Shown in pieces: positions 1 through 64,000 of a stretch of 64,000 nucleotides of DNA. Below the pieces are notes generated by a model. That model worked only from the letters and a program-made list of their open reading frames with translations, made no database searches and was not told the DNA's origin. Source of the DNA: a virus; the IMG/VR virus record IMGVR_UViG_3300027971_000051, positions 1 through 64,000 of that record. One strand, 5' to 3'. A program made the position numbers and the translations under genes. The number at the start of each line of letters is the position of its first letter. The first letter of the stretch is position 1.

Positions 1-157
1 TTTCTCCATCACCAATCACATATGGAGTATATGATATACCCCTAAACTCTTTTATATAATTTTTTATTCTAGACACAACAGTAATGTCGATTGCCTTCAA
101 ATAATTATGATCGTCAATTTTATAACGAACTTTTGGATAATTAGTGAATATACTCAT
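1..157 (-). CDS. 53: Baseplate wedge protein gp53-like (partial)
   Basis: The 52 N-terminal residues of a minus-strand gene that runs off the left edge of the window. They begin MSIFTNYPKVRYKI and end with YTPYVIGDGE, the pattern at the start of gp53 baseplate wedge subunits in T4-like phages, where FPK-x-x-Y opens the protein and a DGERP-type motif follows. In T4, gp53 joins neighbouring wedges when the baseplate assembles. It lies two bases downstream of the gp48-like gene, so the two are probably co-transcribed. The identification rests on a short fragment. Confidence 0.7.
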   Translation of the reverse strand, partial: MSIFTNYPKVRYKIDDHNYLKAIDITVVSRIKNYIKEFRGISYTPYVIGDGE

Positions 158-159
158 TT

Positions 160-1185
160 TTAGAAAATTGTTCTAGTTGCTGAAGTTGTACGCTCATCGA
201 CAAGCGTTCCGGTTGTTGGCAATGAAGTCTCTCTTAAATTAATCGTCATCGTTACTTCACTTGGATAGTATTTGTCGCCGCCTCCAGAACTAAAAAATAC
301 CATTTTATTTTGAGATCCATAATCAACTGAAACGTTTTCAATTACACACATTTCACTCGCAAACAATTCAGCTAACGCAGTATTCGGTCCAGTATTTTTT
401 TGCAGAAGTAATTCAAATTTACATGTATCTGGATACCCAAAACTGTAAACGGTATTATATGCCTCACCACCTATTCCATTAGGACCTAAAAACGCATATA
501 CATCTTGATTTGCTTTATTTGCTTCTTCAGCGGCCTTCAACTCATCGCCTGTCAAGTTTGAGAGATCATTAACCCCATTAACAGAGTCTGCTACACCAGG
601 ACCGTTTGGATCATTCCCTTTTGGTGATGATGCATATCTAAATGTATTGACGATATTCATCATGTTTTCTGCTTCATCATAACTAGTTGGTCTCATTGTA
701 AATGGTAATGTGAACCTTCTAAATGTTGGACCTTGATAAATTAATTGTTGGAAACTATTTAAAAATCTTTTTGATATAAATTCGTATTGTGATTTTCCAC
801 CCAATCCAGCAGACTGTATGAAACCTTGTGCGCCTGCACTTGCAAATTTGAGTTGTTTAAATACTGCTTCTAGACCAGATGATCCAGGTTTAAAAAGTTG
901 TTTTAATCCACCAAAAACACTATCGGATGCGTTTTCGTCTGGCGTACCAAATATGTTTTGACTTTCTTGATATCCATTACTCAATGTTGTTTGAAACGTT
1001 CCTCCCATGCGTATAAATACGGTTGGGGATTCAGCCGATAGATTTTCTGCAAATGCATCATAGAACTGAAACCTAGCCATCGTAGCTACAAAATCTGCAT
1101 GTGAATCGTTTGTTCCAAAAAATAATGTACCTGATGTAGGATAACCACCGACAGTTTGATTTATTTTAAACGGTTGTTGCGCCAC
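160..1185 (-). CDS. 48: Baseplate tail-tube cap protein gp48-like
   Basis: 341 residues, close to the 364 of T4 gp48. The central FTLPFTMRP segment followed by a helix ending in a Tyr/Phe-rich NTFRYAS matches the gp48 layout. The C-terminal part (YYPSEVTMTINLRE, then a short Thr-rich tail) matches the conserved gp48/gp54 ending. In T4, gp48 binds the baseplate hub and starts tail-tube polymerisation. The start codon is GTG at 1185, with AAGGA about nine bases upstream. It sits directly upstream of gp53. The alternative is another member of the gp48/gp54 group. Confidence 0.65.
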   Translation of the reverse strand: MAQQPFKINQTVGGYPTSGTLFFGTNDSHADFVATMARFQFYDAFAENLSAESPTVFIRMGGTFQTTLSNGYQESQNIFGTPDENASDSVFGGLKQLFKPGSSGLEAVFKQLKFASAGAQGFIQSAGLGGKSQYEFISKRFLNSFQQLIYQGPTFRRFTLPFTMRPTSYDEAENMMNIVNTFRYASSPKGNDPNGPGVADSVNGVNDLSNLTGDELKAAEEANKANQDVYAFLGPNGIGGEAYNTVYSFGYPDTCKFELLLQKNTGPNTALAELFASEMCVIENVSVDYGSQNKMVFFSSGGGDKYYPSEVTMTINLRETSLPTTGTLVDERTTSATRTIF

Positions 1186-1218
1186 GTTTTATTCCTTTTT
1201 TATTGAAAACTCATTACT

Positions 1219-1226
1219 CTATTTAT
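1219..1226 (-). promoter_or_regulatory. Putative T4-type late promoter
   Basis: On the minus strand the sequence reads ATAAATAG about 35 bases upstream of the gp48-like start. This resembles the T4 late promoter core TATAAATA. A gp33-like coactivator is encoded in this window, so late promoters are expected. Confidence 0.4.
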
Positions 1227-1668
1227 GTCATACAAAGGTAAATTTAAGCCTAAAAACTATCAAAAGTACAAAGGTAATCCAACTAATATTGTATATCGTA
1301 GTCTACTTGAACGCAGATTTATGGTGTATTGCGATGAAACTCCATCAATTCTTGAATGGTCTTCAGAAGAAGTTGTCGTGCCGTATGTATCTCCTGTTGA
1401 CAATCGTTATCATCGATACTTTGTCGATTTCTGGATGAAGTACGTAGACAAGAATGGAAACATAAAAACTGTTTTAATTGAGGTTAAACCGGATATACAA
1501 ACACGCCCACCTGTTAGGAAAAACACACCTAATGGTAAACCAACTAGAAGATTCATCAATGAAGTGATGACATGGGGCGTTAATCAAGCAAAATGGGAAG
1601 CGGCAACAAAATACTCTATTGAAAGAAATTGGGAATTTAAAATCATAACCGACAAAGATTTGAGATAA
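1225..1668 (+). CDS. 4: Head completion protein gp4
   Basis: 147 residues with the family signature of T4 gp4 (gp50/gp65): YKGKFKP near the N-terminus, IVYRSLLERRFM around residues 22-33, ILEWSSEEV, then a nuclease-like core YFVDFW...VLIEVKP. The D...E-x-K arrangement is typical of PD-(D/E)XK-fold head completion proteins. In T4, gp4 acts in the last step of head maturation, before tail joining. It starts the plus-strand structural operon and lies divergent from gp48. ATG start at 1225; no strong ribosome-binding site is visible. Confidence 0.88.
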   Translation: MSYKGKFKPKNYQKYKGNPTNIVYRSLLERRFMVYCDETPSILEWSSEEVVVPYVSPVDNRYHRYFVDFWMKYVDKNGNIKTVLIEVKPDIQTRPPVRKNTPNGKPTRRFINEVMTWGVNQAKWEAATKYSIERNWEFKIITDKDLR

Positions 1669-1672
1669 ATAG
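1665..1672 (+). promoter_or_regulatory. Putative late promoter core ATAAATAG
   Basis: ATAAATAG overlaps the gp4 stop codon and lies just ahead of the gp2 start, in the same form seen on the minus strand at 1219-1226. It is a short motif, so support is only moderate. Confidence 0.3.
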
Positions 1673-1676
1673 AAGT

Positions 1677-2276
1677 ATGGCTATATTCGATAACATACTA
1701 ATTAAAGGCGCACAACAAGGTGTCGTTCCCGCAAAAACTAAAGTTGCAAGGGAATGGTACAGATCGGCTGCCGGAAAGTTAATGGGAAACATATCTCCAA
1801 GTACATTTGAAAAACGTACAGATGAAGCACGTAAAGTTCCTACTATGGAATTTGGATATATGTATGCATTTAAATATGATCCAAAACACAAAGCTGACTT
1901 ACCATACTATGATACATTTCCATTGATATTTCCCGTGAAAATGGAATCTGATGGATTCTTAGGAATTAACTTTCATTATTTGCCTCCAATTCTACGTGCT
2001 AAATTAATGGACGCTTTGTATTCAACGTTGACAAATAAAAAATATGATGATAGCACAAGAGTTAGAATTTCATATTCTATTTTGCAGAGTGCATCTAAGT
2101 ATAGATATTTTAAGCCAACACTTAAAAAATATTTACGTGCCCATGTGCGTTCTCAGTTTTTAGAAATACAAGTACAAGAATGGGACATTGCTTTGTTTTT
2201 ACCAACAGAGTCATTCAGAAAAGCAGACACTGGTCGTGTTTGGGAAGAATCACGTAAGAAATTAGGAAGAACATAA
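1677..2276 (+). CDS. 2: DNA end protector protein gp2-like
   Basis: 199 residues. The diagnostic block LPYYDTFPLIFP, then GFLGINFHYLPPILRAKLMDAL (residues about 98-117), and the later EWDIALFLPTESF match gp2 DNA-end protectors of T4-like phages. In T4, gp2 binds the ends of packaged DNA, protects them from RecBCD and is needed for head completion. T4 gp2 is longer (274 residues); the shorter form is usual in T4-like phages of aquatic bacteria. It follows gp4 in the same operon, as expected for two head-completion genes. Confidence 0.82.
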   Translation: MAIFDNILIKGAQQGVVPAKTKVAREWYRSAAGKLMGNISPSTFEKRTDEARKVPTMEFGYMYAFKYDPKHKADLPYYDTFPLIFPVKMESDGFLGINFHYLPPILRAKLMDALYSTLTNKKYDDSTRVRISYSILQSASKYRYFKPTLKKYLRAHVRSQFLEIQVQEWDIALFLPTESFRKADTGRVWEESRKKLGRT

Positions 2277-2277
2277 A

Positions 2278-2856
2278 ATGGCATTAGAAGAAACAGAATT
2301 AGACCCAGTAGAAATTATAGCTAAAAGAAGATCATTTAAAATTTCGGATTTAAGAACCAAAGTTGGTGCTGTAGCACGACCAAATTTATTTAATTGTTAT
2401 TTGAGTGGTTCGGGAGCATTTGATATTTCTATACCAAATTTTAGTTTTAGGTGCGAAAAGGCTGAATTTCCAGGAAGAACAATTGCAACAACAGATGATA
2501 CGCATTCTGGACCTACATTGAAACTTCCATATGACATGACGTATAATGACATTACTCTATCTATCATTTGTTCTGAAGACATGGAAGAACGCATGTTCTT
2601 TGAAAGATGGATGGATCTTATTGTAAAACCAGCAAGTCAACCTGATGCAGGAACAATTGCATATCACAGCGAATATGCAAGAGGTTTAAAATTACATGTA
2701 GAACAACTAAGTGGAAATGGCTATTCTATTGCAGAATATGTTTGCCATGATCCTTATCCTATAGCAATAACGCCAATGAATGCAACATGGGATGAAGTAA
2801 ATACATATCAGCGTTTTGGTGTAACTTTAACATATAGATATCATACGTACTCTTAA
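2278..2856 (+). CDS. Tail-tube-fold protein (gp54/gp19 family)
   Basis: 192 residues. From residue 33 the pattern ARPNLFNCYL...FSFRCEKAEFPG resembles the start of T4 tail tube gp19 (ARPNLFQVE...FTFQCKATALPAG). It ends with the aromatic strand FGVTLTYRYHTY, as gp19 and the gp54 C-terminal domain do. The extra 30 N-terminal residues and the position beside gp2 and gp26 favour a gp54-like tube initiator, but a tube paralogue is possible. The start lies two bases after the gp2 stop. Confidence 0.65.
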   Translation: MALEETELDPVEIIAKRRSFKISDLRTKVGAVARPNLFNCYLSGSGAFDISIPNFSFRCEKAEFPGRTIATTDDTHSGPTLKLPYDMTYNDITLSIICSEDMEERMFFERWMDLIVKPASQPDAGTIAYHSEYARGLKLHVEQLSGNGYSIAEYVCHDPYPIAITPMNATWDEVNTYQRFGVTLTYRYHTYS

Positions 2857-2899
2857 CGTTTGACATTTTATAATTTTTTATATAACTGGAGAAAATACT

Positions 2900-3646
2900 A
2901 TGGCTTTACCTAAATTTAACAACCCAATTTTTGAATTGACTTTACCATCTACTGGACAATCAGTCAAATACAGACCATTCTTAGTGAAGGAACAAAAACT
3001 TCTTTTGCTTGCTTTAGAAGGCAACAATCAAAATGAAGTTTTGACTGCAATTAAACAGATTGTTGGTAATTGCGCTATCGATGATATTGACCCAAGCAAA
3101 ATTGCATTATTCGATTTAGAATATTTCTTTATGAGACTTAGATCAAAATCTATTGGTGAATCAATTGATTTGAGATTGAGACATCCAACAGGATTCAATT
3201 CTAATAATGAAGAGTGTGACCACATGACTCCAATCTCAGTAGATTTGCTAGGTGTTGAAGTTGAGAAATTGGAAGATCATACGGATAAAATTATTCTAGA
3301 TGATGAGACTGGAATTGGTGTTAAACTTAAATATCCAAATGTGGACATGGCAATTGCAACAAATAAAACTATTGAAGGCAAGAACCAAATGGATATTGCC
3401 ACAGATGCAATCATTAACAGCATCGAATACATTTTTGATAAAGAAACAGTATACAAAAAAGAAGATTCTACCAAGAAAGAATTGGTTGAATTCATTGAGA
3501 ATTTAACTCAAGATCAATATTTAAAACTTACAAAGTTTTTTGAAACTATGCCAAAGTTAAAGCACAAAGTAGAGTGGACTTGCAAGAAGTGTGGATGTAG
3601 AGATGACGTAACTTTGGAGGGCTTGTCAAATTTTTTCGGCTTCTGA
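2900..3646 (+). CDS. 26: Baseplate hub assembly protein gp26-like
   Basis: 248 residues. The N-terminal LPKFNNPIFELTLPSTGQ and VKYRPFLVKEQKLLLLA, plus the C-terminal zinc-ribbon-like CKKCGCRDDVTLEGLSNFFGF, are the signature of gp26 hub-assembly proteins of T4-like phages. In T4, gp26 is an assembly factor for the central hub. GGAG lies eight bases before the ATG. The stop overlaps the next start as TGATG, so the downstream small gene is translationally coupled. Confidence 0.82.
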   Translation: MALPKFNNPIFELTLPSTGQSVKYRPFLVKEQKLLLLALEGNNQNEVLTAIKQIVGNCAIDDIDPSKIALFDLEYFFMRLRSKSIGESIDLRLRHPTGFNSNNEECDHMTPISVDLLGVEVEKLEDHTDKIILDDETGIGVKLKYPNVDMAIATNKTIEGKNQMDIATDAIINSIEYIFDKETVYKKEDSTKKELVEFIENLTQDQYLKLTKFFETMPKLKHKVEWTCKKCGCRDDVTLEGLSNFFGF

Positions 3647-3837
3647 TGGGGTCTGAAAATTTAGCAAACTACTATAAAACTAACTTTGCGTTAATGCAAC
3701 ATCATAAATATGATTTGGAGATGTTGGAGAACTTGATTCCTTTTGAACGTGAATTGTATATTATGCTACTTTCTCAACATATTGAGGAACAAAACCAGCA
3801 AGCAGAATTACAAAGACAGCAAAAAGGAAGAAGATAA
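3646..3837 (+). CDS. Small hub-associated conserved protein
   Basis: 63 residues, with YYKTNFALMQHHKYDLEMLENLIPFERELYIMLL followed by a Gln-rich basic tail. A protein of this size and sequence type regularly follows gp26 in T4-like phages of aquatic bacteria, often read as the end of a gp26/gp51-type hub assembly module or a tape-measure assembly chaperone. It is coupled to gp26 by TGATG and abuts the next gene. No enzymatic motif is visible. Confidence 0.7.
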   Translation: MGSENLANYYKTNFALMQHHKYDLEMLENLIPFERELYIMLLSQHIEEQNQQAELQRQQKGRR

Positions 3838-4362
3838 ATGACGACAGCCAAAGAGTATGCAAAATTAAGTGCTAGTGAGCAGAAAAAAGAAGATTGGATG
3901 AATGCTAAATGGCGTCCGATGATGGGTTGGATTTATATGCTGACATGTGTGACTGACTTCATTATCTTTCCTATTTTGTGGAGTATTTTACAAGCCGCAT
4001 TGAAACAACCTGTGACTGCATGGCAACCCATCACCTTGCAGGGTGCAGGTTTATTTCACCTCTCTATGGGTGCTATTATTGGTGTTGCGGCTTTCGGACG
4101 TACACAAGAAAAACTAGCAGGAGCAAACAATGGCGGAATGCAACCCTTGGGACAAAGCGTCACAACAACATATGGCTCTCCGTCAGCAGGCGGATTCGGA
4201 GCATCCAATACTTTTGGTGCACCAATATCAACACCAAGCTATGGCGGAAATTCAGGCTTTGGAACGCCAACGACTGGGACTGGAGGATTTTCAAAACCAG
4301 CAACCGGAAAGTCAGCAAGATTTGCAGAAGCCGATCCCGACTCTGTATTTGACAGAGGGTAA
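3838..4362 (+). CDS. Putative holin-like membrane protein (3TM holin type)
   Basis: 174 residues. After a short polar N-terminus there are two clear hydrophobic segments (residues about 28-50 and 64-84) joined by a WQPITLQGAGLFHLSMGA loop. This pattern is common in phage 3TM holin-type proteins. The last 85 residues are Gly/Ser/Thr-rich and probably disordered. Placement between hub and tape-measure genes also allows a structural role. It abuts the previous gene and is followed by the tape measure after seven bases. Confidence 0.55.
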   Translation: MTTAKEYAKLSASEQKKEDWMNAKWRPMMGWIYMLTCVTDFIIFPILWSILQAALKQPVTAWQPITLQGAGLFHLSMGAIIGVAAFGRTQEKLAGANNGGMQPLGQSVTTTYGSPSAGGFGASNTFGAPISTPSYGGNSGFGTPTTGTGGFSKPATGKSARFAEADPDSVFDRG

Positions 4363-4369
4363 TTAACAT

Positions 4370-7300
4370 ATGGCAACATTAGGCAATTATGGCGCCGCTC
4401 TTGGCGGAATGGCTAAAGAAGCTATCACAGGTACTGCTAAAGGACTTGTAGGTGGGCTGAAGGGTGCAATGATCCGTGAGGCTCCAGGAATTGCTGGCGC
4501 ATATGCATTTGGTAAAGATTTAAATAAACGTGCAAATTCACAAAGTTCATCACCAAGAATGAGTGGGGTAAATTCGCCTTCACCATCTCTATCACAAACT
4601 TCTCCTGGAGCATCATCACCTTTAGGTGGACTACCTCAAGCAGTATCTCTTGTTGCCGAACAACATAAATCAAATGTTATTAATCTTGAAGAAGTTCGTC
4701 AATTAAAGCAATTAAATGCTAATGTTATTAATCAATCAAAACTTATATCTTTTAACGTTGAAGACACTAAGCGAAAAAATGTATTTGCAGAAGAAGTTGC
4801 AAATGAACAAGCAATTCGTGATGATAAGTTATTAGATGCAATCAATAAGTTGGGCGAGAAGATTGAAAATCTCGGTGGTGTTGGAGGAGGAAAAAAAACT
4901 GATGGAGAAGGTGCCGGCGGGTTAGCCTCTGTAGCTGGTCAAGTTGCGGCAGCTACGGCTGGAGGATTTTTAAAAGATGCGCTTAAGTGGATGGGTGGTG
5001 CTATTATTAGTGCTATAAGTGCAGGCTGGGTACTGTTAAGAACTTCATTTTTCTCATTTGCGAGGTCGCTTGTATTATCAGCCGCATTACGATTTGGTGG
5101 TGGCATGGCTCTTGGTGGAGCCGCCGCTGTTGCGGCACCTGCACTAGCTACAGGCGCATTAGCGGCTGCCATTGTTGCTGGTTTAGCCGCACTATTATGG
5201 CCTAGAAATGCTGGTGCCGCAACAGGAAAAAGTGCAGATACTATAACTGGTAGAGATGCCGCAATTGATCCAGAAGGAGCCGCACGAAGAAGAGCCGCTG
5301 AAGACGCTACTCAAAAACGTGTACCGTCAAGAAAATTCGTGGGAGATAACAAGAAGTGGTATGAGAAAAGAGCAGACATAGAAGCGAAGTGGGATGAAAA
5401 ATACGGAAAAACTCACGATCCCGAAACCGGTCTATTAAAAGATCCAAAAGCGACAACAATTTATAATCCTCCTGCGGCCGGAAAAGTTTCTAGTAATTTT
5501 GGCGAGAAAAGAAAAGATGCTACAGGAAAAGATGTAACGCATCAAGGCGTTGATATTGCAATGGCTGTAGGTACTGATGTGCGCCCAATTGCACCAGGAA
5601 AAGTTACGAAAGTTGTTGCTGGCGGTGCCGGTGCCGCAGGCACATATGTTCAAGTTACTCACCCTGACGGAAAAATTAGTGAGTACATGCACCTTAGTCA
5701 AGCACTCGCTAAAGTTGATGATGAAGTTACACCAGCTAGTGTTATAGGTAAAAGCGGCGGCGCAAAAGGTGACGTAGGTTCTGGATCATCAACAGGTCCA
5801 CATTTACATTTACAATTAAAAACAAGTAGTGGTGAGCCAGTTGATCCTACTAGTTTACCTGGTCTTGCTGGACTGACTAAAGGTGAAAAAGTTTCGCCAG
5901 CAGACAATACACCAAAAGTAACTGGTGCCGCTAACAACCCCAACAACAAAAATACAAAAGAAAAACGTCCTGGAACTAAAGTTGAAGTTAATAATAAAGA
6001 GGTACAAGACTTTTATGCAGAAGGCAAGTTGCCAAGTCGAACTAAAGGTGGTGGTCTTTTATTTCCTCCTGAAGCAAATGTTCCGAAAAAACCTCCTGAA
6101 GCAAGTGTTCCAGAAAAAAAATCTACATGGATGGGACAAACCGATGAGTGGGGTAGTTTAGCTACACCAGTCGCAACACCAACCACAAGATCACTTAGTG
6201 GTGGTACTAAAATTGCTGTTAAGAATGCACCAATTAAAACAGAAGACGATAAGCTAAGAAAAGTAACAGAAAATATAGCTAAACAGCAGGGAATAGATCC
6301 TAAAAAATCTAGTGCAACACAAACGCCCACACAAAAGCAAAGAGAAACTGCAAGATTAGCTTCTATTGTTAAGCCTTTATACAAGTCTAACACACAATTA
6401 ATTAACGAAACAAATCAGAAGTTTCTACAGGCATTTAAATCTACTGCTACAAGAGCATTCACTCAAATCTTAACAAAAGAATTACTTCCAAATGGTGTTG
6501 GTGTATCATATAAAACTGCACAGCAAGAAAGTAATTATCGTGGTCAGCAATTACAAAAGATTTTTGGAACACAAGCCGCATCACAAAAATTTGCAACTGG
6601 ACTGTTAGGTAAAACTTACGGTCCTATGTTTGCGCCTTTGTTCAACCAAATGGCGCAAGGTTACTTAGAAGTTGGTTCTAGAATTGCAGGCAAAGCAATC
6701 TTTCAGGGCATTGGTGGATTAGGTGCTGAAGAAACAATGGGCCTAACAGGACAAGTTCTTGGTAACTATGCTGCCGGAAAGAAACAATTAGCATTTGAAC
6801 AATTGTTGTTTGGTATGTCAGGTGGAAGAAAAGGCGGTGGTATTGCATTAGGACCAGAGACTCTTCTTGCTAAGTATGGATTTGATAATCCAGCACAGGG
6901 CATTTCATATTTTGCTGGTGGACTTGCAGACATGGCTACTGCACCTCTTGCAAATTTACTTGGTGGTGATACAACTAATGGTGTTACTTTTAATCCAAGA
7001 GCAAACAACGGACAAGGTGGCTATATAAACAGAGATGGCACAGCCGCTACACCTGCACAATATGCGGCAGCGGCAAGACAGTATGGTGCATCAATTAATC
7101 AAGGACCATTGTTTAGTGTTGCTAATGATAATTTTGGTGGTTCTAGACAAGCAGGTTATAATCCATATGAAACAACGCAGATGCGTGGTGGTCCAAATTC
7201 TGTTGTTCAAGGTTATGGACAACAATATGGGTCAACACCTGCGCCTGGACAATTTAGAGTTGTTGCACCAACAGTAAATTCTATTACTGGAGTTTCTACT

Positions 7301-9823
7301 GCACCAACAATGGCTCAAGCATTCGGATTGACTCCACAACAACAAGCAGGATTATCTAAAGAACAACTTGAAGTTCAACAAGCACAACTTGATTTAGCTA
7401 GAATAGAAGGTACTAAAAGGGCTGAAGAAGCAAAAGCTAAATTGGTATCAGATGCAGAATCAAGAGCGCAAGCATTAGGTTTAGAAAAAGATAGTGCAGA
7501 ATATAATAGAATGGTTGCGGCCGCCTCCGATAGAGGTAACGCAATGGTTACTATGGAAGCCGCAAAATATACTGTTTCGGGTTTAAGTGGACAGGCCAAA
7601 GAAGGTGGTGGAACTGAACTACGGAATCCAGGAGATTCACTCCAACTTGGAGATAAAGGATATGTTTCGGGTCAACTATTTCAGAAAAATCTTGCCGGTG
7701 AACTTGGTATTGGTAAAGAAATAGGAAACTTTGCATTCGACATGGGTAAGAACATGTTGGGTAAGCAGTTGACACAAAATATTAAGAATCCATACATGCA
7801 GATGATTGCAAACTTTGCAATTCAAAAAGGATTGAATAAAGGTGTTGATTGGCTATTTGATAGCAAAGGCGGTGGTTTTGATTTTGGAAAAATGTTTAGT
7901 GGACCGTCTAGCACGTGGATGGGACAAACCGATGAGTGGGGTAGTTTAGCTAATGCCGCAGGTGATGTTACTGATGTTGCTACTGCCGGAAGTGATATTG
8001 GTGACTTTGCAGACTTATTTGATTGGTTCGCTGATGGTGGTATTGCAACTAAAGCAACTCCTGGTGTTTTTGGTGAAGCTGGTGCTGAAGCTATTATTCC
8101 TCTTTCAAATCCTACTGCAACAAAAGCATTGTCTTCAGCTATGGGTACAGACAAACAATTGTCTGCGTTAGGAGACCAAACACAGTTATTGTCTAGCATC
8201 GATAATTCACTATTGACAATATCAGGAAAATCAGCTGGCTCGGGAACTAACATTGGTGGTGGAAGTTTATCATCATCAGGAAGTTCTTATATGATGAGTG
8301 GCGGCCTAGGTGGAGTTTGGAATCCAACTGCTACTACCTCATCAGGACTTAAACCTGGAGTTAATGCAGGAAAACCTGGTGCTCCTAGCACAATGGACAT
8401 TGTTGGGTCTATAGCAACTAGTATGGCAAAATCATACGTAATTAAAACTGCTATCGGTGCGGCATTAAATCTTGCCGTTCCAGGAACTACAGCCGCTTTA
8501 GCCGCAGGATTTGAAGGTGGTATTATGGCTGGCGTATCAAATGCAGTTGGTATGGTTCCAGGATTTGTTAGTGCCGCAGGAACTAATATTTCAAGTGCTT
8601 TAGGTTTGGGTGAAGGTGTTGGTGTTTTAGCGTCTGGTGCAAGTTCTGTTGCTAGTGCTTTAGGTGCTACTGAAGTCGCCGCCGCATTTGCGTCAGAAGG
8701 TTTGATGGCTGGCCTAGCCGCTATGGGACCTGTTGGTTGGGCAGGGCTTGCTGTTGTTGGTGTTGCGGCCGCATTAGGATATGGCGGTGGCGGTGGTGGA
8801 GGAAGTGCGCCTCCACCAAAAGAACCTAAATTCCATGCCGCAATCTATGTAACAGGAAATAACAATATTGATGCGATAGCGCCAGTATATGAAACAGTCG
8901 ATTATCATGCAGTTCCTGATGTATACAAAACGATTGCGTATGGTTTATTGCGTGTAGCTTTCAATGCGGCAAAGGCAGCCGAACAAGTTACAAAAATGGC
9001 GTCTCCATTTGACTATCTATACATTAAAGTCGAATATAATAGAATTTCTTTATGTTGGGGTAAAGGCGCACCTAATGCAAATACTCTAGCGACAAGTGAT
9101 GCTAATCAAGTCGGTTCATGGGGTCCACCAAGCAAAGAGCAAAATCTTAATGCTGTTGCAAGTGATATTGTAGATTTAATTAATAAAGAATTTAAAAAGA
9201 CAGCAAACGCACAACAACTAACTAAACTAGATACTGCGGCTAAAGCATTGGGTAACATGACATTAGACCAATTGAGTTCTGGTTTGATTCAAGACTTGAA
9301 GACTGGTGAGTTCAAATTAGATAAATCTGTAGAAAAAGGAATATATGCAAATAATGTAGCCGAATCTAACAGAATTGGTTCCCTAATTAATGCATCATCT
9401 ACTCATGCAGGATATGTGTCAACTGGAACGTCAGCAGAATATGATGCCGATGGTAATTTGATAAAGGAAGGAACCACAGGCGGAACTCCTATGATTTGGA
9501 GTATGAAAGATAACGCATATGTTGACGCTACTAAGTCTCCTGGTGCATTACTATTAGATGCACAAGGAAGACCTGTGTATGATATTCCAGGAACGTCAGC
9601 AGGTTTAACTGCTGAAGATTTTGGTGGAACAGACGTTGTTGGTATTGATAGACCAGCTAACTTGTATTCTCCTACTACAGGAAGTGTTACTTCGGGTTCA
9701 GGTTCTGGCGGCACTGTTATTAGCGCACCATCAAATACAAAAATTGATAACTCAGCGGTGAATAATTTCTATAATAACGTATCAAATTCTTTAGATATGT
9801 TGAGAAGTACAGGACCTAAATAA
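4370..9823 (+). CDS. Tape measure protein with M23 peptidase domain
   Basis: 1817 residues, the longest gene in the window, in the position of the tape measure. Ala/Gly-rich hydrophobic helices occupy residues about 200-290. A complete M23 (LytM) peptidase domain lies at about 365-495, with the zinc-ligand motifs HxxxD (H391, D395) and HxH (H478, H480). It would cleave peptidoglycan peptides during DNA injection. A tape-measure hallmark, FADGGIATKATPGVFGEAGAEAIIPL, lies near residue 1235. A Gly-rich hydrophobic block follows, and then a polar C-terminal domain. A 37-base direct repeat encodes the same decapeptide-scale segment twice. Length should scale with tail length. Confidence 0.85.
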   Translation: MATLGNYGAALGGMAKEAITGTAKGLVGGLKGAMIREAPGIAGAYAFGKDLNKRANSQSSSPRMSGVNSPSPSLSQTSPGASSPLGGLPQAVSLVAEQHKSNVINLEEVRQLKQLNANVINQSKLISFNVEDTKRKNVFAEEVANEQAIRDDKLLDAINKLGEKIENLGGVGGGKKTDGEGAGGLASVAGQVAAATAGGFLKDALKWMGGAIISAISAGWVLLRTSFFSFARSLVLSAALRFGGGMALGGAAAVAAPALATGALAAAIVAGLAALLWPRNAGAATGKSADTITGRDAAIDPEGAARRRAAEDATQKRVPSRKFVGDNKKWYEKRADIEAKWDEKYGKTHDPETGLLKDPKATTIYNPPAAGKVSSNFGEKRKDATGKDVTHQGVDIAMAVGTDVRPIAPGKVTKVVAGGAGAAGTYVQVTHPDGKISEYMHLSQALAKVDDEVTPASVIGKSGGAKGDVGSGSSTGPHLHLQLKTSSGEPVDPTSLPGLAGLTKGEKVSPADNTPKVTGAANNPNNKNTKEKRPGTKVEVNNKEVQDFYAEGKLPSRTKGGGLLFPPEANVPKKPPEASVPEKKSTWMGQTDEWGSLATPVATPTTRSLSGGTKIAVKNAPIKTEDDKLRKVTENIAKQQGIDPKKSSATQTPTQKQRETARLASIVKPLYKSNTQLINETNQKFLQAFKSTATRAFTQILTKELLPNGVGVSYKTAQQESNYRGQQLQKIFGTQAASQKFATGLLGKTYGPMFAPLFNQMAQGYLEVGSRIAGKAIFQGIGGLGAEETMGLTGQVLGNYAAGKKQLAFEQLLFGMSGGRKGGGIALGPETLLAKYGFDNPAQGISYFAGGLADMATAPLANLLGGDTTNGVTFNPRANNGQGGYINRDGTAATPAQYAAAARQYGASINQGPLFSVANDNFGGSRQAGYNPYETTQMRGGPNSVVQGYGQQYGSTPAPGQFRVVAPTVNSITGVSTAPTMAQAFGLTPQQQAGLSKEQLEVQQAQLDLARIEGTKRAEEAKAKLVSDAESRAQALGLEKDSAEYNRMVAAASDRGNAMVTMEAAKYTVSGLSGQAKEGGGTELRNPGDSLQLGDKGYVSGQLFQKNLAGELGIGKEIGNFAFDMGKNMLGKQLTQNIKNPYMQMIANFAIQKGLNKGVDWLFDSKGGGFDFGKMFSGPSSTWMGQTDEWGSLANAAGDVTDVATAGSDIGDFADLFDWFADGGIATKATPGVFGEAGAEAIIPLSNPTATKALSSAMGTDKQLSALGDQTQLLSSIDNSLLTISGKSAGSGTNIGGGSLSSSGSSYMMSGGLGGVWNPTATTSSGLKPGVNAGKPGAPSTMDIVGSIATSMAKSYVIKTAIGAALNLAVPGTTAALAAGFEGGIMAGVSNAVGMVPGFVSAAGTNISSALGLGEGVGVLASGASSVASALGATEVAAAFASEGLMAGLAAMGPVGWAGLAVVGVAAALGYGGGGGGGSAPPPKEPKFHAAIYVTGNNNIDAIAPVYETVDYHAVPDVYKTIAYGLLRVAFNAAKAAEQVTKMASPFDYLYIKVEYNRISLCWGKGAPNANTLATSDANQVGSWGPPSKEQNLNAVASDIVDLINKEFKKTANAQQLTKLDTAAKALGNMTLDQLSSGLIQDLKTGEFKLDKSVEKGIYANNVAESNRIGSLINASSTHAGYVSTGTSAEYDADGNLIKEGTTGGTPMIWSMKDNAYVDATKSPGALLLDAQGRPVYDIPGTSAGLTAEDFGGTDVVGIDRPANLYSPTTGSVTSGSGSGGTVISAPSNTKIDNSAVNNFYNNVSNSLDMLRSTGPK
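6128..6164 (+). repeat. 37-bp direct repeat, copy 1
   Basis: Identical over 37 bases to 7916-7952, both in the reading frame of the tape measure gene and encoding WMGQTDEWGSLA. Identity at third codon positions suggests a recent duplication or gene conversion. Confidence 0.9.
7916..7952 (+). repeat. 37-bp direct repeat, copy 2
   Basis: Second copy of the 6128-6164 repeat inside the tape measure gene, in the same frame and with the same codons. Confidence 0.9.
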
Positions 9824-9851
9824 AAAAGGGAAAGCATTTTATTGCTTCCCC
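9823..9851 (-). terminator. Rho-independent terminator of gp32
   Basis: On the minus strand GGGGAAGCA, a short AT loop and TGCTTTCCC form a hairpin with one bulge, followed directly by TTTTTTA. It lies about 30 bases past the gp32 stop, between two convergent genes. The plus-strand direction lacks a T-run, so it serves gp32. Confidence 0.8.
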
Positions 9852-9881
9852 AAAGTCTCACAGGAGAGAAATTACAAAAGA

Positions 9882-10799
9882 TTAATCTTCAGCAAGTTTT
9901 TCAAAGTAACTCAAATCCTCATCGTCATCATCAACTGAGTCTGCAACTGTAGGTTTCTTAGCAGATGTTGCCGCAGGTTTTGCTGTTGAAGCAGTAACTG
10001 GCACATTAGGTTTAGTGGAGTAGAAATTATCTCCAGCAGAACCATCATCAAGCCCAAGCACTTTATTCAAACGTGCTTTCAATTCATCATAAGACTTGAA
10101 ATTCTTTTCGCTTAAGAATTCAGACAAACTAAACTCTTGCTTCCAGATACGCTCTAAGTCATCTTCATCGCCAGACAAAGGTGCTGGTGATTCAAACTCA
10201 GACTTATCATAGTTCTGATAACCTTCAACTTTACGAATCTTCAACTTGAAGTTCGCACCTTCCCAAAGGTCGAATGGGTTGACAGGAGTTTCATCTTCAA
10301 ACTCAGGATTCATCAAGTCATTCAACTTGTCGAAAATCTTCTTACCGAATTTGAACAATTTAACTGTTCCGTCATTATCAGGATTTGCAGGGTCCTTGAT
10401 AACATAGATGTTTGCGATATACTGCAACTTACGTTTTTGCTTACGTGCAATATCTTTGTTAGCATCAGAACCAGAGTTCCAAAGGATGCTATTGTGTTCA
10501 GATACTGGATCCTTTTTGTTGAGTGTAGTCAACGAATTTTCAATGTACCATCCACCAGGACCTTGGAATGAATGATTGAATACTTGAACCCAAGGTACAT
10601 CTTCGCCTGCGGGTGCGGGAAGAAAACGGATCGTTGCGAAACCGTTACCTGCTTTGTCTACTGTGGGTTTCCAGAATCGGAGGTCTTCATAAGACTTCTT
10701 ACCCTCTTCTTTATTTGTGAGTTTGGAAACTGCGTCTGTGAGTTTTTCCAAATCTTTGGTGCGTGACTTTTTCAAATCTGCAAATGATGTTGATGCCAT
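9882..10799 (-). CDS. 32: Single-stranded DNA-binding protein gp32
   Basis: 305 residues, matching T4 gp32 (301). Domains in order: basic N-terminal cooperativity region (FADLKKSRTKDLEKL); OB-fold core with FWKPTVDKAGNGFATIRFLP, WVQVFNHSFQGPGGWYIENSLTT and KKIFDKLNDLM; then an acidic C-terminal tail (DSVDDDDEDLSYFEKLAED) that in T4 recruits replication partners. gp32 coats ssDNA in replication and recombination. ATG at 10799 with AGGA upstream. It has its own sigma70-like promoter at 10878-10906 and its own terminator, in line with high expression. Confidence 0.93.
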   Translation of the reverse strand: MASTSFADLKKSRTKDLEKLTDAVSKLTNKEEGKKSYEDLRFWKPTVDKAGNGFATIRFLPAPAGEDVPWVQVFNHSFQGPGGWYIENSLTTLNKKDPVSEHNSILWNSGSDANKDIARKQKRKLQYIANIYVIKDPANPDNDGTVKLFKFGKKIFDKLNDLMNPEFEDETPVNPFDLWEGANFKLKIRKVEGYQNYDKSEFESPAPLSGDEDDLERIWKQEFSLSEFLSEKNFKSYDELKARLNKVLGLDDGSAGDNFYSTKPNVPVTASTAKPAATSAKKPTVADSVDDDDEDLSYFEKLAED

Positions 10800-10819
10800 A
10801 TTAGTATATTCCTCGTATG

Positions 10820-11029
10820 TTAAGTATTAAATGTATGTTTTGCTTGTCCACTTTTATCATAATCTACTATAGTATATAGTCTATCATAATTCTCTACAGG
10901 TGTCAATAGTCGGCAAACCTTCTTTGGTTTACGCATTACTGCCGACACCACTACGTCACTACTAATTCTCTGAGCGACTTTTTCATCCTTGCCGTATCGT
11001 AATTTAAAAAGGGCTGGTACTTTTTGCAT
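10820..11029 (-). CDS. Small ORF overlapping the 3' end of gp59
   Basis: 69 codons in a different frame from gp59, overlapping its last 79 bases and ending 20 bases before gp32. GAGG lies about ten bases before the ATG. The product is basic (KLRYGKDEKVAQRIS...) with a C-terminal YDRLYTIVDYDKSGQAKHTF that looks protein-like. The gp32 promoter lies inside it. It may be real or only an open frame; no family is recognised. Confidence 0.4.
   Translation of the reverse strand: MQKVPALFKLRYGKDEKVAQRISSDVVVSAVMRKPKKVCRLLTPVENYDRLYTIVDYDKSGQAKHTFNT
10878..10906 (-). promoter_or_regulatory. Sigma70-like promoter for gp32
   Basis: Minus strand: TTGACA (10906-10901), 17-base spacer, TAGACT (10883-10878), about 80 bases upstream of the gp32 start. 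Confidence 0.75.
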
Positions 11030-11547
11030 AACTTGCTTACCTCTTTGTAGATTGGGTCATGTATCATTGTATCATACCTTTTGACAAAATGCAATAGTGA
11101 ATTCAATATTGCTAGTGTCTCCAGACTGATTTCTCCTCTTAAGTATTTCTTGATGATTGGTGGATGGTCGCCACCTTTCGCATTAAAAAATTCATTCAGT
11201 TCGTCTGGCTTCCAACCAGAAATAAAATCCATCTCATTTTTAAATACATACGTCAAAGATTCTTGTTTACGTTTCCATTTTTTGTATCGTTCTTCACATT
11301 CTTCAGAGAGAAGTTCGCCAACCCAAATTTTTGTGTCGTGCAAGAAATTAGAAACTAAAAATTCTTCTAAGTAAGCATCTTTACGATTACCGAGTTTAGC
11401 AAAAAAGATTTTGTCTTTACGTTTCAAAAAAGAATCGTATGTGACATTGACTTTCTTGTTGTACTTGAACCAATCGTAACTGTCTTGCGTGAAGTGATTT
11501 TTAACTCCCAAATAAACTTTGTATGCGTCTATAGCATCCATCTTCAT
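10951..11547 (-). CDS. 59: DNA helicase loader gp59
   Basis: 198 residues (T4 gp59: 217). The N-terminal DAIDAYKVYLGVKNHF and YDWFKYNKKVNVTYDSFLKRKDKIFFAKL match the gp59 family start, and the order gp33-gp59-gp32 is the classic T4-like arrangement. gp59 loads the gp41 helicase onto gp32-covered DNA. The start overlaps the gp33 stop (TAATG), implying coupling. Confidence 0.85.
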   Translation of the reverse strand: MKMDAIDAYKVYLGVKNHFTQDSYDWFKYNKKVNVTYDSFLKRKDKIFFAKLGNRKDAYLEEFLVSNFLHDTKIWVGELLSEECEERYKKWKRKQESLTYVFKNEMDFISGWKPDELNEFFNAKGGDHPPIIKKYLRGEISLETLAILNSLLHFVKRYDTMIHDPIYKEVSKLCKKYQPFLNYDTARMKKSLRELVVT

Positions 11548-11786
11548 TAATCGTCCACCTCAATAGGCAATCTTGCTTTCGGTGCAATCATCTTTAACTT
11601 CATTGCTTCACCCTCAATAGAAGATTTCATACGTGGTGTAATTAAAGATGCCGCAGTTTCGACTTCAACGTTTTTAATTGAGCAGTACTCTAAGATAGCA
11701 TCAATCATTGTGATAGGATGTTTATCACGTTGTATCTGTTTAATCTCTGCCTCAAATTCTTTCTGTGTTAAAATCTTAAGACTCAT
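11547..11786 (-). CDS. 33: Late transcription coactivator gp33
   Basis: 79 residues from the ATG at 11786. MSLKILTQKEFEAEIKQIQ, then ITMIDAILEYCSIKNVEVETAASLITPRMKSSIEGEAMKL, is the compact helical pattern of gp33 in T4-like phages. The T4 protein (112 residues) links the gp55 sigma and the gp45 clamp with host RNA polymerase. Gene order with gp59 and gp32 supports the call. Neither gp55 nor gp45 is in this window. Confidence 0.8.
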   Translation of the reverse strand: MSLKILTQKEFEAEIKQIQRDKHPITMIDAILEYCSIKNVEVETAASLITPRMKSSIEGEAMKLKMIAPKARLPIEVDD

Positions 11787-11973
11787 CAAATGAAACTCTC
11801 ATTGAAGTAATTCGCCCGTTTCGAAATGTTCCAGATGCGTTTGGAGTGCTTGCGGGCTTTGCAGTACGAAACATAGGATTTTTCATATCACTCTCCGATG
11901 CATAGTAACTTAGTGGATATCCATTCTTGCGTTGGTAAGTTTTAACTTTAACTTGTTTTTTCACGATACTCAT
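11776..11973 (-). CDS. Small conserved phage protein, unknown
   Basis: 65 residues from the ATG at 11973, which has AAGGAAC upstream; a longer frame reaches 12024 but lacks a ribosome-binding site. Basic N-terminus (VKKQVKVKTYQRKNGYPLSYY), then Ser/Thr-rich, ending GRITSMRVSFDES. It overlaps gp33 slightly. No family recognised. Confidence 0.65.
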   Translation of the reverse strand: MSIVKKQVKVKTYQRKNGYPLSYYASESDMKNPMFRTAKPASTPNASGTFRNGRITSMRVSFDES

Positions 11974-11986
11974 TTCAAAGTTCCTT

Positions 11987-12493
11987 TTACATTCTATAAA
12001 AAATATGACCTTCGATAGTCGCAACTTTCGTCACCTTACTACGCCATGATGGTTTAATATCAATAGCATGAAAATGTGTTGCGCCTTCTAATAGTTTAAT
12101 TATATCTGATCCACCTGTTTTTGTCAAGAGCATCTTAGCAACTTCATAGCACTCTTTCCATCGTTTGCTGTTTGATGGTGGTGTACTTGCAACTTTGCTA
12201 TTATACCATGAGAACTGTTGTGGCTCAGTTACAACATCACGGATGTTTTTTGGAAATCTGCTGTCATGCAATCTGTTGAGTGTGACTGCACCAACTGCCA
12301 TTTTACCGATTAGAGGTTCGCTACCTGCTTCGTAATAGATGTTCATTGCCATCCAATATAGGTCCGACTTACTAGAATTTTTTGGTGCGCCAGCGGCATC
12401 TTGAATTTCTTTTAATGATGGCAATTCAGTAGCAATCACATTTGTAGAAAATAGTGCCGATACAAATACTACAGCCGCTAATAGTGCTTTCAT
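11987..12493 (-). CDS. Cell wall hydrolase, SleB/Hydrolase_2 family, exported
   Basis: 168 residues from the ATG at 12493 (AAAGGAAC just upstream). A signal peptide is evident (MKALLAAVVFVSALFSTNVIA). The mature part has the Hydrolase_2 pattern: WMAMNIYYEAGSEPLIGKMAVGAVTLNRLHD, FPKNIRDVVTEPQQFSWYN, and GATHFHA with the C-terminal HIFYRM. The family includes spore cortex-lytic SleB and phage peptidoglycan amidase/transglycosylase-type enzymes. An exported hydrolase beside replication genes could help lysis or superinfection control. Confidence 0.82.
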   Translation of the reverse strand: MKALLAAVVFVSALFSTNVIATELPSLKEIQDAAGAPKNSSKSDLYWMAMNIYYEAGSEPLIGKMAVGAVTLNRLHDSRFPKNIRDVVTEPQQFSWYNSKVASTPPSNSKRWKECYEVAKMLLTKTGGSDIIKLLEGATHFHAIDIKPSWRSKVTKVATIEGHIFYRM

Positions 12494-12511
12494 ATTGTTC
12501 CTTTCTTTAGT

Positions 12512-12531
12512 GCCCACTAAATTTTAGTGGG
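12512..12531. repeat. Near-perfect palindrome in the intergenic gap
   Basis: CCCACTAAA, one or two bases, then TTTAGTGGG, between the GT-methyltransferase and hydrolase genes. It is followed by a T-rich stretch only on the plus strand, where no gene needs it. It could be an mRNA-end hairpin or an operator. Confidence 0.5.
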
Positions 12532-12539
12532 TCTTTTAT

Positions 12540-13778
12540 TTAGCATTTAACTAATGTGCTTAGTAAATGTGGTCCATCCCATGTTTGGCTTTCGATTCTG
12601 AATTGACCTTTGAAGCCATATACTTCTTTAGCCCACATTCTTTCATTGTCGAAATAAAATGGAAATGTTTGTTCTGTGATGATGTTCACATGTGTTGGAT
12701 CCCAAAAGGCAGCCGCATGAGGAAATGCAGGTGTCTTTGAATAGAATTTTCCTCCAACTTTCAATACTCGCCAAATCTCACTCATCAATTCTACAAATGG
12801 ATATCTACGATTTGGATTATACATCAGTCTAGGAATGTGTTCGATGAAATCATGTGCAGTCACATAATCAAAGAAATTATCAATAAACGGAATTGGTTCA
12901 ATAACTAAATCTGCCCGTGTGATTTTATTCTTAGTATCATCTCTAACATCAATACCATATACATGTTTTGCGTTAAATGGATTTTTAGGATACTCACCAC
13001 AACCTAAATCAAGTGAATAAGTTTCTTCTGGTTCTTTAGTGTATCGAATAATGTCTTCGCTACAATCTGTTACTTTAGGTAAATCTTTACTCCATAATTC
13101 TTTTAGTGTTTCTGCTGTCATAACACCATTTGGTCCATGATAGTGATGGCTTCCCCATCCACGAATTCTATCGTGTTCTGGTACTTTATTTTGAATCTGC
13201 AACCTACGTTCAAGCATACCTCTACTAGCAATACAATTTGCATAGTGGAAAATCATCATCTCTTCATTGTTGAATGAGGCAAAATGGCGACCAACATCAT
13301 ATTCCATCGTCTTCACATTATGCAAACTTCTAGCACGGCGAGCCATGAAGTCTGTCTTATAGTGAATACCTTGTTTCTTCTGTGCCCACAAAGGTTTAGT
13401 TCTGTCTAACTCACCATCTGGATTCCAATCCCAGAATGTGATTGTTGGAATTAAATGTTGTGTAGACCTAATGGTGTCTGCTAAAAACTTTTTATAATCG
13501 CCAACTAAAAATTCTGTGACATTCAAACAAATGCGCCAGCCTTCAATCTTGCGTTCATATTCTAATACTTCAACGTCAACAAGTCTAGCATTAAATTCTG
13601 AATTTTTAGATTGTACAACTTCCCATGTCGGACAAATCTCTTTGATGATTTCACGGGACCTGTCTGTAGATGCATAGTCGATAATGATACCATGATCGAA
13701 AATTTTCTTATGATGTTCTAGCCACCAAGGTAGAATATATTCTTCATTATAAATGTGTGCAATTACTGTTGATGCCAT
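12540..13778 (-). CDS. Glycosyltransferase-methyltransferase fusion
   Basis: 412 residues from the ATG at 13778 (GAGGA four bases upstream); an upstream in-frame TTG is less likely. Residues 1 to about 245 form a GT2/GT92-like domain (VIAHIYNEEYILPWWLEHH, then DYASTDRS as the DxD-type region). From about residue 250 there is a class I SAM-methyltransferase (LDLGCGEYPKNPFNAKHVYGIDV, then FDYVTAHDFIEHIPR and IWRVLKVGGKFY). It probably attaches and methylates a sugar. It is the last gene of a four-gene cassette with two SDR-type enzymes and RmlC. Confidence 0.8.
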   Translation of the reverse strand: MASTVIAHIYNEEYILPWWLEHHKKIFDHGIIIDYASTDRSREIIKEICPTWEVVQSKNSEFNARLVDVEVLEYERKIEGWRICLNVTEFLVGDYKKFLADTIRSTQHLIPTITFWDWNPDGELDRTKPLWAQKKQGIHYKTDFMARRARSLHNVKTMEYDVGRHFASFNNEEMMIFHYANCIASRGMLERRLQIQNKVPEHDRIRGWGSHHYHGPNGVMTAETLKELWSKDLPKVTDCSEDIIRYTKEPEETYSLDLGCGEYPKNPFNAKHVYGIDVRDDTKNKITRADLVIEPIPFIDNFFDYVTAHDFIEHIPRLMYNPNRRYPFVELMSEIWRVLKVGGKFYSKTPAFPHAAAFWDPTHVNIITEQTFPFYFDNERMWAKEVYGFKGQFRIESQTWDGPHLLSTLVKC

Positions 13779-13785
13779 TGTGTCC

Positions 13786-14475
13786 TCAATTTTCAATTAA
13801 ACTTGTATCTATCAAAATCGGTACTGTGCTTGTTTTTAATAAGTTCTCAACTGATCCAGGTTTTACATTTGGGTTTCTCAATTGTCCAAACTCATAGAAT
13901 GAACGTCTAGGTCCACCAACATGACAAATGCCTGTTTGTTCACTTAAACATTTCTCTGCAATCTTAGGTGCAATAATATCTATGTACTCTTTAGATGAAT
14001 ACTTATCTGTAAATGCTGTGTCAAATGGAAAATCAACATCGCAAAATTCTGTTCGTATCACTAAAGATTTTTCATAAATTAGAGTAGCCATCTCACCAGC
14101 AACTTTAGATTTTGCATATCGTGTTAATGGATTAGGCAAATCTGTATGTGTGTAGTTTCCTTTTTGTCCATCGAATACATGTGACGATGAAATAAAAACA
14201 AATCTAGCATTCTGATTCATCGCATGTTTTAATGCGTTACATGTGCCTTGAATGTTTGTTTCAATTGTGCCAATAGGATTTTTTTCTGCATCAGCAAATT
14301 TTGCGATAGCCGCACAATGAATAACCAAATCGCAATCAAATAGTGTAAAGAAGAGTGGATCGGTAATGTCTAACTCACTACTACTAGGTGCAATGATTTC
14401 ATGTCCTCTTACTCTTAAATGGCGAATTAAATTTCTGCCAAGAAGTCCTGATCCACCAGTTAACAAAATTTTCAT
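13786..14475 (-). CDS. RmlD-like dTDP-sugar reductase (SDR)
   Basis: 229 residues. Rossmann motif GGSGLLG (residues 7-13), DLVIHCAA, FISSSHVFDG and the catalytic YAKSK (Y-x3-K) identify an extended SDR of the dTDP-4-dehydrorhamnose reductase type. It is shorter than typical RmlD (about 290), with a reduced substrate domain. It overlaps the upstream epimerase by ATGA and precedes the GT-methyltransferase. Confidence 0.75.
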   Translation of the reverse strand: MKILLTGGSGLLGRNLIRHLRVRGHEIIAPSSSELDITDPLFFTLFDCDLVIHCAAIAKFADAEKNPIGTIETNIQGTCNALKHAMNQNARFVFISSSHVFDGQKGNYTHTDLPNPLTRYAKSKVAGEMATLIYEKSLVIRTEFCDVDFPFDTAFTDKYSSKEYIDIIAPKIAEKCLSEQTGICHVGGPRRSFYEFGQLRNPNVKPGSVENLLKTSTVPILIDTSLIEN

Positions 14476-15434
14476 TTGCCTAAAACTTTCTGAAATGTTG
14501 TTATGTTAGAATATTCATCACTATCGAAATTATAGCTTAACGGATCCATATTGTCAAGTATCTCAGCCAAAGAGTCTAGAGGGGTAAATTGTGCTTTGAA
14601 ACCTAACTCATCTTCGATTTTTTCTGTACTCACTTTGTAGTTACGAACATCATTGTTTTCGTTGATAACTAAGTCAACAACATATCCTCTTTTTCTCAAC
14701 TCTCCGTGAATTGCTTCACCCAACTGACCAATCGTCATATTGCCGCCAGAAAGATTATAAACACCAGACACATTCAAGTCTGCTTCTAACGCTTTTTGAT
14801 ATCCCTGAATCACATCACGAATATCTACAAGTGGGCGCCAAATCTTTGGATTATTAACTACAATCTTTTGTGTAGTGAATGCACTCTTCAACATAGTGTT
14901 CACAACTAAGTCGTAACGCATCTTTGGAGACCAACCACCAACTGTGCCTTTACGAAACAAAATTGGTTTGAAGTTATCATCTTCTAATGTTTCTAAGCCA
15001 CGTTCACATTGTAGTTTAGAAATACCATATGCATATGCAGGTTTAACAAGACTGCTTTCGTTCAATGTTTTATTCTTAGTGAATCCATATACGCTACAAG
15101 AACTTGCACAAATAAAACGTTTTACTCCAGCTTCTTTAGCAATGAATGCAAGATACATTGGCGCAGAAGAATTCTCAATGAAGTTTAAGTCTGGTCTAAA
15201 CATTGCCATTGGATCATTAGATAATCCAGCAAGAAACATAATTGCATCATATGAAGTCAACTCTGCGGGTTTGATATCCCAAAGGCTTTTTCTTTCCTTT
15301 GAAATATTTGGATTGAGTTTATCTCCAAACCAGAAGTTATCAATAACATGTACTTTGTATCCAAGATCAAATAGATGATTTGAGAGTCTTGTGCCAATGT
15401 AGCCTGCGCCACCAACGATAAGAATATTTTTCAT
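14472..15434 (-). CDS. NAD-dependent nucleotide-sugar epimerase/dehydratase
   Basis: 320 residues. N-terminal VGGAGYIGTRL (NAD-binding GxxGxxG), an acidic end to beta-2 (VHVIDNFWFG), ICASSCSVYG and YGISK (Y-x3-K) place it in the extended SDR NAD-sugar epimerase family. The precise substrate cannot be read. It lies two bases after the RmlC-like gene and is coupled by ATGA to the RmlD-like gene. Confidence 0.8.
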   Translation of the reverse strand: MKNILIVGGAGYIGTRLSNHLFDLGYKVHVIDNFWFGDKLNPNISKERKSLWDIKPAELTSYDAIMFLAGLSNDPMAMFRPDLNFIENSSAPMYLAFIAKEAGVKRFICASSCSVYGFTKNKTLNESSLVKPAYAYGISKLQCERGLETLEDDNFKPILFRKGTVGGWSPKMRYDLVVNTMLKSAFTTQKIVVNNPKIWRPLVDIRDVIQGYQKALEADLNVSGVYNLSGGNMTIGQLGEAIHGELRKRGYVVDLVINENNDVRNYKVSTEKIEDELGFKAQFTPLDSLAEILDNMDPLSYNFDSDEYSNITTFQKVLGK

Positions 15435-15436
15435 AA

Positions 15437-16000
15437 TTAAAATTTCGGGTTTAGTTTATAATCTGCGAAAGAGCCTGCGGCTCTATCTTTGTCTGATAGA
15501 ATGATATTTTGTTTGCCTTCGGCAAAATGTTTCCATACCTCATTTAAACCTATTTCATCATCAAATGGACTTATCGCAGATTCTGCTAATGGATTGTGTA
15601 CTGCTGTGCATTTGTACATAAGGTGAGTATTATCCTCTAATGATAAAAATGCATGACCAAAACCAGGAGGAACCCATAGCTGAGTATTATTATTAGCACT
15701 TAATCCTTCGGCGTGCCAATAACCATATGTTTTAGAATCTTTTCTGAGATCAATTGCAATGTCAATTCCATTTCCGTGAGTTACACGAACCAATTTTCCC
15801 ATTGGTTCATCCCATTGAAAATGAATTCCTCTTACAACATATTTTCGTGATGATGATTGATTGTCCTGAACAAATTTTACGCCTAGTGCGGCTTCAACTT
15901 TTGGGTTGAATGTTTCAGTAAAAAAACCACGGTGGTCTTTGTATACAGGTAGTGTGATGGATTTAACATCGGGGATTGTTTTAGAATCAACTATATGCAT
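15437..16000 (-). CDS. rmlC: dTDP-4-dehydrorhamnose 3,5-epimerase-like (RmlC)
   Basis: 187 residues, typical RmlC size. Signatures: DHRGFFTETF, VRGIHFQ (catalytic His of RGxH), GNGIDIAIDLRKDS, WVPPGFGHAFLSLED and Tyr in HLMYKCTA. RmlC epimerises C3 and C5 of a dTDP-4-keto sugar. No RmlA or RmlB is seen, so the phage probably taps host dTDP-sugar pools. GGAG precedes the ATG. It begins 20 bases past the tmRNA coding piece. Confidence 0.85.
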   Translation of the reverse strand: MHIVDSKTIPDVKSITLPVYKDHRGFFTETFNPKVEAALGVKFVQDNQSSSRKYVVRGIHFQWDEPMGKLVRVTHGNGIDIAIDLRKDSKTYGYWHAEGLSANNNTQLWVPPGFGHAFLSLEDNTHLMYKCTAVHNPLAESAISPFDDEIGLNEVWKHFAEGKQNIILSDKDRAAGSFADYKLNPKF

Positions 16001-16021
16001 TATTATTCTCCATAAATTAAT

Positions 16022-16052
16022 GACAGGTTATTCTGTTACGAGGAAACCTGTC
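16022..16052 (-). ncRNA. 3' hairpin of the tmRNA coding piece
   Basis: Eight base pairs, GACAGGTT with AACCTGTC, close the region after the tag frame. It could be a tmRNA domain or a processing/termination signal; no strong T-run follows. Confidence 0.55.
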
Positions 16053-16069
16053 GAAACCCTAGTCAGCGT

Positions 16070-16102
16070 TTAGGCTGCCAATGCGAAACGTGAGTCGTTT
16101 GC
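16070..16102 (-). CDS. tmRNA proteolysis-tag reading frame
   Basis: GCA AAC GAC TCA CGT TTC GCA TTG GCA GCC then TAA, i.e. ANDSRFALAA. The AND start and ALAA end match bacterial tmRNA tags recognised by ClpXP and ClpAP. It begins at a resume GCA and has no start codon, as expected for trans-translation. Confidence 0.9.
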   Translation of the reverse strand, partial: ANDSRFALAA

Positions 16103-16200
16103 GTTTACTTTTTTTGCTTGATTTACGGTCATCGCCTACCGTGCTGTCCACTCTGGTACTCTTTGCCCTGTCGAAACTATGCACCCCCATCAAAAATAAA

Positions 16201-16353
16201 TTATATAATTGTATTTTCTGCAACAACATATACTTTCCATTTCGGATGTTTTTTAGAAAGACTTTCTGCTTTAACAAGCAAATGTTCTTTACTCTTACTT
16301 ACATCTTTTACGAAAGTTTTGTCGCCAGTTTTTACTACAATTTTATATTTCAT
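16201..16353 (-). CDS. 50-codon ORF inside the tmRNA intervening segment
   Basis: ATG at 16353 to TAA at 16201, nearly filling the gap between the two tmRNA pieces. The product is lysine-rich with alternating beta-like and helical stretches (MKYKIVVKTGDKTFVKDV, then HPKWKVYVVAENTII). No ribosome-binding site is obvious. It may be a real small protein translated from the precursor, or chance coding. No family recognised. Confidence 0.5.
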   Translation of the reverse strand: MKYKIVVKTGDKTFVKDVSKSKEHLLVKAESLSKKHPKWKVYVVAENTII

Positions 16354-16363
16354 AATTTACTTT

Positions 16364-16395
16364 TGGTGGAGGTGGGGGGATTCGCACCCCCGTCC
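16364..16395 (-). ncRNA. tmRNA T-arm and acceptor strand with CCA
   Basis: T stem of five G-C pairs with loop TGCGAAT, then CACCTCC, discriminator A and an encoded CCA. It pairs with GGGGGTG at 16188-16182. Confidence 0.88.
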
Positions 16396-16428
16396 AGAAC
16401 CTGTTTCTCTTTGCTTCATACAGCAATA

Positions 16429-16566
16429 TCAATCGTAAGGTGGCCAACCAGTGTCCGCCTTACTATCTTCTTCAAAATTATTCCAATCGTAGGTTGCAAG
16501 TTTGTAAATCCAAAATGCATGTAGTCCTACAACAAGAATTAATAAAATTATATCACTATTTATCAT
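16429..16566 (-). CDS. Small single-pass membrane protein
   Basis: 45 residues. A hydrophobic helix (IILLILVVGLHAFWIY) follows four residues; the tail is acidic and ends DTGWPPYD. The ATG lies one base after the stop of the upstream nuclease gene, suggesting coupled translation. It ends close to the estimated 5' end of the tmRNA acceptor piece. Short, so the call rests on its hydrophobic pattern and position. Confidence 0.55.
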   Translation of the reverse strand: MINSDIILLILVVGLHAFWIYKLATYDWNNFEEDSKADTGWPPYD

Positions 16567-16567
16567 G

Positions 16568-17236
16568 TTAGTCAATCAGTACGGCATCATATGCTTCTCG
16601 GTAAGAAATAAAATCTTTGATGTAGTCGTTGCGTTTCTTAATGAACACTTGTGGATGTTCAGAATCAACTGCTATCATAATTACAATTTGTGATACTGGT
16701 ATTCCAGTTCGTTCTTCATACATGACTGCATACGCAGAGCATTGCATAAAGTATCCTTTAATCCAACTCTCTTCTTTTAATTTGCTTGAAGTCTTGAAGT
16801 CAATGATAGATAACTTACCATCATATTCTGCAATACAGTCAACTCTACCAGCAACTTTTAAATGATGAGAATACAAAGGAATCTCTAGCGCATGAATGTT
16901 ATTTACATGTTCATCCAATAGAGGTTGTAAAGACTTGAACATAGCAACAGAATCTGGCATCGTCTTACGTGCAAAGTCTTCTTCGTTGTTTAAATAGTTT
17001 TCGCAAATCTTGTGTACTCTAGTTCCACGGCTGGATGCTTTAGTGGAGATACGATTGGCTTCTTCTTCACCGACACGTTTTCGCCATTCTATGATTTTAT
17101 CTTTACCATGCTGAGATGTGATAGTAGTCACGGAAGGATATAGATTGCCTTCAGGCGTTTTATAAAAACGCTTGCCGTTTATTGTTTCGGTTTCTAGGTC
17201 ATAATCAATATCACAACCAACATGTTTAAAGTTCAT
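16568..17236 (-). CDS. PD-(D/E)XK exonuclease-like protein
   Basis: 222 residues. YPSVTTIT near residue 35, RGTRVHKICENYL, VAGRVDCIAEYDGKLSIIDFKTS (catalytic D...DxK core) and a conserved Q-x3-Y helix (QCSAYAVMYEE) are typical of RecB/Cas4-type PD-(D/E)XK nucleases in T4-like phages. The likely role is DNA processing or host DNA turnover. It lies two bases after the upstream unknown gene. Confidence 0.78.
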   Translation of the reverse strand: MNFKHVGCDIDYDLETETINGKRFYKTPEGNLYPSVTTITSQHGKDKIIEWRKRVGEEEANRISTKASSRGTRVHKICENYLNNEEDFARKTMPDSVAMFKSLQPLLDEHVNNIHALEIPLYSHHLKVAGRVDCIAEYDGKLSIIDFKTSSKLKEESWIKGYFMQCSAYAVMYEERTGIPVSQIVIMIAVDSEHPQVFIKKRNDYIKDFISYREAYDAVLID

Positions 17237-17238
17237 TT

Positions 17239-18012
17239 TTATAGTACCATAAAGTATAGATTAAAGTATTTATCTCCGTTGCTTTCAACTCCACCAGAAA
17301 AATGTATTAAAGGAAGTCTTGCCAAGTCTCTTAGTTTAACACGAATGTCGATATCTGTCAATAGTATAACGTCATCAGAAATATCTTTTAGATATGTATC
17401 CTTTAATTCAATCTCAAATCCTCGCTTATCGGTATTTTCATCTCTTACCGAATACAATTGGCCAATTCTTTCTTGTGTTATGAATTTTGGATACAATCCA
17501 AAGCCACTTGAGTCTATGAGAGATTTATACTTGTCTTTAGATTTTATCGATTGATATCGTGTGACAGCACATTTAGATTTAGTCCATTTGAATCCATAGC
17601 CAAAACCTTTTGTAACAGTTTCACAATATACTTTATACTTAGCGACATTGGTATCGGCTTCAATTGCAAAAATAATAAAATCACATGTAGAAAATTCACT
17701 CAACAGCATGTCGATATATTTTTCTGGAAAGTTATATTTTTTAACAATTTTTAATACGCTGTTAAAATTTGTAAACTTCTCTTTTCTAAAAACCACAATA
17801 ATACGATCCCTGTTAAAGTTACTTTTAGTAATTTTAACGGAATGGTGTATTTTCATTTTGTGATCTAGCCAAAATTCACTTTGAAAATTTTCTAAAAATT
17901 CTATTACATATTGATTATCAGTACGAATTGAATCCAAAGCAATATACTTTGGATCCAATGAACGAATATCTATGTTCGCTAGACTAACTTGTTGCGGTAA
18001 CTCCATCTTCAT
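17239..18012 (-). CDS. Unknown protein downstream of PhoH
   Basis: 257 residues, rich in Lys, Asp and aromatic residues. It starts MKMELPQQVSLANIDIRSLDPKYIALDSI and ends in hydrophobic strands (HFSGGVESNGDKYFNLYFMVL). No catalytic motif is recognised. Its first 29 bases overlap the end of the PhoH gene, so it is translated from the same message. Confidence 0.75.
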   Translation of the reverse strand: MKMELPQQVSLANIDIRSLDPKYIALDSIRTDNQYVIEFLENFQSEFWLDHKMKIHHSVKITKSNFNRDRIIVVFRKEKFTNFNSVLKIVKKYNFPEKYIDMLLSEFSTCDFIIFAIEADTNVAKYKVYCETVTKGFGYGFKWTKSKCAVTRYQSIKSKDKYKSLIDSSGFGLYPKFITQERIGQLYSVRDENTDKRGFEIELKDTYLKDISDDVILLTDIDIRVKLRDLARLPLIHFSGGVESNGDKYFNLYFMVL

Positions 18013-18760
18013 ATTGTAATTTCGCTAAAATATAATCTTTCACTAATGAGGAACGAACAATATCATCCACGGTAAATTCGATCTTTGTGAATGCATTCAT
18101 GTGATATGCAATGTCAAAGAATTTAAGAATTCCTGATACATCATTTTTCTTTTTATTTAAGTCTGTTTGTCTATAGTCGCCACACCAAATAATTTTAGAT
18201 CGATAACCAACCCGTGTCATAACAGTATCAATCTCTTCATACGTCATGTTTTGCATCTCATCAACAATAATGATAGCATCATCAAATGACATACCACGAA
18301 TGAATGATGTTGAAATGAATTCAATATGTCCCTGCTCTTCTAATCTATCCCATGCGTCTTTGCGACCAAATAGTGTTTCGCAGATTTGTCGATATGGTTG
18401 TTGATAGATTTCCATTTTCTCATTTACGTCACCTGGCAAATGTCCAATCTCTCTTGATTGAACAGCAGAACGTACTACGATAATTTTATTAAATGGATTT
18501 GCTTTATCCATTACTTCTTCAATTGCTTTATACAATGCACAGAATGTTTTACCTGTACCTGCTACACCATGAAGTGCTACAAAATAGTCTCCACGTTTAT
18601 ATGCATCGAAAAAAAGTTTTTGATTTTCTGTTAAAGGGTCAAAAGTTTTTAAATCATCTAGTCTGAGTCTGAGTGTATTATTGACGGTTTTGTTTCTAGG
18701 AGTCGATTGAAGTTCTGGTTCGGTATTTGCTGATTTAGGCACAGCAGGTTTTCTTGCCAT
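17984..18760 (-). CDS. phoH: PhoH-like ATPase
   Basis: 258 residues from the ATG at 18760, chosen because AAGGA lies just upstream; an upstream in-frame start exists. Walker A GVAGTGKT (residues about 65-72), Walker B IIVDEMQNM, and PhoH blocks such as AVQSREIGHLPGD and IWCGDYRQTDL are all present. PhoH-like proteins are P-loop NTPases, possibly RNA helicases or ribonucleases, and are frequent in aquatic phages. Their phage role is unknown. Confidence 0.9.
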   Translation of the reverse strand: MARKPAVPKSANTEPELQSTPRNKTVNNTLRLRLDDLKTFDPLTENQKLFFDAYKRGDYFVALHGVAGTGKTFCALYKAIEEVMDKANPFNKIIVVRSAVQSREIGHLPGDVNEKMEIYQQPYRQICETLFGRKDAWDRLEEQGHIEFISTSFIRGMSFDDAIIIVDEMQNMTYEEIDTVMTRVGYRSKIIWCGDYRQTDLNKKKNDVSGILKFFDIAYHMNAFTKIEFTVDDIVRSSLVKDYILAKLQYEDGVTATS

Positions 18761-18801
18761 GGGAGTCCTTTTACTTGTTGTAGTGTAATGTATCCTCATT
18801 A

Positions 18802-19038
18802 TTAGAAAGTGTTAACATTACCTCTAGGGTGAGCCTCTTTAGCTTTTGCAAGGACTTCTCTAAATCCATTGTCTGGCTTTCTGAGACCCAATCTAATAGG
18901 ATCACCTAATGATGGGGCGCCTAGCATAACAGATTCATAGTGAGGATTTTGTTCTAAGAATTCCTCTCTATCAGCAATTTTAAAAAGTCTTTCGATTATT
19001 TCGCCTGTTTCACGATGGCGAAAGTTGTATGTTGGCAT
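18802..19038 (-). CDS. Conserved T4-like phage protein (FmdB-like start)
   Basis: 78 residues. MPTYNFRHRETGEIIERLFKIADREEFL resembles the N-terminal strands of FmdB-type proteins, but the zinc-ribbon cysteines are absent. The C-terminal GFREVLAKAKEAHPRGNVNTF is a pattern seen in T4-like phages of aquatic bacteria. Function unknown. Confidence 0.75.
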   Translation of the reverse strand: MPTYNFRHRETGEIIERLFKIADREEFLEQNPHYESVMLGAPSLGDPIRLGLRKPDNGFREVLAKAKEAHPRGNVNTF

Positions 19039-19585
19039 TCTTTACTCCGTATGAGAACCACTCTGGTGTTTCTCTGTTTTTCCATTTTGCAAATCTACTC
19101 TTATCATGTATATAGTAATTTTGATAAGAACGAATTGAGTCGTTTGTCACTTTATATGTATCTGGCATTGCAGGTGTAGGTTCAGTAAAGATTCCTTTAG
19201 GAATATTCATTGGATCCAAATAAAGTGCAGACATTAACTTTTCACATGCATGTTTCTTACCATATCTATGTGTGTATTCTTGCAAAAGATAAAACCACAT
19301 GCGATAAAGCCAACGATAATTTTCTTTCGATTGTCTCACCCAAATAGCGGATGGATGATTAACATGGCTTGCTTTATATAACGTATGTTCAGATAATTCA
19401 TCTTTCATGCGCCAACGCTGAATGCTACGATTGTTAGAAGTCTTATCAGTATACTGTTCGCCATCAAGCACACGGTGTGCAGTTGACATAAGCTGTGCAT
19501 ACTCAATAATCATTTTAACAACGTGTTTATCTAAATGCATTTTGGCGCACGTTGATGGATCAGGATCAAGATAAAAAATGTTCAT
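19010..19585 (-). CDS. Conserved phage protein with His-rich core
   Basis: 191 residues. MHLDKHVVKMIIEYAQLMSTAHR, HPSAIWVRQSKENYRWLY and FTEPTPAMPDTYK are strongly patterned blocks of a family widespread in T4-like phages. The conserved His, Lys and Glu residues suggest a nucleic-acid enzyme. Some relatives are labelled DNA glycosylase, which I cannot confirm. It overlaps the downstream gene by 29 bases. Confidence 0.75.
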   Translation of the reverse strand: MNIFYLDPDPSTCAKMHLDKHVVKMIIEYAQLMSTAHRVLDGEQYTDKTSNNRSIQRWRMKDELSEHTLYKASHVNHPSAIWVRQSKENYRWLYRMWFYLLQEYTHRYGKKHACEKLMSALYLDPMNIPKGIFTEPTPAMPDTYKVTNDSIRSYQNYYIHDKSRFAKWKNRETPEWFSYGVKNANIQLSPS

Positions 19586-20157
19586 ATAAAATTCATTGAA
19601 ATTGAAATTCTGTCTTCTTCATTAGTTCCGTGTTGAACCATGTGCCTTAGATATGATCTAAAAATTAAAAGCATACCTTGCTTAGGTTCATATGAACATG
19701 TGGGACGATTAAATTTTGTTAGGTTAACAATATTTTTAGGCATCATCATATCAGGCTCACTTGGACTTTCAAATACTATATTACCACAACCAACTGGAGA
19801 AGTCAAGTAATATGCACAAGAAAAAATAGAATTGTTGTGTACGTGATACTCTTGGTAGTTATTTTTATTGGCAATGTTTACCCACGCATTCGATGGCGTA
19901 TACATTGCCATTGAACCAAATGATTTCGAATATTCTACTACATGCTTATTGATTTCATTGACTAAAGGAAAAAATGTTTTATCCTTAGTCAATTCATAAA
20001 CACCAAAAGTATTGTACATGTTTCCTAGCCATCCTTTTCCTCCTGATGGAATGTTCTCTCTATTAGTCTGAATGTATTCAGCCCAAATGTCGTTTTGTTC
20101 TTTTGAGAACAAATTTTCAATTCTATAGATAGCAGTAGGAAACCACTCATCAATCAA
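19582..20157 (-). CDS. 2OG-Fe(II) oxygenase, TIGR02466 type
   Basis: 191 residues. It starts WFPTAIYRIEN (family start), has HVHNNSIFSCAYYL for the first iron ligand region and RHMVQHGTNEEDRISISMNF for the distal His and the 2-oxoglutarate-binding Arg. The start is TTG, overlapping the preceding stop as TTGA, so translation is coupled. The substrate is unknown. It belongs to a set of about eight such enzymes in the window. Confidence 0.78.
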   Translation of the reverse strand: MIDEWFPTAIYRIENLFSKEQNDIWAEYIQTNRENIPSGGKGWLGNMYNTFGVYELTKDKTFFPLVNEINKHVVEYSKSFGSMAMYTPSNAWVNIANKNNYQEYHVHNNSIFSCAYYLTSPVGCGNIVFESPSEPDMMMPKNIVNLTKFNRPTCSYEPKQGMLLIFRSYLRHMVQHGTNEEDRISISMNFI

Positions 20158-20579
20158 TCTATTTTCTCCACCAATACTTTATCGCCTTGATCTCTACCAA
20201 ACGACATATTATCGTAGTATACACGAACAAGCCCTTTACGTGCAAGTGAAACACATGTCACACATGCACCAAAGTAGTTTACATTTTCCGTAATGTCTTC
20301 AATACATTGACTTGGAACACCTTCAGCACGGGACAACATTTCTGTCATCAATACGACATCTTCCATACCATCATTGAATTCACTATCACCTTCATCAATA
20401 ATTTCCATTAACACTTCTAAGTTTTCATCAGACAATTTCTTAAAGAATTTGCCTAATGATGTATACGGATTTCGCATCAGCATTTTTGCTACTGATTTTG
20501 TGACAGGAAGAAGACCTTCTGCATCAATAATTTTTTCCATATTTGGATGTGAGTTCTCAAAATCAATAGGGTTTTCCAT
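20154..20579 (-). CDS. Conserved phage protein, unknown
   Basis: 141 residues, acidic and helical. It includes LPVTKSVAKMLMRNPYTSLGKFFKKLSDENLEVLMEIIDEG and a Cys cluster (CIEDITENVNYFGACVTCVS). Proteins of this kind occur beside dioxygenases in T4-like phages. Coupled to the TIGR02466 gene downstream. No enzymatic signature. Confidence 0.7.
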   Translation of the reverse strand: MENPIDFENSHPNMEKIIDAEGLLPVTKSVAKMLMRNPYTSLGKFFKKLSDENLEVLMEIIDEGDSEFNDGMEDVVLMTEMLSRAEGVPSQCIEDITENVNYFGACVTCVSLARKGLVRVYYDNMSFGRDQGDKVLVEKID

Positions 20580-21242
20580 TTAGTGTTCCATGTTATAATA
20601 AAAGTCGTTGATGTATCTTTCGCTATCGCCCATTCTGTGCATGTCCGATGACGTTCTAATTCTAAGATTTTCTGGCAGAGAAGTTATGAAACTATTTGTG
20701 CTATATCTTGCACCACTAATAACTTCTTTCACTTCGTGCACCCAAAATGGATCCGCAGGAAAAATTAATGCATCTCCAGTTTTAAGTTCAACATCGTATT
20801 TACCATTAAAAAATGTAAATTGTCCGCCAGTATAGTCTTCATTTAAATTAAACGTGCAACTGGCATGAACAAAATGATCCCAATCTATATGAGGATGAAT
20901 CCAACCACCAGGTTCATATTTTAATAACCTATACATATGAGAATATTTCAAAACATTTTTTAGTGCATGTGTGTGAAACATTTTTTTCGATTCTAAATAT
21001 TCAAGCCATTGTTTAATTAGATTTTTTGTTGCGGAATGAATAAGATCAAAATTTTTTGTTCCTGGATTTAAACAAACTCGTTTGAAGGTAGATTGTGTTG
21101 GATTTCCAGTAATTGCATGAGTGCAGTTTTCATATTCGAATTTATTTTTTTCTTTTTCATACTCGGAAATTAAAGAAGCACATTGATCTTTGCTCAATGC
21201 ACCTCTAACTATTAATAGAGAATCTTTATAATTTATTTCCAT
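20580..21242 (-). CDS. 2OG-Fe(II) oxygenase, prolyl-4-hydroxylase type
   Basis: 220 residues. HPHIDWD gives the HxD iron ligands; FNLNEDYTGGQFTFFNG, the distal His (WVHEVKEV) and Arg (GARYSTNSF) complete a P4H-like double-stranded beta-helix. It would hydroxylate an unknown protein, nucleotide or small substrate. Coupled to the phosphoesterase upstream (TAATG). Confidence 0.82.
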   Translation of the reverse strand: MEINYKDSLLIVRGALSKDQCASLISEYEKEKNKFEYENCTHAITGNPTQSTFKRVCLNPGTKNFDLIHSATKNLIKQWLEYLESKKMFHTHALKNVLKYSHMYRLLKYEPGGWIHPHIDWDHFVHASCTFNLNEDYTGGQFTFFNGKYDVELKTGDALIFPADPFWVHEVKEVISGARYSTNSFITSLPENLRIRTSSDMHRMGDSERYINDFYYNMEH

Positions 21243-22111
21243 TAAATCTCCACGTATTTAAGTTTAAAATTATCGGCACGGTCTTCGTAATTAATATAGC
21301 CACGTGGATTGCAAACAACCCTAGTGGTGCCAATCATGTAGTCAAAGTCTTCATGTGTATGTCCATGGGTCCACAATTTAATTTGAGGACGATCCAGAAT
21401 GAATTGATCTAAGCGGCTACTGTATGCACCATTCACAATCACTTCATCTTTGTATCGTGGATGAGTAGATGCCTTGCTAGGTGCATGATGCCCAACAACA
21501 ACATACTTACCAAGAGGCTCACTTGCTACATTAATGTATTGTAACATTTTCTTGTGATCCTGTACAGTATCTTCTGGTGTAAATCTAGCAGGACGTTTAT
21601 GAAACGTAGGGATTTGCTTACCCTCTTCATTTACATCAAATGTTTTGTAAGATACCATTTCGGTACTGTTTATAATAGTACGAAAATCATTCATCACACC
21701 ACGAATGTGTGAAAGAGTAACAGGGTCTTGTGCATTCATATCAGTCCACAATGTACCACCAATGAATGTTACATCACCAAGTGTAACATGCTCTTTGTCA
21801 AGAATGTGCAAATTTGGAATGTGTCCAAGAAAGTTTCGTAGAATCGTAAATGTTTCTGCATAATCACCATTATAGTGTTCGTGATTACCCGCAATGTAAA
21901 TTACTGAAGGAAATTCGAAAGCACAGCGAGTAAAGAAATCAATATAACGTTGACTTCTACCATTCTCTACAAGCCCATATGGATCAGACTTACGAAAGTC
22001 AGCGGCAACACAAATATCGCCAGACAGAATTAATACGTCAGCGTTCTCTTCGTTCTTTAAAATTAAATCTCCGAATTCAAGATGAACATCGGATGTAATA
22101 GCAATTTTCAT
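21242..22111 (-). CDS. Calcineurin-like metallophosphoesterase
   Basis: 289 residues with all metal-binding motifs in order: SDVHLEF (DxH), LSGDIC (GD), YIAGNHEHY (GNHE), VVGHHAPS and THGHTHEDF (GHxH). This is a dinuclear phosphoesterase whose substrate (nucleotide, cyclic nucleotide or RNA 2',3'-phosphate) cannot be read. It overlaps the HAD gene by ATGA. Confidence 0.88.
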   Translation of the reverse strand: MKIAITSDVHLEFGDLILKNEENADVLILSGDICVAADFRKSDPYGLVENGRSQRYIDFFTRCAFEFPSVIYIAGNHEHYNGDYAETFTILRNFLGHIPNLHILDKEHVTLGDVTFIGGTLWTDMNAQDPVTLSHIRGVMNDFRTIINSTEMVSYKTFDVNEEGKQIPTFHKRPARFTPEDTVQDHKKMLQYINVASEPLGKYVVVGHHAPSKASTHPRYKDEVIVNGAYSSRLDQFILDRPQIKLWTHGHTHEDFDYMIGTTRVVCNPRGYINYEDRADNFKLKYVEI

Positions 22112-22596
22112 TGTAGCAGTCTTTTCATAGTTTCAATAGTCACATTGACATTGTTGTGTAAAATACCGATACCTCCAGCATTAGAAAAAGAATCGATTAC
22201 GTCTGGTGTATCATCCACCAATATGATTGTGGATTCTGCATATTCGGCTTTCAATCTACGCCCAGGCACAGTATTTATTTTATATTCAATTCCCCGTTCA
22301 CAAAGCCATTGCGTCTTTTGGATTGTCACTTCCGCATGATACTTTTGTCCGCCGCTAGAAGTCAGCATTTCAATAGGAATACCACGAATGGTTCTTACGT
22401 ATGCAAGTAATTCTTCTCCACCTTCGTACCAATCTAATGTTGCAAAACTTTCGGCTTCAATAAATTTAGTCCAATTGGGAGAAAACTGTTTTCGATCCCG
22501 TGATTCACCCGCAGTTTCGCCAAACAATTCAAAATAACGTCTATTGAAATCACAAAAAACGCCATCCATGTCTAGATAAATTTTAGTTATAGCCAT
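22108..22596 (-). CDS. HAD-family 5'-nucleotidase-like phosphatase
   Basis: 162 residues. The N-terminal LDMDGVFCDF is HAD motif I (DxDG), MLTSS gives motif II, and IILVDDTPD the acidic motif IV. The size and FCDFN start fit NT5C-type deoxynucleotidases, which could salvage nucleotides. Its start overlaps the preceding membrane micro-protein by ten bases. Confidence 0.82.
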   Translation of the reverse strand: MAITKIYLDMDGVFCDFNRRYFELFGETAGESRDRKQFSPNWTKFIEAESFATLDWYEGGEELLAYVRTIRGIPIEMLTSSGGQKYHAEVTIQKTQWLCERGIEYKINTVPGRRLKAEYAESTIILVDDTPDVIDSFSNAGGIGILHNNVNVTIETMKRLLQ

Positions 22597-22709
22597 AAAA
22601 TAAGTCCAATCATTATTACAAAAAGTAAATATTCCATAAGAGTGAAGTTTATCATTAGTTTATAAAACCAAGGATACTGCATCAATCTATCATATATGGA
22701 AAGTTTCAT
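22587..22709 (-). CDS. 40-residue membrane micro-protein
   Basis: MKLSIYDRLMQYPWFYKLM followed by a continuous hydrophobic helix ending IMIGLILWL. Its ATG overlaps the upstream stop as ATGA, and its stop overlaps the start of the HAD gene. Both junctions support genuine translation. No family recognised. Confidence 0.7.
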   Translation of the reverse strand: MKLSIYDRLMQYPWFYKLMINFTLMEYLLFVIMIGLILWL

Positions 22710-22864
22710 TCTGACATTCTCGCAATTAAATTTTGTAAAACAGGTTCTATCTCAAAAACGGGAATGCTTGACATATACTGCACATATGTTACAACGTCAG
22801 TACCAGTCAAGCCTAAGTCCCATGCTTCAAGGATGTATCGTTCTATTACTGCACGGTCATCCAT
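22706..22864 (-). CDS. Small acidic protein, unknown
   Basis: 52 residues from the ATG at 22864, preceded by GGGGTG; a longer frame from 22948 would overlap the upstream gene. Content: MDDRAVIERYILEAWDLGLTG, hydrophobic and acidic, helical. The stop is coupled by ATGA to the micro-protein. Confidence 0.6.
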   Translation of the reverse strand: MDDRAVIERYILEAWDLGLTGTDVVTYVQYMSSIPVFEIEPVLQNLIARMSE

Positions 22865-22880
22865 ATCACCCCAATCAATA

Positions 22881-23345
22881 TCATGTTCGAATATATGCTT
22901 CAGCGAATGCACGGTCTTCGTAATCCGCAACGTCTGTATCAATCTCATCTAACAGATTAACAGGTTTCTTTGCAGAAGATTTAGCCATCGCATTCATAAT
23001 TCCATCAAGGGAATCACCAGCAGGAACAGGCGTAGGAGTAACTTTCTTTGCTTTCGCAACAACAGGCTTAGCCGCTTTCACAACTGGAGCCTTAACAGCC
23101 TTCACTTTGGCAGGTTTTGCAACAGGTGCAGTACCAGCGCCAACGAGTTCATAACTCACAACTGTGCGGCCATCACGATTGGCACGAACAGCAAAGCCCG
23201 TGTTTTTCTTGATTTCCCACAGATAAGTAGAAAGGCGAGTCGCAACGATACCATCAATCGCACGAATGGTGCTAACAGGTACAGGTGCTTTTGCGTTTTG
23301 CAAAACTTCAAAAATCTTTGTGTATTGTTGAACAGATTTAGTCAT
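22881..23345 (-). CDS. DNA-binding-like protein with Ala/Lys/Pro tail
   Basis: 154 residues. Residues 1-70 look like a winged-helix module (YTKIFEVLQNAKAPVPVSTIRAIDG..LSTYLWEIKKNTGF). A histone-H1-like stretch rich in Ala, Lys, Pro and Val follows (about residues 75-110), and then an acidic C-terminus. It may bind phage or host DNA. Not assigned to a named family. Confidence 0.65.
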   Translation of the reverse strand: MTKSVQQYTKIFEVLQNAKAPVPVSTIRAIDGIVATRLSTYLWEIKKNTGFAVRANRDGRTVVSYELVGAGTAPVAKPAKVKAVKAPVVKAAKPVVAKAKKVTPTPVPAGDSLDGIMNAMAKSSAKKPVNLLDEIDTDVADYEDRAFAEAYIRT

Positions 23346-23406
23346 AATATATTTCCTTAAAAAGAGTTAACTAAGAGATACATGGTAACACACCATGTGG
23401 TGTTTG

Positions 23407-23820
23407 TCAAGCGGTAACAACAAAAGGTTTGTCCCACTTGCCAACATTGATATGAGCATAGTAAGCGGTGTCGAAATAATCCGTTTGTGCATCACTATTG
23501 TCATAATAATCACCAGAATACATTGCAGTAACGATTTTGGTCATTAGTTCTTTTGCCTTACCAGAATAGTGGTTCTGATAATGGTAAGGATTCACTTGGT
23601 CGTAACCAGTGTCATTGGGACGGAAGCCACGGGATACTTGGTAGAAGTCTGCCAAGCAAGTTTCGTTAGAGTTCGCAATAAAATCTACAGGCGCAGATTT
23701 AATTGTGCATGTGATAGAAAGATTATCGCAACGCAAGGAATACTTAACGCCAGTACCTTTGAGGGCGGCATCAAGGTTTGCTTTGATCTTTGCTTTGCGT
23801 TCTTGATTCATATAAGCCAT
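23407..23820 (-). CDS. Conserved phage/plasmid protein (AYMNQERK type)
   Basis: 137 residues from the ATG at 23820 (GGAG upstream; a TTG lies two codons earlier). MAYMNQERKAKI, YSLRCDNLSITCTIKSAPVDFIAN, YDQVNPYHYQNHY and the end NVGKWDKPFVV are the conserved blocks of a widespread small-protein family in phages and mobile elements. Function unknown. Confidence 0.75.
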   Translation of the reverse strand: MAYMNQERKAKIKANLDAALKGTGVKYSLRCDNLSITCTIKSAPVDFIANSNETCLADFYQVSRGFRPNDTGYDQVNPYHYQNHYSGKAKELMTKIVTAMYSGDYYDNSDAQTDYFDTAYYAHINVGKWDKPFVVTA

Positions 23821-23822
23821 GT

Positions 23823-23996
23823 TCAATTCACTCCATAAAAAATAGCGTCTTCATCATACGAATGGGATGCATACATCATCATATCGTGGTAAGCATTCAT
23901 TGTATCAAGGAAGTCCTGATAAGTCAAGTCAATTTCCTCTTGCTGTTGGGTTAAAGCAACATTCTGTAATTCAGCATTTATCAAGTCAAGATTCAT
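23823..23996 (-). CDS. 57-residue acidic protein
   Basis: Starts ATG at 23996 with AAGGA eight bases upstream and ends three bases inside the gap before the next gene. The sequence is Gln/Asp-rich then Met/Tyr-rich (LTQQQEEIDLTYQDF, NAYHDMMMYASHSYDEDA). It is the first gene after the promoter at 24029-24057. Function unknown. Confidence 0.7.
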   Translation of the reverse strand: MNLDLINAELQNVALTQQQEEIDLTYQDFLDTMNAYHDMMMYASHSYDEDAIFYGVN

Positions 23997-24028
23997 AATT
24001 AGTCCTTAATCTCACAACCAACACCCCT

Positions 24029-24057
24029 AGTATCGCATGAAATACCGCACCTGTCAA
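24029..24057 (-). promoter_or_regulatory. Strong sigma70-like early promoter
   Basis: Minus strand: TTGACA (24057-24052), 17-base spacer, GATACT (24034-24029), ahead of the 57-residue gene at 23996. Confidence 0.75.
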
Positions 24058-24071
24058 GGGCTTTTCTGGCA

Positions 24072-24126
24072 AATGTCGCAAAAAAACAACAAAATTAGGG
24101 CGGTTTTGGGTGGTTTTCCGCTATAG
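24072..24126 (-). terminator. Terminator-like G/C-rich hairpin region
   Basis: After the gene ending at 24134 the minus strand reads GCGG, AAAACCACCCAAAA, CCGC, then a T-rich stretch including TTTTTTT. The stem is short. Part of this segment is repeated in inverted orientation at 28666-28695. Confidence 0.4.
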
Positions 24127-24133
24127 TTTGATG

Positions 24134-24451
24134 CTAGAGTACGTCCAAGCCGTCAGAGCCGCCCAAACGGCGGTCTAGGGCGTCAATATCATCGCCTAAA
24201 CGGCGGTGAAAAGAGTCCTCCCCATCATCCCCCGAAACCAGCCAGTCGATCCTCTGCACATAAATTTGTGCCAATAAAAGTGTCATATGAGCCAGTTTAA
24301 ATTTTGCAATAGTTTCTGGCGAATAACCATAACCTTTTATGTCTCCGTATTCGTTCACTTCCTCGGAATCATTGTCTAGGATAAGTTGTTCAATTTCATC
24401 TGCAATATATCCAAGTTCATATTGTTTGTATTGAAAATGTCCGCCACTCAT
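24134..24451 (-). CDS. Conserved phage protein (MSGGHFQYKQ type)
   Basis: 105 residues from the ATG at 24451 with AGGAAGA upstream. The start MSGGHFQYKQYELGYIADEIEQLI is characteristic of a family found in many unrelated phages. The C-terminus contains two RRLG repeats (HRRLGDDIDALDRRLGGSDG). Function unknown. Last gene of an early operon. Confidence 0.75.
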   Translation of the reverse strand: MSGGHFQYKQYELGYIADEIEQLILDNDSEEVNEYGDIKGYGYSPETIAKFKLAHMTLLLAQIYVQRIDWLVSGDDGEDSFHRRLGDDIDALDRRLGGSDGLDVL

Positions 24452-24453
24452 AA

Positions 24454-24579
24454 TTATCTTCCTGTAATAAATCCCACAACAAAACCAAACGTTCGAATAC
24501 ACCAAACCTTGAAACGGAATCTTTTGTTTATACCATTCCGTTTGGATTCATCGTATCGATTACGCAATATTGGATTCAC
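24454..24579 (-). CDS. 41-residue basic protein, GTG start
   Basis: GTG at 24579 with GGAGG six bases upstream, overlapping the preceding stop (GTGTGA). The product is basic then hydrophobic (NPILRNRYDESKRNGINKRF, ending FVVGFITGR). It ends two bases before the next gene. Strong ribosome-binding site but no homology recognised. Confidence 0.5.
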   Translation of the reverse strand: MNPILRNRYDESKRNGINKRFRFKVWCIRTFGFVVGFITGR

Positions 24580-24776
24580 ACGGTTCCTCCGTAGTACGGA
24601 ATCAACAGTTCTAAAGCGGCAATAAGTTTGATGTTGTTTGTAACATCTTCTGGATGCAAATATTTACCTTCTTTGAAATCTTCAAGTTCTTTTCGCAAAT
24701 ATTTTAATTGATCCTTCAATACCAACAGAGTGATTCTGTCAGCAGTATCAAAATCAATCATAAGTCCGTTACTCAT
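24576..24776 (-). CDS. Small conserved phage protein
   Basis: 66 residues. MIDFDTADRITLLVLKDQLKYLRKEL then a charged helix and LIAALELLIPYYGG. This resembles small phage proteins with the DTADRITL motif. Overlaps the upstream gene by eight bases. Confidence 0.7.
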   Translation of the reverse strand: MSNGLMIDFDTADRITLLVLKDQLKYLRKELEDFKEGKYLHPEDVTNNIKLIAALELLIPYYGGTV

Positions 24777-25101
24777 AATTCAACTCCATAAAATTTGTTT
24801 CTTCAGGAAGAATTTCCATCACTAAAGTATCTTTACTTTTCTCAATCATATTCGTCAATACGCCATGTCCGTATCCGCTTGTACCATACAAACGTTTGTT
24901 GCATTGATATACTGAACCAGACAAACCTTCAAAATAATATGAATGTTTGTCTTCAGTAATTTTAGTCACTCCAGAATTTAATTTCCAAGAGTCACTACCA
25001 AGATAACCACCATACCAACATGCAAAAATCCTGTAATGGAATTCATTGACATTGTTAGTCAGTTTGACCATTAGCCATTTGTCTGGTGTGTAATCGCTCA
25101 T
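24769..25101 (-). CDS. Conserved phage protein (YTPDKW type)
   Basis: 110 residues, beta-rich: YTPDKWLMVKL, FACWYGGYLGSDSWKLNSG, YGTSGYGHGVL. The pattern is common in aquatic phages. No enzyme motif. Coupled to neighbours by short overlaps. Confidence 0.7.
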   Translation of the reverse strand: MSDYTPDKWLMVKLTNNVNEFHYRIFACWYGGYLGSDSWKLNSGVTKITEDKHSYYFEGLSGSVYQCNKRLYGTSGYGHGVLTNMIEKSKDTLVMEILPEETNFMELNYE

Positions 25102-25283
25102 TCTTCAACTCCGAAATGTGCCATAATCTGATTACGAACCTCATACTCGCCACCCTCATACAGATGACCAATGTCAGCGCATTCCCGCACAATCAACTCG
25201 GCGAACTTTTCGCACCATTTATCAAACGGCATGGATAAAGGAACACCTGTTTGTTCCATCAGTTTTTTAATTCGTTCGTTCAT
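25098..25283 (-). CDS. Small phage protein (MNERIKKL...FGVEE type)
   Basis: 61 residues. The N-terminus MNERIKKLMEQTG, the middle WCEKFAELIVRECADI and the end FGVEE define a family repeated widely in phages of Gram-negative bacteria. A shrunken relative lies at 25452-25493. Function unknown. Confidence 0.75.
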   Translation of the reverse strand: MNERIKKLMEQTGVPLSMPFDKWCEKFAELIVRECADIGHLYEGGEYEVRNQIMAHFGVEE

Positions 25284-25455
25284 CTTTTGTTTTCTTAATG
25301 AATAGTTGCGTACCAGCAGGAAGATTCTTAAACATCATAGGCACAGTTCGTTCGTCAGATTGATCGGTATGGACTGTATGCCCGTTCCATAATTGTCTAA
25401 CTTCGGGAAACTTTTCTGTTCCTATCACTCCTGCTATTTCAAATTCTTCGTTCAT
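25267..25455 (-). CDS. Small conserved phage protein
   Basis: 62 residues: MNEEFEIAGVIGTEKFPEVRQLWNG, then PMMFKNLPAGTQLFIKK. Its ATG overlaps the stop of the 13-codon remnant as ATGA. Function unknown. Confidence 0.65.
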   Translation of the reverse strand: MNEEFEIAGVIGTEKFPEVRQLWNGHTVHTDQSDERTVPMMFKNLPAGTQLFIKKTKDERTN

Positions 25456-25493
25456 TCTTCAACTCCAGCAAGTTCTTTAATTAGTTCGTTCAT
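25452..25493 (-). pseudogene. 13-codon deletion remnant of the MNERIK...GVEE family
   Basis: ATG AAC GAA CTA ... encodes MNELIKELAGVEE. It joins the family's start (MNE-IK-L) to its end (GVEE), with the middle missing. It still has ATGA overlaps with both flanking genes. This looks like an in-frame internal deletion that kept translational coupling intact. Confidence 0.55.
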
Positions 25494-25723
25494 GCGAATT
25501 CCTCAATGTCAAATTTAGTCATAACAATTTGACCCTTCACTTTCTTTGGATAGAATTCTGGTGCTGTCATTGTCTCTGCAACAAGAATTTTACCAAGTGC
25601 GATCCATTCAACAAGTGGCATTGAAATGTCAGTATATGCTTCAAGATATTCTTGGCATTCAGCAAACGTTTCAAATTGTTTTGCGTCTAGTGTATTAGTC
25701 AGTTTTGGTTTTGCGAGTAACAT
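25490..25723 (-). CDS. Small phage protein, unknown
   Basis: 77 residues: LTNTLDAKQFETFAECQEYLEAYTDISMPLVEWIALGKILVAE, then a basic segment. No family recognised. Coupled downstream by ATGA. Confidence 0.65.
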   Translation of the reverse strand: MLLAKPKLTNTLDAKQFETFAECQEYLEAYTDISMPLVEWIALGKILVAETMTAPEFYPKKVKGQIVMTKFDIEEFA

Positions 25724-25726
25724 AAT

Positions 25727-25948
25727 TTATTCCTTATAAACAAGTGAGGAGGTACCATCGTAACGTGAAATGTCTTCGTTCCATGAAGGTGGTTGTCCGC
25801 ATTCAAAATGCGCTACATCACGACCTTCAATGTCTTCTTCAACATCCAGAATATCAACTTCATCGGTGTAGTGCCAATCATGGCACCATTCACAATAGAC
25901 TTTGAATCTATCTTGTGCCATTTGGCGTTTGCTTTTAAAGCCTGTCAT
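25727..25948 (-). CDS. Small Cys-containing protein
   Basis: 73 residues. YCEWCHDWHYTDEVD with a later HFECGQPP gives four possible metal ligands. The rest is acidic. A small zinc-binding protein is possible, but the spacing is not a standard ribbon. Confidence 0.65.
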   Translation of the reverse strand: MTGFKSKRQMAQDRFKVYCEWCHDWHYTDEVDILDVEEDIEGRDVAHFECGQPPSWNEDISRYDGTSSLVYKE

Positions 25949-26130
25949 TGCTCTACCACTCCAAATAGTTCTTGAATGTTTTCAATACATGCACGTATAT
26001 CTTCACCAATATTTAAACACGCCGTATTGTATCCTTTATCCCAATCATCTTTAGGTTTAGTTCTTTGATCGGCAACTTTATCTTCCAATTCGTATAAAAA
26101 TTCCAATGCTTTAGAATAGTTTTTTTTCAT
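25945..26130 (-). CDS. Small helical protein
   Basis: 61 residues from the ATG at 26130 (GGAG upstream). MKKNYSKALEFLYELEDKVAD, then DDWDKGYNTACLNIGEDIRACIENI. Overlaps the next gene by four bases. Function unknown. Confidence 0.65.
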   Translation of the reverse strand: MKKNYSKALEFLYELEDKVADQRTKPKDDWDKGYNTACLNIGEDIRACIENIQELFGVVEQ

Positions 26131-26135
26131 AATAT

Positions 26136-26570
26136 TCACTCCGCAGAAACTGGGTCTAAACAAAATTGTGCAAACTCTTCCCACGTACCTTCGAACAATG
26201 GTTCTTGGTCATATGGACTTTCGCCATATGGAAAATCGTGATACACAATTACTTTGTTTTCGTATACGTGATATTCATAATCTTGGCTGTAGTCACGGCC
26301 AGTCATTGGTGCGTAGATATAAATTCCACCAACACCATGTTTTAATTGAACAACCAATTGTGCGGCAAGGCAACCCATGCCATTTGCTTGTGCAGAATTT
26401 TTATCGCTATACCCATTGACTAGGGTTTTAGAATTTAAAAACTGAGCCAGTTCGTGGCCATGCCCTGAGGGATAGCCATCGAATTGCCGATAGATGCACA
26501 TGATTGGTTCATTAGTTCCGTCATCGGAATTGGAACCATCGTACACAAAAGTTAAAGACCGAGTACCCAT
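26136..26570 (-). CDS. Conserved phage protein (MGTRSLTFVYD type)
   Basis: 144 residues. MGTRSLTFVYDGSN, MCIYRQFDGYPSGHGHELAQFL and NGMGCLAAQLVVQLK are hallmark blocks of a common phage protein family of unknown function. Overlaps the upstream gene by one base. Confidence 0.8.
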   Translation of the reverse strand: MGTRSLTFVYDGSNSDDGTNEPIMCIYRQFDGYPSGHGHELAQFLNSKTLVNGYSDKNSAQANGMGCLAAQLVVQLKHGVGGIYIYAPMTGRDYSQDYEYHVYENKVIVYHDFPYGESPYDQEPLFEGTWEEFAQFCLDPVSAE

Positions 26571-26758
26571 TACATATTCTCCTTAGCCATATCATAGCCA
26601 TTCATAAAATCAGCATCGGAAAACAACAAGTCATTCCAACGCTTCTCAACAATTTTCTCAACCCATTCAACTGGACAACCAACTTGCTCTGCAATTTCTT
26701 CGCAAAGCATAACTGTAGTGTCTAGTATCTCATTAATTTCAATTTCAATATCGCTCAT
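26570..26758 (-). CDS. Small acidic protein
   Basis: 62 residues, helical: MSDIEIEINEILDTTVMLCEEIAEQVGCPVEWVEKIVEKRW. The middle resembles a short helix-turn-helix, but evidence is weak. Coupled to the upstream membrane protein by TAATG. Confidence 0.65.
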   Translation of the reverse strand: MSDIEIEINEILDTTVMLCEEIAEQVGCPVEWVEKIVEKRWNDLLFSDADFMNGYDMAKENM

Positions 26759-26922
26759 TATGCATCCTCACGCATTACACTAACACCAATCAACATGCCG
26801 ATTAGACCGCCAATCGCAACCATCATTAGGGTCAACAAGTCGGCATCGGGATTCACTTCAATACCACCAACGGCACCAAAGACAATTAGAAAACTAACAA
26901 GCATTATAACAGAACCACGCAT
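26758..26922 (-). CDS. 54-residue two-helix membrane protein
   Basis: MRGSVIMLVSFLIVFGAVGG, a short polar turn, then LLTLMMVAIGGLIGMLIGVSVM. ATG at 26922 with AGGAG upstream. It overlaps both neighbours by 1-3 bases. Function unknown. Confidence 0.7.
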   Translation of the reverse strand: MRGSVIMLVSFLIVFGAVGGIEVNPDADLLTLMMVAIGGLIGMLIGVSVMREDA

Positions 26923-27098
26923 TAATTCCAACTCCTAACATTAAGTACTTCAATTTCAACAAATTCATCTTCAATATCATCGGGTATTTGCTTTTCAACG
27001 GTATTAGCAAAATACACAGCGGCATCATTATTATCAAATGCCTTCAAATTGACCCAACCATTCTCAGGACCGAAACTCTTAACGATATAAACTTCCAT
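26922..27098 (-). CDS. 58-residue acidic protein
   Basis: MEVYIVKSFGPENGWVNLKAF, then DDAAVYFANTVEK-type content and an acidic C-terminus. ATG at 27098. First gene after the promoter at 27128-27155. It has the look of a small beta-alpha fold; not assigned. Confidence 0.7.
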   Translation of the reverse strand: MEVYIVKSFGPENGWVNLKAFDNNDAAVYFANTVEKQIPDDIEDEFVEIEVLNVRSWN

Positions 27099-27127
27099 TT
27101 TAATCTCTTTTCAACTGAACAAATTCT

Positions 27128-27155
27128 AGTATAGCACAATGGGAAACAATGTCAA
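27128..27155 (-). promoter_or_regulatory. Early promoter, conserved-UP family
   Basis: Minus strand: AAAATAGTTG then TTGACA (27155-27150), 16-base spacer, TATACT (27133-27128). A GTTG-N8-CAAC element lies upstream. The same block recurs at several other sites. Confidence 0.8.
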
Positions 27156-27164
27156 CAACTATTT

Positions 27165-27413
27165 TCAAGACTGTTGTTTTCTTGCAACACCAGAAATTTG
27201 CCACAATTTCTCTTCACCTTCATAATCGTATGCGTGGACAAAAAGTTTTTGTCCGTATGCTTCGATAGTACCCCAATTATCATAAACATTATTCGGGTCT
27301 GGTTCTACAGTAACGTTCCGCATAATTTCACAATAACCTTTTTGTCCCGTAAACAATTTGCTTTTAAAATATTTGTAATTATCGGGATAAGTGATAAAGA
27401 TTTTAGATTTCAT
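27165..27413 (-). CDS. Small conserved protein, beta-rich
   Basis: 82 residues: MKSKIFITYPDNYKYFKSKLF, ARKQQS at the C-terminus. The last codons lie inside the conserved element upstream of the next promoter. Function unknown. Confidence 0.65.
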   Translation of the reverse strand: MKSKIFITYPDNYKYFKSKLFTGQKGYCEIMRNVTVEPDPNNVYDNWGTIEAYGQKLFVHAYDYEGEEKLWQISGVARKQQS

Positions 27414-27414
27414 T

Positions 27415-28164
27415 TTAAGCGGCCATTAACATAAGAGTAGGATATTTCACAAAACCAGTGGTGTCTTTCTTAGCCTTGCCTTTAGCATACAGACCAACCA
27501 CAACACCTTTAGGGTCAAGGAAACGCAGGTCGGATTCGTCACCATTGAAAACTGGCAAGCCCATATAAGTCTCAGGCATTGGCAAAGTTTTCTTGATACC
27601 AAACACGGTAGCAACATTATAACCTTGTTGAATTGCTTTTGCAACATCGGCATCATTGCCGTCAGCGGCAGAGAATGTCAGGTGGTAGTTAGCGATATCA
27701 ACAATTTTACGACCAAGAATCTTGGTGTAGTCATAGAATTGGACTTCAGGAAAAGCGGCAAAAATATTACGGAAGAATTTTCCGTTACGTACAACCTCAT
27801 ACTTTTCAAACGCAAGGTCGGAAGTACCATTCAGACGGAAAACAGGAATCAGGTTCATCCGTTTGCTTTGTTTGATAGCCAATTCAATATCAGCAACAAG
27901 CAAAGTCATAAAATAGTTACGGGTTTCGAAAAACATTTTGGTTTTGCGAATACGTGCCTGTTGAATAACGTTAGTGGTTTCGCCACGCTTAAACATACCA
28001 CCACGACCAGCGGTGTTCAAACAAGCGGCAGTACAACCGGCAGTACGCTTGGCACAGGTTTCATAACCGCTCAAGTTGGCAGGCGCAAGGTGCAGAATGT
28101 AGGTATTGTAACCTTGTGACATTCCTTTAAGTACTTTGGGATTTCCGGTAGATAGTAATTTCAT
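27415..28164 (-). CDS. GP88-like phage protein
   Basis: 249 residues. KLLSTGNPKVLKGMSQGYNTYILHLAPANLSGYETC, the Cys cluster CAKRTAGCTAACLNTAGRGG, and later VFRLNGTSDLAFE match the mycobacteriophage gp88-like family, common in phages across hosts. The three or four close cysteines suggest metal binding. Function unknown. First gene after the 28200-28227 promoter. Confidence 0.8.
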   Translation of the reverse strand: MKLLSTGNPKVLKGMSQGYNTYILHLAPANLSGYETCAKRTAGCTAACLNTAGRGGMFKRGETTNVIQQARIRKTKMFFETRNYFMTLLVADIELAIKQSKRMNLIPVFRLNGTSDLAFEKYEVVRNGKFFRNIFAAFPEVQFYDYTKILGRKIVDIANYHLTFSAADGNDADVAKAIQQGYNVATVFGIKKTLPMPETYMGLPVFNGDESDLRFLDPKGVVVGLYAKGKAKKDTTGFVKYPTLMLMAA

Positions 28165-28199
28165 AAATTTTTCAGTTCTTTTCTCAATCTCTAGACTCT

Positions 28200-28227
28200 A
28201 GTGTAACAGGATCGGTAAACATGTCAA
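28200..28227 (-). promoter_or_regulatory. Early promoter, conserved-UP family
   Basis: Minus strand: AAAATAGTTGT then TTGACA (28227-28222), 16-base spacer, TACACT (28205-28200), ahead of the GP88-like gene. Confidence 0.78.
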
Positions 28228-28261
28228 CAACTATTTTCAATGCTGTTGTTTTTCTGCAACA

Positions 28262-28519
28262 CTATGCAAATTCGTAAAATTTAACGGAAGGGTCAAGTTT
28301 TTGCAGTTCTTTAGCCGCCATTGTCAATTCCTTGTAGCGTTTCTGGACCAAACTACGGGGCAGTTCACCATCACAAGTCAAATTTTCAGGACTCAAATCT
28401 GAATCGATTGAATCGGCAATCTTCTGACGGTCAGTAGCACTATCTAATGTAAGTGCTTTGGCACCAAAGATTGTGGCGTATGCGTTCTTGCGTACCAGAT
28501 ATGTGTTTAATGCTGACAT
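28262..28519 (-). CDS. Small protein, unknown
   Basis: 85 residues: MSALNTYLVRKNAYATIFG, then an acidic segment and RSLVQKRYKELTMAAKEL. Single-gene unit between two early promoters. Function unknown. Confidence 0.65.
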   Translation of the reverse strand: MSALNTYLVRKNAYATIFGAKALTLDSATDRQKIADSIDSDLSPENLTCDGELPRSLVQKRYKELTMAAKELQKLDPSVKFYEFA

Positions 28520-28549
28520 TTTGTTTCCTTTTCTTAATTTCTAGACTCT

Positions 28550-28577
28550 AGTATACTACAGTAGGAACATAAGTCAA
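28550..28577 (-). promoter_or_regulatory. Early promoter, conserved-UP family
   Basis: Minus strand: AAAATAGTTG then TTGACT (28577-28572), 16-base spacer, TATACT (28555-28550). Confidence 0.8.
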
Positions 28578-28612
28578 CAACTATTTTCAGAAATGTTGCA
28601 GAAAAACAACGC

Positions 28613-28635
28613 AAAAAACCGCCTTTTGGGCGGTT
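28613..28635 (-). terminator. Rho-independent terminator
   Basis: Minus strand AACCGCC, loop CAAAA, GGCGGTT, then TTTTTT. It ends the operon whose last gene stops at 28695 and directly precedes the next early promoter. Confidence 0.9.
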
Positions 28636-28694
28636 CTTCTAGTCTCGGAGGGGTATGAGTACAGTCTATAGCGGAAAGCCGCCCAAAACCCCGC

Positions 28695-29147
28695 CTACGG
28701 TGCTGTATTCTTCCAATTTTTGAGTGCTTTTTCCAATTCCATGAACGCTTCCTCTTCGTAAGAATTACTGTTGTTTTGTACAGTACTACCTTGGTGTTCA
28801 AATGCATATGGGGTTGTTGTGAAAGTGTTTGATGGCGAAACGCCATTCATATTATCAAATGGCCATTTGCTTTCGTATTCTTCCTGAAGGCTGTCGAATC
28901 CAAATTCTTCCTCGCCGCCTTCGGTTGTGTCTTCATTCTTAACTGCATCCCATACAATTTGAAATTTTTCATACAATGTAGAATCGATATCGTCAATCAT
29001 ACCTTCTAGTGTATATATCGCAGATTGCAATACTTTAATGTCCACATAGTTTTCTGTGCCTGCGACAAGAAGTTTAAAGAGATTTTTAAATTCTCCAACT
29101 CGGATGATTTGAGTTTCTAAATCAGTTAATTCGCCCCAATGTTTCAT
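28695..29147 (-). CDS. Acidic phage protein, unknown
   Basis: 150 residues. Helical N-terminus (LTDLETQIIRVGEFKNLFKLL), strongly acidic centre and a Ser/Thr/Asn-rich stretch before a C-terminal helix. No family recognised. Last gene before a clear terminator. Confidence 0.65.
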   Translation of the reverse strand: MKHWGELTDLETQIIRVGEFKNLFKLLVAGTENYVDIKVLQSAIYTLEGMIDDIDSTLYEKFQIVWDAVKNEDTTEGGEEEFGFDSLQEEYESKWPFDNMNGVSPSNTFTTTPYAFEHQGSTVQNNSNSYEEEAFMELEKALKNWKNTAP

Positions 29148-29320
29148 ATTGACTCCATTTTCAATTGTTGATTGTGTTGCCGTGGTTGTTGTTCACGAAC
29201 GGACTCTTTGATAGTATTTTGAAATTTAATAACACTACTATCTATAAGCATTGCAATACCGGAAGTTCCTGCTGTTGCTAGAAAGATACCAACAGCACAT
29301 CCACATAGAAATTTCATCAT
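29144..29320 (-). CDS. Small membrane protein
   Basis: 58 residues from the ATG at 29320, which overlaps the up-gene stop as ATGA. MMKFLCGCAVGIFLATAGTSGI is a membrane or signal segment; the tail is Gln-rich. An ATG four codons earlier is less likely. Function unknown. Confidence 0.6.
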   Translation of the reverse strand: MMKFLCGCAVGIFLATAGTSGIAMLIDSSVIKFQNTIKESVREQQPRQHNQQLKMESI

Positions 29321-29643
29321 GCTATGTTCCATTCTATATCATCACGAATCTCTACAGATTCGCTACCATCATATTCGTGAATGCGAAAAGCAGTACCAAC
29401 AGGCAACCATTCGATTGTCAAATCGTCAGCACCGCCACAGTATGTATTTGGATGTTTAGCAGTAACATATGCTTCAATCGCTTCTACTGAATCTCCACGT
29501 TCAACCATAGTGACTAGTGTTGGATCATACAACATAAAGTCACGATAATCTTCTCCACCGCAATATGCCCATGAAGACCAACCAGCACCAAATCCTGGAG
29601 ATACTAGTACTGCAACTTTTCCATCACGAATAACTTTGTTCAT
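29317..29643 (-). CDS. Conserved phage protein
   Basis: 108 residues. VAVLVSPGFGAGWSSWAY and the ending FRIHEYDGSESVEI are blocks of a small beta-rich family found in phages. Overlaps the lipoprotein gene by one base. Function unknown. Confidence 0.72.
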   Translation of the reverse strand: MNKVIRDGKVAVLVSPGFGAGWSSWAYCGGEDYRDFMLYDPTLVTMVERGDSVEAIEAYVTAKHPNTYCGGADDLTIEWLPVGTAFRIHEYDGSESVEIRDDIEWNIA

Positions 29644-30254
29644 TAGTCCACCTTCATCGCATTCAATTCACTAATTTTTTGTGCTTCGATTTTATCTGTT
29701 TGTTTGTCTAACTCACGGAAAGATTTAGATGCACGTAACTGAGCATAGAGTGCGGCATTACGTTGTACTTCAGCAAGCATAATTTTGTTTGATTCATCAG
29801 CAGAGAAACGTAGTCGAACAAACGAACGGAAACCAGAACCTTCTTTCACTACCATAAAGTTTTGACGTTGCACACCAACTAGATTTACTTTAGCAACAAT
29901 CAATCGTGTAGTACGTTCGATATCAGCATTAGCAACACCTTTACCTAGCACACCAGATTCAACTGCAAAGTCTTTCATCATAGCACTAGTGTATGACGAA
30001 TAGTTTGATGCAAGTTCACGTTTAGCGGACAACATTGCCTTGTCTACTGCAAATTGAAAATCGTTTGAGTATTCAGTACCAACACCATAGATAGCAGAAT
30101 CGTCTTTCTTGGGTGCATCAGCATACCACTTAGGGTAGTCAACTTCGTTACTAAACATTTTCGTTTCACTCACACTTGGACCATCTTTGATAGTGCTACA
30201 TGCGCTTAATGAAATTACAAATGGCAATACGATATAACAGATTAATTTTTCCAT
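29643..30254 (-). CDS. LPP20-like lipoprotein
   Basis: 203 residues. Signal peptide with lipobox LSAC (residues about 16-19). The mature part has WYADAPKKDDSAIYGVGTEYS, a repeat-rich helix and VRLRFSADESNK, the layout of LPP20-family outer-membrane lipoproteins. A phage lipoprotein could alter the envelope or exclude competitors. It lies three bases downstream of the entericidin-like gene. Confidence 0.72.
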   Translation of the reverse strand: MEKLICYIVLPFVISLSACSTIKDGPSVSETKMFSNEVDYPKWYADAPKKDDSAIYGVGTEYSNDFQFAVDKAMLSAKRELASNYSSYTSAMMKDFAVESGVLGKGVANADIERTTRLIVAKVNLVGVQRQNFMVVKEGSGFRSFVRLRFSADESNKIMLAEVQRNAALYAQLRASKSFRELDKQTDKIEAQKISELNAMKVD

Positions 30255-30257
30255 GAT

Positions 30258-30386
30258 TTATTTTCCTACATTCTTAATGTATTGACCTGCTTGATTCAAG
30301 TCTTGTCCAGCACCTTGCAGAGTGCCACCCACAGTACCACAGCCAGTTAAGACTACCAGTACACCCATAATAAAAAACAACTTCAT
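30258..30386 (-). CDS. Entericidin-like small lipoprotein
   Basis: 42 residues: MKLFFIMGVLVVLTGCGTVG, then GTLQGAGQDLNQAGQYIKN. The lipobox LTGC and the G-x-G-x-D amphipathic C-terminus match entericidin A/B. In bacteria EcnB is linked to lysis and EcnA is its antidote. It lies between two other secreted-protein genes. Confidence 0.7.
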   Translation of the reverse strand: MKLFFIMGVLVVLTGCGTVGGTLQGAGQDLNQAGQYIKNVGK

Positions 30387-30387
30387 T

Positions 30388-31110
30388 TTACTGCCTCTCA
30401 ATACTTACATGATGATTAATAACTTTTCTGCTAGAGAACGGAATGTCCTTTACCAGCGCCTCAAACTCCATTGTACTGTACCTAGGTTTGAAAGTCAAAT
30501 TCTTATCGGTAAATAAAAACACCAGTAGTTCATTAGAATGACTTTTGCCATTTGGCAATTCAGCTTGCAGTTTATAATTAGCAGATGGAATTTGAATTTG
30601 TTTGTTAGTCTCCAGTACTTTGTCAGTATAGACCATTTGGTACTCTTTGTCAACTAGATTAAAAATGCCAACGGTACCGGCAATCCCAGAGACGGCTTGG
30701 AAAACAAATCGTTCGCCAGCCTTCAATTGATTTTTGCCCTCAACATGAAACTTCATAGTATTGGTAATCTTCTCTACGTTCGCAACAATGTCAACTTCAC
30801 AAACTTGTCGATTCCTATCGGGATAAACTTGTTTGTCTTTTTTGATGATTGTTTTAATCTCACCACTTACTTCAGTATAAAGAGTAGAAAGCACGGTACA
30901 TTTCTCATCTTTACAATTTTCGTTTTGTGCGGCTTCAATCATTTCACCGACAAAATTTGCAATTGCATTTTGCTTTGCCTTTTCTTCAGCAAGTCTACAT
31001 GCAACATTCTCAGCAGTATCAGGACCGAATGAATACTCACCAGTACCTGATACACGTTCAGCATGTGCAATACTTGCACAAAGCAAAGTCATAACAAATA
31101 GTTTACGCAA
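30388..31110 (-). CDS. Periplasmic protein, FlgT/DUF4384-like
   Basis: 240 residues. Signal peptide MRKLFVMTLLCASIAHA. The mature region has VSGTGEYSFGPDTAENVACRLAEEKAKQNAI, four cysteines (about 67-72 and downstream), and a second domain with AGERFVFQAVSGIAGTVGIFNL. This resembles FlgT-type envelope proteins. The TTG start overlaps the preceding stop and has AAAGGA before it. Probably host-derived. Confidence 0.62.
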   Translation of the reverse strand: MRKLFVMTLLCASIAHAERVSGTGEYSFGPDTAENVACRLAEEKAKQNAIANFVGEMIEAAQNENCKDEKCTVLSTLYTEVSGEIKTIIKKDKQVYPDRNRQVCEVDIVANVEKITNTMKFHVEGKNQLKAGERFVFQAVSGIAGTVGIFNLVDKEYQMVYTDKVLETNKQIQIPSANYKLQAELPNGKSHSNELLVFLFTDKNLTFKPRYSTMEFEALVKDIPFSSRKVINHHVSIERQ

Positions 31111-31573
31111 CTTTCAATCCTTTCAGTCTGTCTGCCGCATACGATGCCGCAAACGCATTTGGTTTAACCATTGGAACAACATTACATGTTCCTTTGATGT
31201 AGCCAATTGCTTCATTAATAACGCAAGAACTTCCATGCATCTCATTCGGATTGATATCCAAATGAACTTCAACATCACGACCTTCAAGTACATCCGCAAG
31301 TTTGATATACAACTCAGAAAGTTTATACACTTCGTTCATCAAACGATATCTTGGACGATTCACTTTCTGGTCATAGTCACGCTCACGCTGTACTTCTCCA
31401 AACAATTTGCATCCATTATTTCCGTTGATATGAACTACAATAGCAAGAATATAATCTGCGTACCATAATCCACCTATGTTAAATCTTTCAGAATCACAAC
31501 CAATATAGATTTTAGTATCGGGTGTTTGATCTTCTATGAATTGCCGCACCTCTTCTAAATCTAATTTTCGCAC
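31103..31573 (-). CDS. RNase H-like fold nuclease (YkuK/DUF458 type)
   Basis: 156 residues from the GTG at 31573 with AAGGAG six bases upstream; a longer frame would run into the tRNA. KIYIGCDSERF gives the catalytic Asp strand; YILAIVVHINGN and VEVHLDINPNE add acidic residues in RNase H-like order. Role unknown. Confidence 0.65.
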   Translation of the reverse strand: MRKLDLEEVRQFIEDQTPDTKIYIGCDSERFNIGGLWYADYILAIVVHINGNNGCKLFGEVQRERDYDQKVNRPRYRLMNEVYKLSELYIKLADVLEGRDVEVHLDINPNEMHGSSCVINEAIGYIKGTCNVVPMVKPNAFAASYAADRLKGLKVA

Positions 31574-31594
31574 AACGTACTCCTTAATAAAACT

Positions 31595-31669
31595 TGGTGG
31601 GCAGAGAGAGAATTGAACTCCCACTCAAGCGATTATGAGTCGCCTGCTTTACCATTAAGCTACCTGCCC
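31595..31669 (-). tRNA. tRNA-CAT, probably Ile2 (lysidine type)
   Basis: Acceptor GGGCAGG with TCTGCCC, discriminator A, encoded CCA. Anticodon loop CTCATAA (CAT). The anticodon arm GGCGACTCATAATCGCT is the same as in bacterial tRNA-Ile2, so this is probably the lysidine-modified Ile tRNA for AUA. Met is the alternative. Confidence 0.85.
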
Positions 31670-31676
31670 TAAAACT

Positions 31677-31759
31677 TGGTACGAGTGGAGGGACTTGAAC
31701 CCTCAATCCGAAGCGGCAGATTTTAAGTCTGCTGTGTATACCAATTCCACCACACTCGC
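31677..31759 (-). tRNA. tRNA-Leu (TAA)
   Basis: Class II with a long variable arm. Anticodon loop CTTAAAA (TAA). Acceptor GCGAGTG with CACTCGT, A, CCA. Confidence 0.95.
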
Positions 31760-31764
31760 ATAAC

Positions 31765-31841
31765 TGGCCTGCCCTGAGAGATTCGAACTCCCGACATGCG
31801 GTGTAGAAGACCGCTGTTCTATCCAACTGAACTAAGGGCAG
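31765..31841 (-). tRNA. tRNA-Arg (TCT)
   Basis: Acceptor CTGCCCT with AGGGCAG, discriminator G, CCA. Anticodon loop CTTCTAC (TCT). Confidence 0.95.
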
Positions 31842-31862
31842 TTATTTAATTTCTATACATGT

Positions 31863-31891
31863 AGTATAGTTGATATTGATTGTGATGTCAA
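31863..31891 (-). promoter_or_regulatory. Sigma70-like promoter within the tRNA cluster
   Basis: Minus strand TTGACA (31891-31886), 17-base spacer, TATACT (31868-31863). It lies between the Gly and Arg tRNAs and would drive Arg, Leu and Ile2 tRNAs and the genes that follow. Confidence 0.8.
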
Positions 31892-31892
31892 G

Positions 31893-31968
31893 TGGAGCGG
31901 GAGGCGGGATTCGAACCCGTCTATTTCAGTTTGGAAGACTAACGTGTAACCGTAAACACTTCACCCGC
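31893..31968 (-). tRNA. tRNA-Gly (TCC)
   Basis: Acceptor GCGGGTG with CTCCCGC region, discriminator T, CCA. Anticodon loop CTTCCAA (TCC). Confidence 0.95.
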
Positions 31969-31972
31969 AAAT

Positions 31973-32467
31973 TTATATTAAAAATATTTGTATTGTTCTT
32001 CTAATTTTATTTTCTACAACAGAACTTGTGCCATGAAAAACTTTATAATCTGATATGACTGCAAGATTTTTTTCTGGCACCACAGCGTTTATTATATCAT
32101 CATTCTTGTACAAATACAAGCCACCATCATTTATATGCCAATCATCATTTAGATATATTGTGACTGCACCCGATCTGTTAAGATCGTAGTGCCATGGTAT
32201 GTAACTATTTTTAGTCCAGTAGAAAAAAGAAATCTTGCATGTTTTATATTTGAATGGTATGTGGCTTTTTATTTCATCTGTAATTTTTTCATATAGTATG
32301 CCATCATTTAATTGAGAAATAAAAACCTCTGTACTTTGATTTACAACTTCATCATCCCAAAGACTATTCGTGATTAATTTTGATTTATCTTTAATTTCAG
32401 TATTTGAGTAGTTATTACACAGTTCAAATAATTCATTAGATAGAATGTTTGGTACGATTTTAATCAT
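31973..32467 (-). CDS. 2OG-Fe(II) oxygenase
   Basis: 164 residues from the ATG at 32467, which overlaps the upstream stop as ATGA. IPWHYDLNRSGAVTIYLND (HxD), WHINDGGLYLY and HGTSSVVENKIRRTIQIF (distal His and Arg) give the complete active-site set. First of three adjacent dioxygenases downstream of the halogenase. Confidence 0.82.
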   Translation of the reverse strand: MIKIVPNILSNELFELCNNYSNTEIKDKSKLITNSLWDDEVVNQSTEVFISQLNDGILYEKITDEIKSHIPFKYKTCKISFFYWTKNSYIPWHYDLNRSGAVTIYLNDDWHINDGGLYLYKNDDIINAVVPEKNLAVISDYKVFHGTSSVVENKIRRTIQIFLI

Positions 32468-33087
32468 GGAGTTTTTAATCTGCAATTAAATGCGAGAATA
32501 ATTCTGGTATCATCTCCATTATGCACTTTACTTTCATGTTGTACCCAAGCTGGGAATAGTAACATATCTCCATCATTGCAATTGATTTTTTGTGGATCCG
32601 TTGTATATTTTGTCGTAGGTGAAGAAAAATCTCTAGGTATCATCTGAGAAAATGGATTTGGTGTACTAAAATACGTATCGCCATCATCACCAGACTTTCT
32701 AATATAAATTGATGCGGCTAAAATTGCAACTCTTCCATGCAGATGTTTAAATGTTTTTGCTCCTTTTTCTTGAACATTTATCCAAGAATTAGAAATCACA
32801 ACTTCTTCAATACCAAAATGCCTACAATATGAATCGATAACACGTTGAATAGATTGTTTTAATCCTTTGCATGATGGTATATTTTCGTCAAAATATTCTA
32901 TCACATTGTTTTGTGTCCAAAACGTGGATTTAGAATTGTCAGGATCACCAAAGGCTCTATGATACCCAAAGTAGTTATCTGGTAACGATTCTAAAAATTT
33001 AATTATATCCGAAAGTTGTTCTTTAGATAATGCATCGATCCCACGAAAAAATGGAGTCGGAAAAAGGTCAATTGATTGTATTTTCAT
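32464..33087 (-). CDS. 2OG-Fe(II) oxygenase, TIGR02466 type
   Basis: 207 residues from the ATG at 33087. DLFPTPFFRG start, SWINVQEKGAKTFKHLHGRVAILAASIYI, LLFPAWVQHESKVH and RIILAFNCRL are the TIGR02466 blocks. Homologous in layout to its neighbour at 33089, suggesting tandem duplication. Confidence 0.8.
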   Translation of the reverse strand: MKIQSIDLFPTPFFRGIDALSKEQLSDIIKFLESLPDNYFGYHRAFGDPDNSKSTFWTQNNVIEYFDENIPSCKGLKQSIQRVIDSYCRHFGIEEVVISNSWINVQEKGAKTFKHLHGRVAILAASIYIRKSGDDGDTYFSTPNPFSQMIPRDFSSPTTKYTTDPQKINCNDGDMLLFPAWVQHESKVHNGDDTRIILAFNCRLKTP

Positions 33088-33088
33088 A

Positions 33089-33685
33089 TTATGCAAATGT
33101 GTTAAAAGATAAAATTATTCTGTCTTCATTTGAAGAAACTTCATTGTTGTCGTGAGGAAACCATGATGGGAATAAAATCATATCAGATTGTTTTGATGAA
33201 ATTTCTGTTTTGTGGGTTGTATATTTTGTGTCATAGCTTTTATCCATATAATCGATATATGGATTTACAGAATAAAAAACTGTATTGTCTTGACTATCAT
33301 TTTTTTTCAAATACAAAACTCCAGATACTGTAGATTTAGGATGTACATGTTTTTTTAGTTTTGTTCCTTTTGGCTGAATACTCAACCAGGAATTATCTAT
33401 AGGTTTTGTACTAACCCCATATCGTAAACAATAAGAATTTATTTGCGTTTGGATACTCTCTTTGATATTAAAACAACTAGAAATGCATTTTTGTATGTCA
33501 TCTAAAATCAAATCATCTATGGGATATGTAGTTGAAGCACATCCCGTCACTATTCCAACATCAGTTTTAAATTTTGTTTTTGATTTTTCTACATAATTTA
33601 AAATATCGACTCTTTGTTGTTCCGTTATAAAATTATCATATTTTATGATAAGTGTTGGGAATAATTCAATTTCGTTTTTTTTCAT
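33089..33685 (-). CDS. 2OG-Fe(II) oxygenase, TIGR02466 type
   Basis: 198 residues: IELFPTLIIKYDN, NSWLSIQPKGTKLKKHVHPKSTVSGVLYLK, ILFPSWFPHDNNEV and RIILSFNTF. A paralogue of the adjacent gene. Its start lies inside the end of the halogenase gene, so the two are co-translated. Confidence 0.8.
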   Translation of the reverse strand: MKKNEIELFPTLIIKYDNFITEQQRVDILNYVEKSKTKFKTDVGIVTGCASTTYPIDDLILDDIQKCISSCFNIKESIQTQINSYCLRYGVSTKPIDNSWLSIQPKGTKLKKHVHPKSTVSGVLYLKKNDSQDNTVFYSVNPYIDYMDKSYDTKYTTHKTEISSKQSDMILFPSWFPHDNNEVSSNEDRIILSFNTFA

Positions 33686-34901
33686 CTTGAATATTATACA
33701 TCATTTTTAATTTGTTCATAATACCTAGCGAATTTAAATTACTGTGAAAACTTGCAGGACTCCAAGTGCCATAGTGTTCCAACTGCGAACGTGTCATCGG
33801 ACCATCAGGTTTTGGATATTCTTCTGCATTAATGGATTCTTCAGTAGCAGGTTGAAATTCTAGTTTCGATGAATATTTAACTATGTGCTTGAACCAATTT
33901 GCACTATCAACCATATTCTGATGACCAACTTTTTTTGCATGTTTCCAAAACTCTGTATCGTATATAGAACCTGAAAAATAGTGAATCATGATGACGTTTT
34001 CTATTTCTCTGATTTTAGTTGAATAGAATTCATTGGCTCTTTGTGGTGTGACAATTCCCCTAACCGTCAGGATGGAGTATTGAAAAATATCCATCATCAT
34101 AGAAATGGATGTTGCTTCTAATGGCTCTAAGAAAAATGAAGAATTTCCATTAAAACTAATTCTATCAGTAAAATTTTGTTTTCTGTAATAGTTTGGAAAT
34201 TCAATTGAATTAGTCTTGTCACTAGGTACCAAATTGTACTCATCAAAAATATTCTTAACGTCTTCTTTAACTTCATCAAATGTATTGAAATTTTTGTTAA
34301 AAATATATCCTATAGAACATCTGTTTCTTAGGGGAACACCAAAGACCCAACCATATGGCCGTGCGATAGCCAAGGTGTGATTAAATCTTGGATAGTCCCA
34401 ATAGCATTGCGTAACGTATGCGGCATTTACTGGTATGTATGGCGTTTTGATAAATGAATCGTCAACTATTGGTCGACCCGAACAATCCATAATATAATCC
34501 GCATCAATCTCATCATGAGAATTTATGTGTTTATCTGTCAATTTTATTTGATCCGACACCCTATCTGATACATAATCTTGTAGTGCTACCGCATTAAAGT
34601 GATATCCAAAATGTCCTGCGCCGAGATTATGATAAAACATTTCTCCTGTCTCACCCCAACCTTGCTTTTTTAAACCAGTTTTAAATGTGCCGTCAATCTT
34701 TTTAATGTCTTCTGACGTAAGACCTAAATGTTTACCAAGCATTTCAGGAAATCCAAGAATCGATCCTTCACCAACGGGTTGAGTTTTGATATTGGAATCA
34801 TATATCCATTCGGTTTCAAAGCCATGACGTTTGTACATCATAGCCGCAGAAATTGCTCCTGCTGTTCCTCTACCTAAAATCGCAATCTTTTTTTTCCTCA
34901 T
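33666..34901 (-). CDS. Flavin-dependent halogenase (tryptophan halogenase family)
   Basis: 411 residues, shorter than PrnA-type enzymes (about 530). FAD-binding GRGTAGA (residues 10-16), GEGS at 44-47, GWVFGVPL at 184-191 (family form GWxWxIPL) and FLEPLEATSI at 257-266 (family FLEPLExTSI). K74 in TFKTG lies where the family has its catalytic Lys. It would use FADH2, chloride or bromide/iodide and oxygen to halogenate an electron-rich substrate. A phage halogenase of this family (VirX1) is known from a cyanophage. Confidence 0.85.
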   Translation of the reverse strand: MRKKKIAILGRGTAGAISAAMMYKRHGFETEWIYDSNIKTQPVGEGSILGFPEMLGKHLGLTSEDIKKIDGTFKTGLKKQGWGETGEMFYHNLGAGHFGYHFNAVALQDYVSDRVSDQIKLTDKHINSHDEIDADYIMDCSGRPIVDDSFIKTPYIPVNAAYVTQCYWDYPRFNHTLAIARPYGWVFGVPLRNRCSIGYIFNKNFNTFDEVKEDVKNIFDEYNLVPSDKTNSIEFPNYYRKQNFTDRISFNGNSSFFLEPLEATSISMMMDIFQYSILTVRGIVTPQRANEFYSTKIREIENVIMIHYFSGSIYDTEFWKHAKKVGHQNMVDSANWFKHIVKYSSKLEFQPATEESINAEEYPKPDGPMTRSQLEHYGTWSPASFHSNLNSLGIMNKLKMMYNIQDEKKRN

Positions 34902-34919
34902 ATACTTCTCTCTATAATT

Positions 34920-34993
34920 TGGCTACCCACCAGGGACTTGAACCCCGACCAACGGTTTTGGAGACCGACATGCTGCCATTACACCAGTGAGTA
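34920..34993 (-). tRNA. tRNA-Trp (CCA)
   Basis: Acceptor TACTCAC with GTGGGTA, discriminator G, CCA. Anticodon loop CTCCAAA (CCA). Confidence 0.93.
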
Positions 34994-34999
34994 TTTTAT

Positions 35000-35536
35000 T
35001 CATGGATTTGTTTTTGAATGTGGAAGATCAAATACAAATGTTATTCTATCAATAGTTCCATTATTATCAGCAGAATGAAATTTCTTATTATTAAACCAGA
35101 AAAACGTTCCAGGCTCAATTTGATGCGTTTCACCATCAACTTCATATAGATACGTACCCTGTATGGATAAATGATATCTATCTCTAGTTAAGTAATAATT
35201 CCCATCATCAATATGTCTACCTACTTTACCACCAGGTTCTAATTTAAAGAATCCGGCTCTAGACGTACTTTTTATTCCTTGACTTTTTAGAAACTTTTTG
35301 ACTTCATTATATTTATCATAGAGTGGTGTGCGTTGTTGTAGATTAGAATCTTTAATATTGTCACTTGGATTTTTAACTCTACCCATAACTAAAGGAAGAA
35401 ATCCATAAGGATATACAAGCCCACCGATGTTTGCGTATGTTGAAACTGCTTGCCAATCTTTAGGGTTATCAAGCAACTGTTGTAAAATTTTTGATACGTC
35501 AACATTCTTTTGAATGAATCTAAAATTCTCACTCAT
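35000..35536 (-). CDS. Aspartyl/asparaginyl beta-hydroxylase-like oxygenase
   Basis: 178 residues from the ATG at 35536, seven bases after GGAG. AGFFKLEPGGKVGRHIDDG, RYHLSIQGTYLYEVDGE and PGTFFWFNNKKFHSADNNGTIDRITFVFD match the Asp/Asn beta-hydroxylase family. The second gene of a pair with the TIGR02466 gene. Confidence 0.82.
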   Translation of the reverse strand: MSENFRFIQKNVDVSKILQQLLDNPKDWQAVSTYANIGGLVYPYGFLPLVMGRVKNPSDNIKDSNLQQRTPLYDKYNEVKKFLKSQGIKSTSRAGFFKLEPGGKVGRHIDDGNYYLTRDRYHLSIQGTYLYEVDGETHQIEPGTFFWFNNKKFHSADNNGTIDRITFVFDLPHSKTNP

Positions 35537-36188
35537 CACCATACTCCATTAATTCCATGTTGTCTATTTGTGCAAAATTATATCTGTCGAAATGATCTGC
35601 ATTTGTTTTACCTACAGGCATAATGTTTGCGCCAACAATAATTCTATACTGAGACTTATTGGGTTTAGTGAAATGTGATGCCCAAGATGGAAATACTAAT
35701 AATGTTCCAGGTTTAAAATCAAATGCTTTTTCTTTAACAAGCATTGGTTCTTTATTGTGATTGACTGGTGGCTGAATTACATATTTTTCAAATGACGAAT
35801 TGTTGAAAACTGTACCGCCAGCAGAATTATCTATATCAAATGCATAGAACGAACAACCCAAAAAACTATTACAATGAACATGATTATGATGTGATGCACC
35901 AACACCTTGTCTAGTTGCCCACATACTTGTTATGCCGCACTTGTCTTTGTATCCCATATCAGACATTGCATACTTTGCAGATTCAATAATAAACTCTGTC
36001 AGTTTACGAATTGCCTGATGCTTATGTAGATTTGGATTTGTAATTTGCAGACCAGAATATTCTCTAGCCTTAAGATACAATGAATCTTGTGCTAGGTATT
36101 TTACTATCAATTCCTGATCGTTCTTAAAATCGGGATATTCAAACTCCCATATTGGAGTGTAAAATAATTTATGTAATTCAGCTTTCAT
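35529..36188 (-). CDS. 2OG-Fe(II) oxygenase, TIGR02466 type
   Basis: 219 residues. FYTPIWEFEYP start, HHNHVHCNSFLGCSFYAFD (ligand region), LLVFPSWASHFTKPN and YRIIVGANIMP. It is longer at the C-terminus than its relatives. Overlaps the next gene by eight bases. Confidence 0.8.
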   Translation of the reverse strand: MKAELHKLFYTPIWEFEYPDFKNDQELIVKYLAQDSLYLKAREYSGLQITNPNLHKHQAIRKLTEFIIESAKYAMSDMGYKDKCGITSMWATRQGVGASHHNHVHCNSFLGCSFYAFDIDNSAGGTVFNNSSFEKYVIQPPVNHNKEPMLVKEKAFDFKPGTLLVFPSWASHFTKPNKSQYRIIVGANIMPVGKTNADHFDRYNFAQIDNMELMEYGDE

Positions 36189-36493
36189 TTTTTATATGTT
36201 TGTCTGAATTTAACATCCTGCGTTTCTTCGTTGTACTTATGAATTGCATCAAACTCATCATCATACAAACCTAATTCTTGACTTACACGAACCATTTCAT
36301 CTAATGCGGCTTCTTGTCGCTTTTTTGCAAAGGCTTCATAGTCTTCTTTATTTCCCAATTGATATCCTTTATCAGAATGAATTTCTTCTGCGGCTTTCAT
36401 ATTCTTGCGAAAGATTGCATCAAAGTTATCTGCAAATTTTTCTTGACTCACGCTAAATGGACGTGGTGCGCTTCCTTTTCCACCATCACTCAT
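36185..36493 (-). CDS. Conserved phage protein (GGKGSAPRPFSV type)
   Basis: 102 residues. MSDGGKGSAPRPFSVSQEKFADNFDAIFRK is a conserved N-terminus in many T4-like and other aquatic phages; the rest is a charged helix. Overlaps both neighbours by four bases. Function unknown. Confidence 0.75.
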   Translation of the reverse strand: MSDGGKGSAPRPFSVSQEKFADNFDAIFRKNMKAAEEIHSDKGYQLGNKEDYEAFAKKRQEAALDEMVRVSQELGLYDDEFDAIHKYNEETQDVKFRQTYKK

Positions 36494-36936
36494 AAAATCA
36501 CCCTATGATATTCGTAGTTAACTGTGTCCTCATTCTCTCTGAAAACAACTGCGCCATTACGCATATGAAAACGTTTAGCCATTTCAGTCTTAGGACTTAG
36601 CGTAACGTATCTTTGAATTTCTGGTTTGTTTTCTTTGATATGTTTAACAGCATCAAAAATTAATGTGCGACCAGCACCTGGAGCATAACTCCAAATGGTA
36701 TAAAAGATTGCGACAACTGGTTCAGATGATATCTGAAACAACTCTGTTTCTTTTGTCGGAATTTCTGTTTGATAACTCACGCATGTGATTGCTTTCACTT
36801 GTTCAGTTTCGTCACGCAACACAAAGATATCTTTGTTGTCGCCAACTCTATCAACATGTGGAATATGAGGGCGCACTGGATCTTCATTCAGCATTCCCAT
36901 TACACTATCAGTAAACGATTTTATTAGATATAACAT
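36490..36936 (-). CDS. Conserved acetyltransferase-like phage protein
   Basis: 148 residues. Central VVAIFYTIWSYAPGAGRTLIFDAVKHIKEN has a GNAT-like Q/R-x-x-G-x-G/A loop (APGAGRTL), then a C-terminal NGAVVFRENEDTVNYEYHRVIL. A GNAT fold is plausible. It begins the group downstream of the tRNA cluster at 36967. Confidence 0.6.
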   Translation of the reverse strand: MLYLIKSFTDSVMGMLNEDPVRPHIPHVDRVGDNKDIFVLRDETEQVKAITCVSYQTEIPTKETELFQISSEPVVAIFYTIWSYAPGAGRTLIFDAVKHIKENKPEIQRYVTLSPKTEMAKRFHMRNGAVVFRENEDTVNYEYHRVIL

Positions 36937-36966
36937 TTTATACTTTCACTTTATTTCCTAAATTAA

Positions 36967-37041
36967 TGGTGGAGGATGGGAGGATCGAACTCCCACTTCA
37001 TGCTTGCAAAGCACATGTGCTCCCATTATCACTAATCCCCC
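36967..37041 (-). tRNA. tRNA-Ala (TGC)
   Basis: Acceptor GGGGGAT with ATCCTCC including the G3.U70 alanine identity pair, A, CCA. Anticodon loop TTTGCAA (TGC). Confidence 0.95.
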
Positions 37042-37045
37042 AAAT

Positions 37046-37122
<77 letters not shown>

Positions 37123-37131
37123 TATTTATAC

Positions 37132-37206
37132 TGGTGCCGGATGAAGGATTCGAACCATCGACCTACCGCTTACAAGGCGGTTGCACTACCCCTGTGCTAA
37201 TCCGGC
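37132..37206 (-). tRNA. tRNA-Thr (TGT)
   Basis: Acceptor GCCGGAT with ATCCGGC, A, CCA. Anticodon loop CTTGTAA (TGT). Confidence 0.95.
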
Positions 37207-37219
37207 AAAAACTTAAAAC

Positions 37220-37294
37220 TGGCTCCAGAGGCAGGGATCGAACCTACGACCAATTGATTAACAGTCAACTGCACTACCGCTGTGCTACTCTGGA
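37220..37294 (-). tRNA. tRNA-Asn (GTT)
   Basis: Acceptor TCCAGAG with CTCTGGA, G, CCA. Anticodon loop CTGTTAA (GTT). Confidence 0.95.
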
Positions 37295-37301
37295 ATGAAA
37301 C

Positions 37302-37377
37302 TGGTTGCGGGTGAAGGATTCGAACCTCCGTCTCTCAGGTTATGAGCCTGATAGTCTGACCTCTGACGTAACCCGCT
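37302..37377 (-). tRNA. tRNA-Met (CAT), probably initiator
   Basis: Anticodon loop CTCATAA in an AGG-CCT stem. The 3' end CCCGCAACCA is that of bacterial initiator tRNA, and position 1 (A) cannot pair with A72, the unpaired end typical of initiators. The anticodon stem lacks three consecutive G-C pairs, so elongator Met remains possible. Confidence 0.85.
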
Positions 37378-37382
37378 ATAAA

Positions 37383-37835
37383 TTATTTTGGCATTTTTTT
37401 CTTTGCCACATTCTTAATGATAATTCCTTTGTCGGCATAAAATTCTCCTACGCCTACAATTCCTTTTTTTCGATCAACTTGATTCGCCACATCAGCTAAT
37501 GTTCTAGACTCAATTACCATTGACGGATCAATGATTTCATCGTCTAAATCTCGCAATGCATGGATACATGTTGCTAGACTATCATCTTCTAATGCTGTTA
37601 TTTTATGGATGACTTCTTTTTCGATGAAAATAAAAGTTGGTGCGGTAAAAACTTTTGATGAAACCAAATTATCATCATCATCAAATTTTTCAACAAGAAC
37701 TTTACCTTTAGCTAAAAGAGTGCCATGATTATATTCATGGTGATGTCCAATTTCTTGGTCTCCCGTTTTTTTAAAACTCATTAGTCTACAGTAAACATTG
37801 CTTACTGCCAATATTTGTATTTCCGGTCTATTCAT
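37383..37835 (-). CDS. Cupin-like conserved phage protein
   Basis: 150 residues. IGHHHEYNHGTLLAKGKVLVEKFD and FIFIEKEVIHKITALED fit a small metal-binding cupin (H-x-H...E...H). The family occurs in T4-like phages beside tRNAs and dioxygenases. The C-terminus is basic (KKKMPK). Confidence 0.65.
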   Translation of the reverse strand: MNRPEIQILAVSNVYCRLMSFKKTGDQEIGHHHEYNHGTLLAKGKVLVEKFDDDDNLVSSKVFTAPTFIFIEKEVIHKITALEDDSLATCIHALRDLDDEIIDPSMVIESRTLADVANQVDRKKGIVGVGEFYADKGIIIKNVAKKKMPK

Positions 37836-37875
37836 ATATTATCCTATCTATCGAAATTTAATCACACTAATCTAA

Positions 37876-38640
37876 TTATGTATAACAAACAAATGTTAAA
37901 TATTTCATGCCATTTTTTGTATAGTTAAAATACATACCGCTTGTAGTATTCTCAATGAATTTTTTAACAATACCATTTGGCATTTTAGGAATATTTTTTT
38001 CTAACATCTCTTCACATGCTAAAATAACGTTATTGGTTATGTCAGTCGATATGATATTTTTAAAACCATCTTCAAATGTCGATAATTTAAGTTCGTCCAG
38101 CTGTAATGTTGAAAAACTATCGGTGTAACAAAATACACCATTGGGTTTCAATATAGATTTGACTCCATCAAAGAACATATTTAGACCCAAAATATGCTTT
38201 TCCCGTATAGCGTTACCGCCTCCAATTTTTGAGATTGGATCAGCATATCCATCATAGTAACAATGTGATGATTCAACATTTGTGATGATATCAAAAGATT
38301 TTTCTTTATATTTTTCCGATAAACTAGTTGCGCTACAAACATCAAATTCTATTCCAGTATGAGTATGTTTACAAAAGTCTATGAACTTTTCATTGTAATC
38401 ACACGCATGAATTTTATTGAATTCTAAAACTTCACTATATGTTTTTACTCCACCGCCTCTTCCGCAACCAACATCTAATATTGTTTTTCCTTTTGTATCA
38501 ATATCATCTAACAATTTTAAATATAACGATGCTGAATTTATAAAAATGTTATTCTCATCTAGCAATTTTGATGCGGGAGAATATCCATGATTCATAAAAA
38601 TGAACCAAGGAGAATCTTCTAAAAATTTATAATTATCCAT
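37876..38640 (-). CDS. SAM-dependent methyltransferase
   Basis: 254 residues from the ATG at 38640 (AAAGG upstream; a GTG lies two codons earlier). Motif I ILDVGCGRGGG, acidic end of beta-2 ACDYN, motif IV-like FDIITNVESSHCY, and a post-motif ILKPNGVFCYTDSF. Its layout resembles lipid/polyketide-type methyltransferases. Not a DNA methyltransferase by motif (no DPPY). Confidence 0.8.
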   Translation of the reverse strand: MDNYKFLEDSPWFIFMNHGYSPASKLLDENNIFINSASLYLKLLDDIDTKGKTILDVGCGRGGGVKTYSEVLEFNKIHACDYNEKFIDFCKHTHTGIEFDVCSATSLSEKYKEKSFDIITNVESSHCYYDGYADPISKIGGGNAIREKHILGLNMFFDGVKSILKPNGVFCYTDSFSTLQLDELKLSTFEDGFKNIISTDITNNVILACEEMLEKNIPKMPNGIVKKFIENTTSGMYFNYTKNGMKYLTFVCYT

Positions 38641-38653
38641 AAGCACCTTTACT

Positions 38654-38729
38654 TGGAGTGAGTGACAGGAATCGAACCTGCATTATACGGACTTGCAAAC
38701 CGTTGCCTAGCCTTTCGGCGCACACTCAC
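38654..38729 (-). tRNA. tRNA-Cys (GCA)
   Basis: Acceptor GTGAGTG with CACTCAC and discriminator T (U73, a Cys identity element), CCA. Anticodon GCA. Confidence 0.94.
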
Positions 38730-38738
38730 ATAAAAACT

Positions 38739-38814
38739 TGGCGGTCTTAGGGGGTAACGATCCCCACTCTTATGGCGTGACAAGCCATCGTGCGTCCATG
38801 AACACTTTAAGACC
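38739..38814 (-). tRNA. tRNA-Asp (GTC)
   Basis: Acceptor GGTCTTA with TAAGACC, discriminator G (Asp identity), CCA. Anticodon loop TTGTCAC (GTC). The T-loop ATCGTTA is unusual. Confidence 0.92.
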
Positions 38815-38820
38815 AAAACT

Positions 38821-38913
38821 TGGTGGAGTAACTTGGAGTCGAACCAAGAATGTTTACCACAAGGGGACGGATTTACAGTCCGCCGATGCACACGCCATAG
38901 CATCAATTACTCC
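38821..38913 (-). tRNA. tRNA-Tyr (GTA)
   Basis: Class II length with a variable arm. Anticodon loop CTGTAAA (GTA). Acceptor GGAGTAA with TTACTCC, A, CCA. Confidence 0.94.
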
Positions 38914-38915
38914 AT

Positions 38916-39039
38916 GGTATTAGATTAGTTGACGCACTATTTGCTACGCTTCAACGGAGTTAGTGGCCACTTTACCGTTTATGTTCGTAGTTACTCAGGC
39001 TTAGCAATACCCATGGCTTACGTCAACTAATCTAATACC
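38916..39039 (-). ncRNA. Structured RNA closed by a 19-bp perfect helix
   Basis: GGTATTAGATTAGTTGACG (38916-38934) and its exact reverse complement (39021-39039) enclose 86 bases. Inside, CTACG...CGTAG and AACGG...CCGTT form nested stems. It starts two bases past tRNA-Tyr and ends three bases before the next element, so it should be released when the tRNA transcript is processed. It contains no tRNA fold or ORF. It recalls the T4 stable RNAs C and D in position only. Confidence 0.65.
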
Positions 39040-39042
39040 ACA

Positions 39043-39242
39043 TTTAATTACACTGGATGATTGACAAAAATAACAGTTTTGAACCTGCCCTACCGTGCCG
39101 TCCACGGACTTGTCTATCAACCACATTACGGACCAAGTTGTTCCAGCGTGATTCGCTCGTTCATGTAATCTAGAAGTGCCAGTCCGTCAACTGGTTCTCA
39201 CTTGTTAAATTACCTACTGGCTTGGTAACCAATGTAATTAAA
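39043..39242 (-). ncRNA. Second structured RNA, 200 nt, between tRNAs
   Basis: On the minus strand TTTAATTACATTGG pairs with CCAGTGTAATTAAA (14 pairs, one G.U) to close the element. Inside is a hairpin AAGTG-CCAGT...ACTGG-CACTT and a second AGCG...CGCT. A segment at 39089-39105 matches 16 of 17 bases of the tmRNA coding piece. It begins two bases after tRNA-Glu. No ORF. Confidence 0.65.
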
Positions 39243-39244
39243 TC

Positions 39245-39320
39245 TGGTACACGATAGGGGAATCGAACCCCTCTTCCCGCCGTGAAAGGGCGGTGTCCTA
39301 AACCGATAGACGAATCGTGC
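39245..39320 (-). tRNA. tRNA-Glu (TTC)
   Basis: Acceptor GCACGAT with ATCGTGT, A, CCA. Anticodon loop CTTTCAC (TTC). Confidence 0.95.
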
Positions 39321-39329
39321 ATATATTTT

Positions 39330-39340
39330 TTAAAGAACAT
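39330..39340 (-). promoter_or_regulatory. boxA-like antitermination site 2
   Basis: Minus strand TGTTCTTTAAA between the promoter at 39368-39396 and tRNA-Glu. This matches the rrn boxA core TGYTCTTTAA bound by NusB/S10. Confidence 0.55.
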
Positions 39341-39367
39341 CTGATTGATTTCTCAATCTATGAATAG

Positions 39368-39396
39368 AGTATAACACTCTAAACATTTTCTGTCAA
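39368..39396 (-). promoter_or_regulatory. Promoter inside the tRNA array
   Basis: Minus strand TTGACA (39396-39391), 17-base spacer, TATACT (39373-39368). Preceded by the GAAAATGTTGT form of the conserved upstream block. It drives Glu, the two RNA elements, Tyr, Asp and Cys. Confidence 0.82.
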
Positions 39397-39431
39397 CAAC
39401 ATTTTCGGTAACTGTTGTTTTTTATTAACAC

Positions 39432-39519
39432 TGGCAGAGAGTATGAGATTCGAACTCATGCACCGCTTTCGCAATGACGGTTTAGCAAACCGCTCCTTTA
39501 ACCACTCAGGCAACTCTCT
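39432..39519 (-). tRNA. tRNA-Ser (GCT)
   Basis: Class II. Acceptor AGAGAGT with ACTCTCT, G, CCA. Anticodon loop TTGCTAA (GCT). Confidence 0.94.
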
Positions 39520-39526
39520 ATAACTT

Positions 39527-39618
39527 TGGCGGAAGACGGAGGAGTCGAACCCCATCCCATTTCTGAGAACCTAGTTTTCAAGGCTAGTCGGCGGACCATC
39601 CCACCTGCATCATCTTCC
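39527..39618 (-). tRNA. tRNA-Ser (TGA)
   Basis: Class II. Acceptor GGAAGAT with GTCTTCC, G, CCA. Anticodon loop CTTGAAA (TGA). Confidence 0.93.
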
Positions 39619-39624
39619 ATATCT

Positions 39625-39700
39625 TGGTAGGACCTAGTGGAATCGAACCACTTTCCATCGCTCTTCAGGCGACCGCTATGACCACATCAGCTAAAGTCCC
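39625..39700 (-). tRNA. tRNA-Phe (GAA)
   Basis: Anticodon loop CTGAAGA (GAA). Acceptor GGGACTT with AGGTCCT, A, CCA. Confidence 0.95.
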
Positions 39701-39702
39701 AT

Positions 39703-39777
39703 TGGCGCACCCTGAGAGAATCAAACTCCCAATTCCTCGTTCGTAGCAAGGTGTGATATTCATTTCACTAAAGGCGC
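39703..39777 (-). tRNA. tRNA-Arg (ACG)
   Basis: Anticodon loop CTACGAA (ACG). Acceptor GCGCCTT with AGGGTGC, G, CCA. Confidence 0.94.
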
Positions 39778-39784
39778 TTACATT

Positions 39785-39861
39785 TGGTGCCCTCTCTCAG
39801 ATTCGAACTGAGACTTTACGGCTTCTAAGACCGTCCTCTCTACCAATTGGAGTAAGAGGGC
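39785..39861 (-). tRNA. tRNA with TAG anticodon (Leu), class I shape
   Basis: Acceptor GCCCTCT with AGAGGGC, A, CCA. Anticodon loop CTTAGAA reads TAG, a Leu anticodon for CUA. It has only a short variable loop, unlike normal bacterial tRNA-Leu. Confidence 0.85.
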
Positions 39862-39866
39862 ATTTT

Positions 39867-39940
39867 TGGTGCTCAGTACAAGAATCGAACTTGTGATAAA
39901 CGCTTATCAAGCGTCCGTTATACCATTTAACTAACCGAGC
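39867..39940 (-). tRNA. tRNA-Ile (GAT)
   Basis: Anticodon loop TTGATAA (GAT). Acceptor GCTCGGT with ACTGAGC, A, CCA. Confidence 0.95.
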
Positions 39941-39946
39941 AAAATC

Positions 39947-40021
39947 TGGTACCTTGTGACGGGATCGAACCGCCGACCTTCTCCTTGTAAGGGAGACACT
40001 CTACCGCTGAGTTAACAAGGC
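39947..40021 (-). tRNA. tRNA-Val (TAC)
   Basis: Anticodon loop CTTACAA (TAC). Acceptor GCCTTGT with ACAAGGT, A, CCA. Confidence 0.95.
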
Positions 40022-40030
40022 AATTTTCTT

Positions 40031-40106
40031 TGGGGTGACCTATGGGATTTGAACCCATCCTATCGGAATCACAATCCGAGGTGCTGACCGCTAACACTAA
40101 GATCAC
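40031..40106 (-). tRNA. tRNA-His (GTG)
   Basis: Anticodon loop TTGTGAT (GTG). Acceptor GTGATCT with AGGTCAC, discriminator C (His identity), CCA. The base before position 1 is T instead of the usual G-1. Confidence 0.93.
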
Positions 40107-40118
40107 ACCAAAGAAAAC

Positions 40119-40193
40119 TGGTAGGGGCACGGAGAATCGAACTCCGATTAATAGGTTAAAAGCCTACTACTTTAGCCGTTAAGTTATACCCCC
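40119..40193 (-). tRNA. tRNA-Lys (TTT)
   Basis: Anticodon loop CTTTTAA (TTT). Acceptor GGGGGTA with TGCCCCT, A, CCA. Confidence 0.95.
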
Positions 40194-40196
40194 ATT

Positions 40197-40271
40197 TGGT
40201 GGTGACAGTTGGATACGAGCCAACGACCTCCTGCGTATGAAGCAGATGCACTACCGCTGTGCTATGTCACC
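40197..40271 (-). tRNA. tRNA-Met (CAT), probably elongator
   Basis: Acceptor GGTGACA with TGTCACC fully paired, A, CCA. Anticodon loop TTCATAC (CAT). The paired end favours elongator Met. Confidence 0.92.
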
Positions 40272-40277
40272 ATTTAT

Positions 40278-40351
40278 TGGCAGAGGGTACAAGGATCGAA
40301 CTTGTGCTAACAGAGTCAAAGTCTGGTGTGCTACCGCTACACTAACCCCCA
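40278..40351 (-). tRNA. tRNA-Gln (TTG)
   Basis: Anticodon loop CTTTGAC (TTG). Acceptor TGGGGGT with ACCCTCT; position 1-72 is a weak T.T, in line with the open end of Gln tRNAs. First tRNA of the operon. Confidence 0.93.
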
Positions 40352-40373
40352 ACATAAAAAATATGGATGCAAA

Positions 40374-40385
40374 TTGTTAAAGAAC
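40374..40385 (-). promoter_or_regulatory. boxA-like antitermination site 1
   Basis: Minus strand GTTCTTTAACAA, then TTTG, 22 bases before tRNA-Gln. It matches the E. coli rrn boxA (GCTCTTTAACAATTT) closely. Confidence 0.65.
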
Positions 40386-40414
40386 GTTTGTGTTATATTC
40401 GATGATATACACAA

Positions 40415-40449
40415 AGAAAAACCCCCTAGAGTTTTCAGTCTCTAGGGGG
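40415..40449 (-). terminator. Terminator/attenuator in the tRNA operon leader
   Basis: Minus strand CCCCCTAGAG, eight-base loop, CTCTAGGGGG, TTTTTC. Its left arm also pairs with an upstream segment (see the antiterminator), so it may be regulated and not constitutive. Confidence 0.82.
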
Positions 40450-40560
40450 CTTGTCTTTGTATTCTCTTTGGACTTATGGTCCTCAGGTATAACAAGCCCC
40501 CATCACTGGTGCGTGGCAATCGGATTTCTCAAAGCGAGAAATACTCTGCCACGTAATTGG
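40445..40560 (-). ncRNA. Leader RNA with possible antiterminator helix
   Basis: On the minus strand a CGTGGCA...TGCCACG stem (enclosing ATTTCTC-GAGAAAT) comes first. GGGGGCTTGT (40501-40492) follows and can pair with ACAAGCCCCC (40454-40445). This competes with the terminator for the same CCCCC. A GGAC...GTCC hairpin lies between. The whole has the shape of a riboswitch or attenuator. Confidence 0.5.
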
Positions 40561-40600
40561 CATATAATTTCTTGCTGAGAGTTTCGAAATTAAATTCATT

Positions 40601-40885
40601 TTAGAGTACCGTTTCTTTCGTATAAATGTTAGACCATTTCTGGAGTTTTTCTTTTTTCTTTCGTGATGCGTTATCTACTTCATCAATATTAATAATACCT
40701 GTTTCAATCATCAATTGAATCATGCAAAATAAATCACCAACTTCTTCTGTCAATCGTTCACGATTAGATGCGCCATTATGTTGTGCATGTAATCCAAATC
40801 GAAAAACCTTACTGATTGCCTGTGTCACTTCTGCACATTCTTCCTGTGCAATCAATAAAATTTCTTTCTCATTCGCATTAATCAT
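40601..40885 (-). CDS. mazG: MazG-like nucleotide pyrophosphohydrolase
   Basis: 94 residues. QEECAEVTQAISKVFRFGL and ERLTEEVGDLFCMIQLM provide the ExxE...ExxD metal-binding helices of the MazG/all-alpha NTP-PPase fold. Phage MazG proteins may hydrolyse dNTPs or alarmones. It lies between two structured RNA candidates. Confidence 0.82.
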   Translation of the reverse strand: MINANEKEILLIAQEECAEVTQAISKVFRFGLHAQHNGASNRERLTEEVGDLFCMIQLMIETGIINIDEVDNASRKKKEKLQKWSNIYTKETVL

Positions 40886-40899
40886 TATCCAAACCTTTT

Positions 40900-41108
40900 C
40901 TCAATTCATAAAATGCTCTGCGAACCTCGGCGGTAATTATAGAACATCAAGATATGACGCTATCATACCCATCACACGTTCCTTCCACCCGCTTCCCGAC
41001 AGATTCCGTTCTCGCATTGCCAGCGGCCTTTCGGTTCAAAGACTACCACCCGTAGTTGTCACGCTACTTCTCATCCTGTGGGTCACAGTATCTGGTGACT
41101 AGCCAGAA
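40900..41108 (-). ncRNA. G/C-rich structured RNA candidate, no protein gene
   Basis: About 210 bases with a base composition unlike the surrounding AT-rich genes. Minus strand: GTCAC...GTGAC hairpin, then GAC-CCAC...GTGG-TA-GTC enclosing GTAG...CTAC, then AACCGAAAGG and TGTCGGGAAGCGGG. One 26-codon frame exists but lacks a ribosome-binding site. A stable RNA, or the remnant of an element end, is possible. Confidence 0.4.
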
Positions 41109-41114
41109 CGTTCT

Positions 41115-41417
41115 TTACATATTCTGAATGAATTGCTTCACCAAGAATCGTTTCACTTCCCATGCGTTAGTCATTCGCACAGTCTTTTCTTTACTATTCA
41201 ATCTGTATGTAATATATAGCCTTTTCGGAGCAGAAATTACCACAGCACCAAAAATATTTTTACTGAGTCCAAATGGTATCACATAAGCATCACCGTTGTC
41301 AAGTTTTTTCTTGGCATAACCATTAGCACCTTTGATTTTATCAAGACCACCAAATCGAACTGTATCTAAAATTTCAACAGCCATCGATTGTCGTGGACCC
41401 ATACCATCAATATACAT
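41115..41417 (-). CDS. Small conserved phage protein
   Basis: 100 residues from the ATG at 41417 (AAGGA upstream); the longer frame overlaps the neighbour. MYIDGMGPRQSMAVEILDTVRFGG, then beta-rich basic sequence with AWEVKRFLVKQFIQNM. Function unknown. Confidence 0.65.
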   Translation of the reverse strand: MYIDGMGPRQSMAVEILDTVRFGGLDKIKGANGYAKKKLDNGDAYVIPFGLSKNIFGAVVISAPKRLYITYRLNSKEKTVRMTNAWEVKRFLVKQFIQNM

Positions 41418-41550
41418 ACTGTTCCTTATGCTTTGGTTCTCTCTTACGCTTGTCTGTAACCACACGCATACGATACTTAGGGCTACGCAAGTCCTTCGCT
41501 ACCATATTACGTGGTTTTGTTTTCGACAATTTAAAATTCAGGCTCTCCAT
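41407..41550 (-). CDS. 47-residue basic conserved phage protein
   Basis: MESLNFKLSKTKPRNMVAKDL then SPKYRMRVVTDKRKREPKHK. The RN-VAK-L...KYR-RVV motif is very common in phages. ATG at 41550, overlapping the upstream gene; strongly basic, possibly nucleic-acid binding. Confidence 0.72.
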   Translation of the reverse strand: MESLNFKLSKTKPRNMVAKDLRSPKYRMRVVTDKRKREPKHKEQYVY

Positions 41551-41767
41551 AACTTCCGTAATCCTCATCGGTTCCATATCCTGCTGAAGCCATAGCGGAA
41601 TCAAAATCTCCGTCCATGCTTTCATTATACTCTGCATCCATAAAACTTTCAACAAAACCATTCACTAATTCGACTGGTATATTAAGCATCATCGCAATGG
41701 TAGATTCTTCATAACCTTTTACATACAACTCTTCAATCTCCAACGCCAACTCGCCCATTTTACTCAT
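41531..41767 (-). CDS. Small acidic protein with helical HTH-like region
   Basis: 78 residues. MSKMGELALEIEELYVKGYEESTIAMMLNIPVELVNGFVESF looks like a short resolvase-type helix-turn-helix; the C-terminus is acidic. Found upstream of the basic gene in many phages. Confidence 0.7.
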   Translation of the reverse strand: MSKMGELALEIEELYVKGYEESTIAMMLNIPVELVNGFVESFMDAEYNESMDGDFDSAMASAGYGTDEDYGSYGEPEF

Positions 41768-42108
41768 GCTAGTTCCTTTTGTTTATCCAAAACTTCTTGA
41801 TACGTCATTGTAGGTTCTTTGCTGGTGATAACACCATCAAACTCCAACTGAGATTTTTCGAACCATGAAAGATAATCATCACTTTCAATGGACCAATCGA
41901 TCATAGTCTCACGATTATATTCATTGTCCGTTTCGATACCAGTCAACGCAAATTTGACTAACTCATTATAGTCCACATTAAGCGGAATGTCAAGTATCTT
42001 ATACTCACAACCGCCTTTTGCTTTCCAATACTGTGGACACTCACCCACACCATCCCAATCATGTGCGCCATAATTTTCGTGATATTGGGTAGAGATAACT
42101 ATCATCAT
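41764..42108 (-). CDS. Conserved phage protein (TQYHENYGAHDW type)
   Basis: 114 residues. STQYHENYGAHDWDGVGECPQYWKAKGG is a diagnostic block of a common phage family; acidic C-terminus with SKEPTMTYQEVL. Function unknown. Overlaps the downstream gene by four bases. Confidence 0.75.
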   Translation of the reverse strand: MMIVISTQYHENYGAHDWDGVGECPQYWKAKGGCEYKILDIPLNVDYNELVKFALTGIETDNEYNRETMIDWSIESDDYLSWFEKSQLEFDGVITSKEPTMTYQEVLDKQKELA

Positions 42109-42113
42109 GTTAT

Positions 42114-42365
42114 TTATTCCTTAAAACCTAAATTGAATTCCATCATCAACATTTTGGCAATATTGATATACTGCCGTGCATCATTTAAACCACGCTCGGT
42201 ACCAGACTGCATCACTTCCTGTGCATCGGAAAGATAACTTGCAATTATCATGCCGGGACCAGAAAATTTGAAACTAATTGAATCCGTAACGGACTCAAGG
42301 ATTTCGGATTTCGTAGCACCATATGCTTGGATTTCCCAGAGGGTTTGTTCATTCGCTGTTCGCAT
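42114..42365 (-). CDS. Small protein, unknown
   Basis: 83 residues from the ATG at 42365 (AAAGGA upstream; the longer frame uses TTG). ANEQTLWEIQAYGATKSEILESVTDS, then FSGPGMIIASYLSDAQEVMQSG. First gene after the 42397-42424 promoter. Function unknown. Confidence 0.65.
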   Translation of the reverse strand: MRTANEQTLWEIQAYGATKSEILESVTDSISFKFSGPGMIIASYLSDAQEVMQSGTERGLNDARQYINIAKMLMMEFNLGFKE

Positions 42366-42396
42366 TTCAATGTCCTTTATCAACTCAACAGACTCT

Positions 42397-42424
42397 AGTT
42401 TAACAGGTTGGGTGGGTAAGTCAA
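42397..42424 (-). promoter_or_regulatory. Early promoter, conserved-UP family
   Basis: Minus strand AAAAATAGTTG, TTGACT (42424-42419), 16-base spacer, TAAACT (42402-42397). Confidence 0.75.
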
Positions 42425-42445
42425 CAACTATTTTTGGTAGTGTTG

Positions 42446-42628
42446 TTATTCTGCAACAGGTGCAAACATCTTGCGACCATCGACCATGAACCGTTCAAAG
42501 GCTTCCATCACTCGTTCGGAGTAAATCATCTTACCTTCTTTTTGGATATCTTGCAACAACTCCAAGAAACCCAAACCCAAAAACTCACGTTCTTTATTCA
42601 GAATACCAATTGCTGTTTCGATTTTCAT
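42446..42628 (-). CDS. 60-residue protein, unknown
   Basis: From the ATG at 42628: KIETAIGILNKEREFLGLGFLELLQDI, then EAFERFMVDGRKMFAPVAE. Helical. The longer frame upstream overlaps the neighbouring gene. Function unknown. Confidence 0.62.
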   Translation of the reverse strand: MKIETAIGILNKEREFLGLGFLELLQDIQKEGKMIYSERVMEAFERFMVDGRKMFAPVAE

Positions 42629-42629
42629 A

Positions 42630-42866
42630 TTAAGCACCATAAAAGTCAGAAGTAAAACCACAAGCATTATAGACACACTCACGAACTTCGGTGTCCATCG
42701 CCTCACCAAATTTGCTATAGTCAGATTTCGCTAACATGTTAAGACACTTATAAGTCTGTGGCCATGTCAGGTTCATTGTAATTGCAGTAACGACAACACC
42801 GTGAACGGCTAAGTTACCAACTTCGCTAAACATTCCGTAGGAGATATCTATAGTCAATGTAGTCAT
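42630..42866 (-). CDS. Small protein, unknown
   Basis: 78 residues: MTTLTIDISYGMFSEVGNLAVHGVVVTAI, then KCLNMLAKSDYSKFGEAMDTEVRECVYNACGF. Two Cys near the end. No family recognised. Confidence 0.65.
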   Translation of the reverse strand: MTTLTIDISYGMFSEVGNLAVHGVVVTAITMNLTWPQTYKCLNMLAKSDYSKFGEAMDTEVRECVYNACGFTSDFYGA

Positions 42867-42875
42867 TTTATTTCC

Positions 42876-43130
42876 TTAAATCAAATCAATCTGAACTTGC
42901 ATACCACGGGTTGTATAACCCAAACCAGTTGGAACCAACTCGTTATCTTTTTTAGCCATGTAACGCATATAAGACAATTTCAACAATGCATCACAAGCGG
43001 CGGCACTATGAGTGGCGGTAGCAAAGGTACCACACACACCACCTACAGTAGTGTAGACACCAAATCCGTCAAACATCACACGGATTTTTTGTGAATTCTT
43101 AAAGCCGTCAATAAAAGTCTTAGTACGCAT
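42876..43130 (-). CDS. Small protein, unknown
   Basis: 84 residues. Beta-rich start (FKNSQKIRVMFDGFGVYTTVGGVCGTF), then an Ala-rich helix. First gene after the 43167-43194 promoter. Function unknown. Confidence 0.65.
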   Translation of the reverse strand: MRTKTFIDGFKNSQKIRVMFDGFGVYTTVGGVCGTFATATHSAAACDALLKLSYMRYMAKKDNELVPTGLGYTTRGMQVQIDLI

Positions 43131-43166
43131 ATCAAATTTCCTTATTTCTCAATCACTACAGAATCT

Positions 43167-43194
43167 ATTCTACTCTCTTCGGCAGAAAAGTCAA
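43167..43194 (-). promoter_or_regulatory. Early promoter, conserved-UP family
   Basis: Minus strand AAAAATAGTTG, TTGACT (43194-43189), 16-base spacer, TAGAAT (43172-43167). Confidence 0.75.
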
Positions 43195-43229
43195 CAACTA
43201 TTTTTCAAGTTGTTGCTTTTTTGCAACAA

Positions 43230-43565
43230 TCACAGATAGTGAGGACCCATCCACTGGATTGAATATCCACCGTCCAGAATGTTACCACGGGCGGCGTTAC
43301 GTGCAGGAGCCGCCCAACCAGCCGCTTTCAGAATGTCGCCTTTACGGAATTTTTTGTCCGTATCAGTTTTCACAATGAAACCCCAAACCGAGGAACCAGT
43401 AACAATCTTGATGTACTTGCTACCTTCATCAATCCGAATTCCGTTGATAAACTCGTCAAGCATCCGTGCTTGGATTTCGGTGCGAGGTTTACCGCTTAGT
43501 GTCTGCCAACTTTCATAATCGGCAACAATGTCATTCTTCAAGGTTTCTAGTGCTTCGTACATCAT
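43230..43565 (-). CDS. Small protein, unknown
   Basis: 111 residues from the ATG at 43565; AAAGGA lies seven bases upstream. YEALETLKNDIVADYESWQTLSG (helix), then a beta-rich domain (SKYIKIVTGSSVWGFIVKTDTDKKFRKGDILKAAGW). The second half resembles a small beta-barrel. No family recognised. Confidence 0.68.
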   Translation of the reverse strand: MMYEALETLKNDIVADYESWQTLSGKPRTEIQARMLDEFINGIRIDEGSKYIKIVTGSSVWGFIVKTDTDKKFRKGDILKAAGWAAPARNAARGNILDGGYSIQWMGPHYL

Positions 43566-43583
43566 TTTCATTTCCTTTATCAA

Positions 43584-43676
43584 TTAACCGAGGGTTTTAA
43601 CAGAACCGCCAACTGCGGCACCGAACAGAACCATCGCAACAAACAAACCCATCAAAATCGCTAAAATCGTAATCAT
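43584..43676 (-). CDS. 30-residue membrane micro-protein
   Basis: MITILAILMGLFVAMVLFGA then AVGGSVKTLG. ATG at 43676 with GGAG six bases upstream. First gene after the promoter at 43713-43740. Function unknown. Confidence 0.7.
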   Translation of the reverse strand: MITILAILMGLFVAMVLFGAAVGGSVKTLG

Positions 43677-43712
43677 TTAAATCTCCAATCAATCTCACTC
43701 ACTACAGAATCT

Positions 43713-43740
43713 ATTATACAGGTACTGGTGGGCAAGTCAA
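43713..43740 (-). promoter_or_regulatory. Early promoter, conserved-UP family
   Basis: Minus strand AAAATAACCG, TTGACT (43740-43735), 16-base spacer, consensus TATAAT (43718-43713). Confidence 0.82.
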
Positions 43741-43781
43741 CGGTTATTTTGGCTTTGTGTGAAAATACAACACTTGTGGGG

Positions 43782-43827
43782 AAAAAACAACAGCCCTAGA
43801 ACCGATTTTGGGCGGTTTCTAGGGCTG
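43782..43827 (-). terminator. Strong rho-independent terminator
   Basis: Minus strand CAGCCCTAGAAACCG... pairs with CGGTTCTAGGGCTG, followed by TTGTTTTTT. It ends the gene that stops at 43878 and immediately precedes the next promoter. Confidence 0.88.
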
Positions 43828-43877
43828 TGGAGGGGTGTCAGTACACTAGACGGTCAAAACCGTCCTAGAAGGCGGTT

Positions 43878-44480
43878 TTAGGCGTCTTCTTCGGCTTCAT
43901 CCTCGTCCTGTGGGAGGGTTTCGCCACGTTCTAATCGATGGGTGTCGCACAATGTTGAAATCCATCCGTAGTTATTTGAACGACCAGGACTGCCACACAC
44001 TTCGCATGTGCGATATGACATGGACTCTGCCATTGAAATCATTGCACTAATTCCATCAGTATATCCATTCGTATAAAATCGTAATCCACCAAACTTTTCT
44101 TTCACTTGACTTGCTGTGATGTATGGCATAAGTGGAGGAACTTCTTTGTACTCTGCCCTTTCAATTGCTTTGTTTGCATATTCGATTCCAAATGAAGTTG
44201 GTTCTGTTTTGCTACCAAAACTAAAATGCATTTGAAGTGGACGTACATCTCCAGCCAATGCACGTTTTAACGCACGATTAAATTTCAATGCATTTGCACG
44301 ATTTTTGCGTTTGTGGTCCACATGATGTTGAATGTTTGAACACAATGCATCAACAATGTTGTACCAACCATCACCACATTCAAAACCCCAACACATAGCA
44401 GTATGTGTCATTGGCGCATGACGATACTTAAAAATCTTTGGGTATTTTGCTACTAGTGCTTCATCCAATTCTTTTTTCAT
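43878..44480 (-). CDS. Conserved phage protein with zinc-binding pattern
   Basis: 200 residues. CWGFECGDGWYNIVDALC, QVKEKFGGLRFYTNG and CEVCGSPGRSNNYGW..LCDTH (four-Cys plus His) match a family common in phages. A C-terminal acidic tail. Possibly a zinc-binding structural protein; function unknown. Confidence 0.78.
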   Translation of the reverse strand: MKKELDEALVAKYPKIFKYRHAPMTHTAMCWGFECGDGWYNIVDALCSNIQHHVDHKRKNRANALKFNRALKRALAGDVRPLQMHFSFGSKTEPTSFGIEYANKAIERAEYKEVPPLMPYITASQVKEKFGGLRFYTNGYTDGISAMISMAESMSYRTCEVCGSPGRSNNYGWISTLCDTHRLERGETLPQDEDEAEEDA

Positions 44481-44496
44481 AATATACTTTTGTAAG

Positions 44497-44685
44497 TTAT
44501 TTTATTTTGTCAAATTCTTCAAATTCATCCCACTCATCTTCGGCAAGATTTTTGGGGTCGATAAACTTTGTCTGATGCTTGAACTTGTCTTTTTGTTTTT
44601 TAGATTCGTTCAACTTCGGTTTCCTTGCTCTGCCTTCGTCTTCATAGAAGTCACGGAAACTTGAATATTTCTTTGTTTTGGCCAT
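44497..44685 (-). CDS. Small charged protein
   Basis: 62 residues, very Lys/Asp/Glu-rich: KKYSSFRDFYEDEGRARKPK, DEWDEFEEFDK. Similar short proteins precede rnh-type genes in T4-like phages. Function unknown. Confidence 0.65.
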   Translation of the reverse strand: MAKTKKYSSFRDFYEDEGRARKPKLNESKKQKDKFKHQTKFIDPKNLAEDEWDEFEEFDKIK

Positions 44686-44689
44686 TTTG

Positions 44690-45133
44690 TTACTCTGACT
44701 CTCCCTGCAAAATTTCGGGCAACGCTTCTTCGATTAGTTTTCGATTGATGCCTTTGTAAGTAAGTTTTTTTTCTTTCATCATCAAAACCAATTTGGCTTC
44801 TTCTGGTGAAACGCTCTCTAGAACCTCAATAAACATTGCTTCCCGTTTGATGGGATTCAAATTATTTCCAGTTATAAAATACTGAAACTTTCTTAACTCT
44901 CTAGGCAATCTATTGTGCCCCCAATTTGCTGGAGTCTCCATCTCTTTATATGGAGGAGCACCTTTGGGTAACTCAAACTGTATATTCTTATGAAATGTAT
45001 ATTTGAGGACAGTTTTCAATTCTGGTGTCAAATTTGCAATTTGCTTCAATGCACTTGCTTTCTTTGCCGCAGGCAAATCTCCGATATGCTGTAGCAACTC
45101 GGGCAAAGTCATCTTATCAATATTAATAGCCAT
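44690..45133 (-). CDS. Conserved T4-like phage protein (DUF6433-like)
   Basis: 147 residues. MTLPELLQHIGDLPAAKKASALKQIAN and NRLPRELRKFQYFITGNNLNPIKREAMFIEVLESVSPEEAKLVLMMKEKKL match a small helical family conserved in T4-like phages. It lies two bases after rnh. Function unknown. Confidence 0.72.
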   Translation of the reverse strand: MAINIDKMTLPELLQHIGDLPAAKKASALKQIANLTPELKTVLKYTFHKNIQFELPKGAPPYKEMETPANWGHNRLPRELRKFQYFITGNNLNPIKREAMFIEVLESVSPEEAKLVLMMKEKKLTYKGINRKLIEEALPEILQGESE

Positions 45134-45134
45134 T

Positions 45135-46001
45135 TTAAAATTCCTGTATATGTTCCATCAACTGCTTCATGCGGTTTTGGATAAAATAGTTAAGTAGTTT
45201 TTCCCTACCACGTTTAGGGGTATTTTCGTATGCATCAAGAATCTTCTCTTGATACTCAGTTGGAATCTTCGACAGGTCAATCAGTAATTCGTTTCGCTTG
45301 TAATTTCTCAGCATCACTTCATCACAAAAAGACTCAGGTTCTTCTTCTAACCACTTATTTAGCTTTTTTTCAGTTACAGGTTTTTGTCGTGCTTCTACGA
45401 CAAATGTGTCATCGGAAGACATGAAGTTGGGAATACCGTCACTTCTATCGCCTCTGATAATGTGTTCTTTTAAGAATGCTTCTGGTGTATTGGTACGCAA
45501 GAATTTCTTACCCATTGGGCTATATTGTTCCACATTAGCGAACTTCTGCAATTGCATAAAGTCTTTGTCGCTAGACAGAATCAGAATCTTTTCAGTAGTG
45601 CTGTTCTTAAGTGGAACACCGAACTTGTGTGTCAACGTAGCAATAACGTCATCGGCTTCAGTCTTGTCAACTTGAATCACTTTATACGGAAAGTATTCTT
45701 TGATTTCATCACGTACTTTGTTTAACGTTTCAAAAATTAGATTCCAATCAAACGGAGATGCTTCTCTGTCTTTCTTACGGCTAGCTTTGTAGTATGGAAA
45801 GTAATCACGCCTCCAATACTTTTTGTCATCGCAACAAATAACAATGTCGCCGTAGTCATCACGGAATTTAACATTGTACATGCGAATGCTATTCAATACC
45901 ATGTGACGAATCAGATTCTCATCAATAGGGTTTGACGCATTCGAATTCACTTGCATCATCAAGTTTGAAATCATTACCTGATTCAGGTCGACTAAAATCA
46001 T
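45135..46001 (-). CDS. rnh: RNase H / 5'-3' exonuclease (T4 rnh-like)
   Basis: 288 residues (T4: 305). MILVDLNQVMISNLM, DIVICCDDKKYWRRDYFPYYKASRKKD, DKTEADDVIATL and ILSSDKDFMQLQ are the acidic motifs of the FEN1/T4 RNase H family. GDRSDGIPNFMSSDD gives the helix-hairpin-helix region. Removes RNA primers and 5' flaps during lagging-strand synthesis. Confidence 0.9.
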   Translation of the reverse strand: MILVDLNQVMISNLMMQVNSNASNPIDENLIRHMVLNSIRMYNVKFRDDYGDIVICCDDKKYWRRDYFPYYKASRKKDREASPFDWNLIFETLNKVRDEIKEYFPYKVIQVDKTEADDVIATLTHKFGVPLKNSTTEKILILSSDKDFMQLQKFANVEQYSPMGKKFLRTNTPEAFLKEHIIRGDRSDGIPNFMSSDDTFVVEARQKPVTEKKLNKWLEEEPESFCDEVMLRNYKRNELLIDLSKIPTEYQEKILDAYENTPKRGREKLLNYFIQNRMKQLMEHIQEF

Positions 46002-46007
46002 TTTAAA

Positions 46008-47129
46008 TTATCCAGTTATTACTCTTACAATAATTGTATCAGGATTAATACGTCCTGTCAACTCGGAAGGCTTGGTAGTCAATCCATCCAATAACTTCTT
46101 CAATACAATCTTACCGCCATCAAGTACTTGCTTAACAGTCACTTCAGGCTTACGCAAACGTTTGCCAGAAGACGATTCTGTATTGAAGTTTTGAATTGTT
46201 GTACCTTTGATTGTCAAACCTTTTGCATTGTCGGCATTGTACATGCCAAGCAATTTTGTTTTTGTATTGTACAACCACACTTGATTTGCACCGATAATCT
46301 TTTCTGGTAGAACACTCTTCAAATTCAATTCGGGAAACTCTTTCATGTATTGCACTTTAGCGGCAATGACACTAGCAGGTTTCTCTTTTACTTTACGTGC
46401 TTTGCGGGTGGGTTTCTTTTCTGCACCACGATTTGTTTCTGCAACAATCGCATCATAGAATTCTTTAACCTTACGCAATTGCACTTTGGTAAAATTAGAA
46501 TATGCTTCTTTTGTATCTGCATCCGTTGCATTCATTACTTCTTCAAATTCTTTAGAACGTTTAATGAACACTTCACACATGCGTTTCTGCACAACGGAAG
46601 ACAACTCTTTGCTCTTCAGATATGATTGCATATCTGGTGCAGACTTACATCCACCAACAATGAAGTCATCTACAAGTCCTTCAATCTCTCCGACTTCTTC
46701 AGCCGCTTTCTCACGAATTCTATCCTGAATAGAAACGACTGGTGCAGTTGATGCAACAACAGGTGCTTTTGCTTTTTTAGTTTTCTTTGCGGTCTCTATA
46801 GCAGTCTTAAACTCTTTGACAAAGAATTTTTTGAATGACTCGGATGGTTCATAGCCCATGCACATCATACGTGCTACCCAACCAAGTTGTACTGGAATAG
46901 ATGCGTCACTTGATGCAACCAAAGAAATTTCTTCCTTTGGTCTGTCAATGCTAGCCATGTATTCGACAACAAACGTTTTTGCTTGTTTGTTGTCACAAAA
47001 ATAATTATACCAATTCAATGCACGAATTTCTTCGCTTCTGAGATTTTGCATCTCGGCTTGATTGGTCCAAGAAGGTTCCATGCCATATGCTTTTGCATCG
47101 GCACCAGGATTAATCTTGGAAAATTTCAT
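46008..47129 (-). CDS. Large conserved T4-like phage protein, unknown
   Basis: 373 residues. KFSKINPGADAKAYGMEPSW start; basic linker KKTKKAKAPVVAST; then long helices and a C-terminal domain with ANQVWLYNTKTKLLGMYNADN and LTIKGTTIQNFN. The layout is conserved in T4-like aquatic phages. May be a virion or nucleoid protein; not assigned. Confidence 0.7.
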   Translation of the reverse strand: MKFSKINPGADAKAYGMEPSWTNQAEMQNLRSEEIRALNWYNYFCDNKQAKTFVVEYMASIDRPKEEISLVASSDASIPVQLGWVARMMCMGYEPSESFKKFFVKEFKTAIETAKKTKKAKAPVVASTAPVVSIQDRIREKAAEEVGEIEGLVDDFIVGGCKSAPDMQSYLKSKELSSVVQKRMCEVFIKRSKEFEEVMNATDADTKEAYSNFTKVQLRKVKEFYDAIVAETNRGAEKKPTRKARKVKEKPASVIAAKVQYMKEFPELNLKSVLPEKIIGANQVWLYNTKTKLLGMYNADNAKGLTIKGTTIQNFNTESSSGKRLRKPEVTVKQVLDGGKIVLKKLLDGLTTKPSELTGRINPDTIIVRVITG

Positions 47130-47132
47130 AGT

Positions 47133-47432
47133 TTATTCACCCAATGTAAATGATACAGATTTGATAGAATCGTAGCGGAATGAACGCCATTCGTTTTTCT
47201 CTAAGTCAACTACAGAGATAGACTCATCAGTTGAAGTGGTGCGAACACGTTCGGTTTTCTTTTCGTATGTTGGAATTGCACTCTCTTGCAATGTGCATTT
47301 CATGGTACGCATTGTACCGTCTTTCTTAAGAAAGTCAACAGTCACAGGACCGTATTTGAGATGGCTAACAAGCCAATCACGAAATAGTTTTTGTTCTTTT
47401 GGTGTAGTTGTTGCATAATTAAAAGTTGTCAT
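47133..47432 (-). CDS. DUF2693-like small phage protein
   Basis: 99 residues from the ATG at 47432, which has GGAG upstream; an earlier ATG (47465) lacks one. VTVDFLKKDGTMRTMKCTL, then ISVVDLEKNEWRSFRYDSI is the SH3-like barrel family seen in many phages. Directly downstream of the 47477-47505 promoter. Confidence 0.72.
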   Translation of the reverse strand: MTTFNYATTTPKEQKLFRDWLVSHLKYGPVTVDFLKKDGTMRTMKCTLQESAIPTYEKKTERVRTTSTDESISVVDLEKNEWRSFRYDSIKSVSFTLGE

Positions 47433-47476
47433 ATCAAAATTCTCCATGTTAAAAATATCTTTCATTCAATGTCTCT

Positions 47477-47505
47477 AGTATACCTACAATCCGTTCAGTT
47501 GTCAA
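47477..47505 (-). promoter_or_regulatory. Sigma70-like early promoter
   Basis: Minus strand TTGACA (47505-47500), 17-base spacer, TATACT (47482-47477). Confidence 0.82.
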
Positions 47506-47515
47506 GTTTGCCATG

Positions 47516-47761
47516 CTAACTCTTTTCTATTCTCAACTCATCATAAAGATAATCATGCAATTCATTGATACCACCAATATAAGTTAAGTTGTGGTATATG
47601 TGTGGAACAAAAGTAGTTCCTGGAATTAGCTTATCCAATTGATCTCTTGTATAGTCTTGTCCTAAGATAAAAAGTTTATATTTTCGTCTACAAACATTTA
47701 AAAGCAATTCTGCTTTTTCGGTAGACTTGCTTCCTATTGCACCATAAACATAGTACGTCAC
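47516..47761 (-). CDS. Glutaredoxin-like protein without CxxC
   Basis: 81 residues, GTG start overlapping the preceding stop (GTGA). YYVYGAIGSKSTEKAELLL, then GTTFVPHIYHNLTYIGGINELHDYL gives the glutaredoxin fold with the cis-Pro VP motif. The CPYC position reads SKST, so the redox active site is lost. A non-catalytic role is likely. Confidence 0.6.
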   Translation of the reverse strand: MTYYVYGAIGSKSTEKAELLLNVCRRKYKLFILGQDYTRDQLDKLIPGTTFVPHIYHNLTYIGGINELHDYLYDELRIEKS

Positions 47762-48162
47762 GGCGCATTGTACACCTGCACAAATTCACTTGGTTCATAA
47801 TGTAGTATTGCAGTTTTTAGTGTACCCTTAAATTCATATGTAACTTGATAGCCTTTAATTACATCATAATAATTTTGATGTGTCACAAGATTACATACAG
47901 GTCTTGAATCTGTTTCAGTTTTTGCAATTATGGGAGAATTTACAGAAGTACCGCTGTAATGCGTAGTCCCATAATATCTCTCACAATAATTTTTTGTTGC
48001 CATATATGCTACCTTTTCTACTATAGGTTTTTTTGATATAACCCTTGCCATATAGATTCCACTTTGGGTAGAAGAATCTTCGACAAGAACAACTCCAGCT
48101 TTTGCAATAGATGCAAAAAAAGAAATTGCTATAATACTATGTAGCGCACACAACTTTTTCAT
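47758..48162 (-). CDS. Secreted protein, glycine-zipper-associated type
   Basis: 134 residues. Signal peptide ending FASIAKAG. MARVISKKPIVEKVAY and the C-terminal GYQVTYEFKGTLKTAILHYEPSEFV resemble the domain following glycine-zipper 2TM segments in bacterial envelope proteins. Paralogue of the upstream gene. Confidence 0.6.
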   Translation of the reverse strand: MKKLCALHSIIAISFFASIAKAGVVLVEDSSTQSGIYMARVISKKPIVEKVAYMATKNYCERYYGTTHYSGTSVNSPIIAKTETDSRPVCNLVTHQNYYDVIKGYQVTYEFKGTLKTAILHYEPSEFVQVYNAP

Positions 48163-48164
48163 AA

Positions 48165-48617
48165 TTACTGAATTACGTATACACTAGTAACCGCTTTAAT
48201 TCTTACTGTATCACCGGGATCGTTTTCCATACGAACTGTACGTATCTGTCCAAAATATTCAAACGTAACGTCATATCCATTAACGACTTGTTTATATTCT
48301 CTGTCATTATATGGAACGCAACGTTGAATCATCTTTGATTGTCCCGCACCAACAACGCCTCCAGAGACTGCTGGAGATGGAGATAAGTCTTCAACTAACG
48401 TGCATGATTGGCGAATAACACTATAAACTTTTGAGGTTGTAATGGGCTGAATTCGCACAACTCTAGCTAAGTCATATTTTACAAAATTATCACCGCTACC
48501 TGTGCTATATCCTCCAGTAACTTCTGGAGAAGTATTACGTCCCGACCCATAAAAAGCCTCTGCACTTGAATTTGTTATTACGCAAATGCCAAGCAGACTG
48601 GCAAGTAAAAGTTTCAC
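48165..48617 (-). CDS. Secreted protein, paralogue of the 47758 gene
   Basis: 150 residues, GTG start (GGAG upstream). Signal peptide MKLLLASLLGICVITNSSA, a Gly/Ser-rich stretch, LARVVRIQPITTSKVYSV, and the end GYDVTFEYFGQIRTVRMENDPGDTVRI. Same C-terminal domain as its neighbour. Confidence 0.6.
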   Translation of the reverse strand: MKLLLASLLGICVITNSSAEAFYGSGRNTSPEVTGGYSTGSGDNFVKYDLARVVRIQPITTSKVYSVIRQSCTLVEDLSPSPAVSGGVVGAGQSKMIQRCVPYNDREYKQVVNGYDVTFEYFGQIRTVRMENDPGDTVRIKAVTSVYVIQ

Positions 48618-48835
48618 TTTGAACTCCCCAATAGTGCATTAACTAATGCAGTCAACCAAAACATTGACATTACAGTTTCCCATGTCACGGGAATATCCGT
48701 AGAAAACAAAGTATTAACTGCACACAATGTAATGTATGAACCTAAAATGTACAATGATATCCAAGCAAACAATGCGCCAGCAATAACACCGCCAGTCATT
48801 TTTTCTTGTGCGAACGTAAACGGACCGATTTTCAT
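48614..48835 (-). CDS. Two-helix membrane protein
   Basis: 73 residues with hydrophobic segments at about 14-37 and 53-70. Coupled to the downstream secreted protein by GTGA. Function unknown; could assist envelope insertion. Confidence 0.65.
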   Translation of the reverse strand: MKIGPFTFAQEKMTGGVIAGALFAWISLYILGSYITLCAVNTLFSTDIPVTWETVMSMFWLTALVNALLGSSK

Positions 48836-48861
48836 AAAAAACTCCTATTTAATGTTTGTAC

Positions 48862-48890
48862 AGTATAACACATCATATCCAATATGTCAA
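48862..48890 (-). promoter_or_regulatory. Sigma70-like early promoter
   Basis: Minus strand TTGACA (48890-48885), 17-base spacer, TATACT (48867-48862), overlapping the end of the GIY-YIG-like gene. Confidence 0.82.
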
Positions 48891-49204
48891 AATGTATTTA
48901 ACGATGGTTCATATTCGGCAATCAATTCTCGTTCACGCTGGTGTGCAGGTTTACGCCCACGGATCACTTCGACAACTTCATATTGCCAATTTGCACCAGC
49001 CAACTCACGCAATGCATTACACATTGCCCAATTTTTGTTTTCACACTTAGCACGACTCACATGTTTTTGCCAACGGATTTTAACCGAACGCAAATAGGCT
49101 TGACCCTGTGCAACAGTCAAGCCAACATATGTATCGCCAGTATCAACGCATGTAACTTTGTACAGTACATGGTTTCGGTCGCAACGTTTCTTTCTCAATG
49201 TCAT
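48887..49204 (-). CDS. GIY-YIG-like nuclease domain protein
   Basis: 105 residues. VLYKVTCVDTGDTYVGLT matches the GIY...YIG strand pair (here as LYK...YVG), followed by R-x2-H (IRWQKHVSRA) and ERELIAEYEPSLN. Free-standing GIY-YIG proteins in phages act as endonucleases or homing-type nucleases. Single gene from its own promoter. Confidence 0.72.
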   Translation of the reverse strand: MTLRKKRCDRNHVLYKVTCVDTGDTYVGLTVAQGQAYLRSVKIRWQKHVSRAKCENKNWAMCNALRELAGANWQYEVVEVIRGRKPAHQRERELIAEYEPSLNTF

Positions 49205-49210
49205 ATAGAC

Positions 49211-49238
49211 AGTATACCATACTGGGACAGCAGGTCAA
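49211..49238 (-). promoter_or_regulatory. Early promoter, conserved-UP family
   Basis: Minus strand AAAATAACC, TTGACC (49238-49233), 16-base spacer, TATACT (49216-49211). Confidence 0.78.
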
Positions 49239-49309
49239 GGGTTATTTTGGCTTTGTTGCTCAAAAACAACAAAAATCCCCCTCTGAAACGTGTCAAAAAC
49301 TTGGTTTAC

Positions 49310-49317
49310 CATAAATA
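49310..49317 (+). promoter_or_regulatory. Putative late promoter core
   Basis: CATAAATA on the plus strand about 35 bases before the first gene of the 49348-52812 operon. Confidence 0.4.
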
Positions 49318-49347
49318 TGTTGTCAAGTCCTAGGGAGGATAATAGTT

Positions 49348-49497
49348 ATGGACATTGTAGAGATACTTTTAAAAGCATGGCCAGTATTCTTAGCATTCAT
49401 TACTTTAGTCATAGTTTTGGCTAAAATGGACGTGCGAATCGGGGTATTAGAAGAAAAAGTCAAATCATTATTCGATTTGCATAACAAAGGAAAATAA
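49348..49497 (+). CDS. 49-residue membrane protein, conserved small phage type
   Basis: MDIVEILLKAWPVFLAFITL, hydrophobic through residue 26, then a short coiled segment IGVLEEKVKSLFDLHNK. GGGAGG precedes the ATG. The hydrophobic helix plus EEKVK tail is common in small phage membrane proteins next to holin/spanin-type genes. Confidence 0.75.
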   Translation: MDIVEILLKAWPVFLAFITLVIVLAKMDVRIGVLEEKVKSLFDLHNKGK

Positions 49498-49498
49498 A

Positions 49499-49849
49499 AT
49501 GGCAGAAAAAACAGCAGAACAAGCACATGAAAAAGGTGCGTTTATAGAGAAATTATTATTTGCTCTATTACCTTTATTAGTTGGTTCAGTTGGATATTTA
49601 ATTCAAGCATTAGGTTCTATTCAACATGATGTGACCATTCTGAATCAAAAAGTGAGTTTAGTTGTTACTACAGATAACAAGCAGGCTAGCAATAGTGGTG
49701 CTGAATTGGCACGTGAAAAACTACGTCAAGACTTAGAAAAAGAAATTCAAAAGAACCGTGACGCTATTATGGAGAATAGAACACACATTGCTATTCTTGA
49801 AGACAGAGCAGGTGTAACGAAAAAAATTGGACCAATGAAGGAACACTAA
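49499..49849 (+). CDS. Membrane-anchored coiled-coil protein
   Basis: 116 residues. One membrane helix (LLFALLPLLVGSVGYLIQAL) followed by a long charged helix (LAREKLRQDLEKEIQKNRDAI). Membrane topology and coiled-coil tail could suit a spanin or structural role. Lies one base after its neighbour. Confidence 0.7.
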   Translation: MAEKTAEQAHEKGAFIEKLLFALLPLLVGSVGYLIQALGSIQHDVTILNQKVSLVVTTDNKQASNSGAELAREKLRQDLEKEIQKNRDAIMENRTHIAILEDRAGVTKKIGPMKEH

Positions 49850-49850
49850 A

Positions 49851-50408
49851 ATGGCTGAAGTAGTATTACAACAGAAACCATTGTCACGTAGCGAACGTGA
49901 GGCACATATTAAAGATAAAGCTGGATGGGTAATTACCGTCTTAGCCGCTTTACTTGCAATTAACACTTATATATCAAATGGTAACAGCAGTAAAGTTTTG
50001 AACAATACAATTAGTGCAAACAATACTTGGGCATTCTATCAAGCAAAATCGGTTAAACAAACTCTTGCTGAGATGGCTAGAGATGATGCTATCGATAGAA
50101 AACAATTAGATAAAGCAGAAAAGTTAACTGCAAAGATTGATAGATACGAATCGGATCCTACTACTGGTGAAGGTAAGAAAGAATTAATGGCAAAGGCAAA
50201 AGGTCTTGAAGCCGAACGTGACCAGATTCGCAAATCTAGTCCTTGGTTGACATTTGCGGGTTCTGCATTTCAAATTGCAATTGTTTTGTTAACTGCAAGC
50301 ATTCTAGCAGTCAGCATGTCATTGTATTTCGCTAGTATTGTTGTTGGAATTTTTGCCTCAGTACTAATGAGTCAGGGTCTGTGGCTTTGGCTTCCTATCG
50401 TCTTGTAA
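49851..50408 (+). CDS. DUF4337-like membrane protein
   Basis: 185 residues. N-terminal membrane segment (WVITVLAALLAINTYI), a central charged helix (KQLDKAEKLTAKIDRYESD), and two C-terminal membrane helices. The layout matches bacterial DUF4337 proteins. Likely of host origin. Confidence 0.68.
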   Translation: MAEVVLQQKPLSRSEREAHIKDKAGWVITVLAALLAINTYISNGNSSKVLNNTISANNTWAFYQAKSVKQTLAEMARDDAIDRKQLDKAEKLTAKIDRYESDPTTGEGKKELMAKAKGLEAERDQIRKSSPWLTFAGSAFQIAIVLLTASILAVSMSLYFASIVVGIFASVLMSQGLWLWLPIVL

Positions 50409-50614
50409 AGTTTTCATCAATTATATTATGTTTCATTATTTTAACTGGAAGTGCTGAAGTAAAAGAAAGTCCTAAAAAACAGGATGAAGTAAAAACCTGC
50501 ACCAAATGGAAATGGGCGGGTGATGTTTTCAATCGAACAGTCTGGTGTGTGGAATGGACCATAAAAGATTGTTCTCAACGATTACATAAAGACATATGTA
50601 AACTTGGCGGCTAA
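50381..50614 (+). CDS. Small secreted Cys-containing protein
   Basis: 77 residues, GTG start inside the end of the upstream gene. A signal-like hydrophobic helix, then CTKWKWAGDVFNRTVWCVEW and DCSQRLHKDICKLGG with four conserved cysteines. A small family in aquatic phages; function unknown. Confidence 0.65.
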   Translation: MALASYRLVKFSSIILCFIILTGSAEVKESPKKQDEVKTCTKWKWAGDVFNRTVWCVEWTIKDCSQRLHKDICKLGG

Positions 50615-50619
50615 TAGTC

Positions 50620-51237
50620 ATGGATCCAATTACAATCGGACTTGCATTCTCAGCCGCCCAGAGTGCAGTCAGTCACATCAAGCAGGCAATCGCATTAGGC
50701 AAAGACGTTAACAGTCTTGTTGGACAATTCAGCAAATTTTTTGAATCTTCAGATGCCATTCATCGTGAGAGATCAAAGGTAAAAGCAAAAGCAAGTCGAT
50801 TAGGAAAAACTGACGCAGAGTTAGGTAAAGAAGCACTTGAAATTGCTATGCATAGTGATGCTTTAAGACAAGCAGAACGTGAATTGAAAGATATGATTCT
50901 GTGGCAGTTAGGTAAACCACAGATTTGGGAACAAATGATTCAAGAGCGAACTAGATTATTCAAAGAACGTGCTGATGCTGAACGTGCAGAAGAAGAAAGA
51001 AAACTAGCCCATAAAAAGAAAGTGGCAGACCAGATTTTATTTGGAATGTATTTTATTGGGTTTGCCGCTATCGTTTTTGCACTTGTAATGGGTGGTATTG
51101 GAATATATGGTGCTGTTGAAGAAAAAAGAATTTATGAAGAAAAGGTTGCTAAAAGAAATTTGCTTATACGACAGCAACAAAAAGAACGTGATGCAAAAGA
51201 ACGTGATGCAAGAGATAAAGCAATTGGAGGAGGCTAA
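50620..51237 (+). CDS. Membrane protein with charged coiled coil
   Basis: 205 residues. Starts MDPITIGLAFSAAQSAVSHIKQAI, long charged helices, one membrane segment (MYFIGFAAIVFALVMGGIGIYGAV), then a basic/acidic repetitive tail (KERDAKERDARDKA). Similar proteins occur in T4-like phages. Function unknown. Confidence 0.68.
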   Translation: MDPITIGLAFSAAQSAVSHIKQAIALGKDVNSLVGQFSKFFESSDAIHRERSKVKAKASRLGKTDAELGKEALEIAMHSDALRQAERELKDMILWQLGKPQIWEQMIQERTRLFKERADAERAEEERKLAHKKKVADQILFGMYFIGFAAIVFALVMGGIGIYGAVEEKRIYEEKVAKRNLLIRQQQKERDAKERDARDKAIGGG

Positions 51238-51240
51238 CTT

Positions 51241-51354
51241 ATGTACTTTAATATAATTATTACATTTAACGATTTATTATTTTTATTCTGTATGACTCCG
51301 TTACTTGCTGTCTTTTGGGTTATGTTTAAAGATTGGTTAAAGGATAGAAAATGA
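51241..51354 (+). CDS. 37-residue membrane micro-protein
   Basis: MYFNIIITFNDLLFLFCMTP then LLAVFWVMFKDWLKDRK. GGAGGAGG upstream. Its stop overlaps the phosphoesterase start as ATGA. No family recognised. Confidence 0.7.
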   Translation: MYFNIIITFNDLLFLFCMTPLLAVFWVMFKDWLKDRK

Positions 51355-52115
51355 AAACATATCGTTCTATTTTTGTGAGTGATGTACATTTAGGTACCAA
51401 AGATAGTCAGGCTGATAAGTTAAATAACTTTTTAAAGCATAACAGTTGTGACACACTATATCTAGTGGGTGATATTATTGATGCATGGCGCATACAACAA
51501 AACAAGTGGCGTTGGAAACAAAGTCATACCAATGTAGTGCGTAGAGTATTAGGTCACGCAAAACGTGGCACTAGAGTTGTTTATGTTGCAGGCAATCACG
51601 ATGAGTTTCTTAGACCCATGATACCATATGGTTTTAGTTTTGGTCTTATCGAAATTCACAATCAAATAGAACATATAGGTGCAGATGGCAAACACTATTT
51701 AGTTACACATGGTGACTTGTTTGATGGCATTACTAGACTTGCACCATGGTTGAGTTTTTTAGGAGATAAAGCATATGATTTCATTCTTTCGCTCAATAGC
51801 AAGTTCAATTGGATACGTCATCGTTTTGGTTTTGGGTATTTTAGTATTAGTAAATATCTTAAGCATAGAGTAAAAAAGGCTGTAGATTTTATATTTCAAT
51901 TTGAAAAAAATCTAGCCGCTTACTGTATCAAACGAGGTTTTGATGGGGTAATATGCGGACACATACACCACGCAGAGATTAAAGAAATCAATGGTGTTAT
52001 GTATATGAATGATGGCGATTGGGTTGAAAGTTGTACAGCACTTGTAGAACATCATGACGGTCGATGGGAAATTATAACTTGGACTAAGGAGAAAGATAAT
52101 GATGAAACTCTGTGA
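51351..52115 (+). CDS. LpxH-like UDP-diacylglucosamine pyrophosphatase/phosphoesterase
   Basis: 254 residues. SDVHLGTKDSQADKL, LVGDIIDAWRI, VYVAGNHDEFLRP, VTHGDLFDG and ICGHIHHAEI are all the metal-binding motifs of LpxH-type enzymes (YbbF/LpxH family), which cleave UDP-2,3-diacylglucosamine in lipid A synthesis. In a phage this could alter the host envelope. Host-derived by family. Confidence 0.78.
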   Translation: MKTYRSIFVSDVHLGTKDSQADKLNNFLKHNSCDTLYLVGDIIDAWRIQQNKWRWKQSHTNVVRRVLGHAKRGTRVVYVAGNHDEFLRPMIPYGFSFGLIEIHNQIEHIGADGKHYLVTHGDLFDGITRLAPWLSFLGDKAYDFILSLNSKFNWIRHRFGFGYFSISKYLKHRVKKAVDFIFQFEKNLAAYCIKRGFDGVICGHIHHAEIKEINGVMYMNDGDWVESCTALVEHHDGRWEIITWTKEKDNDETL

Positions 52116-52812
52116 TAAAATTACTATTGTTGTGCCTTGTAAGAATGAAGAAAATTATATTCATCATCTACTAGATTCATTACGTTCACAAAACATAGGT
52201 GACACTAGAGTAATCATTGCTGACTGTTCAACCGATGCCACTAGACAAGTTATTAAGGATAACAGTATTGGACTGAATGTTGAAATCATTGATGGTGGTC
52301 CAGTATCTATTGCTAAGAACAACGGAGCAAGACTAGTCACTACTCCGTACATTCTGTTTATCGATGCTGATGTTCGATTCTTTAAAGATACAGTTATTAG
52401 AGATGCTGTCAACAAGATGGAATTAAAGAAACTGCATCTTGTTGGACTAAACATTAAATGTTACGACAAAGACATACGAGCAAAGATTGGATTTACAGCA
52501 TTTAATGTAATCAATCACACACTAAAATTCTTTAGCCCATTTGCTGTAGGTGCATTCATGCTGACACGTAAAGATAAGTTTGAAGAGTATGGTGGGTTTC
52601 CCGAAAACTTATTAACATCTGAAGACTACTTTTTATCTAAGAAATATAGTCCTAGAAAATTTAAGATTATTCGACATCACTTTGGACAAGATAGCCGTAG
52701 ATTTAAAAAGATGGGCTACTTAGGTATGGGCAAATATCTTGTTAAAAATTTTGTCAATCGCAATAACAAAAAATATTGGGAAAGTTTATACCATAATAGA
52801 TACTGGAATTAA
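52099..52812 (+). CDS. Glycosyltransferase family 2
   Basis: 237 residues. ITIVVPCKNEENYIHHLLDSL, VIIADCSTDATR and LFIDADVRF (DxD) define a GT-A fold. FSPFAVGAFMLTRKDKFEEYGGFPE is the usual GT2 acceptor region. ATG at 52099 with AAGGAG upstream, overlapping the LpxH-like gene by 17 bases. Paired with it, so probably acts on the same envelope substrate class. Confidence 0.82.
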   Translation: MMKLCDKITIVVPCKNEENYIHHLLDSLRSQNIGDTRVIIADCSTDATRQVIKDNSIGLNVEIIDGGPVSIAKNNGARLVTTPYILFIDADVRFFKDTVIRDAVNKMELKKLHLVGLNIKCYDKDIRAKIGFTAFNVINHTLKFFSPFAVGAFMLTRKDKFEEYGGFPENLLTSEDYFLSKKYSPRKFKIIRHHFGQDSRRFKKMGYLGMGKYLVKNFVNRNNKKYWESLYHNRYWN

Positions 52813-53213
52813 ACTTTTGGTGCAGGATTTCTCTTCTTAGGCGCAGTAGTTGTAGGCGCTTTAGTAGTATTTTGTGGTTTTGGCTTAGCAGTTTTAGAAA
52901 CTGCTGGTGGTGTCTTTTTAGTCCACGATTGTTCTTTTGCGGCTGTGGGCTTAGGAGTTTCCGCAACAGCAGTTACAACTGGAGTTTCTTTAGGCTGAGT
53001 TACGATTTCAGCACTAACAACTTTTCCCATAACAGGCGCAGTAGTCTCTACGATATTCTTTTCGATATCCTCAGACTTTACATTGGGATTCAAGTAAGGA
53101 CACTTTGCAGGATCGCCGCCATGTGCATCTTCTTCTTTTTTGTTTTTCACATACCATTGGTGTGCCAAGAAAGCAAGCACGCCAAATATAAATGATCCGA
53201 TAATAATTTCCAT
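52809..53213 (-). CDS. Membrane-anchored Pro/Thr/Lys-rich protein
   Basis: 134 residues. N-terminal helix IIIGSFIFGVLAFLAHQWYV, then HGGDPAKCPYLNPNV, then a long low-complexity tail of Ala, Pro, Thr and Lys. Converges with the glycosyltransferase. Function unknown; possibly cell-envelope-spanning. Confidence 0.65.
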   Translation of the reverse strand: MEIIIGSFIFGVLAFLAHQWYVKNKKEEDAHGGDPAKCPYLNPNVKSEDIEKNIVETTAPVMGKVVSAEIVTQPKETPVVTAVAETPKPTAAKEQSWTKKTPPAVSKTAKPKPQNTTKAPTTTAPKKRNPAPKV

Positions 53214-53223
53214 GATTTTCCCC

Positions 53224-53844
53224 TTAAGTTAAAATTTCAATCGCATGATTGTAATGATTGATTCTGTCTTCTAAGCCAAGATAACCGCCATTGATGCGTT
53301 TTGTCATTGTCTTAATGTCTCCAATATCTGCTAGTTCATTTAGTCTAGCCGCAGACCAGAACCAACAAGCAGAATGAATAGCATATTCCGCTTCAAGTAA
53401 CAAATCAGGATTCTCAACTAGTACATTGCTTTCGAACAATGATTGTGAGCATTTAGTGTAATTATTTTTTCCTGTAATTTGTACAATACCTCTACCACGA
53501 AAGTACCAACCTTCTCCAGAGGCTTCATCTCCATTACCCATACGATTTGCATATACACGATTTGCAATCATTTCTGGTCTACGTTCGTATTGTTTTGCTA
53601 CTGCTTCAGTAGGAAAATATTTCTTAAACGTTCCAACTAAACCTTTTGCCGAGTAATTTAAATTCTCTTGAAGGGTAGTAAATCCACCAGACTCATGTCC
53701 ACATTGTGCCATAAATGCGGCAACTCTATGTGGTGTGTCTATGTCATACTCAGGCAAGATATTAATTAAATTACTATACCACTCATCAAAGTTTTTAACT
53801 TTTGGAATTAGTTGTCTTACTGTCTCTTCCGTAAAAAAGTCCAT
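53224..53844 (-). CDS. Endolysin, GH19 chitinase-like
   Basis: 206 residues. RVAAFMAQCGHESGGFTTLQENLNYS (catalytic Glu of the GH19 HES/TES motif), YFRGRGIVQITGKNNY and AACWFW-like SACWFWSAARLNELAD are GH19 signatures used by phage lysins to cut peptidoglycan glycan strands. Likely cytoplasmic (no signal peptide), released by a holin. Confidence 0.88.
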   Translation of the reverse strand: MDFFTEETVRQLIPKVKNFDEWYSNLINILPEYDIDTPHRVAAFMAQCGHESGGFTTLQENLNYSAKGLVGTFKKYFPTEAVAKQYERRPEMIANRVYANRMGNGDEASGEGWYFRGRGIVQITGKNNYTKCSQSLFESNVLVENPDLLLEAEYAIHSACWFWSAARLNELADIGDIKTMTKRINGGYLGLEDRINHYNHAIEILT

Positions 53845-53871
53845 TGCTATCTCCTATGATTATCATAGAAG

Positions 53872-53878
53872 TATTTAG
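53872..53878 (-). promoter_or_regulatory. Putative late promoter core CTAAATA
   Basis: Minus strand GCTAAATACT, 28 bases before the endolysin start. It fits the relaxed TATAAATA late core. Confidence 0.4.
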
Positions 53879-53885
53879 CATTGAA

Positions 53886-54611
53886 TTAATCCCAAAGTGC
53901 TTGATAGTACTTACCGAACAAACGAAATCCGTTTTGAATTCGTGTCTCAACAACTTTCATGCCTTCATAGTCACACTTGTATGTGTTATTGGGACCATCT
54001 GTCATTCGAAACAATTTAGCATCTTTCTTAGGAACTTCATTGCCATCTTTATCGACAGGTAGCCAAAGCAAGTCATGTTCACCAGAACGAAACTCTTCTT
54101 CCCAAGAATCATCATTCTTGCAAGTGAATGCAAAAATCATTTCATCTAATACCCAGTCCCAACGCTTGAAATGATTTTCGTCAGTATCCCATTCATTTTC
54201 TTTTGCTGGCGCTGAAGTTGACTTTAGTTCTTCTGGCACATCTTCATCATCAACATTGGGGGCGCCATGCTTTGTTGCTTGCAATTGTTTCAGCATAGGT
54301 AAGACAATCATTGCAAGTGTGTGGTCCATTGACCATGTGTCGTATTTGTCAATCTTGATATAAGATTTACGATTACGCTTAGACTCTATCCATTGACACA
54401 GTTTCAAAAGCCAAGTTTCTGGAGCATTTTTTGAATCTGTAATTTCTTCATTTGTAGTTCCATGAGAAAGCCATGTACCAAAGTTATGCACCCATTTAGG
54501 TTTGCTTTTGTATCCATATTCATCCTCAACTTTTTTTGCCCAAAAGCAAAGTGCTTCAGCAATTTGATATGGTCCAACCCAATTCTTATAGGGTCCGATA
54601 TAAACTTTCAT
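53886..54611 (-). CDS. Conserved phage protein (IGPYKNWVGPYQIAE type)
   Basis: 241 residues. MKVYIGPYKNWVGPYQIAEALCFW, IDKYDTWSMDHTLAMIVLPMLKQLQATKHGAP, VDDEDVPE and FKRWDWVLDEMIFAF are strongly conserved blocks in many aquatic phages. No known enzyme motif. Downstream of two small genes in the same operon. Confidence 0.82.
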   Translation of the reverse strand: MKVYIGPYKNWVGPYQIAEALCFWAKKVEDEYGYKSKPKWVHNFGTWLSHGTTNEEITDSKNAPETWLLKLCQWIESKRNRKSYIKIDKYDTWSMDHTLAMIVLPMLKQLQATKHGAPNVDDEDVPEELKSTSAPAKENEWDTDENHFKRWDWVLDEMIFAFTCKNDDSWEEEFRSGEHDLLWLPVDKDGNEVPKKDAKLFRMTDGPNNTYKCDYEGMKVVETRIQNGFRLFGKYYQALWD

Positions 54612-54910
54612 TTCAATTTCTTTCTAATGTGTGGACACGGATTCGGTCTAGTGCGAGTTAGTTCTCCTCCAGCAAAAGGATCGTCATCTATTAACACACC
54701 GAACTCTTTTTCTATATAGTACTTACCCATCGCTTTGATACATTGATCCATCAAACTATTAGAACCAGAAGAATCATCTTCTGCCCAAAAGCAAATCGGA
54801 GACCTACCCCATGTACGATATCTTAAAACATCGTGGAAAATTTTTCTATGTTTTTTATTACTAGGGTCAAACGTTTCGAACACTCTGCCGAATTGTTGAA
54901 TCTTGCTCAT
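54608..54910 (-). CDS. Small conserved phage protein
   Basis: 100 residues from the ATG at 54910 (a GTG lies three codons earlier). SKIQQFGRVFETFDPSNKKHRKIFHDVLRYRTWGRSPICFW is a compact start common in T4-like phages. Overlaps the downstream gene by four bases. Function unknown. Confidence 0.72.
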   Translation of the reverse strand: MSKIQQFGRVFETFDPSNKKHRKIFHDVLRYRTWGRSPICFWAEDDSSGSNSLMDQCIKAMGKYYIEKEFGVLIDDDPFAGGELTRTRPNPCPHIRKKLK

Positions 54911-55046
54911 TACTTTCACTTTCTATCATAATTAAAAGGCGCTTTGATTCTTTACGAACCTCAGCAGTTACTGACCATCCAAAACCTTCAGGATGTAGCA
55001 ACTCTTGCAAAAAATGCACAACTTCATTTTCAGTTTCCAGTTTCAT
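54867..55046 (-). CDS. 59-residue protein, unknown
   Basis: MKLETENEVVHFLQELLHPE then a basic segment with VRKESKRLLIMIES. ATG at 55046 within the end of the upstream gene, and the C-terminus overlaps the next gene by 44 bases. Function unknown. Confidence 0.6.
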   Translation of the reverse strand: MKLETENEVVHFLQELLHPEGFGWSVTAEVRKESKRLLIMIESESNEQDSTIRQSVRNV

Positions 55047-55263
55047 TCGTCACCTTCACAAATGGACTGTTGACGGAAAAATCTTCAGGCAACCTCTCCA
55101 CAATCTTAGTGAAATGATATGGATCGGGATAGTGTCGTAGAACACTCAAAGCACGTTGACGAATGTACTTTGGCACTCTAGGTGTTACTTTCGGGTTCAA
55201 CAAATCTAAAAGCATTTGATGCCCACAACGTAACGCACGATATCTTTCATCGGGTAGAGTCAT
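55030..55263 (-). CDS. Small phage protein, unknown
   Basis: 77 residues: MTLPDERYRALRCGHQMLLDL, then RVPKYIRQRALSVLRHYPDPYHFTKIVERLP. Helical and basic. Overlaps the AbrB-like gene by 17 bases. Related small proteins occur in many phages. Confidence 0.72.
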   Translation of the reverse strand: MTLPDERYRALRCGHQMLLDLLNPKVTPRVPKYIRQRALSVLRHYPDPYHFTKIVERLPEDFSVNSPFVKVTNETGN

Positions 55264-55735
55264 AATTATTCTCCCGAATATGTTCTTCCATTGTTGTGAA
55301 GAATGCTTTAATCTTCATTTCATCATTCCAAACTTTTGCGTAGTCATTGTCTTTATCACACATTACCAATGCTTCTTCTTTTGTAACGACACGGTGTGAC
55401 ACGATAGTTTCACCCAAGTGTTCTTGTGAAAACTCTTTGGCTTCTTCTAGTGTAACTGTATCAAGTGCCCAATCTGCTTTGTCTTTACCATATCTGTCAA
55501 CACCAACAGGCACTTCTACCATGTAGCGTTCACGGAACATGGATACAGTTTCAACAAGCACCCATTGTGTTTCAATTTTCTTCATAGTCCAACTTCCATC
55601 TTTGTTGTCAATCCAATCAATAGTGTCACCAGTTTTCCAACCAGTTCCTTCTAGTATCTCATCATTCAAAGGAAGAATCAAGTCACCTGTTTCGGGGTCT
55701 TCTTCCAGTGAAATAGTCCAAGATTTGTTTGCCAT
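55247..55735 (-). CDS. AbrB/SpoVT-like N-terminal domain protein
   Basis: 162 residues. WTISLEEDPETGDLILPLNDEILEGTGWKTGDTIDWIDN is a swapped-hairpin AbrB-type pattern; the C-terminal half (EFSQEHLGETIVSHRVVTKEEAL) is of unknown type. AbrB folds often bind DNA, and a regulatory role is possible. First gene after the 55761-55789 promoter. Confidence 0.62.
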   Translation of the reverse strand: MANKSWTISLEEDPETGDLILPLNDEILEGTGWKTGDTIDWIDNKDGSWTMKKIETQWVLVETVSMFRERYMVEVPVGVDRYGKDKADWALDTVTLEEAKEFSQEHLGETIVSHRVVTKEEALVMCDKDNDYAKVWNDEMKIKAFFTTMEEHIRENNYDSTR

Positions 55736-55760
55736 GTGTGCTCCTCAAGTTGATAATACA

Positions 55761-55789
55761 ATTATAACTCAAGTGTCATGGAAAGTCAA
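55761..55789 (-). promoter_or_regulatory. Sigma70-like promoter
   Basis: Minus strand TTGACT (55789-55784), 17-base spacer, TATAAT (55766-55761), 26 bases before the 55735 start. Confidence 0.8.
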
Positions 55790-56136
55790 ACTAGATGTTT
55801 GGCAAGTACCATACAGGAAATCCATGCCCATATAGTATTGAATCCCACCAATGTCGGTAGTAGTTTCTTTTCGCTTGCCCAAATAAGTGTCAGACTTGTT
55901 GCAAGTGTGAAAAAATACAACCACCAAACGCTAATTCCGAATATCAAACCTGGTACGATAATAATTGCCTTAGCCGCCCAACTTAAAAACTCTACAGTAT
56001 TGTAATCAGTCCAATACTCTCTCTTAAACCACATGCCATAACATTCTTTAATTTTAGTGAATGTGATGTGTCGATATACAAGTGCTAATAAAATTCCAAA
56101 TACTAATGTTGCAACTAAAATTTGATTTAATTCCAT
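55786..56136 (-). CDS. Multi-pass membrane protein
   Basis: 116 residues with three or four hydrophobic segments (residues 6-21, 52-68, 71-84, 96-110). Similar unnamed membrane proteins occur beside the next gene in aquatic phages. Function unknown. Confidence 0.68.
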   Translation of the reverse strand: MELNQILVATLVFGILLALVYRHITFTKIKECYGMWFKREYWTDYNTVEFLSWAAKAIIIVPGLIFGISVWWLYFFTLATSLTLIWASEKKLLPTLVGFNTIWAWISCMVLAKHLV

Positions 56137-56420
56137 ATCATCCTCATAAGTCCAATAGTGTCAATAGTCGTTAGCAGAATATAGTTAGCCAACATGCCAA
56201 AAGATTTCCTAGTCCAACTAGCCCAAGCATACAAAGCACAGCCAAGGATCCAGACAGGATAAAGAGCAAGAAGCGGAGGGGTGGGGACCGTGAGTGCCAT
56301 AGTAATGCTACAACCAATGCTAATAGCCCAAGCAAGCAACTCAATAACAAAGCGAATTCTGTTAGACTTAAAATCATCTTTAATCCATTCTATAGTTGGT
56401 CTAAACAAATCAATAATCAT
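56127..56420 (-). CDS. Conserved membrane protein
   Basis: 97 residues from the ATG at 56420. Hydrophobic segments around residues 26-48 and 55-70; YASWTRKSFGMLANYILL-type ending seen in phage homologues. The long upstream frame overlaps the next gene and is not used. Function unknown. Confidence 0.68.
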   Translation of the reverse strand: MIIDLFRPTIEWIKDDFKSNRIRFVIELLAWAISIGCSITMALTVPTPPLLALYPVWILGCALYAWASWTRKSFGMLANYILLTTIDTIGLMRMIWN

Positions 56421-56424
56421 AATC

Positions 56425-57243
56425 TCAATCCAAGTTAAACAAATCGGGATGTGTCTTTGCAAAATACAATCGTAGCAAGTTCCAATGTTCAAATAATTCT
56501 GTTGATTGTCGCTCAACAACCATACGCTTAATGCCATACAATGATTCTAATACTTTGCTAAAATCATTAATCTGATTTTGATACACGCTATAGTCGTATG
56601 GCTGACTATAGACTTTATATTCTTTCATCTGAAGAAACGTAGAGAACAATCGTTCAACGATAAAGGGAAACATATTCAGATTTGCATCTCTACTGTAGTT
56701 TGCACTACCATGATAAATCTCAGCATCTTTACCCGTCAATGCTTCAAGTTTTTCTTTGATATCTTTTACGAATGCAATGTACTCTAACCAAAATGCTTTT
56801 GTCGCAACAAAGTAACTGCAATAGCAAGTTGAATCTGTCATAACTGCATTAAGCACAGAAGGATCATACCCTCCAGCAACAAATGCGGCATGAACAACTT
56901 TTTTAATTCCTGGATGGAAATAATCTCCTTGTTCCCATACATTTGCAGTCAATGCATTCTGCACTCTAGCATGATTAAAAATGTAAACATCAAAACCATC
57001 ATTATTATCAATAGCATGTTTAATTACATTCGCTTCATATCGCATTTTGCTTTGCCAACGAGGACCAAATACACCCCAAGCATCTAAGTCATCTGCAAAA
57101 CCTTCGTCAATAATACGATTGAACGAATGAAACTCACGTAACTCAGGACGTTCATTAGTTGTATTATCAAATGACGTTAGTAAAGGATCAACTAAAGGAA
57201 TCTGCCTGTCTTCAAAACAAATCTGAAAAATTTTATAGTTCAA
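56425..57243 (-). CDS. Glycosyltransferase-like protein, unknown
   Basis: 272 residues, TTG start overlapping the up-gene stop as TTGA. KIFQICFEDRQIPLVDPLLTSFDN, ANVIKHAIDNNDGFDVYIFNHARVQ and YHGSANYSRDANLNMFPFIVERLF give the look of a phage glycosyltransferase-type fold, but no DxD is clear. Partner of the next gene. Confidence 0.6.
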   Translation of the reverse strand: MNYKIFQICFEDRQIPLVDPLLTSFDNTTNERPELREFHSFNRIIDEGFADDLDAWGVFGPRWQSKMRYEANVIKHAIDNNDGFDVYIFNHARVQNALTANVWEQGDYFHPGIKKVVHAAFVAGGYDPSVLNAVMTDSTCYCSYFVATKAFWLEYIAFVKDIKEKLEALTGKDAEIYHGSANYSRDANLNMFPFIVERLFSTFLQMKEYKVYSQPYDYSVYQNQINDFSKVLESLYGIKRMVVERQSTELFEHWNLLRLYFAKTHPDLFNLD

Positions 57244-57965
57244 TCTGACACCCCATTACCATTAGGAGCAATATTTCCTTGCACTCCAATTTTTGAAATT
57301 CTTTGAATCAACTCTTCTCTCAAATGCGAAAATAGTAAATGTTCAATATCAATATACCCACCAGAATTCAAAACGTTGTTCATAGTGGCAAACATGTTTC
57401 TATAGGTGTGTGCAATCTCAGGAAGTAATTCGGAATCAAAACTCCAAAGTCTACTCATATATTGAAAGATAACATTTCCAGTAACTGCTGGCGTAAACTG
57501 ACTAGTGAATGGTCCACGAATAATAATTTTTCCTGTCGCATTGTAATGTGTATCATAATTAAATGCATCATTTAATGTATATCTACCACTCATCTTGAAA
57601 ATGCGTTTGTAGTTTTTGTATTCTCCACTATCAAGTAGTTGTTCGTACATAGTACCAAACGTCATTATCTCAGCCATGTTCTTTACGATATCTTGACTAG
57701 GAATGACAAGAATATTTTTCAGTTGTGGTGATTCGCAAAAGCTAACAAACGTATCGATATGTGGTGATAATTCTTTTTTCTCATCATCAGACAAGTCTTT
57801 ATCACCACCATCAATAATCATAATGTCGGCAGGACACCGACTCTTAATTGATTTACAAGTTTCGATTGTTTGTTGTAGTCTTTGTGCAGGATTAAAGATT
57901 CCGTGTTTAGTATGTATTGCAGACGATACTAAAAATAGACTTTCATTCTTTTGGTTTTCTGACAT
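57240..57965 (-). CDS. Unknown protein, partner of the 56425 gene
   Basis: 241 residues. SLFLVSSAIHTKHGIFNPAQRLQQTIETCKSI, then IIDGGDKDLSDDE and RIFKMSGRYTLNDAFNY. The early half resembles a nucleotide-sugar-binding fold, so a role in glycan synthesis is possible. Overlaps the ClpP gene by 23 bases. Confidence 0.62.
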   Translation of the reverse strand: MSENQKNESLFLVSSAIHTKHGIFNPAQRLQQTIETCKSIKSRCPADIMIIDGGDKDLSDDEKKELSPHIDTFVSFCESPQLKNILVIPSQDIVKNMAEIMTFGTMYEQLLDSGEYKNYKRIFKMSGRYTLNDAFNYDTHYNATGKIIIRGPFTSQFTPAVTGNVIFQYMSRLWSFDSELLPEIAHTYRNMFATMNNVLNSGGYIDIEHLLFSHLREELIQRISKIGVQGNIAPNGNGVSD

Positions 57966-58605
57966 TTGGTTTTCTCACAGGTTTAGCAACAGTCTTTTTT
58001 GCTCTAGGTTTTCTAGTAGCTTTCTCGGCTGCCGCAATCATCAATTCTTCTTTCTTATTTAACCTCTTAAAGACTTCCTCAGGTGCCATCCATATATCTT
58101 TATTTTCTAGAATAGATTGAATCTCTTCTTCGGTTAAAAAATTGTCGTATACACTACGCATGAATTTATCGGACCATTTACGTTCATACATGATGTTATC
58201 ATACATCTCGCCGCCTTTGCCTATTGTTCCACCAGAGTAGTTGTGGAACATAAACATTGAGTGTTCGGAGATTTCAAATCCGTGTCCGCATAAAAATATC
58301 ATAGTAGCCGCAGACATACATGCGCCTTCTACCGATGTGATAATTTTAGCTTCACATTCTGCCATCACACGCATCAATTGTATAGCAGTAAATAAATTAC
58401 CACCAGGTGAGTTAATATGGATTTTAATGATATCAGTCTCTGAAGCATTTCTGATAATTTCATACCATTCAACGTAATCTTCCGGAGAAGATATTTCACC
58501 AGTCAAATATAGGGTATATAAATGACCAATCGGCTTAGGTTGCCTAGGTTTTTTGGAATCATCTAAGTTAAATATTGATCCCAATTTGTTTTCTTCTTCA
58601 TCCAT
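57943..58605 (-). CDS. clpP: ClpP-like serine protease with basic tail
   Basis: 220 residues. HINSPGGNLFTAIQ, EGACMSAATM (catalytic Ser98), MFMFHNYSGG (catalytic His121) match ClpP-type proteases of T4-like phages. The last 45 residues are Lys/Arg-rich with repeated KPxxRKP, absent from host ClpP. A scaffold/prohead protease or a processing role is possible. Own promoter at 58633-58661. Confidence 0.82.
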   Translation of the reverse strand: MDEEENKLGSIFNLDDSKKPRQPKPIGHLYTLYLTGEISSPEDYVEWYEIIRNASETDIIKIHINSPGGNLFTAIQLMRVMAECEAKIITSVEGACMSAATMIFLCGHGFEISEHSMFMFHNYSGGTIGKGGEMYDNIMYERKWSDKFMRSVYDNFLTEEEIQSILENKDIWMAPEEVFKRLNKKEELMIAAAEKATRKPRAKKTVAKPVRKPNVRKPKE

Positions 58606-58632
58606 AGTTACTCACTTTCTACAGTAATATAG

Positions 58633-58661
58633 AGTATACTCTATTTTGTTTTAGATGTCAA
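58633..58661 (-). promoter_or_regulatory. Sigma70-like promoter for ClpP-like gene
   Basis: Minus strand TTGACA (58661-58656), 17-base spacer, TATACT (58638-58633), overlapping the end of the RuvC-like gene. Confidence 0.8.
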
Positions 58662-59225
58662 ACTTTCAACTCCATATTTGCACAACCAGTATGCATCAAT
58701 CAAGTCAGAAGAAGGATTCCATTGCTTCTCAGTCATATGTAGTTCGTCTTTTAAACGAATGTCATTGAATTCTTCAAAAACTTCCTGCATTCGTTCTTTA
58801 TTTGCATTGCCTTTACCAGTAGCATATTTCTTAAGTACCGTTGGTGGAACTTCTGTACATTCTACGGCAAACAACCATAGTCTATATTTTAGAATGCCAG
58901 CATTCTCTGCAATGTTGAATACTCTGCCTTTTGATCCCATAGAATAACCTTCTAGGAATACGTGACAGTCTTTGTCTGTTTCTAACAATTTATCGATAAA
59001 GAAATTTGATATACCATCGTATCGCAATACGTCAGTCATTCCTTCGTGGTCGAAAAATTTACCTGTTATGTTTTTAAATTGTACATCATATTTTCTAGAT
59101 TGGGTTAGAAAATAAAAATTACAATCAGAAAAATTAAAATGTCCAATCCTGTCATTGTTTTCTCCAGTATCAAATACGCACATTGCAGGACATGTTAGGG
59201 AATAATCTATTCCTGCTACAATCAT
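58641..59225 (-). CDS. RuvC-like Holliday junction resolvase
   Basis: 194 residues. GIDYSLTCPAMCV (catalytic Asp7), VFLEGYSMGSKGR (Glu), KKYATGKGNANKERM and SDLIDAYWLCKYG (second acidic cluster) give the RNase H-fold resolvase set. It would resolve branched DNA before packaging. Overlaps the zinc-ribbon gene by four bases. Confidence 0.82.
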   Translation of the reverse strand: MIVAGIDYSLTCPAMCVFDTGENNDRIGHFNFSDCNFYFLTQSRKYDVQFKNITGKFFDHEGMTDVLRYDGISNFFIDKLLETDKDCHVFLEGYSMGSKGRVFNIAENAGILKYRLWLFAVECTEVPPTVLKKYATGKGNANKERMQEVFEEFNDIRLKDELHMTEKQWNPSSDLIDAYWLCKYGVESLTSKTK

Positions 59226-59434
59226 CTATCGTCTTCTTCCGTGTTCCATTCATCTTCTATTAGGCTATCCCAATCTTCATCCGTCCACTCTTCTTCAATT
59301 TCCGTAATTGTTTCTTCCGATATTTGTGATCCACAATAGGAACAATTTGTTGGAATTAAATCTGATACTCCTGCCGATGGTGTTACCGAATACTCAGCTT
59401 CGCATGTATCGCAGAATACTTTATATGTTGTCAT
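59222..59434 (-). CDS. Zinc-ribbon protein
   Basis: 70 residues. CDTCEAEY (C-x2-C) and NCSYCGSQ (C-x2-C) form a zinc ribbon; the C-terminal half is very acidic (EEEWTDEDWDSLIEDEW). Such small ribbon proteins precede the resolvase in T4-like phages and may bind nucleic acid or RNA polymerase. Confidence 0.75.
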   Translation of the reverse strand: MTTYKVFCDTCEAEYSVTPSAGVSDLIPTNCSYCGSQISEETITEIEEEWTDEDWDSLIEDEWNTEEDDR

Positions 59435-59443
59435 GTTTTCTCC

Positions 59444-60070
59444 TTATTCGTACATTACTGTACTTGTGTCTCCAAGTGCCCATTTTGGGTCTAATTCAAC
59501 ATTCCATCTTTTTGTAGCAACTTTAAAATCTGGTGTCTTCATTTGTTTAGGATTGCTTGCAGGTTCTAATATGATTAATCTATTATTTGGTTGAGCCGCA
59601 AACTGTCCATTATCACATTTGATAAAATTAAATGATTTGTGATCTTCAATATCTTCACTATGACCACAATCCAATGTATTGAAATCTGTATGTGCAGAAT
59701 CAACGGTGAAGAGATACTCGCCATACATCCAATCGCCGCCTTTTAACTTAAACTTACATTTCATGTTAGCAATCATAGATTTTCTTATGACTGTTATATC
59801 TGACGATAAACTATTCCACAACTGTAAATAGTCTAATGACAATGGCTCACCTTGAATTGGTTTCCAACAATATGCATGAAGAGGTAATTTATCGTACAAT
59901 GCACCATATTCGTTTAAATATGATTCTATACGAAATGCTTGACTTCTTAATGATTTTATTGTTATCCACCAACATGGAACTAACTCCCCAAAACCTTTTT
60001 CAAAGTCATAGAGAAATTCTTTGCGTACAAAACATTTAACTGCCGGAAGATTTGCTACGATATGTGCCAT
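59444..60070 (-). CDS. Conserved T4-like phage protein, unknown
   Basis: 208 residues. VKCFVRKEFLYDFEKGFGELVPCWWITIKSLRSQAFRIESYLNEYGALYDKLPLHAYCWKP is a strong conserved block; the C-terminal part is acidic with His/Cys. No enzyme motif is clear. Typical of aquatic T4-like phages. Confidence 0.72.
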   Translation of the reverse strand: MAHIVANLPAVKCFVRKEFLYDFEKGFGELVPCWWITIKSLRSQAFRIESYLNEYGALYDKLPLHAYCWKPIQGEPLSLDYLQLWNSLSSDITVIRKSMIANMKCKFKLKGGDWMYGEYLFTVDSAHTDFNTLDCGHSEDIEDHKSFNFIKCDNGQFAAQPNNRLIILEPASNPKQMKTPDFKVATKRWNVELDPKWALGDTSTVMYE

Positions 60071-60220
60071 TTACCAATGCCTTATAACGCCCGCTACGAT
60101 GAATATGTTCGTTATTATATAGCAAAGCACAATACATGTTCTGATGATTGCAACTCTGTCCGACTCTTTATCACATACACTAGCTTTTTCACCTAGTGCT
60201 TTTGCCCATAGTCGCCACAT
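60071..60220 (-). CDS. Small membrane protein
   Basis: 49 residues from the ATG at 60220 (GAGGG upstream). MWRLWAKALGEKASVCDKES, then a hydrophobic helix (IIRTCIVLCYIITNIFIVAGVI). A longer frame runs into the nuclease gene. Common type in T4-like phages. Confidence 0.68.
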   Translation of the reverse strand: MWRLWAKALGEKASVCDKESDRVAIIRTCIVLCYIITNIFIVAGVIRHW

Positions 60221-60227
60221 GAATCCC

Positions 60228-60695
60228 TCAATTGCACCAAGATTGTTTCGCTTCTCCGTAGTATTCACGGGCTAAACCGTTTGCAATCAATGCTTGTCTT
60301 AAACTATTCCCGTCTAAGATAACGTCACCCAAGACACGCCCACCATACTTATCCCAATCCATCAACATAACTTGTCTGTGTTTTGCCGATGCAACTGCTT
60401 TCTTTGTGAATTCTGTAGCACGTTGTCCTCTCAAGTCTTCTTGTGGACATTGCGCTCTGAATCCCTTTTCTGGTGTGTCAACACCAAATACACGAATACT
60501 CAATTCTTTTTTGAGTGGCTCGGGAAGGAATGTCGCTTCAAACGCAACAGTATCTCCATCGATAACCCTAGTAATATTAGCGTCATAGATAACTCCCGGT
60601 TTTTGTTTTCCTGTTTGTGCGTGTGCATTCAATGCAGAGCATACAAACCCTGCAACAATTACTGTGAGCCAAAATGTGTATTTTAGATAGTTCAT
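60228..60695 (-). CDS. Exported staphylococcal-nuclease-like protein
   Basis: 155 residues from the ATG at 60695. Signal peptide ending ALNAHA. VIYDANITRVIDGDTVAFEA, IRVFGVDTPEK and REYYGEAKQSWC match the SNase (TNase) fold with its catalytic RxxGxDTPE-type motif. It may degrade DNA outside the cytoplasm. Overlaps the nrdB stop. Confidence 0.82.
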   Translation of the reverse strand: MNYLKYTFWLTVIVAGFVCSALNAHAQTGKQKPGVIYDANITRVIDGDTVAFEATFLPEPLKKELSIRVFGVDTPEKGFRAQCPQEDLRGQRATEFTKKAVASAKHRQVMLMDWDKYGGRVLGDVILDGNSLRQALIANGLAREYYGEAKQSWCN

Positions 60696-61687
60696 GCCGC
60701 TTTCCCCCATACGTCTGCCCAATCACCTTTTGTAGCACCCTTTGCATAATCGGTTGCTCTGTTCTCAAAGAAATTTGTATGCGTTGGAGCATTAATCATT
60801 TCTTCAACCCAAGGTAATGGATTCTTTTTAACTTTAAAAATGCCTTTTAGTCCAAGACTGATAAGGCGCCTGTCTGCAATATAGCGAATGTACTTCTTAA
60901 CTTCTTCTGAAGTGAGTCCTTCCATCGCATTGATACCGAACGCCAAGTCAATAAACTTGTCTTCAAGTTCAACCATTCGTTCTGCAATAGTATATATCTT
61001 AGATTTTAATTCGTCATTCCAAATTTCATTATTCTCTTGGATAAATGATCTGAATAATTTAATCATAGATTCTGCATGTTGCGTTTCATCAACGATAGAC
61101 CATGTAATAATCTGTCCCATGCCTTTCATCTTACCCATACGTGGAAAGTTTAATAGCATAATGAATGAAGAGAATAACTGCATACCTTCTGTGAATGCTG
61201 AAAATACTGCAATGTGAGTAGCAGTAGATTGCAAGTCGCCATTCTTATCTGAAATGTCTAACACATAATCGTGTTTGTCTTTCATTTCTTGATATGCTAA
61301 GAATTCGTTATATGTTGTATCTGGTAGACCTAATGTTTCAATCAAATGCGAATATGCGGCAACGTGCAATGCTTCTCTAGCCGCAAAGCCAAGCAACATC
61401 ATACGTACTTCTGGTTGTTTGAAGTATGGTAGATAGTTCTTTACATAGCCACCAGCAACATCAATGTCACCCTGTGTAAAGAATCTAAAAATATTTGTTA
61501 AAAAGTGTTTCTCTTCTGTTGTTAATTTTTTCTTCCAATCTTTAACATCTTCAGCCATCGGCACTTCAGTATGTAGCCAATGACTCTGTTCATGTTTCAA
61601 CCATGCATCATATGCCCATGGATAGTTAAAGGGTTTGAATGCATCTCTGCCATCCATTAAATTACTTTTTGTTTTTATTGCATTCAT
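60692..61687 (-). CDS. nrdB: Ribonucleotide reductase beta subunit
   Basis: 331 residues. Iron ligands: E105 and H108 in AREALHVAAYSH, E167 in AFTEGMQ, E201 and H204 in VDETQHAES. The radical Tyr lies at Y112, four residues after H108 as in class Ia enzymes. Reduces ribonucleotides together with NrdA. The C-terminus ends GDWADVWGKAA. Classic early nucleotide gene of T4-like phages. Confidence 0.92.
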   Translation of the reverse strand: MNAIKTKSNLMDGRDAFKPFNYPWAYDAWLKHEQSHWLHTEVPMAEDVKDWKKKLTTEEKHFLTNIFRFFTQGDIDVAGGYVKNYLPYFKQPEVRMMLLGFAAREALHVAAYSHLIETLGLPDTTYNEFLAYQEMKDKHDYVLDISDKNGDLQSTATHIAVFSAFTEGMQLFSSFIMLLNFPRMGKMKGMGQIITWSIVDETQHAESMIKLFRSFIQENNEIWNDELKSKIYTIAERMVELEDKFIDLAFGINAMEGLTSEEVKKYIRYIADRRLISLGLKGIFKVKKNPLPWVEEMINAPTHTNFFENRATDYAKGATKGDWADVWGKAA

Positions 61688-61974
61688 TCGTTGACCTCAA
61701 ACACTATTCTTTTATTCGGATTGTTTTTTAAAAAATTCTTTATTGCAGTTTCAATAGTTGAGCCTTGGGATAAAAATGCGTTTGTGTTTTTGTCCCAAAG
61801 AAAAATCTCATTATTATGAACTTCACTTTTACCAACAATAACTTCAACTTCTATTTGAGGTTCATTGTTTGTTATATTTGTTATTTCATTGCTAGCCTTT
61901 GAAATCTTACGAAAAGTTAAAAATGCAACTGCTAGTAGAAATAATAGTTCTAAAATTCCAAAATCAAAATTCAT
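61684..61974 (-). CDS. Small membrane-anchored protein
   Basis: 96 residues from the ATG at 61974, coupled to the upstream gene by ATGA. One membrane helix (FGILELLFLLAVAFLTFRKI), then a soluble domain with EVEVIVGKSEV and IETAIKNFLKNNPNKRIVFEV. No family recognised. Confidence 0.65.
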   Translation of the reverse strand: MNFDFGILELLFLLAVAFLTFRKISKASNEITNITNNEPQIEVEVIVGKSEVHNNEIFLWDKNTNAFLSQGSTIETAIKNFLKNNPNKRIVFEVNE

Positions 61975-62594
61975 ATAATTGGTATCCAATGATTGTCTGG
62001 TAAATTACCATCATTCCAACCTTCCATAACAGTTTTTCTATTTACTACATCAAACGCAATAGTAATTCTAGGTCTATTTTCATCCCAAGGCCAAGTTCTA
62101 TGTTGGTCGCCGTCACTTGGACTCATTACCAACAAATTATTTTCACTAGGAATATCAATTTGATTATCACTATTGGGAAGTTTATATGTAGTTTTACTAG
62201 GTTCGCAATCAACACAATAAAACCCATGCCAAGACAAAGTGTTTGCTGGCCAGTGCCCGTGCCAATCTATAAACTCGCCCTTTCGATAAAAGTTTAACCA
62301 ACATTGCATATAAAATTGGTTGTTATCGAATTCATCTTTAGGACAAATTTCCTTGAACATGAGACATATTTCTTTATATAGAGAATGAAATTCTGGTGAT
62401 ACTGGATATAAAAGTAAATTATATTGCTGAAATAATTGCGTTGTCATAGTTGAATGACCACTATAATGATTTTTTCCAAGAGCAAATGTTTTTTTAATGT
62501 GATAATACATTTGATACGACTTTAGCTTCATTTCAACTAAATCTAAATTAATTTTTTTAGTATGAATATAATTTTCAATATTATTAATTGTCAT
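61971..62594 (-). CDS. 2OG-Fe(II) oxygenase-like protein
   Basis: 207 residues. FIDWHGHWPANTLSWHGFYCVDCEPSKTTYKLP, then VMSPSDGDQHRTWPWDENRPRITIAFDVV gives a double-stranded beta-helix with HxH-type first ligands and a distal His and Arg. Distinct from the TIGR02466 set elsewhere. Sits between thioredoxin and NrdB genes; substrate unknown. Confidence 0.68.
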   Translation of the reverse strand: MTINNIENYIHTKKINLDLVEMKLKSYQMYYHIKKTFALGKNHYSGHSTMTTQLFQQYNLLLYPVSPEFHSLYKEICLMFKEICPKDEFDNNQFYMQCWLNFYRKGEFIDWHGHWPANTLSWHGFYCVDCEPSKTTYKLPNSDNQIDIPSENNLLVMSPSDGDQHRTWPWDENRPRITIAFDVVNRKTVMEGWNDGNLPDNHWIPII

Positions 62595-62597
62595 TAG

Positions 62598-62840
62598 TTA
62601 AGCCCCAAGCCACTCAGCCAATTCATTTTTCATTTTCATGCCAGAAAATCTTTTGACTTCAATATCGCCATCCAACATCACTAAAGTTGGGACGCCACGT
62701 ATGCCGTATTGCATTGCAACTTCTTGTCTTTCATCAATATCAAAAACTTCAATTGGAATTTTACTATCAATATCTTCCAATGTTTTTGCTAACATTTTGC
62801 ACGGTTGACACCATGATGCCGTAAATCTAAGTACTCTCAT
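62598..62840 (-). CDS. Thioredoxin
   Basis: 80 residues. RFTASWCQPCKMLAKTL carries the WCxxC redox site (C11, C14), and YGIRGVPTLVMLDG has the conserved cis-Pro loop. It probably reduces NrdA, which lies four bases away. Confidence 0.9.
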   Translation of the reverse strand: MRVLRFTASWCQPCKMLAKTLEDIDSKIPIEVFDIDERQEVAMQYGIRGVPTLVMLDGDIEVKRFSGMKMKNELAEWLGA

Positions 62841-62843
62841 TTT

Positions 62844-64000
62844 TTATCCCTCACATGCTAAACAAGTATCACCATCGATAAGTGCTTTCATATCTAGTTC
62901 TTTAATAACTTCACGTTCAATACGTTTTGAAACTTTATCTGCTTTACCAATCTTTTCTGAACGGCAATAGTAGAGTGTTTTCAGTCCTTGCTTCCACGCT
63001 TGAAAGTGTACTGCATGTAAATATTTAATATTCACATCAGGACGGAAAAATAGATTTAATGATTGCGCTTGATCTATATATGTTTGTCTGTCTGCGGCAT
63101 GACTGACTAGCCAACGCTGGTCAATCTCCATAGAAGTCTTGAATACATCTTTCTGCCAATCATCAAGAATATCCAAGTGCTGTACACTACCATCATTAGC
63201 AATGATGCTAGACCAAACTGTCTGATATTCATCATCTGATTTTACTACACTTTTGATGATTCTGTCAAGCCATTTGTTTTTGGCTAGAGATGATCCCGAT
63301 AAAGTGTCCTGACGATAAGCATTGGCACGATAAGGTTCTATTGAAGGACTGGTATTGCCCATAATAATAGAACTAGAAGCATTGGGAGCAATAGCCATAA
63401 GATGACTAAACCTATTCCCAGTACCAACTGCATCAAGAGCCTCACCTCGCTCTTTACCCAACTTAAGATTCGCATCATTGAGTTGTTCCCTTACGTGTTT
63501 AAAGATTTGTTTGTTTCTTCCGACTGCAAGTGCTGATTCGAATGGGACGTTATTTCGTTGTAGATAAGCATGAAACCCAAGAGAACCGATGCCAATACTG
63601 CGCTCACGTATGGCAGAGAACCTTGCACGTTCAACGGCGGCAGGAGCATTATCAATAAAATACTGAAGAACATTGTCAAGCATTTCTGCAATATCAGAAA
63701 GAAATAAAGGATCCGTTTTCCATTCATCAAAATACTCCAAGTTAACTGAAGACAAACAACATACTGCTGTTCTATCTTTATCTGTAGGCAAAATAATTTC
63801 AGAACAAAGATTACTTTGCTTAATACTTAGTCCCAAGTCTTTTTGAAACTGTGGCATAGCACGATTGCTTGCGTCAATGAAGTGTAGATATGGTTCACCA
63901 GTTTGCATACGAATGTCAAGTATACGTTGCCACAAGTCTTTTGCAGAAACAACTTCACGAACTTCATTACTGTGTGGATCTCTTAATTCCCAAGAATCAT
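62844..64000 (-). CDS. nrdA: Ribonucleotide reductase alpha subunit (partial)
   Basis: The visible 385 codons form the C-terminal half; the frame stays open to the window edge. NLCSEI (catalytic Cys and Glu), AVCCLSSVNL, RSIGIGSLGFHAYLQ, NASSSIIMGNTSPSIEPYR and a C-terminal CLACEG redox pair match class I NrdA. Partner of NrdB and thioredoxin. Confidence 0.93.
   Translation of the reverse strand, partial: DSWELRDPHSNEVREVVSAKDLWQRILDIRMQTGEPYLHFIDASNRAMPQFQKDLGLSIKQSNLCSEIILPTDKDRTAVCCLSSVNLEYFDEWKTDPLFLSDIAEMLDNVLQYFIDNAPAAVERARFSAIRERSIGIGSLGFHAYLQRNNVPFESALAVGRNKQIFKHVREQLNDANLKLGKERGEALDAVGTGNRFSHLMAIAPNASSSIIMGNTSPSIEPYRANAYRQDTLSGSSLAKNKWLDRIIKSVVKSDDEYQTVWSSIIANDGSVQHLDILDDWQKDVFKTSMEIDQRWLVSHAADRQTYIDQAQSLNLFFRPDVNIKYLHAVHFQAWKQGLKTLYYCRSEKIGKADKVSKRIEREVIKELDMKALIDGDTCLACEG

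Follow-up and report, generated by a model that had tools for sequence, protein, structure and literature searches.

The minus strand of the window, by which we mean the entire stretch of 64,000 nucleotides analysed here (positions 1 to 64,000 of the virus record IMGVR_UViG_3300027971_000051), carries a circularly permuted, two-piece tmRNA gene in which the acceptor piece lies 5' of the coding piece and a 7-bp acceptor stem spans the interval between the two, the IVS, which in turn contains a reading frame for a protein of 50 amino acids (Table 1; other loci are referred to by L numbers).

The permuted tmRNA gene and its surroundings

The identity of the RNA gene is not in doubt. The Rfam model tmRNA_permuted (RF04321) matches over its full length (model positions 1-213) at 16425-16070 (-), with 124.6 bits, well over the gathering score of 47 (E 6.6e-24), and ARAGORN reports a permuted tmRNA (tmRNA*) at 15979-16456 (-) with the tag ANDSRFALAA. 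The beta_tmRNA model (RF01850) matches 16460-16013 (-) with 90.4 bits, a modest margin over its gathering score of 84, in an alignment that includes the terminal element but lacks most of the last model stem. Thus, the phage-encoded two-piece tmRNA proposed in the first-pass annotation is confirmed, both pieces being aligned end to end in the Infernal/Rfam comparison suggested there, and the mature ends predicted at 16364 and 16188 agree with Rfam and with our reading of the sequence. The other hallmarks that had been listed can all be read directly, namely seven acceptor pairs (GGGGGUG/CACCUCC) including G3.U70, the encoded CCA, the resume codon GCA, and the tag ANDSRFALAA followed by TAA. 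The tag frame therefore ends as a hydrophobic degron followed by a stop, and the tags of the relatives stay within the AND...LAA type. The T-loop, UGCGAAU (T-arm, window positions 16383-16402), is intact, with G at position 55, which is normally U; UGC in place of UUC is also seen in other phage permuted tmRNAs, such as those of Mosig and L044.

A standard ssrA elsewhere, which had been named among the findings that would speak against this assignment, did not turn up: ARAGORN detects no one-piece tmRNA within the window. The 66,970-base virus record, which is possibly a fragment, contains no second permuted tmRNA and no SmpB gene, and because SmpB is missing from the record, the function of the tmRNA depends on the host, with whose SmpB it presumably engages in trans-translation. 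Capture of the tmRNA from a host lineage is plausible from sequence comparison, given that, of the clade-specific Rfam models, beta_tmRNA alone scores above its threshold.

Table 1. Features of the permuted tmRNA locus (window coordinates).
Feature	Positions	Strand	Basis
Permuted tmRNA gene, whole	16425-16020	-	Rfam, ARAGORN
3' acceptor piece: D-side strand, T-arm, acceptor 3' strand CACCUCC, encoded ACCA; mature 3' end 16364	16364..16425	-	RF04321 and beta_tmRNA matches, acceptor pairing; 5' limit approximate
IVS, 175 nt, predicted to be excised from the precursor; exchangeable cassette	16189..16363	-	interval between mature ends
5' coding piece: GGGGGTG... GTTTCGAC ... tag ... terminal hairpin; mature 5' end GGGGG, G1 = 16188	16020..16188	-	RF04321, RF01850, ARAGORN; 3' limit approximate
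Tag reading frame, resume GCA at 16102 to TAA ending at 16070, ANDSRFALAA*	16070..16102	-	ARAGORN and direct reading
Terminal stem-loop GACAGGTT...AACCTGTC, 3' of the tag, last structured element of the beta_tmRNA model	16022..16052	-	model alignment, direct reading; kept in relatives
Putative IVS protein gene, 50 aa, MKYKIVVKTGDKTFVKDVSKSKEHLLVKAESLSKKHPKWKVYVVAENTII; ATG at 16353, stop TAA 16203-16201	16201..16353	-	conservation, dN/dS, predicted fold
Extension helix, 5' arm: A76 and about 12 nt past CCA, up to the start codon, with the weak ribosome-binding-like sequence AAAAG	16352..16364	-	in-register pairing with 16192-16204, covariation, folds of excised IVS and precursor
Extension helix, 3' arm, within which the 50-aa gene ends; a conserved UGAU stands between it and the mature 5' end	16192..16204	-	covariation, fold
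Free-standing 45-aa membrane-type ORF directly upstream of the tmRNA	16429..16566	-	tblastn, 50-58% identity, E about 1e-8
Candidate sigma-70-like promoter, TTGACT-17-TATAAT, TG before -10, 11/12 matches	16547..16575	-	consensus match only

With regard to the surroundings, the count of 25 adjoining tRNAs has to be corrected to 24 tRNAs in the window in addition to the tmRNA (ARAGORN). The small membrane-type ORF that directly precedes the tmRNA has relatives that lie inside the tmRNA IVS itself at six other loci (L078, L089, L132, L147, L166 and L267). Directly downstream of the tmRNA, at 12540-16000 (-), is a region of nucleotide-sugar and glycosyltransferase genes (dTDP-4-dehydrorhamnose epimerase, epimerases, glycosyltransferase/methyltransferase) that varies between close relatives. 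Further away, the window encodes a tryptophan-halogenase-like protein (33666-34901 (-); Pfam Trp_halogenase, 112.8 bits), and in L033 a Type II hammerhead ribozyme match at 9123-9189 (-) barely exceeds its gathering score (38.2 versus 37 bits).

A protein-coding frame within the IVS

The first-pass annotation took the interval 16189-16363 to be a mere spacer, and this part of it has to be revised. Scans of viral contigs recovered relatives of the 50-aa protein encoded at 28 places (27 contigs besides the window), and in seven tmRNA lineages the relative sits inside the IVS of a tmRNA_permuted gene that scores above the gathering threshold (window/L002/L007; L011; L013; L014-L017; L031; L034-L037 with L042/L043; L044/L045). 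The IVS relatives always comprise 50 codons, with no indel, and are 58-100% identical to the window protein. For moderately diverged copies of the gene dN/dS is 0.07-0.20, pN/pS among the IVS copies is 0.14-0.39, and between the window and L011 the changes are distributed over the three codon positions as 5/5/17, that is, they fall mostly in the third.

In three other cases the gene is found outside any intact tmRNA. In L009/L010 it is free-standing, its start overlapping the stop of the upstream gene as ATGA, and short CCA/leader remnants precede it in L033 and L008. In L008, the gene (3001-3153) lies next to decayed tmRNA remnants and a separate, intact permuted tmRNA without the 50-aa gene is located about 0.65 kb downstream, at 3775-4173, so that here the gene and the tmRNA have come apart. 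Because the frame is subject to purifying selection and persists outside intact tmRNAs, the 50-aa protein appears to be kept for its own sake.

Could the frame nevertheless be a by-product of a conserved RNA, an untranslated accident within a mere spacer? Such a view draws on the facts that the arms of the helix described below are conserved as RNA, that folding predicts pairing of the start region (and of the ribosome-binding sequence of the window copy, which, at AAAAG, is weak), and that most phage IVSs, including those of the isolate phages examined, hold no frame. We nevertheless consider it very improbable, given that substitutions concentrate in third codon positions in this and similar comparisons, that pN/pS is 0.14-0.46 in four unrelated IVS families, that the 50-codon length is invariant, that the frame outlives decayed or absent tmRNAs (L008, L009, L033), and that filled frames far exceed their expected number (see below). 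We have to conclude that the IVS frame reads, by its pattern of substitution, as a real protein gene under purifying selection at the protein level.

As for what the protein might be, AlphaFold2 yields a confident model (pLDDT 89.9) with a strand-strand-helix-strand (b-b-a-b) arrangement. Pfam and PHROGs contain no convincing family for it, searches of the PDB and of viral folds gave no match below E 0.01, and no relative was found in annotated phages or in 84,980 bacterial and archaeal genomes (scanned via two short peptide patterns each); plasmids yielded a weak, irrelevant partial match only. The predicted fold is similar to that of numerous uncharacterised small phage proteins and has a weak likeness to antitoxin-like folds (Dmd, ATfaRel2), the matches being non-significant. 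The PADLOC model REase_II (type II restriction enzyme) matched five relatives (best E 1.9e-4) and left the window protein unmatched, and was rejected as an indication of function or membership.

The 50-aa gene is not the only occupant of this position. Permuted tmRNAs were collected from viral contigs via a T-arm pattern together with IVS-length patterns (IMG isolate contigs matched by the 224-254 nt pattern were left out of the tmRNA counts), and 129 distinct genes were parsed by acceptor pairing. An IVS of at least 75 nt was considered filled when an ATG 7-18 nt past the CCA opened a frame covering at least 80% of it. By this definition, 22 of the 56 independent IVSs carry a filling frame, compared with 1.65 expected from dinucleotide shuffles, a proportion that describes this sample and is not a population estimate, because the sample was chosen by T-arm, CCA, 5'-motif and IVS-length patterns. 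By BLAST, the 22 frames fall into about 17 mutually unrelated protein families, with products of 26-71 aa. Three families besides the 50-aa one show reduced amino-acid change (L078/L147, L065/L213 and L090/L189; pN/pS 0.23-0.46); the L065/L213 family has a free-standing relative in L043/L058, and the L226 family matches phrog_4098 (E 4e-11) as well as T4-like phage proteins annotated as hypothetical. In roughly half of the families the frame meets no stop codon ahead of the mature 5' end, so that a released IVS of this kind would be a non-stop RNA. The frames of L065/L213, L189, L226, L238/L255, L240, L242/L250 and others continue beyond the cut and enter the mature 5' piece, with no stop in the IVS. 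In L112 (1084-1625), the 237-nt IVS looks doubled, with the CCA and a GGTGGTGCTCCACCA-like segment recurring inside and helix ends on each half, possibly the remnant of a tandem duplication.

Exchange of IVSs and the helix beyond the CCA

Comparison of individual tmRNA genes shows that IVSs are exchanged between phages. The mature pieces of L007 and L219 are identical over the compared 62 and 170 nt, whereas L007 has a gene-bearing IVS of 175 nt and L219 a gene-less one of 88 unrelated nt; likewise, the mature pieces of the window and L194 differ at only 5 and 2 positions, with IVSs of 175 and 58 nt. Conversely, the window and L002 share an IVS identical at 175 of 175 positions, against 91% identity in the 5' piece, 85% in the exonuclease gene and 76% in the rfbC-like gene. 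The exchange junctions are the processing sites (CCA-AAAG ... TTTTGAT-GGGG). In a tree of mature tmRNAs, IVS type requires 37 changes versus a shuffled mean of 42.5, so that it appears to be poorly tied to tmRNA ancestry; given that the tree is built on about 230 nt and weakly resolved, the argument for exchange rests on the pairwise comparisons.

Rapid replacement between near-identical tmRNA genes is also what one would expect of a homing-type mobile element, comparable to the group I intron of some tmRNAs with its endonuclease gene. This explanation strikes us as hardly credible for the present case: Rfam finds no intron family in the window and no endonuclease family is matched, the T-loop is uninterrupted, the encoded proteins are small and unrelated to one another, and the boundaries coincide with tmRNA processing sites, unlike the T-loop intron site described in PMC11915505. 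Since it is the content of the IVS that varies, with the mature RNA and the boundaries of the helix conserved around it, phages appear to swap IVSs as whole cassettes.

The helix in question extends the acceptor end into the IVS, A76 and the next 11 nt pairing with IVS nucleotides -4 to -15 (12 bp). Over 71 independent IVSs, 11.01 of the 12 positions are paired, compared with 7.83 +/- 0.15 when the 3' arms are permuted among genes (0/1000); A-U, G-C, C-G and G-U are all common at the variable positions, and the UGAU that precedes G1 is nearly invariant. The helix is recognisable in most of the isolate phages checked. This strongly covarying 12-bp element past the CCA provides a concrete hypothesis for the recognition and cutting of permuted precursors.

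Does the helix have anything to do with the gene above it? We lean slightly towards the answer that it does not, i.e. that the IVS gene is independent, being placed between the two pieces for compactness, and that the helix serves processing only, with no regulatory link. The slot holds unrelated proteins whose homologs occur free-standing, and the helix is equally present in gene-less IVSs. What fits less well is that the helices of gene-bearing IVSs are significantly weaker (duplex dG -12.7 versus -16.1 kcal/mol without a gene, p 1.8e-5) and A/G-rich, their 5' strand being at the same time the ribosome-binding sequence (of the AAAAGGA type; the window has only AAAAG). Helix and ribosome-binding site are thus co-adapted, which demonstrates a constraint on a common sequence rather than regulation.

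A tentative alternative is that maturation and translation are coupled, the helix of the precursor hiding the ribosome-binding site until cutting frees a mini-mRNA; the reverse is also conceivable, with a ribosome that translates the IVS unfolding the helix and blocking maturation. A released stop-less cassette would then be a non-stop mRNA that the tmRNA could in turn tag. Start codons are located at the helix top (+9 to +14) in some 17 unrelated families, and the predicted pairing of the ribosome-binding region (+1..+9), which is 1.00 for the precursor, drops to 0.75 once the IVS is excised, a modest hint from folding that maturation may favour translation; the frequency of stop-less families is also in line with coupling. 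On the other hand, both helix arms stay on the excised IVS, so that cleavage alone would open the site only partly, the alpha-type group (L034, L044) has a GAGG site just above the helix instead, and the case for coupling is purely inferential. More specifically, and this we regard as rather doubtful, the helix might be at once a processing signal and a lid on the ribosome-binding site, such that the maturation of the tmRNA and the synthesis of the small protein exert mutual control and stop-less products are tagged by the tmRNA of the same transcript. If this were the case, the phage would gain a self-reporting measure of its ribosome-rescue capacity.

Whichever of these relationships holds between helix and gene, we put at about 85% the probability that the locus encodes a functional permuted tmRNA and that its removable spacer serves, in addition, as an exchangeable slot for small genes. 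The permuted architecture, the protein-level selection on the IVS gene, the exchange of IVSs and the covariation of the helix are computed results; we infer processing, translation from the tmRNA precursor or IVS RNA, and a function for the protein. The scenario would start from a single transcript of the order acceptor piece, CCA, IVS, coding piece, from which the IVS would be removed, host RNase P forming the 5' end at 16188 and a 3' processing activity the 3' end at 16364; the freeing of the pieces by RNase P and the tRNA 3' processing enzyme is extrapolated from tmRNA biology (PMC3985003). The two pieces would then pair via the acceptor stem into a two-piece tmRNA that, with host SmpB, tags stalled proteins with ANDSRFALAA, the 50-aa protein would most likely be translated from the precursor or the freed IVS, and whole cassettes would be swapped by recombination in the flanking tmRNA sequence. 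Should the IVS genes be translated, the discarded spacer of an RNA at the core of translation quality control would be a recurrent, exchangeable home for small phage proteins, raising the question: are ribosome rescue and small-protein synthesis linked through one RNA?

Relation to known tmRNAs

That a phage should carry a permuted tmRNA is not new, contrary to the emphasis of the first-pass annotation: a survey published in 2022 counted 53 two-piece tmRNAs in 18,146 phage genomes, of which 50 belong to aquatic phages, and one is described in the Methylophilales phage Melnitz (PMC9004378). Among isolate phages, we find permuted tmRNAs in those infecting Stenotrophomonas, Xanthomonas, Alcaligenes and Pelagibacter, several of the genes being unannotated at the spot. 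The ARAGORN predictions unannotated in the public records are those in Xanthomonas phages Rb1 (L049), X1 (L303) and XacN1 (L304), Stenotrophomonas phage DLP_6 (L050) and Alcaligenes phage QDWS595 (L305), all with IVSs of 31-126 nt and no filled frame. Annotated hypothetical proteins overlap the mature permuted tmRNA in L301 (1059-1172; CPT_Moby_106 of Stenotrophomonas phage Moby) and L302 (893-1471, minus strand; QDWS359_42), and these two are probably false gene calls. Genes located in an IVS, if they are translated, would escape annotation, because the segment is masked by tmRNA callers and short frames are passed over by gene finders; a systematic scan of permuted tmRNAs might then uncover the many small IVS proteins.

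Our literature searches, which covered papers with openly readable full text, returned no report of a protein gene in an IVS. The passages found in the 2025 tmRNA database paper cover a tRNA gene in one IVS, a repeat in another, and endonuclease genes carried by group I introns, with no mention of protein genes in IVSs (PMC11915505).

With the permuted tmRNAs represented by RF04321 and RF01850, and with the two-piece tmRNA of Caulobacter (Keiler et al., 2000, as cited in PMC3985003), the present gene shares the gene order, the G3.U70 acceptor stem, the encoded CCA, the GTTTCGAC block, the LAA-end tag and the terminal stem-loop; it differs from them in that its IVS carries a protein gene under selection. 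Like Melnitz and the Pelagibacter phage Mosig, it is a permuted tmRNA of an aquatic tailed phage, and that of Mosig likewise lies downstream of a PD-(D/E)XK nuclease gene; however, the Mosig IVS is only 44 nt long and without a gene of the 50-aa kind, and the riboswitch reported for Melnitz was not seen in the window or at the loci scanned with Rfam. The intron-form tmRNAs (group I intron, some with a LAGLIDADG endonuclease gene) described in PMC11915505 similarly place a protein gene in a removed tmRNA segment, but there the segment is a self-splicing intron in the T-loop, whereas here it is a processing spacer between the acceptor and coding ends that encodes unrelated small proteins. In one permuted tmRNA described in the same source, the IVS houses a tRNA-Ala gene; both cases put a second gene product there, but the tRNA-Ala case concerns an RNA gene in a single, nominally archaeal genome and the present one recurrent protein genes in many phages. 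Thus, against the background of the phage permuted tmRNAs already known, it is the protein gene in the IVS that is unusual here.
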